From a bacterium (GTDB taxonomy: Bacteria; Patescibacteriota; Minisyncoccia; Phycocordibacterales; GCA-002787175), in NCBI GenBank assembly GCA_030699905.1, contig JAUYKQ010000009.1:1-41212 (forward strand): DNA of 41,212 nucleotides. Reading direction: 5' to 3'. Positions 1-41,212 of the stretch are shown here, in pieces. The position numbers and the translations under genes are program-made. A model generated the notes under the pieces. That model did no database searches. It was not told the origin of the DNA and worked only from the letters and a program-made list of their open reading frames with translations. The stretch's first letter is position 1. The number at the start of each line of letters is the position of its first letter.

Positions 1-27
1 GTTTTAATGATTAAATGGAAGAGAAAC

Positions 28-50
28 AAGCCCGGATGGGCTTTTCTTTT
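28..50 (+). terminator. Rho-independent terminator of an upstream gene
   Basis: Stem AAGCCC (28-33) pairs with GGGCTT (38-43) around a GGAT loop and runs into a T-rich tract (42-50). It ends only five bases before the typA ATG, so it presumably ends a transcript from outside the window. No promoter fits between it and typA, so typA expression must come from read-through or from a promoter overlapping this hairpin. Confidence 0.5.
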
Positions 51-55
51 ATTTT

Positions 56-1846
56 ATGGAAATTCGCAATATAGCAATTATCGCTCACGTTGACCACGGC
101 AAAACCACTCTTGTGGACGCTCTTATGAAGCAGTCAGGCAACAGCGCGTGGGAAAGCATGGATTCAAACGCCCTTGAAAAGGAGCGTGGCATTACCATTT
201 ACGCGAAGAACGCTTCCCTAATTTACAAAGGCACCAAAATCAACATCGTGGACACGCCGGGGCACGCCGATTTCGGCTCTGAAGTGGAGCGAGTTCTCCG
301 CGCCATTGATACGGTTCTTTTGCTTGTTGACGCGCAGGAAGGGCCGATGCCACAGACCCGTTTTGTTTTGAAAAAGTCATTGGAACTCGGACTTAAACCG
401 ATAGTAATACTTAATAAAATAGACAAACCGGCGGCGCGCCCCGCGGAAGTTCACGATGAGGTCTTGGAACTTTTCATTGACCTTGGCGCGACGGACGACC
501 AGCTTGACTTCACGACAATTTACGCCATTGGTAAAGACGCGGTGGCAAAGAAAAAACTTGAAGATGATTTTAAAGACCTTTCCCCTCTTCTTGAAACCAT
601 ACTTGAGGAAGTTCCTCCCGCCACGAAAGACATTGAAAAACCTGCGCGTTTCCAGCCATTTAACTTGGCTTATGACAACTTTCTGGGACGGCTGGCCGTC
701 GGCAGGATTTATGAAGGCAAAGTAAAGCCGGGAATGACTCTGACGGTAAAACATCCGGATAAGAATCCGTGGACAGGCAAAGTTACGAAGCTCTACACAT
801 TTGAAGGCACCACGAGAACAGAGGCGAAAGAAGCGCTCTCCGGAGACATAGCGTTGGTGGCCGGATTTAAGGATATTTTTATAGGAGACACTCTGTGCGA
901 AGACCCCGAAAGCGTCCCTTTGCCCGCTATTGCCGTGGACGAACCGACAATATCTCTAAACTTTTTGGTAAACGACTCACCTTTCGCTGGAAGAGAAGGA
1001 AAGTTTGTGACAGGAAGACAAGTCCGAGAACGACTGGAAAAGGAGCTGGAAATAAACGTGGGATTAAAGGTTGATTTTTCCGCTGGCGACTTTTTTAAGG
1101 TCTTTGGCCGAGGAGAACTGCACGTCGCGGTGCTTTTGGAAAACATGCGGCGGGAAGGATACGAATTGCAGGTTTCAGAACCACAGGTTATCACAAAAGA
1201 ACAAGACGGCATTATTCTTGAACCGTTTGAAGAAGCCATAATAGACGCGCCCCATGAATTTTCCGGCGAGATTATAAGCAAACTTTCAATAAGAAAGGGT
1301 ATATTGACTGACCACAAAGAAATGGGTAGCCGTTCGCGGTTGGTTTTTGAAATACCGACCCGCGGACTTCTGGGATTTAGAAACGAATTTATAGTGGACA
1401 CCAAAGGCGAAGGTCTGCTTTCTTCGCGTTTTGTCGCCTTTAAAGAATACGCTGGAAACATAAAAAGACACTCTTTCGGTTCTATGGTTTCCATGGCCTC
1501 CGGCAAGGCCTTGGCTTTTTCGTTATGGAACTTGCAGGAAAGGGGTTCACTTTACATCGCTCCGGGAGAGAACGTTTACGAGGGAATGATAATCGGCAAC
1601 GTAACAAAAGGCGACGACTTGGACGTAAATCCGACCAAAGGCAAACAGCTTTCAAACGTGCGAGCTTCCGGCTCTGACGAGGCGATAATGCTTGTTCCCC
1701 CTCTTTCTCTTTCCATAGAACGCGGACTTGAAACAATGTCCATTGATGACTACTTGGAAATCACCCCTAAAAATATCCGGCTTCGCAAGAAATATCTGAC
1801 CAAAGCGGAGAGAGGAAAAAACAAAACAACAACCACGCGGGAGTAG
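56..1846 (+). CDS. typA: Ribosome-associated translational GTPase TypA/BipA
   Basis: TypA/BipA is a GTPase of the EF-G family that binds the 70S ribosome and helps growth under stress and late 50S assembly. The N-terminus carries the full G-domain set: P-loop AHVDHGKTT (residues 10-18), switch motif [13 protein letters not shown] and NKID. An EF-Tu-like domain 2, EF-G domain III/V-like regions and the TypA C-terminal domain follow. The length of 596 residues is close to the usual 600-615. The start matches the family N-terminus. There is no Shine-Dalgarno sequence, and a terminator hairpin ends five bases upstream. The gene stands alone, followed by a 327-base non-coding stretch with no clear terminator. 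Confidence 0.97.
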
Positions 1847-2131
1847 GCTCGCGCGCGGAGGATATGAATTAAGAATTAGATAAGATTTAGGATTTAGGAT
1901 TTACGAATTAAGATAATTTTCAATTTTCAATTTTCAATCAAATCCCGAAATTTTCAATGCATCAAATTCGTAAGCAGTGTTCGCCCCTCCTTGCTTGCTT
2001 TCTTGTTTGAAAATTGATTTATTGAAAATTTATTGAAAATTGCAAAATTGCAAAATTGAAAATTCTCTTATTCCTTATTCCTAAATCCTATTCATCAATG
2101 TAAGCGGTTACGCGAAACTTGTACCGTCCCC
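1847..2131. other. Gene-free stretch after typA
   Basis: No credible reading frame and no clear terminator were seen. Most of the stretch is taken up by the AT-rich inverted repeat described separately. The last part (about 2100-2131) leads into the xfp promoter. Confidence 0.6.
1870..2092. repeat. AT-rich imperfect inverted repeat built from short iterated units
   Basis: The left arm (about 1870-1948) contains repeated GGATTTA units and then three ATTTTCA units in a row. The right arm (about 2006-2092) contains four TTGAAAATT-like units, two GCAAAATT units and then TTCCTTATTCCTAAATCC. The reverse complement of the right arm follows the left arm in the same order: AGGATTTAGG-like units, then AATTTTCAATTTT units. 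The loop between the arms is about 57 bases. The pattern is a long hairpin assembled from simple repeats, with no coding content. Its function is unknown. Confidence 0.6.
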
Positions 2132-2159
2132 ACGACATTCTCCCACACAGTGGTATAAT
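2132..2159 (+). promoter_or_regulatory. Extended -10 promoter of the xfp-ackA operon
   Basis: TGGTATAAT (2151-2159) is a perfect extended -10 element. ACGACA (2132-2137) lies 16 bases upstream and matches TTGACA at four of six positions. The expected transcription start is near 2166, giving a leader of only about 8-14 bases before the phosphoketolase start. Confidence 0.7.
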
Positions 2160-2179
2160 GATTCAAAGGAATCATGCCA

Positions 2180-4522
2180 ATGACAAAGGAGATTGAACAA
2201 CTGAAAAAATACGTAAGGGCAACCAATTATCTCGTGGTAACCCAGCTCTATCTTCGTGACAACTTTCTACTGAAAGGCCCTCTTTCAGAAACCGACATCA
2301 AACCGCGTCTTCTCGGCCACTGGGGCACATGCCCGGGTATAAATTTCGTATATGCTCACCTGAACCTCCTCATAAAAAAGACAAAAGCCGATATTCTTTT
2401 CATCCTGGGACCGGGACACGGCTTCCCCGCCCTGCAAGCCAATTTGTTTTTGGAAGGAACCTTGGAAGAAATTTACAGCGAAGCCAAAAGAGATGAAGGA
2501 GGCATTGCCTACGTATCCAGAAAATTCAGCACGCCTTACGGCTTTCCGAGCCATTCAAACCCCGAAACCCCCGGTGTTATTTTAGAAGGAGGAGAACTCG
2601 GCTACTCTCTCTCTACCGCTTATGGTGCTGTTTTAGACAATCCCGACCTTATTGTCGCCACATTAATCGGAGACGGAGAAGCTGAAACGGGGCCTCTCGC
2701 TACCGCTTGGCATATAAACAAATTCATAGACCCCGCGACAAATGGGGCTGTTTTGCCTATTCTCCATTTAAACGGCTACAAAATATCAGGTCCAACCGTT
2801 TTTGGAAGAATGAGCGACAAAGAATTGATTTCCCTCTTTGAGGGTTACGGCTACGAACCGATAATAGTGGCCGAAGAAGACAAAGGAGACATCTACTCCC
2901 AAATGGCCGGCGTTCTTTCAAACTGTTATCAAAAAATCAGAATGATACAAAACGAGGCAAAAGAAGGAAAAAAAGACCTGCCTCGCTTCCCCATGATAAT
3001 ACTGAAGACCCCAAAGGGCTGGACCGGCGTTGAGTCGTTTAAAGGCGAAAAATTGGAGGGGAATTGCGCTTCCCACCAAATAATTCTTAAAAACGCGCGC
3101 GAACGACAAGACGAGCGTCGGCTTTTGCGTCAATGGTTAGCTTCTTACAAATTTCAAGAGTTATTCAGTCCGGAAAAGGGTTTTTCAGAAGATATTTTAG
3201 ACGTTTGCCCGCCACCCGAACTGCGCATGGGTAAAAACAAACACGCGAACCAAGACGAAGAAAAGGCCGTTTTGGAACTTCCTGAAACAGAAGAATTCGC
3301 GGAAGACGCCCGAAAGCCCGGCACGATAGGTTCAAGCAGTATGCGCCGAGCAGGACTGTTTTTGAAAGAAGTATTTCGGAAAAACGCGGATAAAGCGAAC
3401 TTCAGATTATTCTCTCCCGACGAAACATATTCAAACAAACTTGACGCGGTATTTGAAGAAACAGAACGCGCTTTTGTCTGGCCGACCAAGGAATGGGACA
3501 AAGACATCTCCCCCGAGGGCAGAGTGATTGAAATGCTCAGCGAGCATTCACTACAGGGACTCTCCCAAGGTTACATTTTAACGGGCCGGCGAGCGGTTTT
3601 CGCTTCCTATGAAGCTTTTATTCAAATTGTAAGCAGTATGGCCGACCAGTATGCCAAATTCCTGCGGATAGCTCGGGAAGTGGCGTGGCGCAAAAAAATC
3701 CCCACATTTGTATACATTCTGACATCTTCCGGATGGCGACAGGAACACAACGGTTTTTCACACCAAAACCCTGGATTTGTGAGCAATATGCTCGCGAAAC
3801 ACGGATGTTTTGTGAAAATATTTTTCCCGCCCGACGGAAACAGCATGCTTGAAACGCTTTCCGCCTCCCTGAAAAGCACCGGTGAAATTCACGTTTTGGT
3901 GGCCGGTAAAACATTAGAACCGCGATGGCTTACTACTGAAATGGCCCGAAAAGAACTTTTGAGAGGACTTATGATTTGGGATTTTGCCAGTGATGAAAAC
4001 CCTGACATCGTCCTTTGCGGTATTGGGGACTATCTTACCAAAGAGGCCTTGGCCGCTCTTTCAATCATAAAGAAAGAAGTCCCGGACCTGAAAATCCGTT
4101 TTGTTAATGTTTTGGAACTCACTGCTTTGGGCATCGGAGATGAAACTTGCCGTCTGCCCTTCCACGACTTCAATGACTATTTCACGAAAGACAAACCTGT
4201 CATTTTCAATTTTTACGGCTACCCCGAAGCCGTATCTTCCATGCTTATACACCAGAGCAATCCTTCTCGCTTCCGAGTCAACGGCTATATAGAAAACGGC
4301 TCCACCACGACGCCCTTTGATATGCACATAAGAAACAAGACAAGCAGGTATAATATAGTAATGCAAGCAACGGAGGTCTTGGCGGACAACGGCAGAATAG
4401 CCCAAAATTCGGCTTCTGAAATCATTGAAAAGTACAAGAAGAAAATTTCAGAGCATCGTGTTTTTATTAAGGAAAACGGAGTTGATCCCGAAGAAATAGA
4501 AAAATGGACATGGAAAAAATAG
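2180..4522 (+). CDS. xfp: Xylulose-5-phosphate/fructose-6-phosphate phosphoketolase
   Basis: This thiamine-diphosphate enzyme splits xylulose 5-phosphate or fructose 6-phosphate with inorganic phosphate, giving acetyl phosphate and an aldose phosphate. Visible family motifs are HWGTCPGINFVYAHLN near the N-terminus, GPGHG, the cofactor-binding GDGEAETG (about residue 163), HLNGYKI, SYEAF with the cofactor-contacting Glu, and the active-site HNGFSHQ. The length of 780 residues is normal. ATGs lie at 2174 and 2180. The AAAGGA at 2165-2170 is nine bases from the second and only three from the first, so 2180 is preferred. The stop overlaps the start of ackA by 19 bases, which implies translational coupling. 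Confidence 0.95.
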   Translation: MTKEIEQLKKYVRATNYLVVTQLYLRDNFLLKGPLSETDIKPRLLGHWGTCPGINFVYAHLNLLIKKTKADILFILGPGHGFPALQANLFLEGTLEEIYSEAKRDEGGIAYVSRKFSTPYGFPSHSNPETPGVILEGGELGYSLSTAYGAVLDNPDLIVATLIGDGEAETGPLATAWHINKFIDPATNGAVLPILHLNGYKISGPTVFGRMSDKELISLFEGYGYEPIIVAEEDKGDIYSQMAGVLSNCYQKIRMIQNEAKEGKKDLPRFPMIILKTPKGWTGVESFKGEKLEGNCASHQIILKNARERQDERRLLRQWLASYKFQELFSPEKGFSEDILDVCPPPELRMGKNKHANQDEEKAVLELPETEEFAEDARKPGTIGSSSMRRAGLFLKEVFRKNADKANFRLFSPDETYSNKLDAVFEETERAFVWPTKEWDKDISPEGRVIEMLSEHSLQGLSQGYILTGRRAVFASYEAFIQIVSSMADQYAKFLRIAREVAWRKKIPTFVYILTSSGWRQEHNGFSHQNPGFVSNMLAKHGCFVKIFFPPDGNSMLETLSASLKSTGEIHVLVAGKTLEPRWLTTEMARKELLRGLMIWDFASDENPDIVLCGIGDYLTKEALAALSIIKKEVPDLKIRFVNVLELTALGIGDETCRLPFHDFNDYFTKDKPVIFNFYGYPEAVSSMLIHQSNPSRFRVNGYIENGSTTTPFDMHIRNKTSRYNIVMQATEVLADNGRIAQNSASEIIEKYKKKISEHRVFIKENGVDPEEIEKWTWKK

Positions 4523-5670
4523 TTATCGCGGTTGATACTGGAAGCGCTTCCAAAAAATACGCCCTCTATAAAAATCAAGAAGAGGTCGGAAGTTTTCATG
4601 CGGAATCAATAAAAGGAGAATTTTTCGCGAACCATAAGTCAAAAAACGGGCAAGTGAAAAGAATAGCTCTTTCGGAGGGCCAATACAAAAAAGCCATTCT
4701 AATATTTTTATCGGAGATGACGAACGACAAAGAAATTCCCGATTCGTTTTTTCCAGACGCGTTTGGCATTCGCACGGTCGCGCCGAGGCCGGCACTGCTT
4801 CCGACAAAGATAATAGACAGTCAATACATGGAAGAACTTGAAGTTGCTAAACAAACGGACCCCGTCCACGTCAATATTGAAATTGAAGAAATAGAAACGC
4901 TAAAAAAGGAGTTTCCCAATACTCCCCTCTACGGCGTCTCCGATAGCGCTTTCCACGACAGCTTGCCGGATGTGGCGAAAATTTACGCTTTGCCAAAGGA
5001 GATGCGAGAACGGTTCCCGCGCCTCGGATACCACGGACTATCGGTGCAATCGGCCGTTTTAAAGGCGGAGAAAATTTTGGGTGGCAGACCGGATAAATCA
5101 ATAGTAGTTCATCTGGGAGGAGGAGCCAGTATCACTGCCGTAAGAGGAGGTAAAAGTGTTGATACTTCTATGGGTTTTACACCCCTTGAAGGTCTGCCCA
5201 TGAGTACCCGCGTAGGTGATATAGGAGCAGGCACGGTGCTTCAAATCGGTCAGCAGGACAATTTATCCCATGACGATTTAAAAGACATTTTTTGGTACAA
5301 GTCGGGACTTTTGGCTCTTGGAGGAAGCGACGACATGAGGGAACTTATTGACAGGTTGCAGGAGGGAGACGCGGACGCGGAACTGGCCGTTGATTTTTAC
5401 TGCTATAATATTAGAAAATACATCGGCTCTTACTTTGCCGTTTTGGGCGGGTTGGACGCTCTTGTATTCACCGGTACCATCGGCGAACGTTCCGATTTTT
5501 TGAGGACGAAAATCTGCGAAGGACTTCTTCATCTGGGGGTGGAAATTGACGAGAGTAAAAACAAGGAAAATGTTACGGATACGCCGATAGGCAAAGGAAA
5601 AGTGTCGGTTTTAGTTGTGGCAACCGAAGAAATGAAGATGCTGGCCGATGAAGTATTAAATCGTCTTTAA
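4504..5670 (+). CDS. ackA: Acetate kinase, divergent type
   Basis: The product converts acetyl phosphate and ADP to acetate and ATP. It thus completes the ATP-yielding end of the phosphoketolase route together with the overlapping upstream gene. Typical acetate-kinase blocks are present: the N-terminal phosphate-binding loop (DTGSASKKY), YHGLS, VVHLGGGASITAVRGGKS, DTSMGFTPLEGLPMSTR and a C-terminal ATEEM. The 388-residue length is near normal. The loop is unusual: the classical N-x-G-S-S-S-L-K reads D-T-G-S-A-S-K-K, so the conserved Asn is Asp. A second in-frame ATG at 4510 would also give an intact protein. A butyrate-kinase-like or other short-chain acid kinase activity cannot be excluded, but the neighbour strongly favours acetate. 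Confidence 0.92.
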   Translation: MDMEKIVIAVDTGSASKKYALYKNQEEVGSFHAESIKGEFFANHKSKNGQVKRIALSEGQYKKAILIFLSEMTNDKEIPDSFFPDAFGIRTVAPRPALLPTKIIDSQYMEELEVAKQTDPVHVNIEIEEIETLKKEFPNTPLYGVSDSAFHDSLPDVAKIYALPKEMRERFPRLGYHGLSVQSAVLKAEKILGGRPDKSIVVHLGGGASITAVRGGKSVDTSMGFTPLEGLPMSTRVGDIGAGTVLQIGQQDNLSHDDLKDIFWYKSGLLALGGSDDMRELIDRLQEGDADAELAVDFYCYNIRKYIGSYFAVLGGLDALVFTGTIGERSDFLRTKICEGLLHLGVEIDESKNKENVTDTPIGKGKVSVLVVATEEMKMLADEVLNRL

Positions 5671-5723
5671 CAATTAACAAAACTTGGCATGTCGGCCAAG
5701 CATTATAAAAATAATTTATTAAA

Positions 5724-6161
5724 ATGGTAGGAAATAAATTGCAAAAAGTTTCTTTGATTCTTCTACGTGTGGCGGTTGGTTGTCTTTTCTTTTACGCAGG
5801 AATTACAAAAATCTTAAATCCACAGTGGAGCGCCGCGGGATATTTGAATAACGCTCAAACTTTTCCGGAGCTTTTCAAGTGGTTCACAAATCCTGACATA
5901 TTGCCTTTTATAAACATTTTAAACGAGTGGGGCCTGACTTTGATAGGAGTCGCTTTGATTTTGGGCGCCTTTACAAAATGGGCTTCTTGGGGCGGGCTCA
6001 TGCTTATGATTCTTTATTACTTCCCCGTCCTGACTTTCCCCTACGCGGGCGACCATTCCTACATAGTGGACGAACATATAATTTACGCTCTGGTATTTCT
6101 TGTCCTCATAGCTTTCCGCGCCGGCAGGTACTGGGGAGTGGATGGAATGTTAAACAGGTAA
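5724..6161 (+). CDS. DoxX-family membrane protein
   Basis: This 145-residue protein has about four hydrophobic helices: LILLRVAVGCLFFYAGITKI near the N-terminus, a middle pair around ILNEWGLTLIGVALILGAF and GGLMLMILYYF, and a last one at IIYALVFLVLIAF. The early GxxFxxxGxxKI-like pattern and the overall layout are those of DoxX/DoxD-related proteins. These are small integral membrane proteins linked in some bacteria to thiol or quinone redox chemistry. It begins 53 bases after ackA and may share its transcript. A hairpin (CTTGGC 5683-5688 with GCCAAG 5695-5700) lies in that gap. The exact function is unknown. Confidence 0.8.
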   Translation: MVGNKLQKVSLILLRVAVGCLFFYAGITKILNPQWSAAGYLNNAQTFPELFKWFTNPDILPFINILNEWGLTLIGVALILGAFTKWASWGGLMLMILYYFPVLTFPYAGDHSYIVDEHIIYALVFLVLIAFRAGRYWGVDGMLNR

Positions 6162-6162
6162 G

Positions 6163-6266
6163 CCCCCACAACCTTGCCACAGGGCGTTAAACCTGCGTGG
6201 CAAGAGGAAGCGGTGTGCTCCATGCTCTTTGCCCTACGCGAAGCACAGGGCATTAAGGTGTGGGGG
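6163..6266. repeat. Cloverleaf-like inverted repeat (possible structured RNA)
   Basis: The outer stem CCCCCACAACCTT (6163-6175) pairs with AAGGTGTGGGGG (6255-6266) with one bulged A. Inside it, CTTGCCAC (6173-6180) can pair with GTGGCAAG (6197-6204), and GCCCT (6231-6235) with AGGGC (6247-6251). AGAG and CTCT can close a central arm. GGCAAGAG (6199-6206) can also pair with CTCTTTGCC (6225-6233), so two folds compete. It begins one base after the DoxX stop codon and has no T tract, so it is not a simple terminator. Confidence 0.55.
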
Positions 6267-6605
6267 TAAAACTTACGACACTAAACACATGTCCATATCA
6301 AGCGGTACCCATGTGGGTACGAGTCAAGAGTTAAAGAGGGGGATAATGTTTATCACTGAATATTTTAGTGTTCAGAACTGTCGCAAATTTTTTAGTTTGC
6401 ATGGCGACCGACTTGCCTGCTATCGCCAAGCTTTAGCTTTGGCAGAGGGGTGCTCGGGAGGCGAAATGACGGACGCGCACAGTAGCGGATATATTAAAAA
6501 AACACTAAAATCCACAACAAATTAGGACTCGCCCGGGCATAATACCAAGAAGTTCTGCTCGCGAGACCGAACGAGATAGTTTTATTGCATAGAGTATCGC
6601 AATTA
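6267..6605. other. Gene-free stretch with several hairpins
   Basis: Apart from one doubtful small reading frame (6346-6525), no gene is supported here. Hairpins seen are GTACCC/GGGTAC around 6305-6320, GCAAA/TTTGC around 6383-6400, and GCCAAGC/GCTTTGGC around 6425-6443 with a TTTA loop. The 3' part (about 6460-6495) loosely resembles the end of RNase P RNA, but the essential P4 pairing is absent. No function is assigned. Confidence 0.45.
6346..6525 (+). CDS. Doubtful 59-residue ORF
   Basis: An ATG preceded by a purine-rich AAAGAGGGGG opens a 59-codon frame (MFITEYFSVQ... ending LKSTTN). It runs through the hairpin at 6425-6443, has no recognisable domain and sits in a structured intergenic region. 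The only support is the ribosome-binding-like sequence. It may well not be translated. Confidence 0.15.
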   Translation: MFITEYFSVQNCRKFFSLHGDRLACYRQALALAEGCSGGEMTDAHSSGYIKKTLKSTTN

Positions 6606-6634
6606 TTGTCTATTGACTGGACATTGTATATAAT
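6606..6634 (+). promoter_or_regulatory. Promoter of the ParA-type gene (leaderless)
   Basis: TTGTCT (6606-6611), a 17-base spacer and TATAAT (6629-6634) form a strong sigma-70-type promoter. The expected start at about 6641-6642 coincides with the ATG at 6642, so the mRNA should be leaderless. TTGACT at 6613-6618 looks like a -35 box but is only 10 bases from the -10. Confidence 0.75.
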
Positions 6635-6641
6635 GTAATCG

Positions 6642-7658
6642 ATGAAATTTCCTCGCTCAAAAAAGCTTATTTTTGTAAATAACAAAGGAGGAGTCGGCAA
6701 GACGACTTTGGCTTTTAATTGCGCCGTTTCGTTTGCCAAAGAGGGATACAAAACCGCTCTTATTGACTTGGACCCGCAATGCAACCTTTCCCGTCTGGCC
6801 ATGGGTGAAGAGTATTACGCGGAAAACCTTTTTTCAGAAACAGAAAAAACCATATATGATGTCTTGCGGGGCGTGATTGAAGGCGGTAACGATATAAATC
6901 TTGCCGTAAAGTTCCTTCCTGTTAAAGCGAATAAAAATCTTTTGCTCCTCAAGGGCGATATAAATCTTTCTGTCTACGAAGGTTTGCTTTCAACCGCTTA
7001 TGGGCAAGCGGCTTCCGGACAGCCAATCGGGTATTTTCAAACAAGCGCCATCGATCGGTTTTTACGAGAAAAAGGGTTAAGTGAACAGATAGACATTTTT
7101 ATCATTGATACCTCGCCAAGTTTAGGATTGCTAAATCAGATGATTTTACTCGGGGCAGATTATTTTGTCGTGCCAATGATGCCAGACGCTTTTAGTGTTC
7201 AAGGTGTCGAAAATTTAGGAACTGTTTATGAAAAATGGAAAATACAATGGCGAAATTCCGCCAAAGCGCTGGCAGGCAACACCGAGACAAAATTGGTGTT
7301 ACCCGGAGACCCTCTTTTTATAGGATACATCGTTAATTCATATAATGTTTACGGCAGACAACCGATTGCTGACCATCGCGCGTGGATTGAAAAAATTCCA
7401 GGAAAAGTGCGAGCTTATCTTTCGGAAAAGCATTGTCGGAATGGACTTGTGGAGGAAAGTTGGAAAAACCCATTAAATATAATTCAGGATTATGGCAGGA
7501 TTCCGGCTAAGTGCCAAGAACTTGGGGTTGCGATTTTTGCTCTTGACCCCTCGCTAATAGCCGATAACCAACAAGGCACGAAAGAAAATATAGAAAAATC
7601 AAAAGAAGAATTTGCTATTCTATCGAAAAATATTTTGAAGGTTCTTTCGGCCTACTGA
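6642..7658 (+). CDS. ParA/MinD-type ATPase, orphan
   Basis: The protein carries the deviant Walker A motif KGGVGKTT (residues 15-22), the switch region LIDLDPQCNLS and a Walker-B-like IFIIDTSPSLG, all typical of ParA/Soj ATPases. At 338 residues it is longer than chromosomal ParA (about 250-260). The extra residues are an insertion around residues 55-130 and a C-terminal region after the Rossmann core. No parB gene or parS-like cluster is visible next to it. The neighbour is an unknown 151-residue protein 65 bases downstream. A role in positioning a cargo or in mobile-element maintenance is possible but not shown. The mRNA is predicted leaderless. Confidence 0.85.
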   Translation: MKFPRSKKLIFVNNKGGVGKTTLAFNCAVSFAKEGYKTALIDLDPQCNLSRLAMGEEYYAENLFSETEKTIYDVLRGVIEGGNDINLAVKFLPVKANKNLLLLKGDINLSVYEGLLSTAYGQAASGQPIGYFQTSAIDRFLREKGLSEQIDIFIIDTSPSLGLLNQMILLGADYFVVPMMPDAFSVQGVENLGTVYEKWKIQWRNSAKALAGNTETKLVLPGDPLFIGYIVNSYNVYGRQPIADHRAWIEKIPGKVRAYLSEKHCRNGLVEESWKNPLNIIQDYGRIPAKCQELGVAIFALDPSLIADNQQGTKENIEKSKEEFAILSKNILKVLSAY

Positions 7659-7723
7659 ACAATTTTTTTGGGCTTAACAGCCATTTCGTCGGTATAGACA
7701 AAAGGTCAAAACAAAAAACAAGT

Positions 7724-8179
7724 ATGAAGATAAGCTTTACAAAGGAGCAGTATTGGAATTTGATTCGTGCCGTATATATGGCGGACTGGATGGCTAACGC
7801 GATTTGCGAATCAGATATGAAGAAGGATAGTAAAATCAAAGAAATTCGAGATTATGTGTTTTCTTTTGCGAAGGAAATGGGATTTGAGGACTATGTGGAA
7901 TATGACGAGGAGGCAGGCAAGTATTATTCAACAATGGACATGGATGATGAACCTGCAACTCGAAAATTGATAGAGCGGTATGACGAGCACTCTGCGTGGG
8001 ACGAGATCAGTTCATGGCTTGGCGAGCGAGATTTTCATATAAAATATTCACAAAAGGAGCTTGAAAAGATGACCGACGAGGAACGATTCACAAGACGTAT
8101 GGAATGCGAAATTGTATGGGAAGTGGAGTTTGCAAAGCATGGGATTGAGAGGTTGAAGGCGGATGAAAGTAAAAATTAA
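7724..8179 (+). CDS. Conserved-looking hypothetical protein, 151 aa
   Basis: A soluble, strongly acidic protein rich in Asp, Glu, Lys, Trp and Tyr. The N-terminus MKISFTKEQYWNLIRAVYMA and a DWMANA segment suggest a helical domain. No catalytic motif, membrane segment or signal peptide is seen. It follows the ParA-type gene by 65 bases on the same strand and may be its partner. There is no clear Shine-Dalgarno sequence. I do not recognise the family with certainty and propose no function. Confidence 0.75.
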   Translation: MKISFTKEQYWNLIRAVYMADWMANAICESDMKKDSKIKEIRDYVFSFAKEMGFEDYVEYDEEAGKYYSTMDMDDEPATRKLIERYDEHSAWDEISSWLGERDFHIKYSQKELEKMTDEERFTRRMECEIVWEVEFAKHGIERLKADESKN

Positions 8180-8242
8180 AATTCTCTCTGTTTAATTCTT
8201 AACCCTTATCTCCACTATAAATCTTAAAGACGACTCCTTGGA

Positions 8243-9052
8243 TTAAGAGACAACTCCGTAGTGTTTCAAACCCTCCAGAATACCGGAAGAATAGTTGCCG
8301 TTGCCGTATTTACCGGAGGCAATATATAAAAGCTCGCCATAACCCTTCTCCCGCGTGAGAAGACGCGCCTTTTCCTTTACTTCTTCGGGCGCGTTAGCCA
8401 CGACTATCGCTTTATAACCGAAAGTCAAAGGCAACAAGTCGTTGCCACTATCGCCACAGTAAAAAACCGCTTCTTTTTCAACGCCAAGTTTCAGACGCAA
8501 AAACTCCAAAGCGGTGACTTTTGTCGCGCTTTCGGGCAAAATATCAATAAGTCCGACATCGTTTTGCAGAGGGTCAATACTCCAAATCACATCGGCCGGA
8601 ATTTCAATATCGGCCAAGGACTTTCCTATTTTTCTTAGGATTTCCTCCTTTTTATCCTTTTCTTTCAGGTAAAAACTTACTTTAAACTCATTCTGCTTCC
8701 AGCCCTCTTGAAGTTCCAAAAGGTCTCTCATGCCAACCATTTCCACTATTTTGTCCCTGTTCCAGTTTTGAGTTTTTTTTCGCACGTACTCGCTCCAATC
8801 CGAAAGCGGAATCATCTTATCCCCTTTCTTCTCATACATCACAGTACCGACTTCAGCCAAAAGAAAATCCGGCAACTTTATGCCATATTTTTTCACCGCG
8901 TCCAAAACCAAATTCAAGTCACGGCCGGTGACATAGGCCAATACGAATTTTTTTTCGGAAATCTTCGCAAACAACTCTGAAACGGTGCCGTCATACGGTT
9001 CTTTTCCGTTTGGCAAAAGAGTGCGGTCAAGGTCGGTTGCAAGGATAAACAT
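8243..9052 (-). CDS. HAD-superfamily phosphatase, sucrose-phosphate-phosphatase-like
   Basis: The N-terminal DxD nucleophile motif is DLDRTLL (Asp7 and Asp9). It is followed by VTGRDLN with the motif II Thr, an EVGTVMY segment, a C2-type cap, the conserved Lys of SATKVTAL and the Mg-binding GDSGNDLLPL. This order matches the sucrose-phosphate phosphatase branch of HAD-IIB enzymes, which hydrolyse sucrose 6-phosphate. It lies 21 bases downstream of a six-hairpin glycosidase, which fits sucrose or a related glycoside as substrate. The ATG at 9052 is preferred over an upstream in-frame TTG at 9058. Mannosylfructose or glucosylglycerate phosphate are alternative substrates. Confidence 0.82.
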   Translation of the reverse strand: MFILATDLDRTLLPNGKEPYDGTVSELFAKISEKKFVLAYVTGRDLNLVLDAVKKYGIKLPDFLLAEVGTVMYEKKGDKMIPLSDWSEYVRKKTQNWNRDKIVEMVGMRDLLELQEGWKQNEFKVSFYLKEKDKKEEILRKIGKSLADIEIPADVIWSIDPLQNDVGLIDILPESATKVTALEFLRLKLGVEKEAVFYCGDSGNDLLPLTFGYKAIVVANAPEEVKEKARLLTREKGYGELLYIASGKYGNGNYSSGILEGLKHYGVVS

Positions 9053-9073
9053 GAACAATAATAAATTAGGCCT

Positions 9074-10255
9074 TTAAAATAATCTTTTGCCATTAACCAC
9101 TCCTTCGTAAGCGATAATATACGCGGCCGCGGAAAAGCCATGCCTCATAATCCCCTTCGGCTCAAATGTTTTTCCGCTGTAATATTCCGGAAAAATGTAA
9201 CCGTCTTCTTGCAGTGTCCGAGCAAATGCCTCAAGTTTTTTCTCGCCTTCTTTTTTAGGAAAAGAAGAAACGAAAAAACCGTGGACCAAAGGCCAGAGAC
9301 CGCCGTTTTGATATTCGTGCGGGTCGTTGCGAAATTCAAAAATGGCGCTTCTTTTCAAATGGTCCCAATTATGATCGCCCTGAGATATAACGGGGTGAAA
9401 AGAAGGCATTATGGGAAAAACATTGTGTTTGGCCAATTCTACCAGCTTTTCCCTGATTGCCACATTCTCCTCGTCCGGAGCGATATCGGAAAGCAAGAGC
9501 AGTCCGCAAGCGAACGTGTCAACGTGAAAACGTATGCTGTGATTGGAAAAATAAGCTACAGGAAGAGGTGGCTTGTATTCTTTGAGCCCAATCTCGTAAA
9601 GAGCTTTGTGGTAAACATGACTGCCACCCGAATATTCGGCCTTCGGCAAGAAATTCACCTTTATAAGTTCTCTGACATAGTCCTTTTTCTGGGTTGTGGC
9701 CGGGTCCTCCGTGCACTTGGAATAAAAAGTCAGGGCGAAATAGTAAAGAATTTGATCGTATAAAACATAGCCGTGATTTATATATTCGTCCGCCCAGTCG
9801 CCACCTTGCGGAATATATAAAAAACCTCTGCCGTTTAGCTCCAGACATTTCAAATAAAAAATGCTTTTTTCAATTGAATCTTTAAATTCAATAAAAAATG
9901 CCTTGTTGCCGGTAATAAGCGCCATCTGGCAAACGCCGATGACATACCACAATGTCGCGTCAATCCTACCCACGGTCGTTCCGTAACTGACCTTCCCCTC
10001 CTCCACGGAAACATTGCTCGGTATTCTGCCCGTTTCGTCCTGAAACTTCCTTAAAGTTCTTAGAGAATTTTCAAAAGCAGTTATAAGGGCGCTATCTCCG
10101 CAAAACACGCCGGAAAGTCCGGCGATAATACTGTCGCGCGCCCATACGCGCTTATAGTTTGTCGTATCCTGCATAGAGGCCACAAAACCGCTTTCGGTGG
10201 CTAAGGTCTTTAAAAGCTCTTTGCTTTTTTCGTATGCCTCCCCAATTACTTCCAT
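9074..10255 (-). CDS. Six-hairpin glycosidase, GH100-invertase or debranching-enzyme-like
   Basis: The fold signature is that of (alpha/alpha)6-barrel glycosidases: VWARDS (with the likely acid Asp), GRIPSNV, GRIDATLWYVI, QGGDWADEY, YQNGGLWPLVHGFF and a terminal MRHGFSAAAYI. These motifs resemble bacterial GH100 neutral invertases and related debranching-type enzymes. The adjacent sucrose-phosphatase-like gene supports a sucrose-type substrate. The frame stays open 51 codons further upstream (to 10408), but that part encodes arms of a palindromic repeat. An extended -10 box lies just before the ATG at 10255, so this start is chosen (393 residues). Substrate assignment is inference. Confidence 0.8.
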   Translation of the reverse strand: MEVIGEAYEKSKELLKTLATESGFVASMQDTTNYKRVWARDSIIAGLSGVFCGDSALITAFENSLRTLRKFQDETGRIPSNVSVEEGKVSYGTTVGRIDATLWYVIGVCQMALITGNKAFFIEFKDSIEKSIFYLKCLELNGRGFLYIPQGGDWADEYINHGYVLYDQILYYFALTFYSKCTEDPATTQKKDYVRELIKVNFLPKAEYSGGSHVYHKALYEIGLKEYKPPLPVAYFSNHSIRFHVDTFACGLLLLSDIAPDEENVAIREKLVELAKHNVFPIMPSFHPVISQGDHNWDHLKRSAIFEFRNDPHEYQNGGLWPLVHGFFVSSFPKKEGEKKLEAFARTLQEDGYIFPEYYSGKTFEPKGIMRHGFSAAAYIIAYEGVVNGKRLF

Positions 10256-10261
10256 GCCGTT

Positions 10262-10270
10262 ATTGTAGCA
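10262..10270 (-). promoter_or_regulatory. Extended -10 box of the glycosidase gene
   Basis: On the minus strand the sequence reads TGCTACAAT (10270-10262), six bases before the ATG at 10255. No good -35 is seen, as is usual for extended -10 promoters. The transcript should begin at or next to the ATG. This box supports the shorter protein start. Confidence 0.65.
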
Positions 10271-10333
10271 TTTATGACAGGAACTTTTCCACATCCGGCT
10301 GTCCTTCGGGTAAAAAATACTGAAAGTATTCAT

Positions 10334-10496
10334 GGGTCTGTTACCGAATATCCATTTTGGCTGATTTATCCAAAATTCGGCTACGGCTTGTTTCAAATTT
10401 TTGGCCAATACTTCAGAGCATAAGCCATAAATTTGAAACTTCGCCTCGCACGAATTTTGAAAAAATCAACTCAAAAGCCTATTCGGCAACAGACCC
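10334..10496 (-). repeat. Diverged, inverted copy of the ~160-base palindrome family
   Basis: The ends GGGTCTGTT (10334-10342) and AACAGACCC (10488-10496) are inverted repeats. Inner stems are CAAAATTCG (10371-10379) with CGAATTTTG (10451-10459), and GTTTCAAATTT (10390-10400) with AAATTTGAAAC (10429-10439). Between the stems lie TTCGGCTACGGCTT and CTTCGCCTCGC. Read on the minus strand, these loop sequences match those of the palindrome at 11142-11302 (GCGAGGCGAAG and AAGCCGTAGCCGAA), although the stems differ in sequence. It lies directly upstream of the glycosidase promoter. Confidence 0.75.
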
Positions 10497-10520
10497 TTTA
10501 TGGAAAATTTTTGGCAGCTG

Positions 10521-10661
10521 TGAATTACAAAATACCTGGCTTTACCCCCCCACACGGAAAGCTCCCAAAAAAGTGACCGCTCCAAGGGCGCTTGCCCGGT
10601 CTTAGTCACTTTTTTGTGACTTTCCTCGTGGGGGGGGACGCCTGCCGTATTTTGTAATTCA
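10521..10661. repeat. 141-base palindromic element with poly-C/poly-G arms
   Basis: Perfect 15-base ends TGAATTACAAAATAC (10521-10535) and GTATTTTGTAATTCA (10647-10661) enclose CCCCCCCAC facing GTGGGGGGG. An 11-base perfect inner pair follows: AAAAAAGTGAC (10567-10577) with GTCACTTTTTT (10605-10615). The arms match along almost 57 bases each. The loop is about 27 bases. No coding capacity is seen. Runs of seven C and eight G could also form quadruplex structures. Confidence 0.75.
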
Positions 10662-10706
10662 ATAAGGCAAGGTGTAGAGGGGAGGGGGTTTTTTGACGTC
10701 TGCTGA

Positions 10707-10748
10707 CGAAAAAAACCCCGTACGAGAGCCGAGGCGTCTCGTACGGGG
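10707..10748 (-). terminator. Terminator of the DUF378 gene
   Basis: A 12-base perfect stem, CCCCGTACGAGA (10716-10727) with TCTCGTACGGGG (10737-10748), is followed on the minus strand by seven T (10715-10709). It begins 18 bases after the DUF378 stop. The CCCC plus A run can instead pair with GGGGTTTTTT around 10684-10694, giving a competing hairpin. Confidence 0.85.
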
Positions 10749-10765
10749 CTTTTATCTTGCATAGA

Positions 10766-10999
10766 TTACATTGTCTGCCCTCCCATTGCCGGCGCGTCTG
10801 AATTTGATTTGCAGGCGCGACATGTGGCTTTGTGAGTAAATACTTCCACCAAAGCCGCGACACCTACCAAAATGTAAACGACTCTTGCGGGCATTTCACC
10901 AAGGTAAGCGACGATGTCCCATCCTCCTATTCCTATAAGTCCCCAGTTTAAACCTCCGACAACAAGAATAATGAAGCTGATTATATGAAGTCCTTTCAT
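10766..10999 (-). CDS. DUF378 (YuzA-like) small membrane protein
   Basis: This 77-residue protein has two hydrophobic helices: IISFIILVVGGLNWGLIGI and VVYILVGVAALVEVF. The first carries the LNWGL motif diagnostic of DUF378. A short Cys-containing tail (CRAC, then Ser- and Asp-rich) follows. Its function is unknown in all known members. It is a single-gene unit ended by the strong hairpin at 10707-10748. A 53-base inverted repeat related to the palindrome family lies immediately upstream of its ATG. Confidence 0.85.
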   Translation of the reverse strand: MKGLHIISFIILVVGGLNWGLIGIGGWDIVAYLGEMPARVVYILVGVAALVEVFTHKATCRACKSNSDAPAMGGQTM

Positions 11000-11006
11000 A
11001 TTTATG

Positions 11007-11059
11007 CTTTGAGTTCAAAAACAGGTCTCGCAATAGAAATCCTATTTCATAACTCAAAG
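11007..11059. repeat. Short deletion derivative of the palindrome family
   Basis: CTTTGAGTT (11007-11015) and AACTCAAAG (11051-11059) are perfect 9-base inverted repeats. They equal the terminal sequence of the 161-base palindrome 83 bases away. The inside keeps TTTCAT before the right end but lacks the conserved core. It lies eight bases upstream of the DUF378 ATG. Confidence 0.55.
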
Positions 11060-11141
11060 TTCCGTTAAATTTAAGCTAATAATTTCGACTACTATTATGC
11101 AACTTATTATATCGTATCAGTCAACCGAGTAATCCACAGTT

Positions 11142-11302
11142 CTTTGAGTTACGAAACTCGCTTCCGATGGATTTCTTTTCAATTTCGAGCGAGGCGAAGC
11201 AAAAATTATGAGGCATATACAGAGTATCTGTTGAATAATTTTTGCAAAGCCGTAGCCGAAATTGAAAAGAAAGACGCGGATTTGGAGTTTCGTAATTCAA
11301 AG
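11142..11302 (+). repeat. 161-base palindromic repeat, complete copy
   Basis: The ends CTTTGAGTTACGAAACTC (11142-11159) and GAGTTTCGTAATTCAAAG (11285-11302) are inverted repeats with 17 of 18 positions matching. Inside, TTTCTTTTCAATTTCG (11172-11187) pairs perfectly with 11257-11272. GCAAAAATTAT (11199-11209) pairs perfectly with ATAATTTTTGC (11235-11245). The stems are split by internal loops formed from AGCGA/GTAGC and GAA/AAA, with GGC/GCC between them. The loop at the tip is 25 bases. A second copy differing at one base begins at 41073. Confidence 0.85.
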
Positions 11303-11304
11303 AC

Positions 11305-11340
11305 AAATAAAAAGATCTGATGCTACGCATAGCATCAGAT
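11305..11340 (-). terminator. Terminator of the V-type ATPase operon
   Basis: ATCTGATGCTA (11315-11325) and TAGCATCAGAT (11330-11340) form an 11-base perfect stem with a four-base loop. On the minus strand it runs into CTTTTTATTT. It lies three bases past the subunit D stop. T residues on the other side (11340-11345) may let it act in both directions. Confidence 0.85.
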
Positions 11341-11343
11341 TTT

Positions 11344-11973
11344 TTAGGAATTTTCAGTAGCCAATATTTGGGCTTTTACGCGCATGGTGGCCACAACGGC
11401 GTCCCTTGCCTGCTCTTCCAATCGCATTGTTATAAAACGAATAGTGTCTTTGAGATTCGGTATTTTGGTATTTTCCAAGGCGCTTGCTCGGCGACGAGTT
11501 TTTTCTATTTCAATGGCCAAATTTTCAAGGGTCTTTTCAAGTTCGGCGAGTTTGACAATTTCAAGCAAGGCAGAGTCAAGTTTTAAAACCGAAGTATCCA
11601 TGTCGGCGCCGGTTTCGCTAAAACCGTAAGAAAAAAGCCGTCCTTTTTTAGAAACCGAAAAATTCGGAGTCGGCACGGACATTACCGTTTCGCTTTTTGC
11701 AAAAATATTCAACACGATATTGGGCAGAAGAAAAGCGCCGGCTATTGATGTCTCCGGCATGGCGGAGCTACCTCTCACATATAAACGAAAAACTTCTCCC
11801 ATTTCTCTTTCCACTCTTTCGCGAAGCGATTTAACTTCTCTGACGGAACTCATGAATTTTTTCATAAGCCCGTCTCGCTTGTCTTTTAATAGTTTGTGCC
11901 CCCTCCCCGCGACTTTAAGCTCGCGTTTTAGATTGAGAAGACTTATTCTGGTGGGATTAACCTTTAATATCAT
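11344..11973 (-). CDS. ntpD: V/A-type ATPase subunit D (central stalk)
   Basis: Subunit D is the coiled-coil rotor shaft that turns inside the A3B3 head and links it to the membrane ring. The N-terminus MILKVNPTRISLLNLKREL is the family signature. Two long heptad-rich helices at the N- and C-terminal ends (the latter around LEKTLENLAIEIEKTRRRA) flank a short middle region. From the ATG at 11973 it has 209 residues, the normal length. An in-frame ATG at 11994 would add seven unsupported residues. It is the last gene of the operon, followed directly by a strong terminator. Confidence 0.93.
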   Translation of the reverse strand: MILKVNPTRISLLNLKRELKVAGRGHKLLKDKRDGLMKKFMSSVREVKSLRERVEREMGEVFRLYVRGSSAMPETSIAGAFLLPNIVLNIFAKSETVMSVPTPNFSVSKKGRLFSYGFSETGADMDTSVLKLDSALLEIVKLAELEKTLENLAIEIEKTRRRASALENTKIPNLKDTIRFITMRLEEQARDAVVATMRVKAQILATENS

Positions 11974-12059
11974 AGAGTGTGTAACATGTAACATTTAACA
12001 TTTTGACGGATGCCGAATATTCAATCCGCGTATTTATGTTCCGTGTTCCATGCTTAGTG

Positions 12060-13451
12060 TTACATATATTTCAGAACCATATCCGGCTTCACGCGTTTGA
12101 GGCTCTCTTTTGGAAGCATTTTCAAAAGTTTCCACCCCAAATCAAGGGACTGTTCAATGCTTCGGTCTTCCCTCTCGCCTTGATTTATAAACTGACGTTC
12201 AAATTCTTCAGCAAAACGAATATGAGCGCGGTCGCTCTCCGAAAGAGAAGCTTCGCCCAAGACAACCGCCAACTCTCGGGCTTCCCTACCGACAGCATAG
12301 GAGGCAAACAACTGGTCTTTTACTTGGGCGTGGTCTTCTCGGGTCTTCTTCCCCATAACGGAATTGGCAAGACGAGAAAGAGAACCCTGCACGTCAACCG
12401 GAGGGAAAATGCCCTTGGTGTTTGATTCGCGAGAAATTATAAACTGGCCCTCGGTAATGTAACCGGTGAGGTCCGGAACAGGATGGGTCTTGTCATCATC
12501 AGGCATGGTAAGAATCGGTATTTGGGTGATGCTTCCTTTTTTACCTTTTACTCGTCCCGCCCTTTCATAGATGGTTGAAAGGTCGGTATACATATAACCG
12601 GGAAATCCTCGTCTGCCGGGGACTTCTTTTCTGGCCGAAGACACTTCACGAAGGGCTTCGCAGTAATTTGTCATATCGGTCAAAATAACCAAAACATGCA
12701 TGCCTTGTTCAAAAGCGAAATATTCGGCCGCCGTGAGGGCCAAACGCGGGGTCATGATGCGTTCCACCACTGGGTCGGCGGCGGTGTTTAGAAACAGAAC
12801 GCTTCTTTCCAAGGCGCCCGTAGCTTCAAATTCCTTTTTGAAATAAGCGGCTTCTTCAAAGGTAACGCCCATGGTGGCGAAAATAATGGCAAACGCTTCG
12901 CCGGTCGTCACTTTGGCTTGGCGAGCGATTTGCGAAGCCAGACGGGCGTGAGGCAAACCGGAGCCGGAAAAGATCGGGAGCTTTTGACCGCGAACCAAAG
13001 TGTTCATAACGTCAATGGAAGAAACACCCGTTTGGATAAAGTCGTTCGGAAATTCCCGACTCCACGGGTTCAAGGCGGCGCCGGCGATGTCCAGTTTTTT
13101 GTCCGCTATCACTTCCCCGCCGCCGTCTATGGGCGCGCCACCGCCGGAGAAAACCCGACCGAGCATGTCGCGAGACAGACCGATTTTGGCGGTTTCACCC
13201 TTAAAACGAACCTTGGCGTTTTTGGTCTCCACTCCCCTTGTCGGCTGAAATAGTTGCACCACCGCCTTGCCTTCCATAGAATCCAAAACCTTTCCAAGAC
13301 GGGGATTTTTCTCACCCGGTATCGTAACCTCCACAAGCTCTTCGTAGCCCACGCCGTCAATTCCGGTCACAATCAAAAGAGGGCCGGAAACTGATTCGGC
13401 TGTTTTGTACTCTTTTAGTGAGTGACTTTTTTCAAGCGACATATTTGACAT
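12060..13451 (-). CDS. ntpB: V/A-type ATPase subunit B (regulatory, non-catalytic)
   Basis: Subunit B alternates with A in the hexameric head. It shows [17 protein letters not shown] in place of a P-loop, the usual degenerate site of B subunits. The family segments [30 protein letters not shown] and [21 protein letters not shown] are also present. The length of 463 residues is standard. It lies between subunit A (41 bases upstream) and D (86 bases downstream), the typical A-B-D order of archaeal-type operons. Confidence 0.96.
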
Positions 13452-13492
13452 AATGTTAACTTAAACTATTAGTTGGATTAGGCGGACTTTGT

Positions 13493-15271
13493 TTATTTCT
13501 TCAAAACGCCGATTTCCTCCCGCGCTCTCTTTCTGTACGTTTCGTATCTGTCCATTGCGTTTACCGCGAATGTTTTAAGCAAAGACAGTTCTTTGACGGA
13601 CGGGATTTGCAAAAAATCTTCAAAATCAAATTCGTCTTGAGAGACAACTTTTTTACCTTCTTCGTAAACAGCGAGCATGGACGACAGGATATTGTACTGT
13701 TTAAGAGGCGGTGTGTAAGCATCCTCGGCATCAAAAGCGTTCTGAAAAAGAAAGTCCTCGCGGATTGATTTGGCAATATGCAAAGTGAGCTTCTCCTCGT
13801 TTGAAAGCGACTCCATGCCGACAAGACGAACGATTTCCATGAGTTTGTTTTCCTCTTGCATTATATTCATCGCCGAAAGACGCACTTCGGGATAGTCGTC
13901 GGCGACGTTTTTTCTCCATGAACTCTCAATATTGGGCATGTACAGGGTGTAGGAATTCAACCAGTTAATTGAAGGGAAATGTTTTTTGTAAGCCAAAGAA
14001 CCGTCCAGTCCCCAGAAGGCCTTGACCACGCGCAAAGTGGCTTGGGAAACCGGCTCGGAAAGGTCTCCTCCGGGCGGAGAAACCGCCCCAATAGCGGTAA
14101 GAGCGCCCACCCGTCCGTCAGAGCCAAGGCATTTGACGAGACCCGCTCTTTCGTAAAATTCGGCGGTTCGAGAGGAAAGATAGGCGGGATAGCCCTCTTC
14201 TCCGGGCATTTCTTCCATACGACCAGAAATTTCGCGCATGGCTTCGGCCCAACGAGAAGTGGAATCAGCCATAAGAGCTACCGAATATCCCATGTCGCGG
14301 TAATATTCGGCGATAGTCATCGCGGTGTAAACAGATGCTTCGCGAGCGGCGACCGGCATGTTTGAAGTGTTGGCTATAAGCACCGTTCTTTTCATAAGCG
14401 GCTCTCCGGTGTTCGGATCGTTTAGATGCGGAAATTCTGTCAGCACTTCAGTCATTTCGTTTCCTCTTTCGCCACACCCGACATAAACTATTATCTGAGC
14501 ATCGCAGTATTTGGCTATTGATTGCTGGGTTACGGTTTTGCCGGCTCCAAAGGGGCCGGGGATGGCGGCCGTTCCTCCTTTTGTAACAGGAAAGAAAGAG
14601 TCAATAACCCGCATGCCCGTAACAAGTGGCTCTTCGGGAAAGATTTTCTCCTTTTTTGGACGCGGAACACGAATAGGCCAGTATTGAAGCATGCTTATCG
14701 GCCTATCTTGTCCTTCTTCATTGGTAATGGTCGCTATTTCATCCGTTACGGTATATTCGCCCGCCGGAGCGACATATTTGAGTTTGCCGAAAATTCCGGG
14801 TGGCACCATTATCTTGTGACTTATGAAAGTCGTCTCTTGAACTTGAGCTATTATGTCCCCTTCTGAAACTTCAACTCCCGCCTTCGCGACCGGTTTGAAA
14901 TTCCATTTGCGTGAACGAGAAATACCATCTGCTTCAATGCCACGAGCGATATAAACTGACTGGGATTTTTCTTCAATTACGGAAAGAGGACGCTGAATGC
15001 CGTCGTAGATGGACTCTAAAAGTCCGGGACCGAGTTCCACCGACATTGTGCGTCCGGTACCCTCCACCGGCTCGCCCGGGACAATACCGGCCGTATCTTC
15101 GTAAACTTGAATTGACACTCTGTCCTTTTTAAGCTCAATTATTTCACCCATTAACTTTTCACGACCAACACGCACAACTTCGTACATTTTCGGCGCGGGA
15201 AGTCCTTTGGCTTCAACCAATGGCCCTGAAATTCTTACTATTCTGCCTGTTTTTTCTTCTGTTTCTTTCAT
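13493..15271 (-). CDS. ntpA: V/A-type ATPase catalytic subunit A
   Basis: This is the catalytic subunit that binds and hydrolyses or makes ATP. The P-loop GPFGAGKT is at residues 239-246. GERGNEM, MADSTSRWAEAMREISGRM and EEGYPAYLSSR follow, together with the long non-homologous insertion before the P-loop that separates A from F-type beta subunits. From the ATG at 15271 it has 592 residues, the usual size. An in-frame TTG at 15283 is less likely. A long hairpin (15283-15323) lies just upstream inside the operon. Confidence 0.97.
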   Translation of the reverse strand: MKETEEKTGRIVRISGPLVEAKGLPAPKMYEVVRVGREKLMGEIIELKKDRVSIQVYEDTAGIVPGEPVEGTGRTMSVELGPGLLESIYDGIQRPLSVIEEKSQSVYIARGIEADGISRSRKWNFKPVAKAGVEVSEGDIIAQVQETTFISHKIMVPPGIFGKLKYVAPAGEYTVTDEIATITNEEGQDRPISMLQYWPIRVPRPKKEKIFPEEPLVTGMRVIDSFFPVTKGGTAAIPGPFGAGKTVTQQSIAKYCDAQIIVYVGCGERGNEMTEVLTEFPHLNDPNTGEPLMKRTVLIANTSNMPVAAREASVYTAMTIAEYYRDMGYSVALMADSTSRWAEAMREISGRMEEMPGEEGYPAYLSSRTAEFYERAGLVKCLGSDGRVGALTAIGAVSPPGGDLSEPVSQATLRVVKAFWGLDGSLAYKKHFPSINWLNSYTLYMPNIESSWRKNVADDYPEVRLSAMNIMQEENKLMEIVRLVGMESLSNEEKLTLHIAKSIREDFLFQNAFDAEDAYTPPLKQYNILSSMLAVYEEGKKVVSQDEFDFEDFLQIPSVKELSLLKTFAVNAMDRYETYRKRAREEIGVLKK

Positions 15272-15282
15272 GTGTTTTAGCA

Positions 15283-15323
15283 AAAACCAAAATATTCGTA
15301 CAGTATACGGATTTTTTGGTTTT
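15283..15323 (-). other. Hairpin inside the ATPase operon before subunit A
   Basis: AAAACCAAAA near 15283-15293 pairs with TTTTGGTTTT near 15314-15323, with an inner CGTA/TACG pair. On the minus strand it lies 12 bases upstream of the subunit A ATG. It has weak A/T-rich arms and no strong T run. It could set transcript processing or stability between F and A, but this is only a guess. Confidence 0.4.
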
Positions 15324-15365
15324 AGGCAAGCCCATTTCTCAAATCTTCCGTCAATATGAGAAGCA

Positions 15366-15382
15366 AGTTTCGTAACTCAAAG
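15366..15382 (+). repeat. Terminal remnant of the palindrome family
   Basis: AGTTTCGTAACTCAAAG is the exact reverse complement of the first 17 bases of the 161-base palindrome. Nothing else of the element is left here except a weak TTCTCA/TGAGAA pair (15336-15341 and 15357-15362). It abuts the stop codon of subunit F. Confidence 0.55.
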
Positions 15383-15727
15383 TTACTTAATGATAGCCAT
15401 TCCGACCGCCCTTTCAGCCAGCTTTTTAAGTTTTTCAATAGCTTCACCGGAAGAACCTTCAAGGCCGGGTATAGCCACTATGGCAGGTAAAGCTCCACGC
15501 GAAATTTTTTCATAATCTTCTTCCCGAATTTCACGGAGGAGCTTTTCAATTATCACAACAACGGCGTATTTAGGCGAGCCGTCTTCTCCGCTTTCCATTT
15601 TCTTTTTTATGTCGCGGATAATTAAAACGGCGTTGCCGGCGTCTTCCGCCTCAAAAATGTCGGCTCCGGTCGCCTTGAATACGGAAACGATTTTTTTAGG
15701 GCCGATGATTGCCAGTTTGTGTTCCAT
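15383..15727 (-). CDS. ntpG: V/A-type ATPase subunit F
   Basis: Subunit F is the small regulatory protein bound to the D shaft. The N-terminus MEHKLAIIGPKKIVSVFKATGAD has the Rossmann-like start of the family (in place of the usual IG-x-x-D-x-x-x-GF). A central KYAVVVIIEKLL strand and a final helical part follow. At 114 residues it is typical. It starts 15 bases after the subunit C stop with no Shine-Dalgarno sequence. The gene name follows the Enterococcus Ntp scheme, where this subunit is NtpG. Confidence 0.88.
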   Translation of the reverse strand: MEHKLAIIGPKKIVSVFKATGADIFEAEDAGNAVLIIRDIKKKMESGEDGSPKYAVVVIIEKLLREIREEDYEKISRGALPAIVAIPGLEGSSGEAIEKLKKLAERAVGMAIIK

Positions 15728-15742
15728 AAATATTTTTAAGGT

Positions 15743-16717
15743 CTATATCAGGACTTTCCTTAACACATCGCGTAGTTCCTTTTCCGGAAGGCCCGTCTGC
15801 TTGGCGGAGAGAACCGCGCGGATTATGTTTTCGCTGTTTTTTACCGATTCAAAATACCAGACCAAAGAAGCCACTGAGAAAACATTAAAATTGCTTTCTC
15901 TTTTTACAAATTCAAGACGGAATTCGTCAAGCTTTTTTTCTATTGGCGCGAGAGAGTTACTCTCTTCGTACCTCTCCACCGCCTGCCCAAAAAACTTTTC
16001 TCCTCCGAGACGAATCAGGGACTTCTTGCTTTCGCCTTTGTCTTTCAAAAATCGCCTTGATATTGTCCCTCCGGAAACCAACACATCCTCTTTTACAATG
16101 CTCGGGATGGCGTCAAGACGAAGAGTCGCCTTAATGTTGAAAATATCAATCAAAAGCGCCGAGTATTTTTCTATGAACAGGTCTTTGCTTCGGCTGGCGA
16201 TTTCAGAAAGTTCCTTGAAATAATGTTTGTCTGTTATAAGGTCTATCATGAAAGATTCTTTGGCTTCCATCGCTTCTGTCGCGGCCGATTCCATGGCTTT
16301 TCCGAATCGGCGCATTTTCCCCGACCTGAAAGCGGTAAGAAGTTCGCGCGGGGCAAAAATTCCGAAAGGGTTAAGTTTTGAAAGTGTTTCGTCGTCTGAA
16401 AGGTTTTGTCTGACGGCTTTTATTATGGTTCTTAAGTTTGAAAAATCGTACGGAAGCCACAAAATCGCGCTTTTTTCAGGTTCCGGAGAACAAGACAATA
16501 TGGCTTTTCTGGCCTCCATGGTTCCGGCTTCCAAAAGACCCTCAAATCCTGACGGTTTAAAGTTAGAGGCGTGTAAAGACAAGTACGTGTCGTGCAGGAC
16601 TGCGTACGCCTCGTCTAAACTCTTGGCGCTCAAAAGACGCTCAAGCTGTGATTCGGAAAGCAGTTTGCTTGCAAGGACGGATAAACGGGAGCCGGAATAA
16701 ATATAGGTGGAATTCAT
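15743..16717 (-). CDS. ntpC: V/A-type ATPase subunit C (AC39/d-like)
   Basis: Subunit C is the funnel-shaped adaptor that joins the rotor shaft to the K ring. The N-terminus MNSTYIYSGSRLSVLASKLLSE and the segments YDFSNLRTIIKAVRQ, FNIKATLRLDAIP and VFSVASLVWYFESVKNSENI are characteristic. The NLR and NIR motifs occur in the usual places. Its 324 residues fit the family. It lies between E and F as in other V/A operons. Confidence 0.92.
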   Translation of the reverse strand: MNSTYIYSGSRLSVLASKLLSESQLERLLSAKSLDEAYAVLHDTYLSLHASNFKPSGFEGLLEAGTMEARKAILSCSPEPEKSAILWLPYDFSNLRTIIKAVRQNLSDDETLSKLNPFGIFAPRELLTAFRSGKMRRFGKAMESAATEAMEAKESFMIDLITDKHYFKELSEIASRSKDLFIEKYSALLIDIFNIKATLRLDAIPSIVKEDVLVSGGTISRRFLKDKGESKKSLIRLGGEKFFGQAVERYEESNSLAPIEKKLDEFRLEFVKRESNFNVFSVASLVWYFESVKNSENIIRAVLSAKQTGLPEKELRDVLRKVLI

Positions 16718-16818
16718 GTTTGGTTATTGCCGCTCATACAAAGATTTGGGCGGACCGCAAAGCACCGTGGATCGAACAAAACAACGGTATGCCAAAAAAA
16801 ACGCCTGCATTTGCCCAA

Positions 16819-17391
16819 CTACTGACCAAAAAGGATTTTCGCCATTTCAGTTTCCTTTTCGACTTTCAAACTCCGCGCGACTCTTTCTATTGAAAGGTCG
16901 TATTCAAAGTCATCTCCGGCGATTTTAAGGCCGGCTTTAAGCGACGGCTCGGCGACCGCTTCAATTTTAAATCCGGAGTTTTTTAAAGCCCTTTCTGTCT
17001 CTGAAAGACGCGACTTGGGAGAGAGGGCTTTAACGTCACCGGATATGTCTTTGGGTATCAGTGAGACAAGTTTGAAAACAAACTTTTCGTAGTCCTCGGA
17101 GGAAAGTTCGGTCACTTTTTTGGTCGCTTCGGCAAACACGCCTTCCAAAGCCGCTTTTCTGGTTTCTTGATTTTTCATTTTGACTTCAAGAACCGCTGAC
17201 GCTTTGACTTTGCGTTCGTTTTCTTCAAGGGTCTGGCGGATTTCTTCGGCCATTTTTCGAGAAAAATCTTCAATCTCCAACTGCCCGGAGGCCTCTATTT
17301 CCGATGCCTTTTTCTTGGCGGAAGAAATAACCGCCTCTTTTTCAAGAAGCGCGTCATTTTCTATCTTGGATGTTAGGTCGTTTATAGACAT
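16819..17391 (-). CDS. ntpE: V/A-type ATPase subunit E (peripheral stalk)
   Basis: This 190-residue protein has a long charged N-terminal helix rich in Lys, Glu and Ala (about residues 5-95) and a mixed C-terminal domain. That is the layout of subunit E, which pairs with G/H to form the stator stalks. The C-terminal segment GLKIAGDDFEYDLSIERVARSL corresponds to the family's terminal domain that contacts subunit B. Sequence alone is low in complexity, so the assignment also relies on its place between K and C. Confidence 0.87.
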   Translation of the reverse strand: MSINDLTSKIENDALLEKEAVISSAKKKASEIEASGQLEIEDFSRKMAEEIRQTLEENERKVKASAVLEVKMKNQETRKAALEGVFAEATKKVTELSSEDYEKFVFKLVSLIPKDISGDVKALSPKSRLSETERALKNSGFKIEAVAEPSLKAGLKIAGDDFEYDLSIERVARSLKVEKETEMAKILFGQ

Positions 17392-17470
17392 GGAAACATT
17401 AGGCGATTAACTTATCTGGCTGTAAACCGAAAAGATACTCAAGAGGAGTGCCATTTGTGCTCGGTGTTTT

Positions 17471-17974
<504 letters not shown>

Positions 17975-17988
17975 TTAATGACGAATTA

Positions 17989-19923
17989 TTATTCTTCAAC
18001 AACGACGTATCTCTCCTCCCTTCTGAACGGCTTAAACGGCTTTCCTGAACCGACTATAAATTTACTGAAAAATTCAACAAATTGCAAGCGGGCGCTATGG
18101 ATGAAAGCCCCAAGAAGGTTTACGGCTATGTTGAAAATGTGTCCAACAATAAGGACCAAAACCATTACGACAGGCCCTACAACAGGAATCATGTCTCGCA
18201 AAAGCACGGCTATAAGGTTGACCGCGAAAGCCAAAGCGCTGGTCGCGAGACCCAAAGCCAAAATACGCGAATACGATAGGACATCGGAAAAATATCCGAC
18301 CGAATCATACAGGGACATTAGCCCTTTGAAGAACTTGCCAATCAGAGTTTCTCCCTTGCGCGCCTGACTTGCCACTATAAGCCCCACAGAAATAAGCGTG
18401 GCCATGACATATAAAGATGAATTTCCTGAAATAAGGCCGAAAGAATTTGCGCCGTATAAAAGCAAAGAAACAAACGTCAAAAGCCACGGACCTTGGTCAA
18501 GAAGACCCTCTAAAAGAGCTCCGTTTTTCGCTTCCCGAACTATTTTCAAAACCAATCCAAACATAACCTGCAAAACTCCGAGTCCCAAGGAAAGCAGAAG
18601 AACCGGCATGGGAGAACCTATCGGGTCAAATTTTTGCAACGCTTGCACCCAATTCGGCATGACCTCGGGGTTTATGCCAAGGTAACCTCCAAACAAAAGC
18701 CCGAAAATGGCCGCCGACAAACCTCCCCAAAACAATAGAGTCATAAGTGGCTTTGAGTCCTTCGGCACTTCGTATTTAAGAAGAATAAACCCCAGAATAA
18801 GCGCCAAAAGCATTCCGTAACCGAAATCAGTCAAGGACAAACCGAAAAACACGAAAAAGAAAACCGAAAGAAAAAGAGTGGGGTCCAAATCGCGGTAACC
18901 GGGCAGACCATAAAGACGGGTTACCGACTCAAAGGCCTTTATAGGTCCTTTGTTTTCAATTTCAACCGGCGGTTCTTCTCCCTCCGCGAGAGGAGCTTCT
19001 TCCATTTCAAAAAATAGCGTTTCCTTGGAAATCGCCTGCTTTAAGGCCGTAATTTTTTTAGTCGGAATCCAACCCTCAAATACCAAGACCTCTTGAACCT
19101 TTGAAGAAGAGCTCAGTATGTCATGCTTTTCCTTTTTCCACCGCAAATAATCCGCCAAAATTTTTATTTCCGAAATTTTTGGCAAAAAGGAACGGACTTT
19201 TCCATCCAAAAGAGAGACCTCGTCTTTCAATTCTGCTTCGCGCTTGTGCAAGTCATGCAAATATTCTTCGGCTGATTGAGAAATGTGGGGCAGAGAAATT
19301 ATCTCTAAATGAAAAGATGAAGACAAAGAAGCGGTTTTTTCCGAAAACCTGTTGAAAACCGTCAATATATGCAATGCCCCATGCGAATAACTGTGGTACA
19401 CAATGTCATTTTCAGAAAGAGCGGAAACAAGGGTAACCATATCCACTTCGTCACCTTTCAAAAGAAAGGTCTTTGTCTTGCCGGTCAATAAGTCAGAAAG
19501 AGGATTTTTCAAAAATGTCCACTCGCTTGCGATAATGATTTTATCTTTGACGTCTCTAAGGGACGTTTTGGCTTTATTGATGTCCTCTTCCAAAGAAACC
19601 AATTCTTCCACAACGGTATTAAAATTAAAGTTCAAAAAAAGATGCTCCATTTTTTCCTGTTTTACGCATATTTTGTCGCCCTCAATCATCGTTTTCAGGG
19701 ACTTTTTTTTGCTTTCAAATTTGGAAAGGAATTCCACGGCAAATTGCAGACGGGATGCGGCGCGGTTGAATTCAAAATCGGTTTTTTCCTCGCGGTTCAA
19801 CTTTAATTCAGGAGAAATATCCGAAAACTCAACTATTCCAAGACGCTGGCATGTTTCAAAAACAGCGCCGGCGGCGCTTTTGTGAACATAAGCCCTTATT
19901 TTTTTCATTTCCACGATAGCCAT
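17989..19923 (-). CDS. ntpI: V/A-type ATPase subunit I (stator, a-type)
   Basis: Subunit I is the membrane stator with the ion half-channels next to the K ring. The N-terminal half (about residues 1-330) is soluble and coiled-coil-rich. The C-terminal half has several membrane helices, starting at about FLSVFFFVFFGLSLTDFGYGMLLALI. The segment YSRILALGLATSALAFAVN contains the conserved channel Arg. It ends with a cytoplasmic tail HSARLQFVEFFSKFIVGSGKPFKPF. The ATG at 19923 (MAIVEMKKIRAYVH) gives 644 residues. The frame is open 36 codons further upstream but that part is not family-like. Confidence 0.95.
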   Translation of the reverse strand: MAIVEMKKIRAYVHKSAAGAVFETCQRLGIVEFSDISPELKLNREEKTDFEFNRAASRLQFAVEFLSKFESKKKSLKTMIEGDKICVKQEKMEHLFLNFNFNTVVEELVSLEEDINKAKTSLRDVKDKIIIASEWTFLKNPLSDLLTGKTKTFLLKGDEVDMVTLVSALSENDIVYHSYSHGALHILTVFNRFSEKTASLSSSFHLEIISLPHISQSAEEYLHDLHKREAELKDEVSLLDGKVRSFLPKISEIKILADYLRWKKEKHDILSSSSKVQEVLVFEGWIPTKKITALKQAISKETLFFEMEEAPLAEGEEPPVEIENKGPIKAFESVTRLYGLPGYRDLDPTLFLSVFFFVFFGLSLTDFGYGMLLALILGFILLKYEVPKDSKPLMTLLFWGGLSAAIFGLLFGGYLGINPEVMPNWVQALQKFDPIGSPMPVLLLSLGLGVLQVMFGLVLKIVREAKNGALLEGLLDQGPWLLTFVSLLLYGANSFGLISGNSSLYVMATLISVGLIVASQARKGETLIGKFFKGLMSLYDSVGYFSDVLSYSRILALGLATSALAFAVNLIAVLLRDMIPVVGPVVMVLVLIVGHIFNIAVNLLGAFIHSARLQFVEFFSKFIVGSGKPFKPFRREERYVVVEE

Positions 19924-19926
19924 AAA

Positions 19927-19947
19927 AATATAATCCGAATCCGCAAA
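19927..19947 (-). repeat. Short repeat shared with the DUF5654 promoter region
   Basis: This 21-base stretch just upstream of the ntpI ATG matches 20683-20703, just upstream of the DUF5654 ATG, at 20 of 21 positions (core GATTCGGATTATATT on the minus strand). Both copies lie directly before a minus-strand start codon, three and fifteen bases away. Confidence 0.55.
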
Positions 19948-20011
19948 GCAGAGCATCTGCCGTCTAATCACTTTGCCCTGTCGGCATATTCGCGCCTGAC
20001 GCAAAAAATAA

Positions 20012-20314
20012 TTACAGAAGCGACCGCACAATATTTTCTACCGCTTTTGCTTTGTTTTCCTCCGCCCTTTTTTCAAGGCCTTGGGCACGCTTAAAGCCCT
20101 CGGCAAGAATGTCTTTATACATCTTCTTTAGGGCTTCTTTTTGGGTGGAGAGTTGTTTGGCGCGCACGTCTTTAAACGACTCCTTGGTCTTTTCCAAACC
20201 TTCAGAGGCCTTTTTTTTGGCTTCATCAACAATCAACACGGCCTCTTGCCTACCTCTTTCAAGATTATTTTCGGCCTCTTTTTCCGCTTCTATTATTGTG
20301 TTTAAGTAAGTCAT
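20012..20314 (-). CDS. V/A-type ATPase subunit G/H (peripheral stalk)
   Basis: The 100-residue protein is almost entirely a charged coiled coil (EAEKEAENNLERGRQEAVLI onwards), with an AKKKASEGLEKTKES stretch typical of AhaH/NtpF. It pairs with subunit E in the stator stalks. It is the first clear gene of the operon, in the position where H or F lies in archaeal and Enterococcus operons. The name differs between schemes (ntpF, atpH), so no symbol is given. Confidence 0.85.
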   Translation of the reverse strand: MTYLNTIIEAEKEAENNLERGRQEAVLIVDEAKKKASEGLEKTKESFKDVRAKQLSTQKEALKKMYKDILAEGFKRAQGLEKRAEENKAKAVENIVRSLL

Positions 20315-20361
20315 TGTTTATTGACAAGACAAACCGCCTACGCGGGTCTAAAACAGAAAGA

Positions 20362-20370
20362 ATATTAACA
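20362..20370 (-). promoter_or_regulatory. Possible extended -10 promoter of the ATPase operon
   Basis: On the minus strand the sequence reads TGTTAATAT (20370-20362), between the DUF5654 stop and the ATG of subunit G/H. The expected start near 20355 would leave a leader of about 40 bases. No clear -35 box was found. The operon may equally be read from the DUF5654 promoter. Confidence 0.4.
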
Positions 20371-20394
20371 CATGTAGGACTAAAAAGCCACCGA

Positions 20395-20667
20395 TTATTT
20401 ATTTTTCCTGCCTAAAATTCTAACCAAATAAGCGGTAAGAGTAACGACCGCCAAAGTTATGAGGAGGGCGTAAACAAATTTTGCGCTTACGGAGTTTCCT
20501 TTTTTGGGAAAGATAAATTCAATAAAAGATTTTATGGCGTCGTTCCATGCAAGCCCTGCCACAAGCCCCAGTCCGGCTGTAACATAGCCAAGAGTTTTTT
20601 CACGAATCTCAAACGTGATGCCGGATTTTTTATCGGGATTGGCAGATTCGGCCGGTTGGTTTATCAT
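20395..20667 (-). CDS. DUF5654-family small membrane protein
   Basis: The 90-residue protein has a short polar N-terminus, then two hydrophobic helices: LGYVTAGLGLVAGLAWNDAI and FVYALLITLAVVTLTAYLV. The LAWNDAIKSF motif between them marks DUF5654, a family common in CPR bacteria and some archaea with no known function. It lies 80 bases upstream of the ATPase genes on the same strand and may share their transcript. Its -10 box is six bases before the ATG. Confidence 0.82.
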   Translation of the reverse strand: MINQPAESANPDKKSGITFEIREKTLGYVTAGLGLVAGLAWNDAIKSFIEFIFPKKGNSVSAKFVYALLITLAVVTLTAYLVRILGRKNK

Positions 20668-20690
20668 AATTTTATTATATTTAATATAAT
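20661..20690 (+). promoter_or_regulatory. Possible divergent promoter of the hydrolase gene
   Basis: TTATCA (20661-20666), an 18-base spacer and TATAAT (20685-20690) point toward the hydrolase at 20776. The leader would be about 80 bases. It overlaps the DUF5654 promoter on the other strand. The region between (20690-20775) contains degenerate repeats of GCAAAT and GTGGC(G/A)TCCG. Confidence 0.4.
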
Positions 20691-20703
20691 CCGAATCTGC
20701 AAA
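20674..20703 (-). promoter_or_regulatory. Promoter of DUF5654 (leaderless)
   Basis: On the minus strand TATAAT (20679-20674) lies six bases before the ATG at 20667. TTTGCA (20703-20698) is a possible -35 with an 18-base spacer. The predicted transcription start falls on the ATG. Confidence 0.6.
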
Positions 20704-20775
20704 TGTGGCGTCCGTGCCAATCCGATTCGCAAATTCGTTATTAGTGGCATCCGCATAAATGCCGGATTAAGAATT

Positions 20776-21543
20776 ATGTCTAAAATGCTTCGCACCCGAT
20801 TCAAAAAGCAAATCGTCTGCCAATTTCTGCCACCACAGCGCAGGCATAGTCGCGACAAAGTCATCATTCTGGCAAAAGGCATGCCAGGCGCTCCAAAAAA
20901 TCCCGAGACGATGGAATTCTGGTCCAAAAAAGGTTTTTGGGTTTTCCTGCCGAGCTACCGCGGAACATGGGAAAGCGATGGCCGTTTTTTGGCTCGTTCT
21001 CCACACGAAGACATCATGGACATAATAGACGAGCTTTCCGCCAAAAAATCTGTTACCGACTTATGGTCCGGTCAAAGTCATAAGTTGTCGGTTGTTGGCT
21101 CGGGGTTTTTTATTATAGGCGGAAGTTTTGGTGGCGGTTCGGCCATTCTTGCCTCCCACCACAAAAAAGTGGCTGGAGGCATCGCCATATCACCGGTTAT
21201 TGACTGGACAAAAGACAGCACTGACGAGCCACTGGACAAACTCGGTAAATTTTTGCGCCAAGGTTTCGGTAACGCCTATCGTTTCTCCTCTGCTCACTGG
21301 AAAAAATTGTCTCAAGGCAAAATTTATAACCCTATAAAAGAAATGGACTCTATAGAAGGCGAAAAAATCTTAATCCTTCACGCAAAAGACGATAGAGTCG
21401 TGCCGTATGCGCCAAGCCGTATATTTGCCGAAAAGACAGGAGCGAAACTTATAACATTTCCTCGTGGCGGACATTTCGGCATATCGGAATCGACGGATTT
21501 GAAATTCTATAAGCACATAAAAAAGTTTATGCGTTCCCGATAA
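20776..21543 (+). CDS. Alpha/beta-hydrolase, S9-peptidase-like
   Basis: A 255-residue serine hydrolase. The nucleophile elbow is GGSFGGGSA, the acidic residue lies in ILHAKDDRVVPY and the catalytic His in RGGHFG. An early LPSYRGTWESDG segment matches the oxyanion-side loop of dipeptidyl-peptidase-like (S9) enzymes. There is no signal peptide, so it is probably cytosolic. The ATG at 20776 is chosen because upstream codons translate intergenic repeats. It is transcribed away from the ATPase operon. Peptidase and esterase activities are both possible. Confidence 0.82.
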   Translation: MSKMLRTRFKKQIVCQFLPPQRRHSRDKVIILAKGMPGAPKNPETMEFWSKKGFWVFLPSYRGTWESDGRFLARSPHEDIMDIIDELSAKKSVTDLWSGQSHKLSVVGSGFFIIGGSFGGGSAILASHHKKVAGGIAISPVIDWTKDSTDEPLDKLGKFLRQGFGNAYRFSSAHWKKLSQGKIYNPIKEMDSIEGEKILILHAKDDRVVPYAPSRIFAEKTGAKLITFPRGGHFGISESTDLKFYKHIKKFMRSR

Positions 21544-21640
21544 CAAGATGCCCGCTTTTGCCTCTCTCCTTTCGCTCCTTCTTTTTCTCCTCTCTTTCTT
21601 TTTTATTTTTCCTGCTTTCTCTGGCTTTTTACAATTCCAA

Positions 21641-21693
21641 TGTAACTCAAAATGCACAAGTCATGTCGCTTATTTTGTCGTTTGAGCGTTACA
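21641..21693. repeat. Inverted repeat around the second DoxX-like promoter
   Basis: TGTAACTCAAA (21641-21651) is the inverse of TTTGAGCGTTACA (21681-21693) with a two-base bulge. Its GTAACTCAAA end resembles the palindrome-family terminus. GTTACAA also occurs twice in direct orientation (21688-21694 and 21702-21708), flanking the promoter spacer. It could be an operator or another degenerate palindrome. A pyrimidine-rich tract (about 21552-21630) lies upstream. Confidence 0.35.
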
Positions 21694-21709
21694 AGTCACG
21701 TGTTACAAT
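21682..21709 (+). promoter_or_regulatory. Promoter of the second DoxX-like gene (leaderless)
   Basis: TTGAGC (21682-21687), a 16-base spacer and TACAAT (21704-21709) preceded by TGT form an extended -10 promoter. The ATG at 21716 begins six bases after the -10 box, so the transcript should be leaderless. Confidence 0.7.
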
Positions 21710-21715
21710 ATTCTT

Positions 21716-22162
21716 ATGCTTGAAAAATTGGATTCAAAAATAATTTCCACCGCTAAACATTGTTCCATCGGCGCCGCGCGGGTGGTTCTTTTCATAATAT
21801 TTTTTTGGTTTGGAATTTTAAAAATTTTCGGCTTGTCGCCCGCCGGACCAATGGTTCACGATCTTTTTGACATGACTATTTCAGTTATGTCTTTTTCAAA
21901 TTTTTATTTAATGTTCGGACTGTTTGAAATGCTTATCGGCTTGCTTTTTATAACGCCTCGGGCCGAACGTCTGGCTATTTTTCTTTTGGCGATTCACATG
22001 TTTACGACCTCCCTGCCTTTGTTTATTTTACCTACAACGACATGGGCCGGTTTTTTGGTTCCGACATTAGAGGGACAATACATCATCAAAAACTTACTGA
22101 TCATCGCCCTGGCAATCGGCGTAGCTGCGAATTTAAAACCTTTAACATTTAGGTTAAATTAG
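21716..22162 (+). CDS. DoxX/DUF417-like membrane protein
   Basis: This 148-residue protein has four hydrophobic helices: VVLFIIFFWFGILKIFGL, FSNFYLMFGLFEMLIGLLFI, LAIFLLAIHMFTTSLPLFI and IIKNLLIIALAIGVAANL. The FFWFGILKIFG motif and the order of helices fit the DoxX-like superfamily, close to DUF417 (YkgB-like). It is only distantly similar to the DoxX protein at 5724-6161. It forms its own unit, with a terminator at 22261 shared with the convergent RRM gene. Confidence 0.75.
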   Translation: MLEKLDSKIISTAKHCSIGAARVVLFIIFFWFGILKIFGLSPAGPMVHDLFDMTISVMSFSNFYLMFGLFEMLIGLLFITPRAERLAIFLLAIHMFTTSLPLFILPTTTWAGFLVPTLEGQYIIKNLLIIALAIGVAANLKPLTFRLN

Positions 22163-22174
22163 TGGATATCTTAA

Positions 22175-22247
22175 GTTGAATAATTTTTGACAAGCCCCAG
22201 CCGAAATTTAAAAGAAAGACGCGGGATTTGGGTCTCGTAATTCAAAG
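22175..22247 (+). repeat. Right half of the palindrome family
   Basis: This stretch aligns without large gaps to 11230-11302, the right half of the complete palindrome. It begins GTTGAATAATTTTTG, keeps AGCCGAAAT and AAAGAAAGACGCGG, and ends TCGTAATTCAAAG. The left half is absent, so it can no longer fold the long stem. It lies 13 bases before the bidirectional terminator. Confidence 0.7.
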
Positions 22248-22251
22248 TCGT

Positions 22252-22295
22252 CAATAAAAAAACGGCTCACACTGGTAGTGTGAGCCGTTTTTTTC
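22252..22295. terminator. Bidirectional terminator between DoxX-like and RRM genes
   Basis: AACGGCTCACACT (22261-22273) and AGTGTGAGCCGTT (22277-22289) form a 13-base perfect stem with a three-base loop. It has an A run on the left and a T run on the right. It serves both convergent genes. Confidence 0.9.
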
Positions 22296-22297
22296 GC

Positions 22298-22576
22298 TTA
22301 GCGATTGAATTCGCGGCGCGGAGGTCTTTCCGCCATCGGGCGGGCCTCATTTACAGTAAGAGTGCGTCCTTCAACTTCTTTTCCATTGAACATGTCAACC
22401 GCCTTGTCGGCGTCGGCATCTTCCATTTCAATGAAACCAAATCCTCTTGAGCGTCCTGTCATCTTATCAGAGATGACATTAGCGGAGAGAACTGATCCTG
22501 CTTGAGCGAAAGTATCGCGCAAGCTGTCAGAAGTCGTAGTGTAGGAAAGATTTCCTACGTACAATTTCTTTGCCAT
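22298..22576 (-). CDS. RRM-type RNA-binding protein
   Basis: A single 92-residue RNA-recognition motif with RNP2 LYVGNL (residues 5-10) and RNP1 RGFGFIEM (residues 44-51), followed by a short Arg/Pro-rich tail (ERPPRREFNR). Single-RRM proteins of this size act as RNA chaperones in cyanobacteria and other bacteria and are often cold-induced. The gene has its own promoter and a predicted leader of about 109 bases, unlike the leaderless genes around it. The strong terminator lies directly after the stop. Confidence 0.93.
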   Translation of the reverse strand: MAKKLYVGNLSYTTTSDSLRDTFAQAGSVLSANVISDKMTGRSRGFGFIEMEDADADKAVDMFNGKEVEGRTLTVNEARPMAERPPRREFNR

Positions 22577-22691
22577 ATTGCTTCAATTTGAATATCTACT
22601 AACAACTCGTTCCGACCTCTCAATATGGCTACTCTACTACAAGGCAAACGCCTTTTATTACCCTCACCTTACCGAGATTAACGATATATTT

Positions 22692-22719
22692 AGTATAGCA
22701 CATATTAAAAATAAAGCAA
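22692..22719 (-). promoter_or_regulatory. Promoter of the RRM gene
   Basis: On the minus strand TTGCTT (22719-22714), a 16-base spacer and TATACT (22697-22692), preceded by TGC, form an extended -10 promoter. The start near 22685 leaves about 109 bases of 5' leader before the ATG at 22576. Confidence 0.65.
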
Positions 22720-22766
22720 GTAGAAAATGGTCTCTAAAATCGCAAGCTGTAAAGGTCTTTTTCACC

Positions 22767-23525
22767 TTAATTACGGAAACTGACGTCTCGCAAGCCGTAC
22801 TCCCCTATTTTGGTCCTTTTTATGGACAAAGCCAGAGCGTGAGTGTCCAAAGCAAGACCGATTTCGTCGGCCAATCGGCGCATGTAGGTACCGCTTCCGC
22901 AAGACACAGAAATTTTCCAAACCGGAAAAAATTGCTTTTTATTGATTTTCTCCCTCCAGATACCCAGAATTTCTTCTTGCCTGAAATCGCCTTTGACCTT
23001 GGATATACCGTTTTCAATTTTTAGCAGAAGCTCGGCGCCGGAAATTTTTGAATGTTGCAACATTTTCAAACTGTAAATCTCCACTTGCCTCTCCGGCAAC
23101 TCTTCGTCAGACATTTTCCCCGCCCGAGACAAAGAGTGGAGATGTTCGCCTTTCACGGTTTTTGAAGAAAACGGCGGATACTTTTGGCTCCGTTTACCTA
23201 AAAACTTTTGAAGTATTGCTCCGCTATCGCTACCTGGCAAATTTTCAGAAATTCCGGCGACTTTTCCCAAAACATCAAAAGTGTCGGTAGAAAATCCGAA
23301 AATTATTTCCACCTCGTACTCTTTGCCCAAGGAAAGATATCTTTCCTTTTCCTTAATGCCATCTCCAACAAGAATAATCAAAAGACCTTCCGCCAAAGGG
23401 TCAAGCCGCCCGGCGTAGGTCATTTTTTCCGTAGAATATTCCGGTATTGCCTGTCTAAAACTTTTTAGACATTCAAGTGGCGTCTCACCCGGATTTTTAT
23501 AGACAATGTGGACGTTTTTTGACAT
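22767..23525 (-). CDS. truB: tRNA pseudouridine-55 synthase TruB
   Basis: TruB makes pseudouridine at position 55 in the T-arm of tRNAs. The catalytic motif YAGRLDPLAEGLL contains the nucleophile Asp42. YPPFSSKTVKG and CGSGTYMRRLADEIG are further TruB blocks. At 252 residues it has the short C-terminus common in small genomes and lacks a clear PUA domain. The ATG at 23525 has TATAAC (23536-23531) five bases upstream, consistent with another leaderless transcript. The RRM gene follows 190 bases downstream with its own promoter. Confidence 0.95.
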   Translation of the reverse strand: MSKNVHIVYKNPGETPLECLKSFRQAIPEYSTEKMTYAGRLDPLAEGLLIILVGDGIKEKERYLSLGKEYEVEIIFGFSTDTFDVLGKVAGISENLPGSDSGAILQKFLGKRSQKYPPFSSKTVKGEHLHSLSRAGKMSDEELPERQVEIYSLKMLQHSKISGAELLLKIENGISKVKGDFRQEEILGIWREKINKKQFFPVWKISVSCGSGTYMRRLADEIGLALDTHALALSIKRTKIGEYGLRDVSFRN

Positions 23526-23583
23526 ACTCGGTTATAGAAACTTTAGTATAGGAAAGCGGTTGAACTCCAAAAAAAGGACCAGA

Positions 23584-23877
23584 ATGAGAAAAAGAGAGGA
23601 CGTGTCGCTATTTGATTTGTTTTTTGTCCTCATGGCGATATTTCTTACAACCATATTCGTACATATGATTGTTGAAGAAACGCTATCACTCTTCCGTAGT
23701 ATAATAGTGGCGATTATACTGACTTTCTTGATTTCACCTTATTTAGTAGGCCAGCGACAAGCAACTATCCAGACAAGGCGAGAAAACGAGAAACTTAGGG
23801 AAGAGCTCCGAAAGATACATCAGAAGATTGATGAAAAAAGTCAAAAGCGAGAAAAAACAAAGGACCGCGGGGAATAG
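23584..23877 (+). CDS. Small membrane protein with C-terminal coiled coil
   Basis: A 97-residue protein. A basic N-terminus (MRKREDVSLFD) is followed by two hydrophobic helices (LFFVLMAIFLTTIFVHMIV and SIIVAIILTFLISPYLV). A strongly charged helical tail of about 40 residues (TRRENEKLREELRKIHQKI onwards) looks like a coiled coil. The ATG is preceded by AAAGGA (23573-23578) with a five-base spacer, one of the few good Shine-Dalgarno sites here. I do not recognise a family. It is divergent from truB and ends just before a terminator ahead of hisS. Confidence 0.7.
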   Translation: MRKREDVSLFDLFFVLMAIFLTTIFVHMIVEETLSLFRSIIVAIILTFLISPYLVGQRQATIQTRRENEKLREELRKIHQKIDEKSQKREKTKDRGE

Positions 23878-23894
23878 GGAGTATGAATCTGTGC

Positions 23895-23930
23895 CGCCCG
23901 TTTGCGATAATCGCAGACGGGCGCGCTTTC
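23895..23930 (+). terminator. Terminator before hisS
   Basis: CGCCCGTTTGCGA (23895-23907) pairs with TCGCAGACGGGCG (23911-23923), with one T-G wobble, around a TAA loop. It is followed by a T-rich CGCTTTCTTT. It lies 17 bases after the small membrane protein gene and before the hisS promoter. Confidence 0.65.
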
Positions 23931-23946
23931 TTTATAACATAAGCTC

Positions 23947-23955
23947 TGATAAAAT
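23947..23955 (+). promoter_or_regulatory. Extended -10 box of hisS (leaderless)
   Basis: TGATAAAAT (23947-23955) lies seven bases before the ATG at 23963. No clear -35 box. The position supports the ATG at 23963 over the longer frame that opens at 23828. Confidence 0.55.
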
Positions 23956-23962
23956 ACATTTC

Positions 23963-24907
23963 ATGACTAAAAACGGCAACCTATCAACCGACTGTTATAA
24001 AGGCGTGCGAGATTTTTACCCGGAAGATATGGCCACGCAAAATTATATTTTCGGAGTATGGAAAAAGGTGGCGGAAAAATTCGGTTACGTTGAATATGGC
24101 GCGTCAATTTTGGAGCCGACCGAACTCTATGAGGCGAAATCGGGCGATGAGATAGTCGGCGAGCAAACATACAATTTCACGGACAGAGGCGACAGACGAG
24201 TAACCCTTCGTCCCGAAATGACGCCGACCTTGGCGCGCATGGTGGCCGCTCGCCGAAAGTCGCTTAAATTCCCTCTTCGCTGGTTTTCCATACCTAACCT
24301 TTTCCGTTATGAACGCCCGCAAAGAGGCCGCCGCCGAGAACACTGGCAGTTAAATTGCGACCTTTTGGGAATGGCGGGACTTGAAGCGGAAGTTGAAATA
24401 ATTTCGCTGGCGCACGCCATAATGAAAGAGTTTGGCGCGACCGAAAGCGACTTCGTAATAAAAATAGGAAGCCGAAACATCCTGACTGACGAACTCGTAA
24501 AACACGGCGTAACCGACGAAGAAAGTCAGAGAAAAATAACGCGCCTCATAGACAAAAAAGGCAAGATGGAAGAAGAGAAACGTACGGAAGAACTTCGGAA
24601 ACTCGGCATGGATTTTGAAATTGCCGAAAGCGAAGACATGACAAAGCTTAAGAAACTCTTAAAAGAAAAAAATGTTTTAAATACGGAATTTGACCCAAAT
24701 ATCGCTCGCGGTTTTGACTACTACACCGGAATGGTCTTTGAGGTTTTTGATACGCATCCCGACAACAATCGTTCACTCTTTGGCGGCGGGCGATACGACA
24801 ACCTGCTTGAAATTTTCGGCGAGGAGCCAGTCCCGGCGGTGGGATTTGGCATGGGAGACATTACGATAAGAGATTTTTTGGAAACCCATAAATTGCCTCT
24901 AAAGTGA
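23963..24907 (+). CDS. hisS: Histidyl-tRNA synthetase lacking the anticodon-binding domain
   Basis: The class II catalytic core is intact: motif 1 YKGVRDFYPED, motif 2 LFRYERPQRGRRREHWQ, the HisA signature ARGFDYYTGMVFE with the catalytic Arg, GGGRYD and motif 3 PAVGFGMGDITIRDFL. The protein stops about 15 residues after motif 3. At 314 residues it lacks the C-terminal alpha/beta anticodon-binding domain of about 90 residues found in standard HisRS (about 420 residues). Motif 3 reads GMGDITIRD instead of the usual GLER-type. The motifs argue for HisRS rather than the inactive paralogue HisZ, and no histidine biosynthesis gene is nearby. The next gene starts 37 bases later, so no hidden remainder exists. 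Confidence 0.88.
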   Translation: MTKNGNLSTDCYKGVRDFYPEDMATQNYIFGVWKKVAEKFGYVEYGASILEPTELYEAKSGDEIVGEQTYNFTDRGDRRVTLRPEMTPTLARMVAARRKSLKFPLRWFSIPNLFRYERPQRGRRREHWQLNCDLLGMAGLEAEVEIISLAHAIMKEFGATESDFVIKIGSRNILTDELVKHGVTDEESQRKITRLIDKKGKMEEEKRTEELRKLGMDFEIAESEDMTKLKKLLKEKNVLNTEFDPNIARGFDYYTGMVFEVFDTHPDNNRSLFGGGRYDNLLEIFGEEPVPAVGFGMGDITIRDFLETHKLPLK

Positions 24908-24943
24908 CTTTTAATCTTAAAAATTCAAAACTAAAATTCCGCA

Positions 24944-25519
24944 ATGCGAAAAGTCGTATTTGATATTGAAACTTCAAACTCATTTTCCGATGTCGGAGTA
25001 AACGACCCCGCCTCTTTAAATCTTTCCGTGGTAGGCGTTTACGATTCTGAAACTGATTCATATTCACACTATTTTCAAGAAGATTTGCCAAAACTCTGGC
25101 CTCTTTTTGAAAAGGCCGACCTTTTAGTCGGTTTTAATTCCTTGCATTTTGACTTGCCTCTTTTGAACAAATATTACAGCGGTGATTTTTCAAAGATAAA
25201 GCATATTGACTTGCTCAAAGAAATAAAAAAGTCGTTAGGGAGGAGAATAAAGCTGGACACAATAGCCGAAGCGACTTTGGGAAAGAAAAAAACCGGAGAT
25301 GGGCTTGAAGCCATTACTTGGTGGAGAAACGGCCTAAAAGACAAGGTCGCGAAATATTGTGTTGAAGACGTGAAAATCACGAAAGAAATCTACGACTACG
25401 CTTTGAAAAATAAATACGTAAAGTACAAAGACGGCTTTGCCATAAAAGATTTGCCTATTGATACTACCGACTGGGAAGTCAGAGAAAATTCGGCAATGAC
25501 TTTCACTTTACCGTTTTGA
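24944..25519 (+). CDS. DEDDy-type exonuclease, ribonuclease H-like
   Basis: The 191-residue protein has the DnaQ-like exonuclease fold. Motif I is VFDIET (Asp7 and Glu9), motif II lies in LVGFNSLHFDLPLL, and motif III is YCVED with the Tyr-x3-Asp pattern of DEDDy nucleases. It resembles the YprB-type RNase-H-like domain of stand-alone exonucleases. A short conserved-looking tail follows (DTTDWEVRENSAMTFTLPF). It lies 37 bases after hisS and probably shares its transcript. Whether DNA or RNA is the substrate cannot be told. Confidence 0.82.
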   Translation: MRKVVFDIETSNSFSDVGVNDPASLNLSVVGVYDSETDSYSHYFQEDLPKLWPLFEKADLLVGFNSLHFDLPLLNKYYSGDFSKIKHIDLLKEIKKSLGRRIKLDTIAEATLGKKKTGDGLEAITWWRNGLKDKVAKYCVEDVKITKEIYDYALKNKYVKYKDGFAIKDLPIDTTDWEVRENSAMTFTLPF

Positions 25520-25656
25520 TTTGACGATTTGTTCCGGATGAATAGCGCGAAGAATAATGCGAGGTTCTTAACTCCCCCGCATCCTTTTATTCTCCCTCCG
25601 CGCTCACCTCGCCTCACCGACCCGCCACGCTACGCCAAAGTAGTCAGCCCCAGAAG

Positions 25657-26478
25657 CTACAAAAGTATTATAATAACTACCGCTAAAATCAGACGGTAAA
25701 TTACAAAAACCAAAAGTGTGTGCGTTTTAAGATAGCGAATTAGAAAATGGATGGCGGCAAGACCGACAAAGAAAGATGCCACCGAGCCGACAATCAGTGA
25801 AAAAGTGATATCCCCCGTACCGCCGAGTTCAATAAGTTTTTTAAGACCTGAACCGAAGAGGACGGGAAAACCCAAAAGAAACGCGAAACGAGTCGCCGCT
25901 TCTCGCGTAAGTCCGGCAAAGAGACCGCCGGAAATAGTGGCGCCGGCTCGCGACATTCCGGGGAAAAGCGAAAGAACTTGAAAAAGTCCGACGACGAAAC
26001 CACGGCCGACTGTGAGCTCCCCTCTTTTCTTGCCAAACCACTCCGCAAGCAGGAAAAGAACGCTTCCCAAGATAAGCATCCATGATACCATCCAAACTTG
26101 CCGAAAAACGGTTGCCATGTAGTCCTCAAGAAAAAGACCGGCTAAAACAGCGGGTATGGTACCCAAAACAAGCGACCAAATAAGAACCTTTGACTCTTTT
26201 CTATTTCTAAGCAGGTCTTCTGTTAAAGAGCCATTTTCCAAGTTACCATTTTTTTCGTTTCCAAAAATAGACAGGAAGGCCTTCCATATATCTTGCCGAA
26301 AATAAAAAATAATGGCAAAAGAGGTGAAAAGCTGTAAAACAGCGTCATAGGCGAGAGCCGAACCGCCGTTTATTCCCAACAGCTCCCTGACTAAAATAAG
26401 GTGCCCTGAAGAAGAAACCGGAATGAATTCCGTAAGACCTTGCACAACACCCAAAACAACGCTTTCAAAAATTGTCAT
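25657..26478 (-). CDS. uppP: Undecaprenyl-diphosphatase UppP/BacA
   Basis: UppP recycles undecaprenyl diphosphate to the lipid carrier for peptidoglycan and other envelope polymers. Both signature blocks are present: GLTEFIPVSSSGHLIL near the N-terminus, and SLFPGMSRAGATISGGLFAG in the middle with the catalytic Arg and Ser residues. About seven to eight membrane helices are visible. From the ATG at 26478 it has 273 residues, the usual length. The frame continues 16 codons upstream, but the -10 box at 26490-26485 fixes the ATG at 26478. It is divergent from the DsbA-like gene. Confidence 0.95.
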   Translation of the reverse strand: MTIFESVVLGVVQGLTEFIPVSSSGHLILVRELLGINGGSALAYDAVLQLFTSFAIIFYFRQDIWKAFLSIFGNEKNGNLENGSLTEDLLRNRKESKVLIWSLVLGTIPAVLAGLFLEDYMATVFRQVWMVSWMLILGSVLFLLAEWFGKKRGELTVGRGFVVGLFQVLSLFPGMSRAGATISGGLFAGLTREAATRFAFLLGFPVLFGSGLKKLIELGGTGDITFSLIVGSVASFFVGLAAIHFLIRYLKTHTLLVFVIYRLILAVVIIILL

Positions 26479-26484
26479 TAAATG

Positions 26485-26493
26485 ATTATACCA
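26485..26493 (-). promoter_or_regulatory. Extended -10 promoter of uppP (leaderless)
   Basis: On the minus strand the sequence is TGGTATAAT (26493-26485), a perfect extended -10 box, six bases before the ATG at 26478. It has the same nine bases as the xfp box. Confidence 0.75.
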
Positions 26494-26511
26494 GAAAAAA
26501 TTAAGGCGTGA

Positions 26512-26539
26512 TTGCTTCAGTTTCATTATCTGATATAAT
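26512..26539 (+). promoter_or_regulatory. Promoter of the DsbA-like gene (leaderless)
   Basis: TTGCTT (26512-26517), a 16-base spacer and TATAAT (26534-26539), preceded by TGA, form an extended -10 promoter six bases before the ATG at 26546. The same -35 (TTGCTT) and spacer length are used by the RRM gene. Confidence 0.75.
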
Positions 26540-26545
26540 CAGCAT

Positions 26546-27379
26546 ATGAATGAAGAGACCTCACAAACGCATGGCCCATCTTTAACGGTTCCCATGGCTA
26601 TAGTTATAGCGGCGCTAATAATAGGCGGTGCCATTTTTTTCTCGCGAGGCAGTGAAAACAGCTCTTTAGCAGCGGTTGAGAAAGCCCAAAACGGCGATTT
26701 CAAAAACTTGGAAATAAATCTTTTGCCTATTGGCGAAGAAGACCATATTAGAGGCAATCCGAACGCCGAAATTATCCTAATAGAATACTCCGACCTTGAA
26801 TGTCCGTTTTGCAAAAATTTTCACTTCACGATGAAAGAAGTGATGGAGCAGTATGGAAAAGACGGTTCTGTGGCCTGGGCTTATCGGCACTTTCCTCTGA
26901 CCCAAATACACCCTAAGGCGGTAGACGAAGCGGAAGCGACCGAATGCGCGGCATCACTTGGAGGAAATAATGTTTTTTGGAATTATCTTGACAAGGTTTT
27001 TGAAACAACCCCGTCAAACAACGGATTGGATTTAAATATTCTGCCTAAACTGGCTGAAGATGTCGGTTTAAACCGCGCCGCCTTTACAGCTTGCCTTCAG
27101 AGCGGACAATTTGCCGATAAAATACAGAGCGATTACGCGGGAGGCATAGACGCGGGCGTCACCGGTACCCCGAATAGTTTTTTGTCGCTTAAAAATCCGG
27201 CTTCCGAAAAAACAGAAGAAGGTTTGAAGGAGATAAACAACCGTCTTCTAAAAAATCTGCCCGCCGGCTCTCCCGATCCGCTGTTTCTAAGCGCCGATAA
27301 AAAGACCGTTTCCATAGGCGGGGCCTTTCCCAAAGACATTCTTTCGGAAATTTTTGACTTGATTCTAAACAACCAATAA
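26546..27379 (+). CDS. Membrane-anchored DsbA-like thiol-disulfide oxidoreductase
   Basis: This 277-residue protein has a short polar N-terminus and one membrane helix (about residues 16-32, VPMAIVIAALIIGGAIFF), so the rest should face outside. The thioredoxin domain carries the active site CPFC (Cys86 and Cys89) and a GVTGTPNSF loop with the conserved cis-Pro. A helical insertion lies between them, as in DsbA and the DSBA/thioredoxin_4 family. It probably forms or shuffles disulfides in exported proteins. The C-terminal 50 residues are not clearly part of the domain. The 324-base inverted-repeat element begins 13 bases after its stop. Confidence 0.9.
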   Translation: MNEETSQTHGPSLTVPMAIVIAALIIGGAIFFSRGSENSSLAAVEKAQNGDFKNLEINLLPIGEEDHIRGNPNAEIILIEYSDLECPFCKNFHFTMKEVMEQYGKDGSVAWAYRHFPLTQIHPKAVDEAEATECAASLGGNNVFWNYLDKVFETTPSNNGLDLNILPKLAEDVGLNRAAFTACLQSGQFADKIQSDYAGGIDAGVTGTPNSFLSLKNPASEKTEEGLKEINNRLLKNLPAGSPDPLFLSADKKTVSIGGAFPKDILSEIFDLILNNQ

Positions 27380-27391
27380 GCCGGTTTCGGT

Positions 27392-27715
27392 TTTGTCATA
27401 TTACTCACGCTGCCATTCCGATTGCTTACTTTTGGGTTTGCAGAGGTCGAGGGGAGCGATATTCAAAGAGTGATTGATCAAAGGGTCGAAGCCTATGTGG
27501 GGTATTAAACAGCTTAATGCGCAATTGCCATGAGGATGAGGAGGTGTTTATTGTGGATCCAGCGGGAACTCAAGCGGCCGGCTTTTGAGTGGTTTCCTTT
27601 TTGGTGGGGCATGGTTATATTGATTGCCTCGTTAGGGATGCTGGTCTTTGACTTTTTGAATTGAATTGGGCTTACAAGTTAACAATCGGAATGGCAGCGT
27701 GAGTAATATGACAAA
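27392..27715. mobile_element. 324-base element with perfect 33-base terminal inverted repeats
   Basis: The left end 27392-27424 (starting TTTGTCATATTACTCACG) and the right end 27683-27715 are exact reverse complements over 33 bases. The element fills the gap between the convergent DsbA-like and helicase genes. Its right end is one base from the helicase stop codon. No clear target-site duplication was found. The length and perfect ends are those of a miniature inverted-repeat transposable element, but no transposase is present. The inside carries one mini-ORF with a strong ribosome binding site and a second short open stretch. Confidence 0.7.
27551..27664 (+). CDS. 37-residue single-helix membrane mini-protein inside the element
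   Basis: A TTG start lies six bases after AGGAGG (27539-27544, within GAGGAGGTG), the best ribosome binding site in the window. The frame encodes a polar start (WIQRELKRPAFEW) and one hydrophobic helix (FWWGMVILIASLGMLVFDFL), then a TGA stop. An in-frame ATG at 27530 would add seven Arg-rich residues, but then the ribosome binding site would lie inside the gene. A GTG at 27553 opens only 11 codons in another frame. Nothing similar is recognised, and real translation is unproven. Confidence 0.4.
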   Translation: MWIQRELKRPAFEWFPFWWGMVILIASLGMLVFDFLN

Positions 27716-27716
27716 C

Positions 27717-30692
27717 TTACACATTGCCTCCTCCGCCGACCATTTTTGCTTTGGCCAACCTGCACCACTGACAATCTGACTTTTCGCAATTGCCTTTTAT
27801 AAACTCTCCGCTCCAGACGCTTTCAACAAGCGTTTGTATTTCCTCCTCTAAACGCACAAGGTCGCTCTCCAAAACGACTAAAGTAACGGCTTTGCAGTTT
27901 CCTTTTTTGTCGGGCTTTATGAAATAAAGAGAAAACGACTGCTCAAGTTCTTTAAATTTGGGATTGTCTTTAAGAAGCCGTCTGTAAAATACAAGCTGAC
28001 GGAAGTAATCTCCGTTGTCGTTTTTTGTCTCGCCTTTTATGGCCGGTTCAGACATGGCCAATTTGGACTTGTAGTCAAAAACCGAAAGAGAGCGCTCTCC
28101 CACAAAAACGGCGTCCAGCTTGCCGTGGAGCTTCACCGGCAACTGGCCCTCTTCGGGGACGGCAAAATCAGCCGTTTGCTCGTACCAGTTCTCGGCATAA
28201 ACTTTATCTTCGGTTTTAAAATGCGACACAAGAGAAGACGCGATTTTGGGAATTTCTTCTCCAAGCTCTTTTAGAACCGCTTCTTTTTCAAATCTCGGTA
28301 AGAAAGATTTATTTTCAAGATAATTACGCGACTCTTTTTCCAGCGTCTTTTCAACACTCTCAATGTCTGTCCTTGGGGAATTCCAAACTGCCGATATGGC
28401 TTCGTGGAGAGATGTTCCCTTTTCAGCCGATGCAGAAGGCGGTTCTGGCACTTTCAAAATGCTTTTATACAAAAACTTTCTCGGACATTCCAAAAAGTGA
28501 TTAAGAGCCGTTACCGACAGCCCCGAATTGCAAATGACATGTTTTCCGTACTCTATGATTTTCTCTTCCCACGCGTCATTTTCCAGTCCTGTTTTTTTCG
28601 GAAAAAGCACGGCTTCTTCCTTGCTACCGGTTATATAAAGGTTTTCAACGTTATCCGGATTCAACTCTGAAATAAAACGCAGGGGCAGTGTCCCGTCTCC
28701 GGCCGAGTCCTTTTCACTAAAAAGAATTTCAGCGTGTTTTCTGCTTCTGGTCAATCCGACATAAAACAACCGTCTCTCGTCTTTCACTTCGTCCACCGCG
28801 TCTTCAGTTTTAGGCAAAAGAAAATACTGACGCTTATTTTTTTTAAACCACGCCTTTTCCGTGGCATAAGGCAAAAAAACATAGTCAAACTCCAAACCCT
28901 TGCTACCATGAGCGGTCATGACTTTGACAGACGCTTCCGTTTTACCCGTCCACACTTTTACGTTTCTCTTTTGCTTTGATTCCCTGTAAGCGGAAAACTT
29001 TTCCGCCAAGGCGCGAACGCTTTGACCGCCATCTTCTTTTTGAACTTTCTCGGCAAAAGATATTATTCCGCGCCAAATCTCCACGCCTTCCGGCGTATCG
29101 GCAAACATTTTTTCCATACCGCTTTGTCTTGCCAAAAAGTACAAAAAAGCAACAGGGTCGGCGGAAGCCGCCTTTTGACTTATATCTTGAAGCTTGGCAG
29201 TTATGTCAGAAACTGAAACAACTGCCGATTTCAGTCCCCTGATAAGACGAATCCTATCTTCAAAAGAGACGTTCCATGCTCCGCCGGAAAGAGACCGCGC
29301 CAAAGCTTCCGTTTTTGAACTGTCCGCGGCAAATTCAAGACAGTCAAGAAAAAGAGAGCCCAAGGGAGAACTGAAAATGTCTATGTTTCTTTCAGCCGAA
29401 AAAGGCACGTCCGACATGTTGAACAATCTGATGATTTTGTCCAAGTCATTGTTTGTTCTGGTGATTATCGCCACCTCGCTTCCCTTGTCTTCTTTCAGAA
29501 TTTTTTTTGTTTCGGAAATCAAATAATTCTCCATTTCTTTTTCGGACTCGGCGGTTTTGACCGAAATCGGCTTTTCCTTAATTCCGGAAGATGCCTTGAG
29601 TTTTATTCTAAGATTTTCATGCTGACCCTCTTCGTAGTTGTTTTCTATCATTGAAAAAACGGCATCCAATATGTGGCGGTGAGACCGGTAGTTGTCCGCA
29701 AGACGGATTATTTTCATCCCCGGCCAGACGTCTTGAAACTTTAGGAAATTCTCAACCGACGCTCCCTGAAAACGGAAAATCGCCTGTTTCTCGTCCCCAA
29801 CAATAAATACGTTCGGGTTGTCAAAAAAATCAGCCACTGACTTTATAATTCCGTTCTGTGAGTCGTTGGTGTCTTGATGTTCATCAACCAAAATATAAAG
29901 AGACCTCTCCTGAATAATCCTCAGAAGGTTTTCATTGGCTCTGAAAGACCGAATAAGCTCCAAAATTATGTCGTCATAATCGTATTTGTTTTGTTCTTTT
30001 TTCCGCCTCTCATACTCTTCAAACACGTCGGCAAAGATGAGTGTTTTATGGCATTTTTCTATTTTATTTTGAGCTTCGGCTTTAAGCGACCCTTTTGTCT
30101 TGCCTCTGGTTGAATACGAAGAATCGTCAGATTTTATCTCTTTTACTTTTTCATTGGCAAAAGCCCTAACATCGTCAGGACTTACGAACTCCCTTTTACA
30201 CCCGCTTATGGAAGAAATTGTCGGCGCGATATATTGTTCCGGCCTACCGGACGGACGTAAAGCGGAGTACTCATGATTTTCCAGGATTTTAGATATAAGA
30301 CCTTCTATCTCTATTTCGTTTAGCTGTGACGCGCCACTTATAAACGGAAACTCTTCAGGAAATTCGCGCATTACGGAAAGAGCGAAACCGTGGAAGGTGT
30401 GAATCTTAACAAAATCCGCCGCGCCGCCAATGACTTGGCGAAGTTTCTTTTTCATGGCGACAACGCCCGCCTCGGTGAAAGTCAAAGCCAGAATACCGTC
30501 AGGTGGCGTATCTGTTTGACGCAAAATATTGGCTATACGCAAAGTCAAAATAGTTGTCTTTCCGGTACCGGGGCCCGCAACAACCATAACCGGCCCTTCA
30601 ATAGAATCCACCGCTTCTTTCTGGGAAGGATTTAGCCGAGCGTATTTTTCCTTAAACCTATTTTCCATATCGCTTTTAAGATGTGAAATCAT
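27717..30692 (-). CDS. UvrD/Rep-type helicase fused to a Cas4/AddB-like iron-sulfur nuclease
   Basis: The N-terminal two thirds form a superfamily 1A helicase: LNPSQKEAV (Q motif), AGPGTGKTT (Walker A), TFTEAGVVAM, VDEHQDTND (Walker B), GDEKQAIFRFQGA, an ADNYRSH block, TAHGSKGLEFDYVF and LFYVGLTRSRK. The C-terminal part is a PD-(D/E)XK nuclease with KLDAVF and FDYKSK (about residue 875). Cys735 in ECPRKF and Cys969, Cys974 and Cys977 in the tail make a four-Cys cluster of the AddB/Cas4 type. Such single-chain proteins resemble mycobacterial AdnA/AdnB and process DNA ends for recombination. The ATG at 30692 fits the -10 box. Another ATG lies at 30668. Confidence 0.9.
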   Translation of the reverse strand: MISHLKSDMENRFKEKYARLNPSQKEAVDSIEGPVMVVAGPGTGKTTILTLRIANILRQTDTPPDGILALTFTEAGVVAMKKKLRQVIGGAADFVKIHTFHGFALSVMREFPEEFPFISGASQLNEIEIEGLISKILENHEYSALRPSGRPEQYIAPTISSISGCKREFVSPDDVRAFANEKVKEIKSDDSSYSTRGKTKGSLKAEAQNKIEKCHKTLIFADVFEEYERRKKEQNKYDYDDIILELIRSFRANENLLRIIQERSLYILVDEHQDTNDSQNGIIKSVADFFDNPNVFIVGDEKQAIFRFQGASVENFLKFQDVWPGMKIIRLADNYRSHRHILDAVFSMIENNYEEGQHENLRIKLKASSGIKEKPISVKTAESEKEMENYLISETKKILKEDKGSEVAIITRTNNDLDKIIRLFNMSDVPFSAERNIDIFSSPLGSLFLDCLEFAADSSKTEALARSLSGGAWNVSFEDRIRLIRGLKSAVVSVSDITAKLQDISQKAASADPVAFLYFLARQSGMEKMFADTPEGVEIWRGIISFAEKVQKEDGGQSVRALAEKFSAYRESKQKRNVKVWTGKTEASVKVMTAHGSKGLEFDYVFLPYATEKAWFKKNKRQYFLLPKTEDAVDEVKDERRLFYVGLTRSRKHAEILFSEKDSAGDGTLPLRFISELNPDNVENLYITGSKEEAVLFPKKTGLENDAWEEKIIEYGKHVICNSGLSVTALNHFLECPRKFLYKSILKVPEPPSASAEKGTSLHEAISAVWNSPRTDIESVEKTLEKESRNYLENKSFLPRFEKEAVLKELGEEIPKIASSLVSHFKTEDKVYAENWYEQTADFAVPEEGQLPVKLHGKLDAVFVGERSLSVFDYKSKLAMSEPAIKGETKNDNGDYFRQLVFYRRLLKDNPKFKELEQSFSLYFIKPDKKGNCKAVTLVVLESDLVRLEEEIQTLVESVWSGEFIKGNCEKSDCQWCRLAKAKMVGGGGNV

Positions 30693-30698
30693 AAGGAA

Positions 30699-30707
30699 AT
30701 TCTAACA
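30699..30707 (-). promoter_or_regulatory. Extended -10 box of the helicase gene (leaderless)
   Basis: On the minus strand TGTTAGAAT (30707-30699) lies six bases before the ATG at 30692. It follows the rpoD terminator, so the helicase gene appears to have its own promoter. Confidence 0.6.
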
Positions 30708-30739
30708 TAAATATAGATATTATAGGCCTTTAGGGGTCA

Positions 30740-30778
30740 AAAGAGAAAACGGCTAATACTCGTGAGTATTAGCCGTTT
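30740..30778 (-). terminator. Terminator of rpoD
   Basis: AAACGGCTAATACTC (30747-30761) and GAGTATTAGCCGTTT (30764-30778) form a 15-base perfect inverted repeat. On the minus strand it is followed by TTTTCTCTTTT. It lies 42 bases after the rpoD stop. Confidence 0.88.
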
Positions 30779-30819
30779 ATCCACTTTTGCGCGTCTAAGA
30801 TACGGAAACATGGAGCTCT

Positions 30820-32046
30820 TTAATAACTCTGTAGCCGCTTGGCCTTTTCGTGATGCCTTATTTTCTCGTGCGCTTTTGCTTCAATCTGGCGTATTCTTTC
30901 TCTGGTAACGGCGAATTTCTGTCCCACTTCTTCAAGAGTGTGAGTCACTCCGTCCAAAAGTCCGTGTCTCATTTCCAAAATCCGCCTTTCTTTCTCGGAC
31001 AAATCGTCCAATATCTCTTTTACTTGGTCTGACAAAATCCTGCGCGCCGATTCATGATCGGGAGATAAAATCTTATCGTCTGAAAGAAAGTCGCCAAGAA
31101 CCGATTTGCCGTCATCGTCGTCGTTTACCGGACTTTCAAGAGAAACCGTGTCTTGGTCTATTTTTTCTATGTTATAAATTTTCTCAACATCAACGCCCAT
31201 TTCCGTGGCTATTTCTTCCGGCAAAGGATCGCGTCCCAAGTCCTGCGAAAGCCGACGCACCACTTGTTTGTACTTGGCAATCGTTTCCACCATATGCACC
31301 GGAACTCGGATTGTGCGCGACTGATCAGCCAGAGCTCTGGTAATGGCCTGTCGTATCCACCAAGTGGCGTATGTTGAGAATTTGTAGCCCTTTGTCCAGT
31401 CAAATTTGTCCACCGCCTTGAAAAGACCGAGGTTCCCCTCTTGTATGAGATCCAAAAGAGTGAGATCGGGCGAGCGACCGACGTATTTTTTTGCAATAGA
31501 CACGACAAGCCGCAAATTGGCTCGGGCCAGAAGATTTTTGGCCTCCTCGTCTCCGGCCTGAATTCTTTTAGCCAGTTCTTTTTCTTGGGCCGCGTGTATG
31601 AGAGGATATTGTCCTATTTCTTTAAGGTACATCTGAATGGAATCGTATCCACCGTCGCGACTGCCGTAAACATTTTTCTTTGCCACAAGCTCTTCCTCTC
31701 CCAAGTCCAAAATGCCACCCCCCTCCAGAATATCCACGCCGGCGGCATGGAACTTGGCATACAGGTCGTCAAGGAACATTATGTCTTCTTCAACTGTCGG
31801 AAATTCTTTGATTATCTCATCATATGTGACAAAACCGCGCTCTTTGCCTTTCATAAGAAGACGGTCGGCTTTGTTCGCCTGACTTCTTTCTTTACTGGTT
31901 TTTTTGGGCGCTTTCTGGGGACGGCCTTTGCCGGACTTTAACCCGAGTTTATTTTTTATCTCCCTTCTCAGACGCGTGTTTCTGGTTTTTTTGCGCGTTT
32001 TAGCGGAAATTTTCGCCTTTTTTATCTTTTTATTCTTTTTTTTCAT
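30820..32046 (-). CDS. rpoD: Primary sigma factor RpoD/SigA
   Basis: The housekeeping sigma factor. Region 1.2 is [11 protein letters not shown]. Regions 2.1-2.4 run through [35 protein letters not shown] and [18 protein letters not shown]. Region 3.0, [13 protein letters not shown], keeps the His and Glu that contact the extended -10 TG. Region 4.2 ends [19 protein letters not shown]. The N-terminus replaces region 1.1 with about 60 strongly basic residues. The ATG at 32046 is chosen over an upstream TTG at 32064, giving 408 residues. It lies downstream of dnaG on the same strand, as in the macromolecular synthesis operon. Confidence 0.97.
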
Positions 32047-32107
32047 AAAAAATGTTGAAAGCAAAATCAGCGGTTTACCAAAATTAAACTCTTATAATAC
32101 CACAATT

Positions 32108-32139
32108 CTAAAAAATATAAAAGGGGTTATCCCGCCCCT
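32108..32139 (-). terminator. Weak terminator after dnaG
   Basis: On the minus strand AGGGG (32139-32135) pairs with CCCCT (32126-32122) and is followed by TTTATATTTTTT. The stem is only five to six bases. It lies 19 bases past the dnaG stop and 62 bases before the rpoD ATG. Confidence 0.45.
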
Positions 32140-32157
32140 AAAGGGACATGGGCTTTA

Positions 32158-33906
32158 TTAGCCGGCGCTTAATTTTTTTCTTAAATTCTCTCTTCTGGTC
32201 GTTAATCTCATATGCTCCTCTAACAATGTCGTTCTTTTTTCATTGTCTTTATGTCTTTCCGTCCTGAAAATACCGTCCATCAGAGAAGAGACCTTTTCCC
32301 CCAAATACTCCATTTCAAGCTCGTCTAAAAGTTTTTCCACGTCTCCCAAAGAAAGTCCGCCGTCTTTTTCGCACATGACTTTGGCCTCAAAAACAAGTTC
32401 TTCATCTCCAATCTTTGCCACTTCTTTAAGACGCTCTCTGCCATCGTCGGTTATAATCTCTTCAATGCGTTTTTCTATCTCTGAAATTTCCACGCTTGGA
32501 TTTTTATCCGAACTTTGCCACTTCAATATTCCGACAATTCTTTTCTCTAAACTACTGACGCGGCTTGCCGGCTTTTCTTTCTCTCGGCTCACCCCTCCGG
32601 ACTCTTTTCCTTGGCCGACATCTTCGTCTTTGATGCCTTGCATTTCCTTAAAAAGCGTCTCTTCCCTGATTCCAGTTTTGTAGGCAACCGACCGAAGAAA
32701 AGAGTCCCGGTCCATACTGCTCGGTACTTTCAAAATAAAGGGCAAAACATCTGATTTTATTTTTTTGACAAGTTCCCGATCGTCTGTTTTCTCCGACACC
32801 GCGATATCAGTGTAAAAATCAATGGCATGACTGCTTCTGCCAATAAGGTCTTTCCATTTCAAAGGGTCTTTGCGAATAACATCGGCCGGATCTTCGCCTT
32901 TGGGAAGCGGAGCTATCTTTACGTTCATGCCTGCCGCCAAGGCCATTTTTACAGCCCTACTCCCGGCTCGCAGTCCCGCGCTGTCCGCGTCGTAAGCCAT
33001 CTTTAAGTTGTCAGAAAATCTCTTTATGACTGCCAAATGTTCTTCGGTCATAGAGGTGCCTGACGTGGCAACAGTGTTGGGAAAACCGGCCTCATGACAC
33101 AAAACCAAATCCATTTGCCCCTCAACTAAAATGGCATGATCAAGTTTTCTTATGGCGGTTTTGGCCAAGTGAAGGCCGTAAAGCGCGACTGATTTTCTAA
33201 AAACAACCGTCTCCGGACTGTTTAGGTACTTAGGAGCCCCTTCTTTTTCAGGTCCGGGGAAAATCCTGCCGGAGAAAGCCACTATCCTGCCCGCGCTGTC
33301 CCAAAGCGGAAAAATTATCCGAGCCCTGAAAGTATCGTAGTAAACTTCCTGTCCGTTTTTTTCGGCTCTTTTTATAAGACCGGCCGAAAGCATTGTTTTG
33401 TCAGAGACGCCTCCGGACGCGAGATATTCCCGAAGAGATCGCCACTCGTCCTTTGCAAAACCGAGACGAAATGACTTTACGGTTTTATCTGAAAGTCCCC
33501 TGTCTTTAAGATACTTTTTCGCTTCGCCGTTTATATCAAGGTTCTTTTCAAAGAATGCCGTGGCTTTTTCCAATACCTCATAGACATTTTCTTTCTCGGA
33601 CTTTGCTTCAGGGTTTGATTCCCTCGTCTCAATATCTACTCCGGCTCGCTCTGCCAAAATTTTCAACGCTCCTTTAAAATCCACGCCCTCAAAGTTTTCA
33701 ACGAAAGTGAAAATATCTCCTTTCTGCCCGCAACCAAAACAGTAGAAACTTTGCCTTTCCCTTGAAACAAAAAAAGAGGGCGTTTTTTCATTGTGAAAAG
33801 GGCAACGTGCTTTTAAGTGAGAGCCGGCCTTGTCCAGTTTTATATAAGAGCCCACGACTTCTTCTATTGGCAGGCGTTCTTTTATTTGTTCAACCGAATC
33901 ACTCAT
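32158..33906 (-). CDS. dnaG: DNA primase DnaG
   Basis: DnaG makes RNA primers at the replication fork. The CHC2 zinc finger has Cys35, His38, Cys56 and Cys59 (CPFH then CFGCG). The catalytic core has EGQMDLVLCHEAGFPNTVA with the Toprim Glu and MAYDADSAGLRAG with the DxD. The C-terminal helicase-binding domain is short and poorly conserved. The ATG at 33906 (MSDSVEQIKERLPIEEVV) gives 582 residues. The frame stays open 33 codons upstream through hairpin sequence. It lies between rpoC and rpoD. Confidence 0.96.
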   Translation of the reverse strand: MSDSVEQIKERLPIEEVVGSYIKLDKAGSHLKARCPFHNEKTPSFFVSRERQSFYCFGCGQKGDIFTFVENFEGVDFKGALKILAERAGVDIETRESNPEAKSEKENVYEVLEKATAFFEKNLDINGEAKKYLKDRGLSDKTVKSFRLGFAKDEWRSLREYLASGGVSDKTMLSAGLIKRAEKNGQEVYYDTFRARIIFPLWDSAGRIVAFSGRIFPGPEKEGAPKYLNSPETVVFRKSVALYGLHLAKTAIRKLDHAILVEGQMDLVLCHEAGFPNTVATSGTSMTEEHLAVIKRFSDNLKMAYDADSAGLRAGSRAVKMALAAGMNVKIAPLPKGEDPADVIRKDPLKWKDLIGRSSHAIDFYTDIAVSEKTDDRELVKKIKSDVLPFILKVPSSMDRDSFLRSVAYKTGIREETLFKEMQGIKDEDVGQGKESGGVSREKEKPASRVSSLEKRIVGILKWQSSDKNPSVEISEIEKRIEEIITDDGRERLKEVAKIGDEELVFEAKVMCEKDGGLSLGDVEKLLDELEMEYLGEKVSSLMDGIFRTERHKDNEKRTTLLEEHMRLTTRRENLRKKLSAG

Positions 33907-33944
33907 AATTTGTAAAGTTAAAAGCAACACCGACAAGCGCAGAA

Positions 33945-34051
33945 ACCCTTGCGAGGGTGTTCTCCGGATTCGCGTGCTTCTCCCTTCTATTCTCTCTTGC
34001 CCCACTTGTAAGTGGTATCAACTTCTTATTCGGAGACGCTTTCGTAAGCGT
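33945..34051 (-). other. Three small hairpins between rpoC and dnaG
   Basis: ACCCT/AGGGT (33945-33949 and 33954-33958, loop TGCG), CCACTT/AAGTGG (34002-34007 and 34010-34015) and ACGCTT/AAGCGT (34036-34041 and 34046-34051, loop TCGT) follow one another. None has a T tract, so they look like processing or stability elements rather than terminators. Confidence 0.45.
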
Positions 34052-34056
34052 ATCTA

Positions 34057-37000
34057 CTATGAATTATCGGCTGTCTGATCGGCTGTCAGTTTTACTATTT
34101 TTTCCTTCGGCCCGCCCTTGAATCCCGTTCCCGCCGGTATAAGACGACCGATTATTACGTTTTCCATAAGTCCTTGCAAATTATCCACATGACCGCGTAT
34201 CGCGGAGTTTATAAGAACGCGCGTGGTGTGTTGGAAAGAAGCGGCAGACAAGAAACTTTTTCTTGAAAGAGAAACTTCCGAAATTCCCATTACCAAATTA
34301 ACCGCCTTTGCCTCCTCAAGTCCTTTTTCGGCAACACGGGCGTTTTCCGCCTCAAGAACCGCAAAATCAACCACATCACCCACGGAAAGCGAAGTTCCTC
34401 CTACGGAGACGACTTTGCGTCTGCCGAACATCTGACGGACTATGACTTCAATGTGTTTTCTGGAAACGGTCTCTCCCTGCAATTCGTACGGCTTGGTAAC
34501 CTCGTGAATTATGTAGTCCTGCGTTTTATCCTTGCCGGCGTATTTGAAAAGTTCATCTATGTCAACAGAGCCGTCAGTCAGTATTTGACCTTTTTTGACT
34601 TTCTCGCCGACTCTGACAAGAGGCATACGGTTATAGTTTACCACGTACTCTATGGACCCTTTCTTGTTGCGCTTGGCCTCGCTCAATTCCGGAATGACGG
34701 AAATCGTTTTTTCCTTGTCTTCCTCTTTTATTTCCGATATTACGCCATCAACATGGCAGACAACGGCCGGATTTTTTGGAGTTCTTTTTTCAAACAATTC
34801 TTCAACACGGGGCAAACCTTGGGTGATGTCGCCACCGATAGACGCCGTGCCTCCCGCGTGGAAAGTACGCATCGTAAGCTGTGTTCCCGGTTCCCCGATA
34901 GCTTGTCCGGCCACGGTTCCCACCGCCTCTCCAAGTCCGACAATGCGGTTATTTCCGAGATCCGCGCCGTAACAGAGAACGCAAACACCCTGCGTGGCTT
35001 TGCAAGAAAGAGGCGAACGGACTGAAACCTCCAAGACCCCTTCTTCCTGCAATTTAACCGAATCGCTCTTTGACAAAAGATGCCCTTTTGTGAAAATAAC
35101 CCGTCCTTCGGCAGTCACAACATCTTCGGAAAGTATTCTGCCACGGATGTTTTTTACCATATTGTTGTCAACGCCGGAAATTTCTGATTTCTTTATTTTG
35201 ACAAAATCTCGGGCTTTGCAGTCGTGGTCCGTTATTATGACATCTTGAGCCACGACGAAAAGTTTTCTGGTCAAGTATCCGGCCTTGGCGGTGTTTAGAG
35301 CGGTATCGGTCAGACCTTTTCTTGAACCGTGGGTAGTGATGAAATATTCAATCGGGGTAAGTCCCTCTTTCATGGAAGACAGTATTGGAAATTCAATGGT
35401 CTCGCCGGCCGTATTTTGAATAAGACCCTTCATTCCGGCCATCTGGGTTATCTGTGAAAAAGAACCTCTGGCGCCCGAGTACACCATATCGTATACGGAA
35501 GATTTGGAGGAAAGAGTGGCAGGCATGAGTTTTTCCACTTCGTTTTTGGCGCCGTGCCATATTTCAATATTCTTCCTGTATCTCTCGTCTGACGACAGAA
35601 GTCCATCGTTGTACTGGCCTTCCACTTCGGCGCTTTTATCTTTAGCCCTTTTTATAACCTCTCCTTTTTCTTCCGGAATGCGCACGTCGTCAATGCCCCA
35701 GGTGATGCCCGAATAAGTGGCGAATTTAAATCCAAACGCCTTTATTCTGTCCATTATGTTCGGGATTTTCTCTATACCGTAAATACCGATAAGCTCGTCA
35801 ACCATGTGGGTCATTTTCTTTCTTTCAATTTCGTAATTTTGGTACGGATAATCGTCGGGCAAAACTCCGTTGAAAAGAATTCGCCCCACGGATGTCTCAA
35901 AAATTTTGTCGCCGAATTCTTTGTATTTGGGACGGTCGCTGCCCAAGACCTTTATGTTTGCCCTGAAGTCCACTTCGCCAAAATCAAAAGCGGTTACGGC
36001 ATGGTTGGGTGAAGCAAAAATCTTGCCCTCGCCCTTGCTACCCGGCATTATTTTTGTCATCCAGTAGCACCCGAGCACGATGTCAAGCATCTTTCCTGAA
36101 ATTATAGGATCTCCCGAGCCCGGCTTCAAAATGTTTTTGTCCGAAGCCATTATGTTTTTGGCTTCCAGTTGGGCCTCTTCGGACAGCGGAACGTGAACAG
36201 CCATTTGGTCTCCGTCAAAGTCGGCGTTAAAGGCGGTGCAGACAAGAGGGTGCACTTGTATGGCGCTTCCTTCAATCAGTATCGGTTTGAATGCTTGAAT
36301 ACCGAGGCGGTGTAAAGTGGGCGCGCGGTTTAGAAGAACGTATTTGTCTTTTATGACCTCCTCCAAAATAGCCCAGACCTCCGGAGCGTCTTCGTCTATA
36401 AGTTTACCGGCGCCTCTGATATTGAAAGCCAATTCCCTTTTCAAAAGTCCGGAAATGACAAAAGGTCTAAAAAGTTCAAGGGCCATGTGTTTGGGAAGGC
36501 CGCATTCGTTGAGCTTAAGGTCCGGACCGACGACGATAACCGAACGTCCGGAATAGTCAACGCGTTTGCCCAGAAGATTTTGCCTGAAGAGTCCCCTTTT
36601 GCCCTTCAAGTTGTCTGACAGAGATTTCAGGGTGCGAGTTCGCGACTGGGAAAGGGCGCTTTGCGAAGAAGCCCCGTGCCTTATGGAGTTGTCAATCAAA
36701 GAGTCAACGGCTTCCTGCAAAATTCTTTTTTCATTTCTCAAGATGACATCGGGGGCGTTTATATCTTTGAGTTTTTTAAGACGGTTGTTTCTGTTTATAA
36801 CACGGCGATAAAGATCGTTCACGTCTGAAGTGGCGTATCGTCCGCCATCGAGGGGCACCATAGGACGAAGAGCCGGCGGAATAACGGGGATAGTGGAAAA
36901 GAACATCCATTCCGGCCTTATGCCTGACTTTATCATGGAACGGACAAGAGAGAGTCGTTTGTTCAGTTTGTCTTTTTCAAGCGAGCTGGCTTTTTCAAAA

Positions 37001-37713
37001 GCATTTTTCATTTCCTCTTCCAACTTGTTCAAATCCAAAGCTCGGCAGATTTCGTAAATCGCCTCGGCGCCTATTCCGGCTTCAAATAGAGCTCCGTACT
37101 TCAGAGAATAATTATGATACTGGATTTCATCCAAAACAACGCCGGGGTAAATATTTTCAATTTCGTGTTTGGCTGAAAGAAGTTTTTCTTTCAAGGCCTC
37201 TTTTGACCTTTCGTCAGCCATGGACTTTAATTTTGTTTTGTATTCCGCGGCTATTTCTTTCAAGACCCTGTCTTTTTCTTCCGGAATGACTTTAGTAACG
37301 ATATATCCGGCAAAGTATATGACTTTTTCCAAATCGGGCGTTGACATACCGAGAATAAGCCCGAGACGCGAAGGCATACTGCGCAAAAACCATATATGGG
37401 CGACGGGCGTAGCCAAATCTATATGTCCCATTCTTTCTCTGCGCACTATTGAACGAGTGAGTTCAACTCCGCACTTTTCGCAAACAATTCCCTTGTAGCG
37501 AACGCCTCGGTATTTACCGCAGTAACATTCCCAATCCCTGTCAGGCCCGAAAATTTTCTCGTCAAACAAACCGTTCTTTTCGCTTCTTTGAGTTCGGTAA
37601 TTTATGGTTTCCGGTTTTGTGACTTCCCCGTACGACCAGCTTTTTATTCTGTCAGGTGAAGCGATTTTGAGAAGTATTGATTTGAAATTGTTGATATTTG
37701 TGATTGTTTTCAT
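34057..37713 (-). CDS. rpoC: RNA polymerase subunit beta prime
   Basis: The largest RNA polymerase subunit. The N-terminal zinc ribbon has CYC and CEKC (in ECYCGKYRG and GIVCEKCGVE). The catalytic metal site NADFDGDQMAVH lies at about residue 496. The second zinc site includes DHDCKAR and CKATQGVCVLCYG. The trigger-loop region has MRTFHAGGTAS. From the ATG at 37713 it has 1218 residues, compact compared with about 1400 in E. coli, and without the large insertions. An upstream in-frame GTG at 37728 is less likely. It lies 82 bases after rpoB. Confidence 0.98.
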   Translation of the reverse strand: MKTITNINNFKSILLKIASPDRIKSWSYGEVTKPETINYRTQRSEKNGLFDEKIFGPDRDWECYCGKYRGVRYKGIVCEKCGVELTRSIVRRERMGHIDLATPVAHIWFLRSMPSRLGLILGMSTPDLEKVIYFAGYIVTKVIPEEKDRVLKEIAAEYKTKLKSMADERSKEALKEKLLSAKHEIENIYPGVVLDEIQYHNYSLKYGALFEAGIGAEAIYEICRALDLNKLEEEMKNAFEKASSLEKDKLNKRLSLVRSMIKSGIRPEWMFFSTIPVIPPALRPMVPLDGGRYATSDVNDLYRRVINRNNRLKKLKDINAPDVILRNEKRILQEAVDSLIDNSIRHGASSQSALSQSRTRTLKSLSDNLKGKRGLFRQNLLGKRVDYSGRSVIVVGPDLKLNECGLPKHMALELFRPFVISGLLKRELAFNIRGAGKLIDEDAPEVWAILEEVIKDKYVLLNRAPTLHRLGIQAFKPILIEGSAIQVHPLVCTAFNADFDGDQMAVHVPLSEEAQLEAKNIMASDKNILKPGSGDPIISGKMLDIVLGCYWMTKIMPGSKGEGKIFASPNHAVTAFDFGEVDFRANIKVLGSDRPKYKEFGDKIFETSVGRILFNGVLPDDYPYQNYEIERKKMTHMVDELIGIYGIEKIPNIMDRIKAFGFKFATYSGITWGIDDVRIPEEKGEVIKRAKDKSAEVEGQYNDGLLSSDERYRKNIEIWHGAKNEVEKLMPATLSSKSSVYDMVYSGARGSFSQITQMAGMKGLIQNTAGETIEFPILSSMKEGLTPIEYFITTHGSRKGLTDTALNTAKAGYLTRKLFVVAQDVIITDHDCKARDFVKIKKSEISGVDNNMVKNIRGRILSEDVVTAEGRVIFTKGHLLSKSDSVKLQEEGVLEVSVRSPLSCKATQGVCVLCYGADLGNNRIVGLGEAVGTVAGQAIGEPGTQLTMRTFHAGGTASIGGDITQGLPRVEELFEKRTPKNPAVVCHVDGVISEIKEEDKEKTISVIPELSEAKRNKKGSIEYVVNYNRMPLVRVGEKVKKGQILTDGSVDIDELFKYAGKDKTQDYIIHEVTKPYELQGETVSRKHIEVIVRQMFGRRKVVSVGGTSLSVGDVVDFAVLEAENARVAEKGLEEAKAVNLVMGISEVSLSRKSFLSAASFQHTTRVLINSAIRGHVDNLQGLMENVIIGRLIPAGTGFKGGPKEKIVKLTADQTADNS

Positions 37714-37759
37714 ATAAGTAGTGAACACGCGAAGTGTTTATGGACGACGGCTGATTTTC

Positions 37760-37774
37760 CCGCGTCAGACGCGG
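37760..37774 (-). other. Hairpin between rpoB and rpoC
   Basis: CCGCGTC (37760-37766) pairs with GACGCGG (37768-37774) around a single A, so the real loop is larger. There is no T tract on the minus strand. It could be a pause or processing site. Confidence 0.35.
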
Positions 37775-37795
37775 TCTGTCGTATCTTGCTGTCAA

Positions 37796-40700
37796 TTATT
37801 CGTTTTCCTCTTCTGTCATTCTTCTCGACCTTTTGAACGCCGGTCGCTCCGGCAACAAACCGTCACCTTGCAGTTCCACATCCAATCCCAAGCCCCGCAA
37901 GTTGTTTAGCATCACGTTAAATGAAGCCGGTACGTTTGATTCGCCAATTCTTTCTCCTTTTACAATGGAATCAAAAGCCGCCGCCCTGCCCTGTATGTCG
38001 TCCGATTTTATGGTTAGCATTTCACGCAAAGTATAAGCCGCCCCATGTCCCAAAAGAGCCCAGACCTCCATTTCTCCAAAACGCTGTCCTCCGCCCTGCG
38101 CCTTTCCTCCAAGTGGCTGTTGAGTGATAAGAGAGTAAGGTCCGATGGAACGCATGTGTATCTTGTCTTCAACCATGTGGTGAAGCTTCATTATGTACAT
38201 ATATCCAACCGCCACTTCTTGGTCAAATGGAACGCCCGTTCTGCCGTCATACAAACGCATTTTTCCGTCTCGGCTAAAGCCGGCCTTTTCCAGTTCGTCT
38301 TTTATTTCTTTGTCAGAAGCTCCGGCAAAAGGAGGCACGACTGCTTGATAGTTTAGGGTGTGAGCGGCCAATCCCAAATGAAGCTCCAGTATCTGTCCCA
38401 AGTTCATACGGCTCGGCACGCCCAAAGGAGTCAATATAATGTCCACGGGAGTTCCGTCAGCCATATGTGGCATATCCTCTATCGGCAATATTTTGGAAAT
38501 AACCCCTTTGTTTCCGTGGCGTCCCGCCAGTTTGTCTCCGACGGAAACAGCTCTAAGTTCTCCCACTTCTATGTGAATTCTTTTTATGATTCCCGACTCC
38601 AATTTGTCGCCTTTTTCGCGAGAGAAAATCTTCACTCCGATAATACGGCCTCTTTTGCCGTTTTCCATTCTTTTGGAAGTATCTTTTACGTCTCTGGCTT
38701 TTTCACCGAAAAGAGAACGTAAAAGTCGCTCTTCCGGAGTAAGCTGGGTTTCGCCTTTCGGAGTTATTTTCCCGACCAAAATATCACCGGGGCGCACTTC
38801 CGCTCCTATGCGGACGATGCCGTCTTCGTCCAAATTTTTGAGTTTTGCTTCGCCTACGTTGGGAATGTCATGTGTCGTAACTTCCGGGCCAAGTTTCGTG
38901 TCTCGGACGTTTATTGTAAACTCTTCTATGTGAATGCTCGTAAACTTGCTCTCCCTGACCAGCCGTTCTGACACAATAATCGCGTCTTCGTAGTTTGCGC
39001 CCGACCATGACATGAAAGCGACTAAAATATTCTGTCCGAGAGCCATTTGTCCACCCACGCTTGAAGAAGTATCGGCCAGAAGTTCTCCGCGTTTTACCTT
39101 TGCCCCCAAAGAGACAACGGGCCTCTGATGAAATGACGTAAAACCGTTCGTTCGGCTGAAAGTTACCAGAGGATAAGATTTTTCCTTACCTTTAACACTT
39201 TTAACTTTTATAAGTTTTGCGTCCACGTAAGTAACCGTTCCCTCCTCTTCAGAAAGAATGATTCGGCCGGAATCCTCCGCCGCCTTTCTTTCTATTCCGG
39301 TTGAGACCACGGGCGCTTCGGGGATTATGGAAGGAGTGGCCTGCTTTTGCATGTTTGAACCCATGAGCGCTCGGTTTGCGTCGTCATGGTTTAAAAACGG
39401 AATCATTGAAGTGGCGATTGAAAACGCCTGATTTGTAGACACGTCAATAAAATCCACTTCTTTTTTGTTTACGATGCCCGGCTTTCCGTTTATTCGCACT
39501 TCCACGTTCTCTTCAAGTATTTCTCCTTTTTCATTAAAATCTACGGCCGCGTGGGCGATTTTGTAGTTTTCTTCTTCCAGAGCGTTCAGATACAATATTT
39601 CTTTTGTTATAAGACCGTCTTTGACTTTGGCATAGGGCGTTTCTATCATGCCGAATCCGTTTACAGTGGCGTGAGTTGCAAGACGAAGTATAAGACCGAT
39701 ATTCGGTCCTTCCGGAGTGTGTATGGGGCAAAGACGGCCGTAATGCGACGGGTGAACGTCTCTTACTTCAAAACCGGCTCTTTCACGCGTCAATCCCCCC
39801 GGACCCAAAGCTGAAAGAGTGCGCAAATGTTCCATTTCCGCCAAAACGTTTTCTTGAGCCATAAACTGCGAAAGCTGGTTTGTGGTAAAAAACTCTTTTA
39901 TGCGTGCCTGCAGGGGCTTGGGCGATATGAAATTTATGGGCAAAGTAACGTCGGTTTCCACGGTAGACATGCGGTCCTGAATATTTCTCCTTATCTGCGT
40001 CAAACCCACTCGGATTTTTTGCTGAAGCATCTCACCGACAAAACGCACTCGTCGGGAACCTAAATGGTCAATATCGTCTTCGGACGCTTCAGGCGTGTTG
40101 TTCAGTTTTATAACATGGGCAATAGTGGTCTTTATATCCGACAGAGAAATGGTTTTTCGGTTGACTTCTTTTTCGGTGAGAGGAAATCCGAAGCGTTTGT
40201 TAAATCTGAAACGACCGACTTTGTGAATGTCGTATCTTTCCTCGCTGAAAATTGAATTTAGAAATTCGCGAGCGTTCTCCACCGAGCCGATTTCGCCGTC
40301 CCGAAGACGCTTATGGATCTCAAGAAACGCTTCGTCCACACTCTCGGCCGGCTCCTTGGCAAAAGTGGCGTCAAGATGTTTCTTGGCAAATTCGTCGTCC
40401 TTGAATAAATCGTAAATGGCCTCTTTGCTTTTTGCCCCCAAAACATACAAAAGAGAAGTCAGCGGGAACTTGCGTTTCCTGTCTATGCGCACAAAAATGG
40501 CTCCGTCCGGTTCTGTTTCTATCTCTATCCATGCGCCACGGGAAGGAATTACTTTAGCTCCGAAGTATTTCCCGCCCCGAATTTCCTGGGCCGTGAAAAA
40601 CACCCCGAAAGAACGAGCTAATTGAGGCACAACAACTCTTTCTATACCCGAGATTACGAAGGTCCCGTGACCGGTCATAATAGGAATGTCCGCGAGGAAA

Positions 40701-41047
40701 ATTTCCTGCTCTTTGACACTGTCCATTATTTTGTTCTTGAGACGCACTACGGCCTTCAGAGATGCCTCGTACGAAAGCTTGTTTTGTTTGGCGTGATGCT
40801 CATCGTACTTTGGTTCAGAGATACTGAAGTCAACAAAGTTAAGCTCAAACTTCTTCTCTGAATAGTCCTTGATGGAAGAAAATTCGTCAAACACTTCTCT
40901 GACGCCTTTTGAAATAAGCCACTGGTAAGATTTTATTTGTGGCTCCACCAAATTAGGAAGCTCTGAAAGCGGCTTCTTGAACTTTCCGAAAAATTTCTGA
41001 ATCGGCAACGATACACTGTCCACTCCTCCGTTTTTAGTTATAGACAT
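37796..41047 (-). CDS. rpoB: RNA polymerase subunit beta
   Basis: The second largest RNA polymerase subunit. Typical blocks include LSQFMAQENVLAEMEHLR (the rifampicin region), SALGPGGLTRERAGFEVRDV, HPSHYGRLCPIHTPEGPNIG, KGETQLTPEERLLRSLFGEK, GDKLAGRHGNKGVISKI and GGQRFGEMEVWALLGHGAAY. The length of 1083 residues is compact and lacks the insertions of proteobacterial RpoB. In the rifampicin region several residues differ from the sensitive E. coli sequence, including the position of Asp516, which is Ala. The ATG at 41047 has no Shine-Dalgarno sequence. A 160-base palindrome begins 26 bases upstream. Confidence 0.98.
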   Translation of the reverse strand: MSITKNGGVDSVSLPIQKFFGKFKKPLSELPNLVEPQIKSYQWLISKGVREVFDEFSSIKDYSEKKFELNFVDFSISEPKYDEHHAKQNKLSYEASLKAVVRLKNKIMDSVKEQEIFLADIPIMTGHGTFVISGIERVVVPQLARSFGVFFTAQEIRGGKYFGAKVIPSRGAWIEIETEPDGAIFVRIDRKRKFPLTSLLYVLGAKSKEAIYDLFKDDEFAKKHLDATFAKEPAESVDEAFLEIHKRLRDGEIGSVENAREFLNSIFSEERYDIHKVGRFRFNKRFGFPLTEKEVNRKTISLSDIKTTIAHVIKLNNTPEASEDDIDHLGSRRVRFVGEMLQQKIRVGLTQIRRNIQDRMSTVETDVTLPINFISPKPLQARIKEFFTTNQLSQFMAQENVLAEMEHLRTLSALGPGGLTRERAGFEVRDVHPSHYGRLCPIHTPEGPNIGLILRLATHATVNGFGMIETPYAKVKDGLITKEILYLNALEEENYKIAHAAVDFNEKGEILEENVEVRINGKPGIVNKKEVDFIDVSTNQAFSIATSMIPFLNHDDANRALMGSNMQKQATPSIIPEAPVVSTGIERKAAEDSGRIILSEEEGTVTYVDAKLIKVKSVKGKEKSYPLVTFSRTNGFTSFHQRPVVSLGAKVKRGELLADTSSSVGGQMALGQNILVAFMSWSGANYEDAIIVSERLVRESKFTSIHIEEFTINVRDTKLGPEVTTHDIPNVGEAKLKNLDEDGIVRIGAEVRPGDILVGKITPKGETQLTPEERLLRSLFGEKARDVKDTSKRMENGKRGRIIGVKIFSREKGDKLESGIIKRIHIEVGELRAVSVGDKLAGRHGNKGVISKILPIEDMPHMADGTPVDIILTPLGVPSRMNLGQILELHLGLAAHTLNYQAVVPPFAGASDKEIKDELEKAGFSRDGKMRLYDGRTGVPFDQEVAVGYMYIMKLHHMVEDKIHMRSIGPYSLITQQPLGGKAQGGGQRFGEMEVWALLGHGAAYTLREMLTIKSDDIQGRAAAFDSIVKGERIGESNVPASFNVMLNNLRGLGLDVELQGDGLLPERPAFKRSRRMTEEENE

Positions 41048-41062
41048 ATACTAAAGTTGTTA

Positions 41063-41068
41063 TTTATA
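41063..41068 (-). promoter_or_regulatory. Possible -10 box of rpoB
   Basis: On the minus strand TATAAA (41068-41063) would start transcription near 41056, leaving a leader of about nine bases. If so, any -35 box must lie at the edge of the palindromic repeat that begins at 41073. No good -35 was identified. Confidence 0.35.
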
Positions 41069-41072
41069 ACCA

Positions 41073-41212
41073 CTTTGAGTTACGAAACTCGCTTCCGATG
41101 GATTTCTTTTCAATTTCGAGCGAGGCGAAGCAAAAATTATGAGGCATATACAGAGTATCTGTTGAATAATTTTTGCGAAGCCGTAGCCGAAATTGAAAAG
41201 AAAGACGCGGAT
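41073..41212 (+). repeat. 161-base palindromic repeat, second copy cut by the window end
   Basis: The 140 bases present match 11142-11281 at 139 of 140 positions. The only difference is G for A in TTTGC(G/A)AAGCC. The last 21 bases of the element, including the right terminal inverted repeat, lie outside the window. It is in the same orientation as the first copy and directly upstream of rpoB, on the opposite strand. Confidence 0.88.

Follow-up and report, generated by a model that had tools for sequence, protein, structure and literature searches.

Introduction

Miniature inverted-repeat transposable elements (MITEs) of bacteria are usually seen as the empty shells of insertion sequences (IS), with hairpins that are by-products of their repeats. 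As a kind of element MITEs are known (PMC10969869, PMC2229807). The MITE described from Cardinium is a geneless, lineage-specific repeat of about 240 bp, which comes from one IS and has ends matching an IS982-family element (PMC9769881). The Correia/NEMIS, ERIC, RUP and BOX repeats are mostly 100-200 bp long and intergenic, with terminal repeats, target duplications and stable hairpin transcripts, some of which undergo RNase III processing or affect how stable an mRNA is (PMC2229807, PMC3049150, PMC10969869). REP sequences are short, many-copy, imperfect intergenic palindromes linked to Y1 (RAYT) transposases (PMC2817692). Lastly, Rickettsia palindromic elements are mobile palindromes of 105-146 bp with predicted long stem-loops (PMC2229807).

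The elements described here were found in a window of 41,212 nucleotides, i.e. the whole stretch of DNA that was analysed (contig JAUYKQ010000009.1 of assembly GCA_030699905.1, phylum Patescibacteriota, order Phycocordibacterales). By architecture they are MITEs. One of their end classes, class A, is related to IS982-family elements of its order in the same way as the Cardinium MITE is to its IS, whereas the elements here are of about 160 bp, phylum-wide, and have a core common to several end classes. They resemble Correia/NEMIS, ERIC, RUP and BOX in size, terminal repeats, target duplications and intergenic place; however, each of those repeats is tied to particular species or genera, and their descriptions, in the portions of the sources used, come without tested covariation with invariant internal loops or a core across end types. 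The likeness to REPs extends to shortness, copy number and imperfect intergenic palindromy, but where the REP/RAYT system combines a Y1 transposase with the lack of a target duplication, the elements here have target duplications and no Y1 transposase was found in their own genome. Rickettsia palindromic elements, known from Rickettsia, are likened to these elements by description and not by sequence, and no integron attC R-box (GTTRRRY) is evident in the conserved loops.

In the literature covered, to which subscription papers mostly do not belong, we found neither a description of such elements in Patescibacteria nor a MITE whose inside keeps a strand-specific structure, supported by statistics, throughout a phylum and with different end classes. 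MITEs themselves being known, what appears to be new is the phylum-wide, strand-specific folded core across end types. The conserved part is the MITE interior, which keeps one fold on one strand across the phylum while ends and stems change. Such a conserved interior implies that the inside of the MITE has a function and is read by a host factor. For the hard-to-culture Patescibacteria, it also means that a single covariance model suffices to annotate this family of repeats.

Results and Discussion

Elements of the window

Each of the palindromes is a geneless MITE of about 160 bp. Two of them, to which the original prediction ascribed one architecture, are long hairpins that do fold as it described, with folding energies of -88.2 kcal/mol (z -14.2) for the minus strand of 10334-10496 and -81.4 kcal/mol (z -13.6) for the plus strand of 11142-11302, and they are joined by a third copy at 41073-41212 (Table 1). 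The inner 11-bp stems and the other stems differ between the two, as had been noticed, and so do the ends, whereas both palindromes carry exactly the loop strands GCGAGGCGAAG and AAGCCGTAGCCGAA. Ordinary genes flank the elements, namely those for a glycoside-hydrolase-like protein, a DUF378 protein and subunits of an A/V-type ATP synthase. At 22231-22300 of the window, a class-A-like end (3 mismatches) and a weak core match (13.5 bits, E 0.63) are perhaps a decayed copy.

Table 1. Coordinates, strands and evidence for the elements of the window and their parts
Feature	Position	Strand	Evidence
Entire class B element of 163 bp with terminal repeat GGGTCTGTTGCCGAAT	10334-10496	-	sequence and folding
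Folded core, match to covariance model R1, 95.8 bits (opposite strand 28.4)	10354-10474	-	covariance model
5' loop strand GCGAGGCGAAG (GC-GA-GGC-GAA)	10439-10449	-	sequence
3' loop strand AAGCCGTAGCCGAA (AA-GCC-GTA-GC)	10376-10389	-	sequence
Presumed 5-bp target duplication, left copy TTCAT, 4 of 5 positions like the right copy	10329-10333		sequence; 5-bp rule of class B
Presumed target duplication, right copy TTTAT	10497-10501		sequence
Entire class A element of 161 bp with terminal repeat CTTTGAGTTACGAAAC	11142-11302	+	sequence and folding
Folded core, 117.8 bits (opposite strand 38.0)	11164-11282	+	covariance model
Third copy, of class A, truncated where window and contig stop; core match of 110.2 bits	41073-41212	+	sequence and covariance model
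Short palindrome, perhaps a collapsed remnant, with both ends class-A-like (4 and 3 mismatches over 17 positions)	11007-11059		sequence
Possible degenerate copy, with a perfect class A end (15366-15382) next to a weak match to the core (15275-15333; 13.9 bits, E 0.52)	15275-15382		sequence and covariance model

Copy number and distribution

The genome that contains the window is of 0.82 Mb and 98.9% complete. It carries the loop pair in the right spacing 15 times in exact form, compared with no occurrence of the backwards-read pattern that served as control, and 13 exact occurrences are found in one genus mate. Near-identical copies of the element are present at unrelated sites. A covariance model was built from a seed of 15 copies (among 14 of these, 12 come from outside the genus), and gives 34 matches in the own genome and 14 and 42 in the other two genomes of the genus, numbers that include a number of reverse-strand echoes of the same copies. 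In the model search that had been proposed with the original prediction, 60 of the 397 genomes from the order gave matches, as did 36 out of 380 sampled across the phylum. An exact pattern scan of 84,980 species genomes, with the matches judged by their fold, places the true relatives in Yanofskybacteria, Liptonbacteria, Sungbacteria, Azambacteria, Uhrbacteria, Peregrinibacteria and other Parcubacteria; the relatives are thus Patescibacteria, mostly Parcubacteria. The remaining exact-pattern matches, for the most part in Bradyrhizobium and otherwise in further distant organisms, have no like fold and are taken as coincidences in coding sequence. With Rfam 15, no family scored above its gathering cut-off at the elements of the window and ten related loci, the weak matches being mostly microRNA hairpins far below the cut-off.

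Several contigs of genomes G000 and G002 break inside elements (for instance at the window end, 41212), so true copy numbers may exceed the counts. A Yanofskybacteria genome has a copy between its 23S and 5S rRNA genes (L074, 1204-1375); the 23S match of that locus spans about 3.9 kb, and the 23S gene therefore probably carries an insert too. Copies with the same flanks in two genomes (L129 in G689 and L134 in G724) are probably an old insertion shared by descent.

Ends, target duplications and candidate movers

Paired elements are 152-197 bp long, within the size of MITEs (<500 bp, no transposase gene), and have the terminal inverted repeats of MITEs, with arms of 15-20 bp; among the flanking ORFs examined, no match to a transposase was found. 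The ends fall into classes A to F, defined by sequence. Two of these have the fixed-length target duplications of MITEs. In class A (CTTTGAGTTACGAAAC) they are of 7 bp and exact in 7 of 24 cases, where 0.00 were expected; in class B (GGGACTGTTGCCGAAT), to which the 10334-10496 copy belongs, they are of 5 bp and occur in 8 of 16, where 0.20 were expected. For class D (TACCATCCCCAATTAA) the evidence for 3-bp TWA duplications is suggestive: under a strict definition 7 of 8 copies have them, against 3.0 expected, but in a wider set it is 12 of 26 against 6.1. An exact empty site is available for a class B copy in G002, where uninterrupted copies of the host repeat show that TTTAG was duplicated in the insertion, some of the loci listed for this comparison overlapping one and the same copy. 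At collapsed sites only 22-62 bp of fused ends are left (e.g. CTTTGAATTACGAAACTCAAAG at L194:3032-3053), and these sites would represent deletions through the hairpin.

Ends that match those of an autonomous element, a further mark of MITEs, were found for class A only, and in other genomes of the order. IS982-family insertion sequences of the same order have ends (CTTTGAATTACRAAAC) matching class A, together with 7-bp duplications. They include an element of 978 bp with the duplication TTAATAA (L237/L241) and copies with a class-A-type end and a 7-bp duplication likewise (L243, L263), while the copy at L244 has a 6-bp duplication. Their transposase matches DDE_Tnp_1_3 of Pfam. Among NCBIfam models it scores highest with that of IS982, at 109.9 bits, below the cut-off of 130. 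An IS982-like or DDE_Tnp_1 transposase was found neither in the own genome nor in two genus mates, because of which the copies of the genus may be stranded, or their mover may sit in an assembly gap.

Autonomous partners for the end classes other than A were not found, and several candidates were rejected. In 24 genomes no pair of class D ends was seen 1-1.5 kb apart, as an autonomous element would have them, and in the own genus, where a transposase gene was looked for next to solitary ends, the neighbouring ORFs that match Pfam are ordinary cellular genes. The class E end next to an IS5-like gene at L236, which had looked like an autonomous partner, turned out to be a 184-bp element in its own right. 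At L232 a fragment of the IS5 family terminates in a class-E-like end with TAA after it, but the gene is fragmentary near the contig start and a matching left end was not seen.

One core with several ends

One folded core is certainly found with several end sequences, and for two of the end classes it is certain that the duplication lengths differ. With six end classes and one homologous core, the ends must have changed five times or more. A tree of the core, which is poorly resolved with its 116 columns, needs 14 end changes as against the minimum of five, and no shuffle of the labels gave so low a number; AU tests that held single classes together were not significant except for class C (0.049). 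Repeated end exchange is suggested by this distribution. The existing combinations show the core to be a passenger module that would have acquired the ends of several transposons.

Covariation, conserved loops and strand of folding

Two copies in the window could not prove the covariation that was predicted, but the 97 distinct forward copies that remain from an alignment of 110 model matches do so. In an R-scape-style test of the kind that had been called for, with a null in which the substitutions of each FastTree branch are kept and their columns reassigned, 22 of the 39 pairs of the structure are significant at E<0.05, and the single significant pair outside the structure is one column off a true pair. 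Two-sided changes are seen at all 39 pairs, and 93.1% of cells are paired, compared with 34-53% when partners are slid by 1-3 columns; as the model that gathered the copies favours paired letters, these pair counts lean towards structure, a bias that is limited in the set gathered by pattern only (see below).

The expectation that the unpaired parts are kept holds for the central loops (GA, GYA and GAA/NAA), which are more conserved than the stems, and fails for the outermost unpaired positions. GA is present in 98 of 99 copies and GYA in 91 of 99. Mean entropy is 1.00 bit at unpaired and 1.19 at paired positions, and 0.00 and 0.08 at the two positions of GA. The GGC/GCC helix reported between the loops is indeed found in both window copies, but across copies this 3-bp helix may be GAC/GTC, GGC/GCC, GCC/GGC, AAA/TTT, AAC/GTT, GAT/ATC or GCT/AGC.

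If the complementarity of a palindrome is maintained at the DNA level, neither strand is preferred. In the 97 copies, by contrast, there are 283 G·U against 40 A·C oppositions, with an excess of G·U in 92 elements and the reverse in two; therefore selection acts on the folding of one strand. In the pattern-only set, 14 copies not chosen by the model, the numbers are 36 and 2, and in the outer arms, which lie outside the model and include some noise beyond the element, they are 149 and 85. The best copies score 80-137 bits on the marked strand and 33-49 bits on the opposite one. These observations point to one strand being selected to fold, and along with the covariation against a tree-based null and the near-invariant loops they give strong support to the original view that a folded nucleic acid is under selection.

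Role of the core

Transposases of the DDE kind recognise ends as duplex DNA, so that an inner fold common to the elements calls for some other explanation. The G·U pattern makes RNA the first choice, and it is plausible that the fold acts as RNA. A promoter cannot be conserved in the arms, since the arms vary. With respect to flanking genes, 30 elements are antisense, 23 sense, 16 convergent and 7 divergent; this lack of an orientation preference counts against a function borne by an mRNA, which would not predict it. No spanning ORF is present in 86 of 95 elements, and those behind a gene sit close to its stop codon, positions that are as expected for tolerated insertions.

As a whole, we favour the explanation, with a probability of about 0.6, that the element is a MITE moved in trans with a passenger core folded on one strand, which most likely acts as RNA. 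DDE transposases of insertion sequences would move the elements in trans, as is supported for class A and may by extension hold for the other end classes. The core of about 119 nt between the ends has to form, on just one of the strands, a long hairpin with fixed purine-rich internal loops, as covariation, G·U tolerance and loop constancy show; as a passenger module it would pick up the ends of several transposons. Read-through from a neighbouring gene may then yield a core RNA that folds into a compact hairpin; through its GA and GYA loops this could be bound by a cellular factor, or protected from one, and the interaction might improve the survival or spread of the element.

A serious rival, if an improbable one in our estimation, is that the fold acts as single-stranded DNA, the hairpin forming in replication or uptake and a host protein binding its loops to aid copying or protection, with no part played by RNA. 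Strand-specific folding and tolerance of G·T would occur in single-stranded DNA too, elements show no orientation bias relative to genes, and the collapsed palindrome remnants of 22-62 bp suggest a hairpin that forms or slips at the DNA level; however, helices in which G·U outnumbers A·C sevenfold usually indicate RNA, and the DDE transposition inferred from the duplications needs no single-stranded hairpins. Those remnants would also suit an ordinary MITE with neutral loops and stems, whose arms are kept complementary by correction at the DNA level (template switching at the hairpin), as is known for long palindromes. We regard this as very unlikely, because such correction would erase internal loops, which instead are nearly invariant, and predicts equal numbers of G·U and A·C where 283 and 40 are observed, a disparity that already appears (36 vs 2) in the small set gathered without a structure model.

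Diverged stems with fixed loops and a single-stranded fold under selection are also what would be seen if the folded strand were the substrate of a tyrosine transposase or recombinase (as in REP/RAYT, IS200/IS605-like or integron attC-like systems) that leaves the stems free to drift. This is largely refuted by the fixed-length target duplications of 7 and 5 bp and by the identity of class A ends with those of IS982-family elements, and we give it hardly any weight. A search for the Y1 transposase domain PF01797 found none in the own genome (98.9% complete), and the duplications likewise argue against such a mover. Of the suggestion that this is a structure-recognised mobile element, mobility therefore stands, whereas ordinary terminal inverted repeats, duplications of fixed length and the IS982-family match of class A speak against recognition by structure.

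Returning to a passenger core moved by DDE transposases, it is tentatively conceivable that the core is an independent, selfish folded nucleic acid, whether RNA or single-stranded DNA, which lives as a parasite of several unrelated transposases whose ends it acquires time and again, and that it spread through the phylum by loops recruiting a cellular factor. Such a core would be a bacterial counterpart in concept of the RNA-derived SINE elements, but moved as DNA.

Other repeats

The window also holds an element of 324 bp (27392-27715) with terminal 40-bp inverted repeats that are 95% alike and with no relative among the loci compared. A second palindromic repeat, roughly 141 bp long, occupies 10521-10661. 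It is rich in G+C in its middle, lacks the folded core and has ends (TGAATTACAAAATAC) that resemble those of IS982 type; related copies occur elsewhere in the own genome and in G002. A third palindromic repeat, with ends ACCTTGAATTACGAAAT, is found in G002 (L025, about 1370-1680) and also at L001, L222, L070, L077 and L079. Its end is that of the IS982-family element at L247, and one copy of this repeat hosts a class B insertion.
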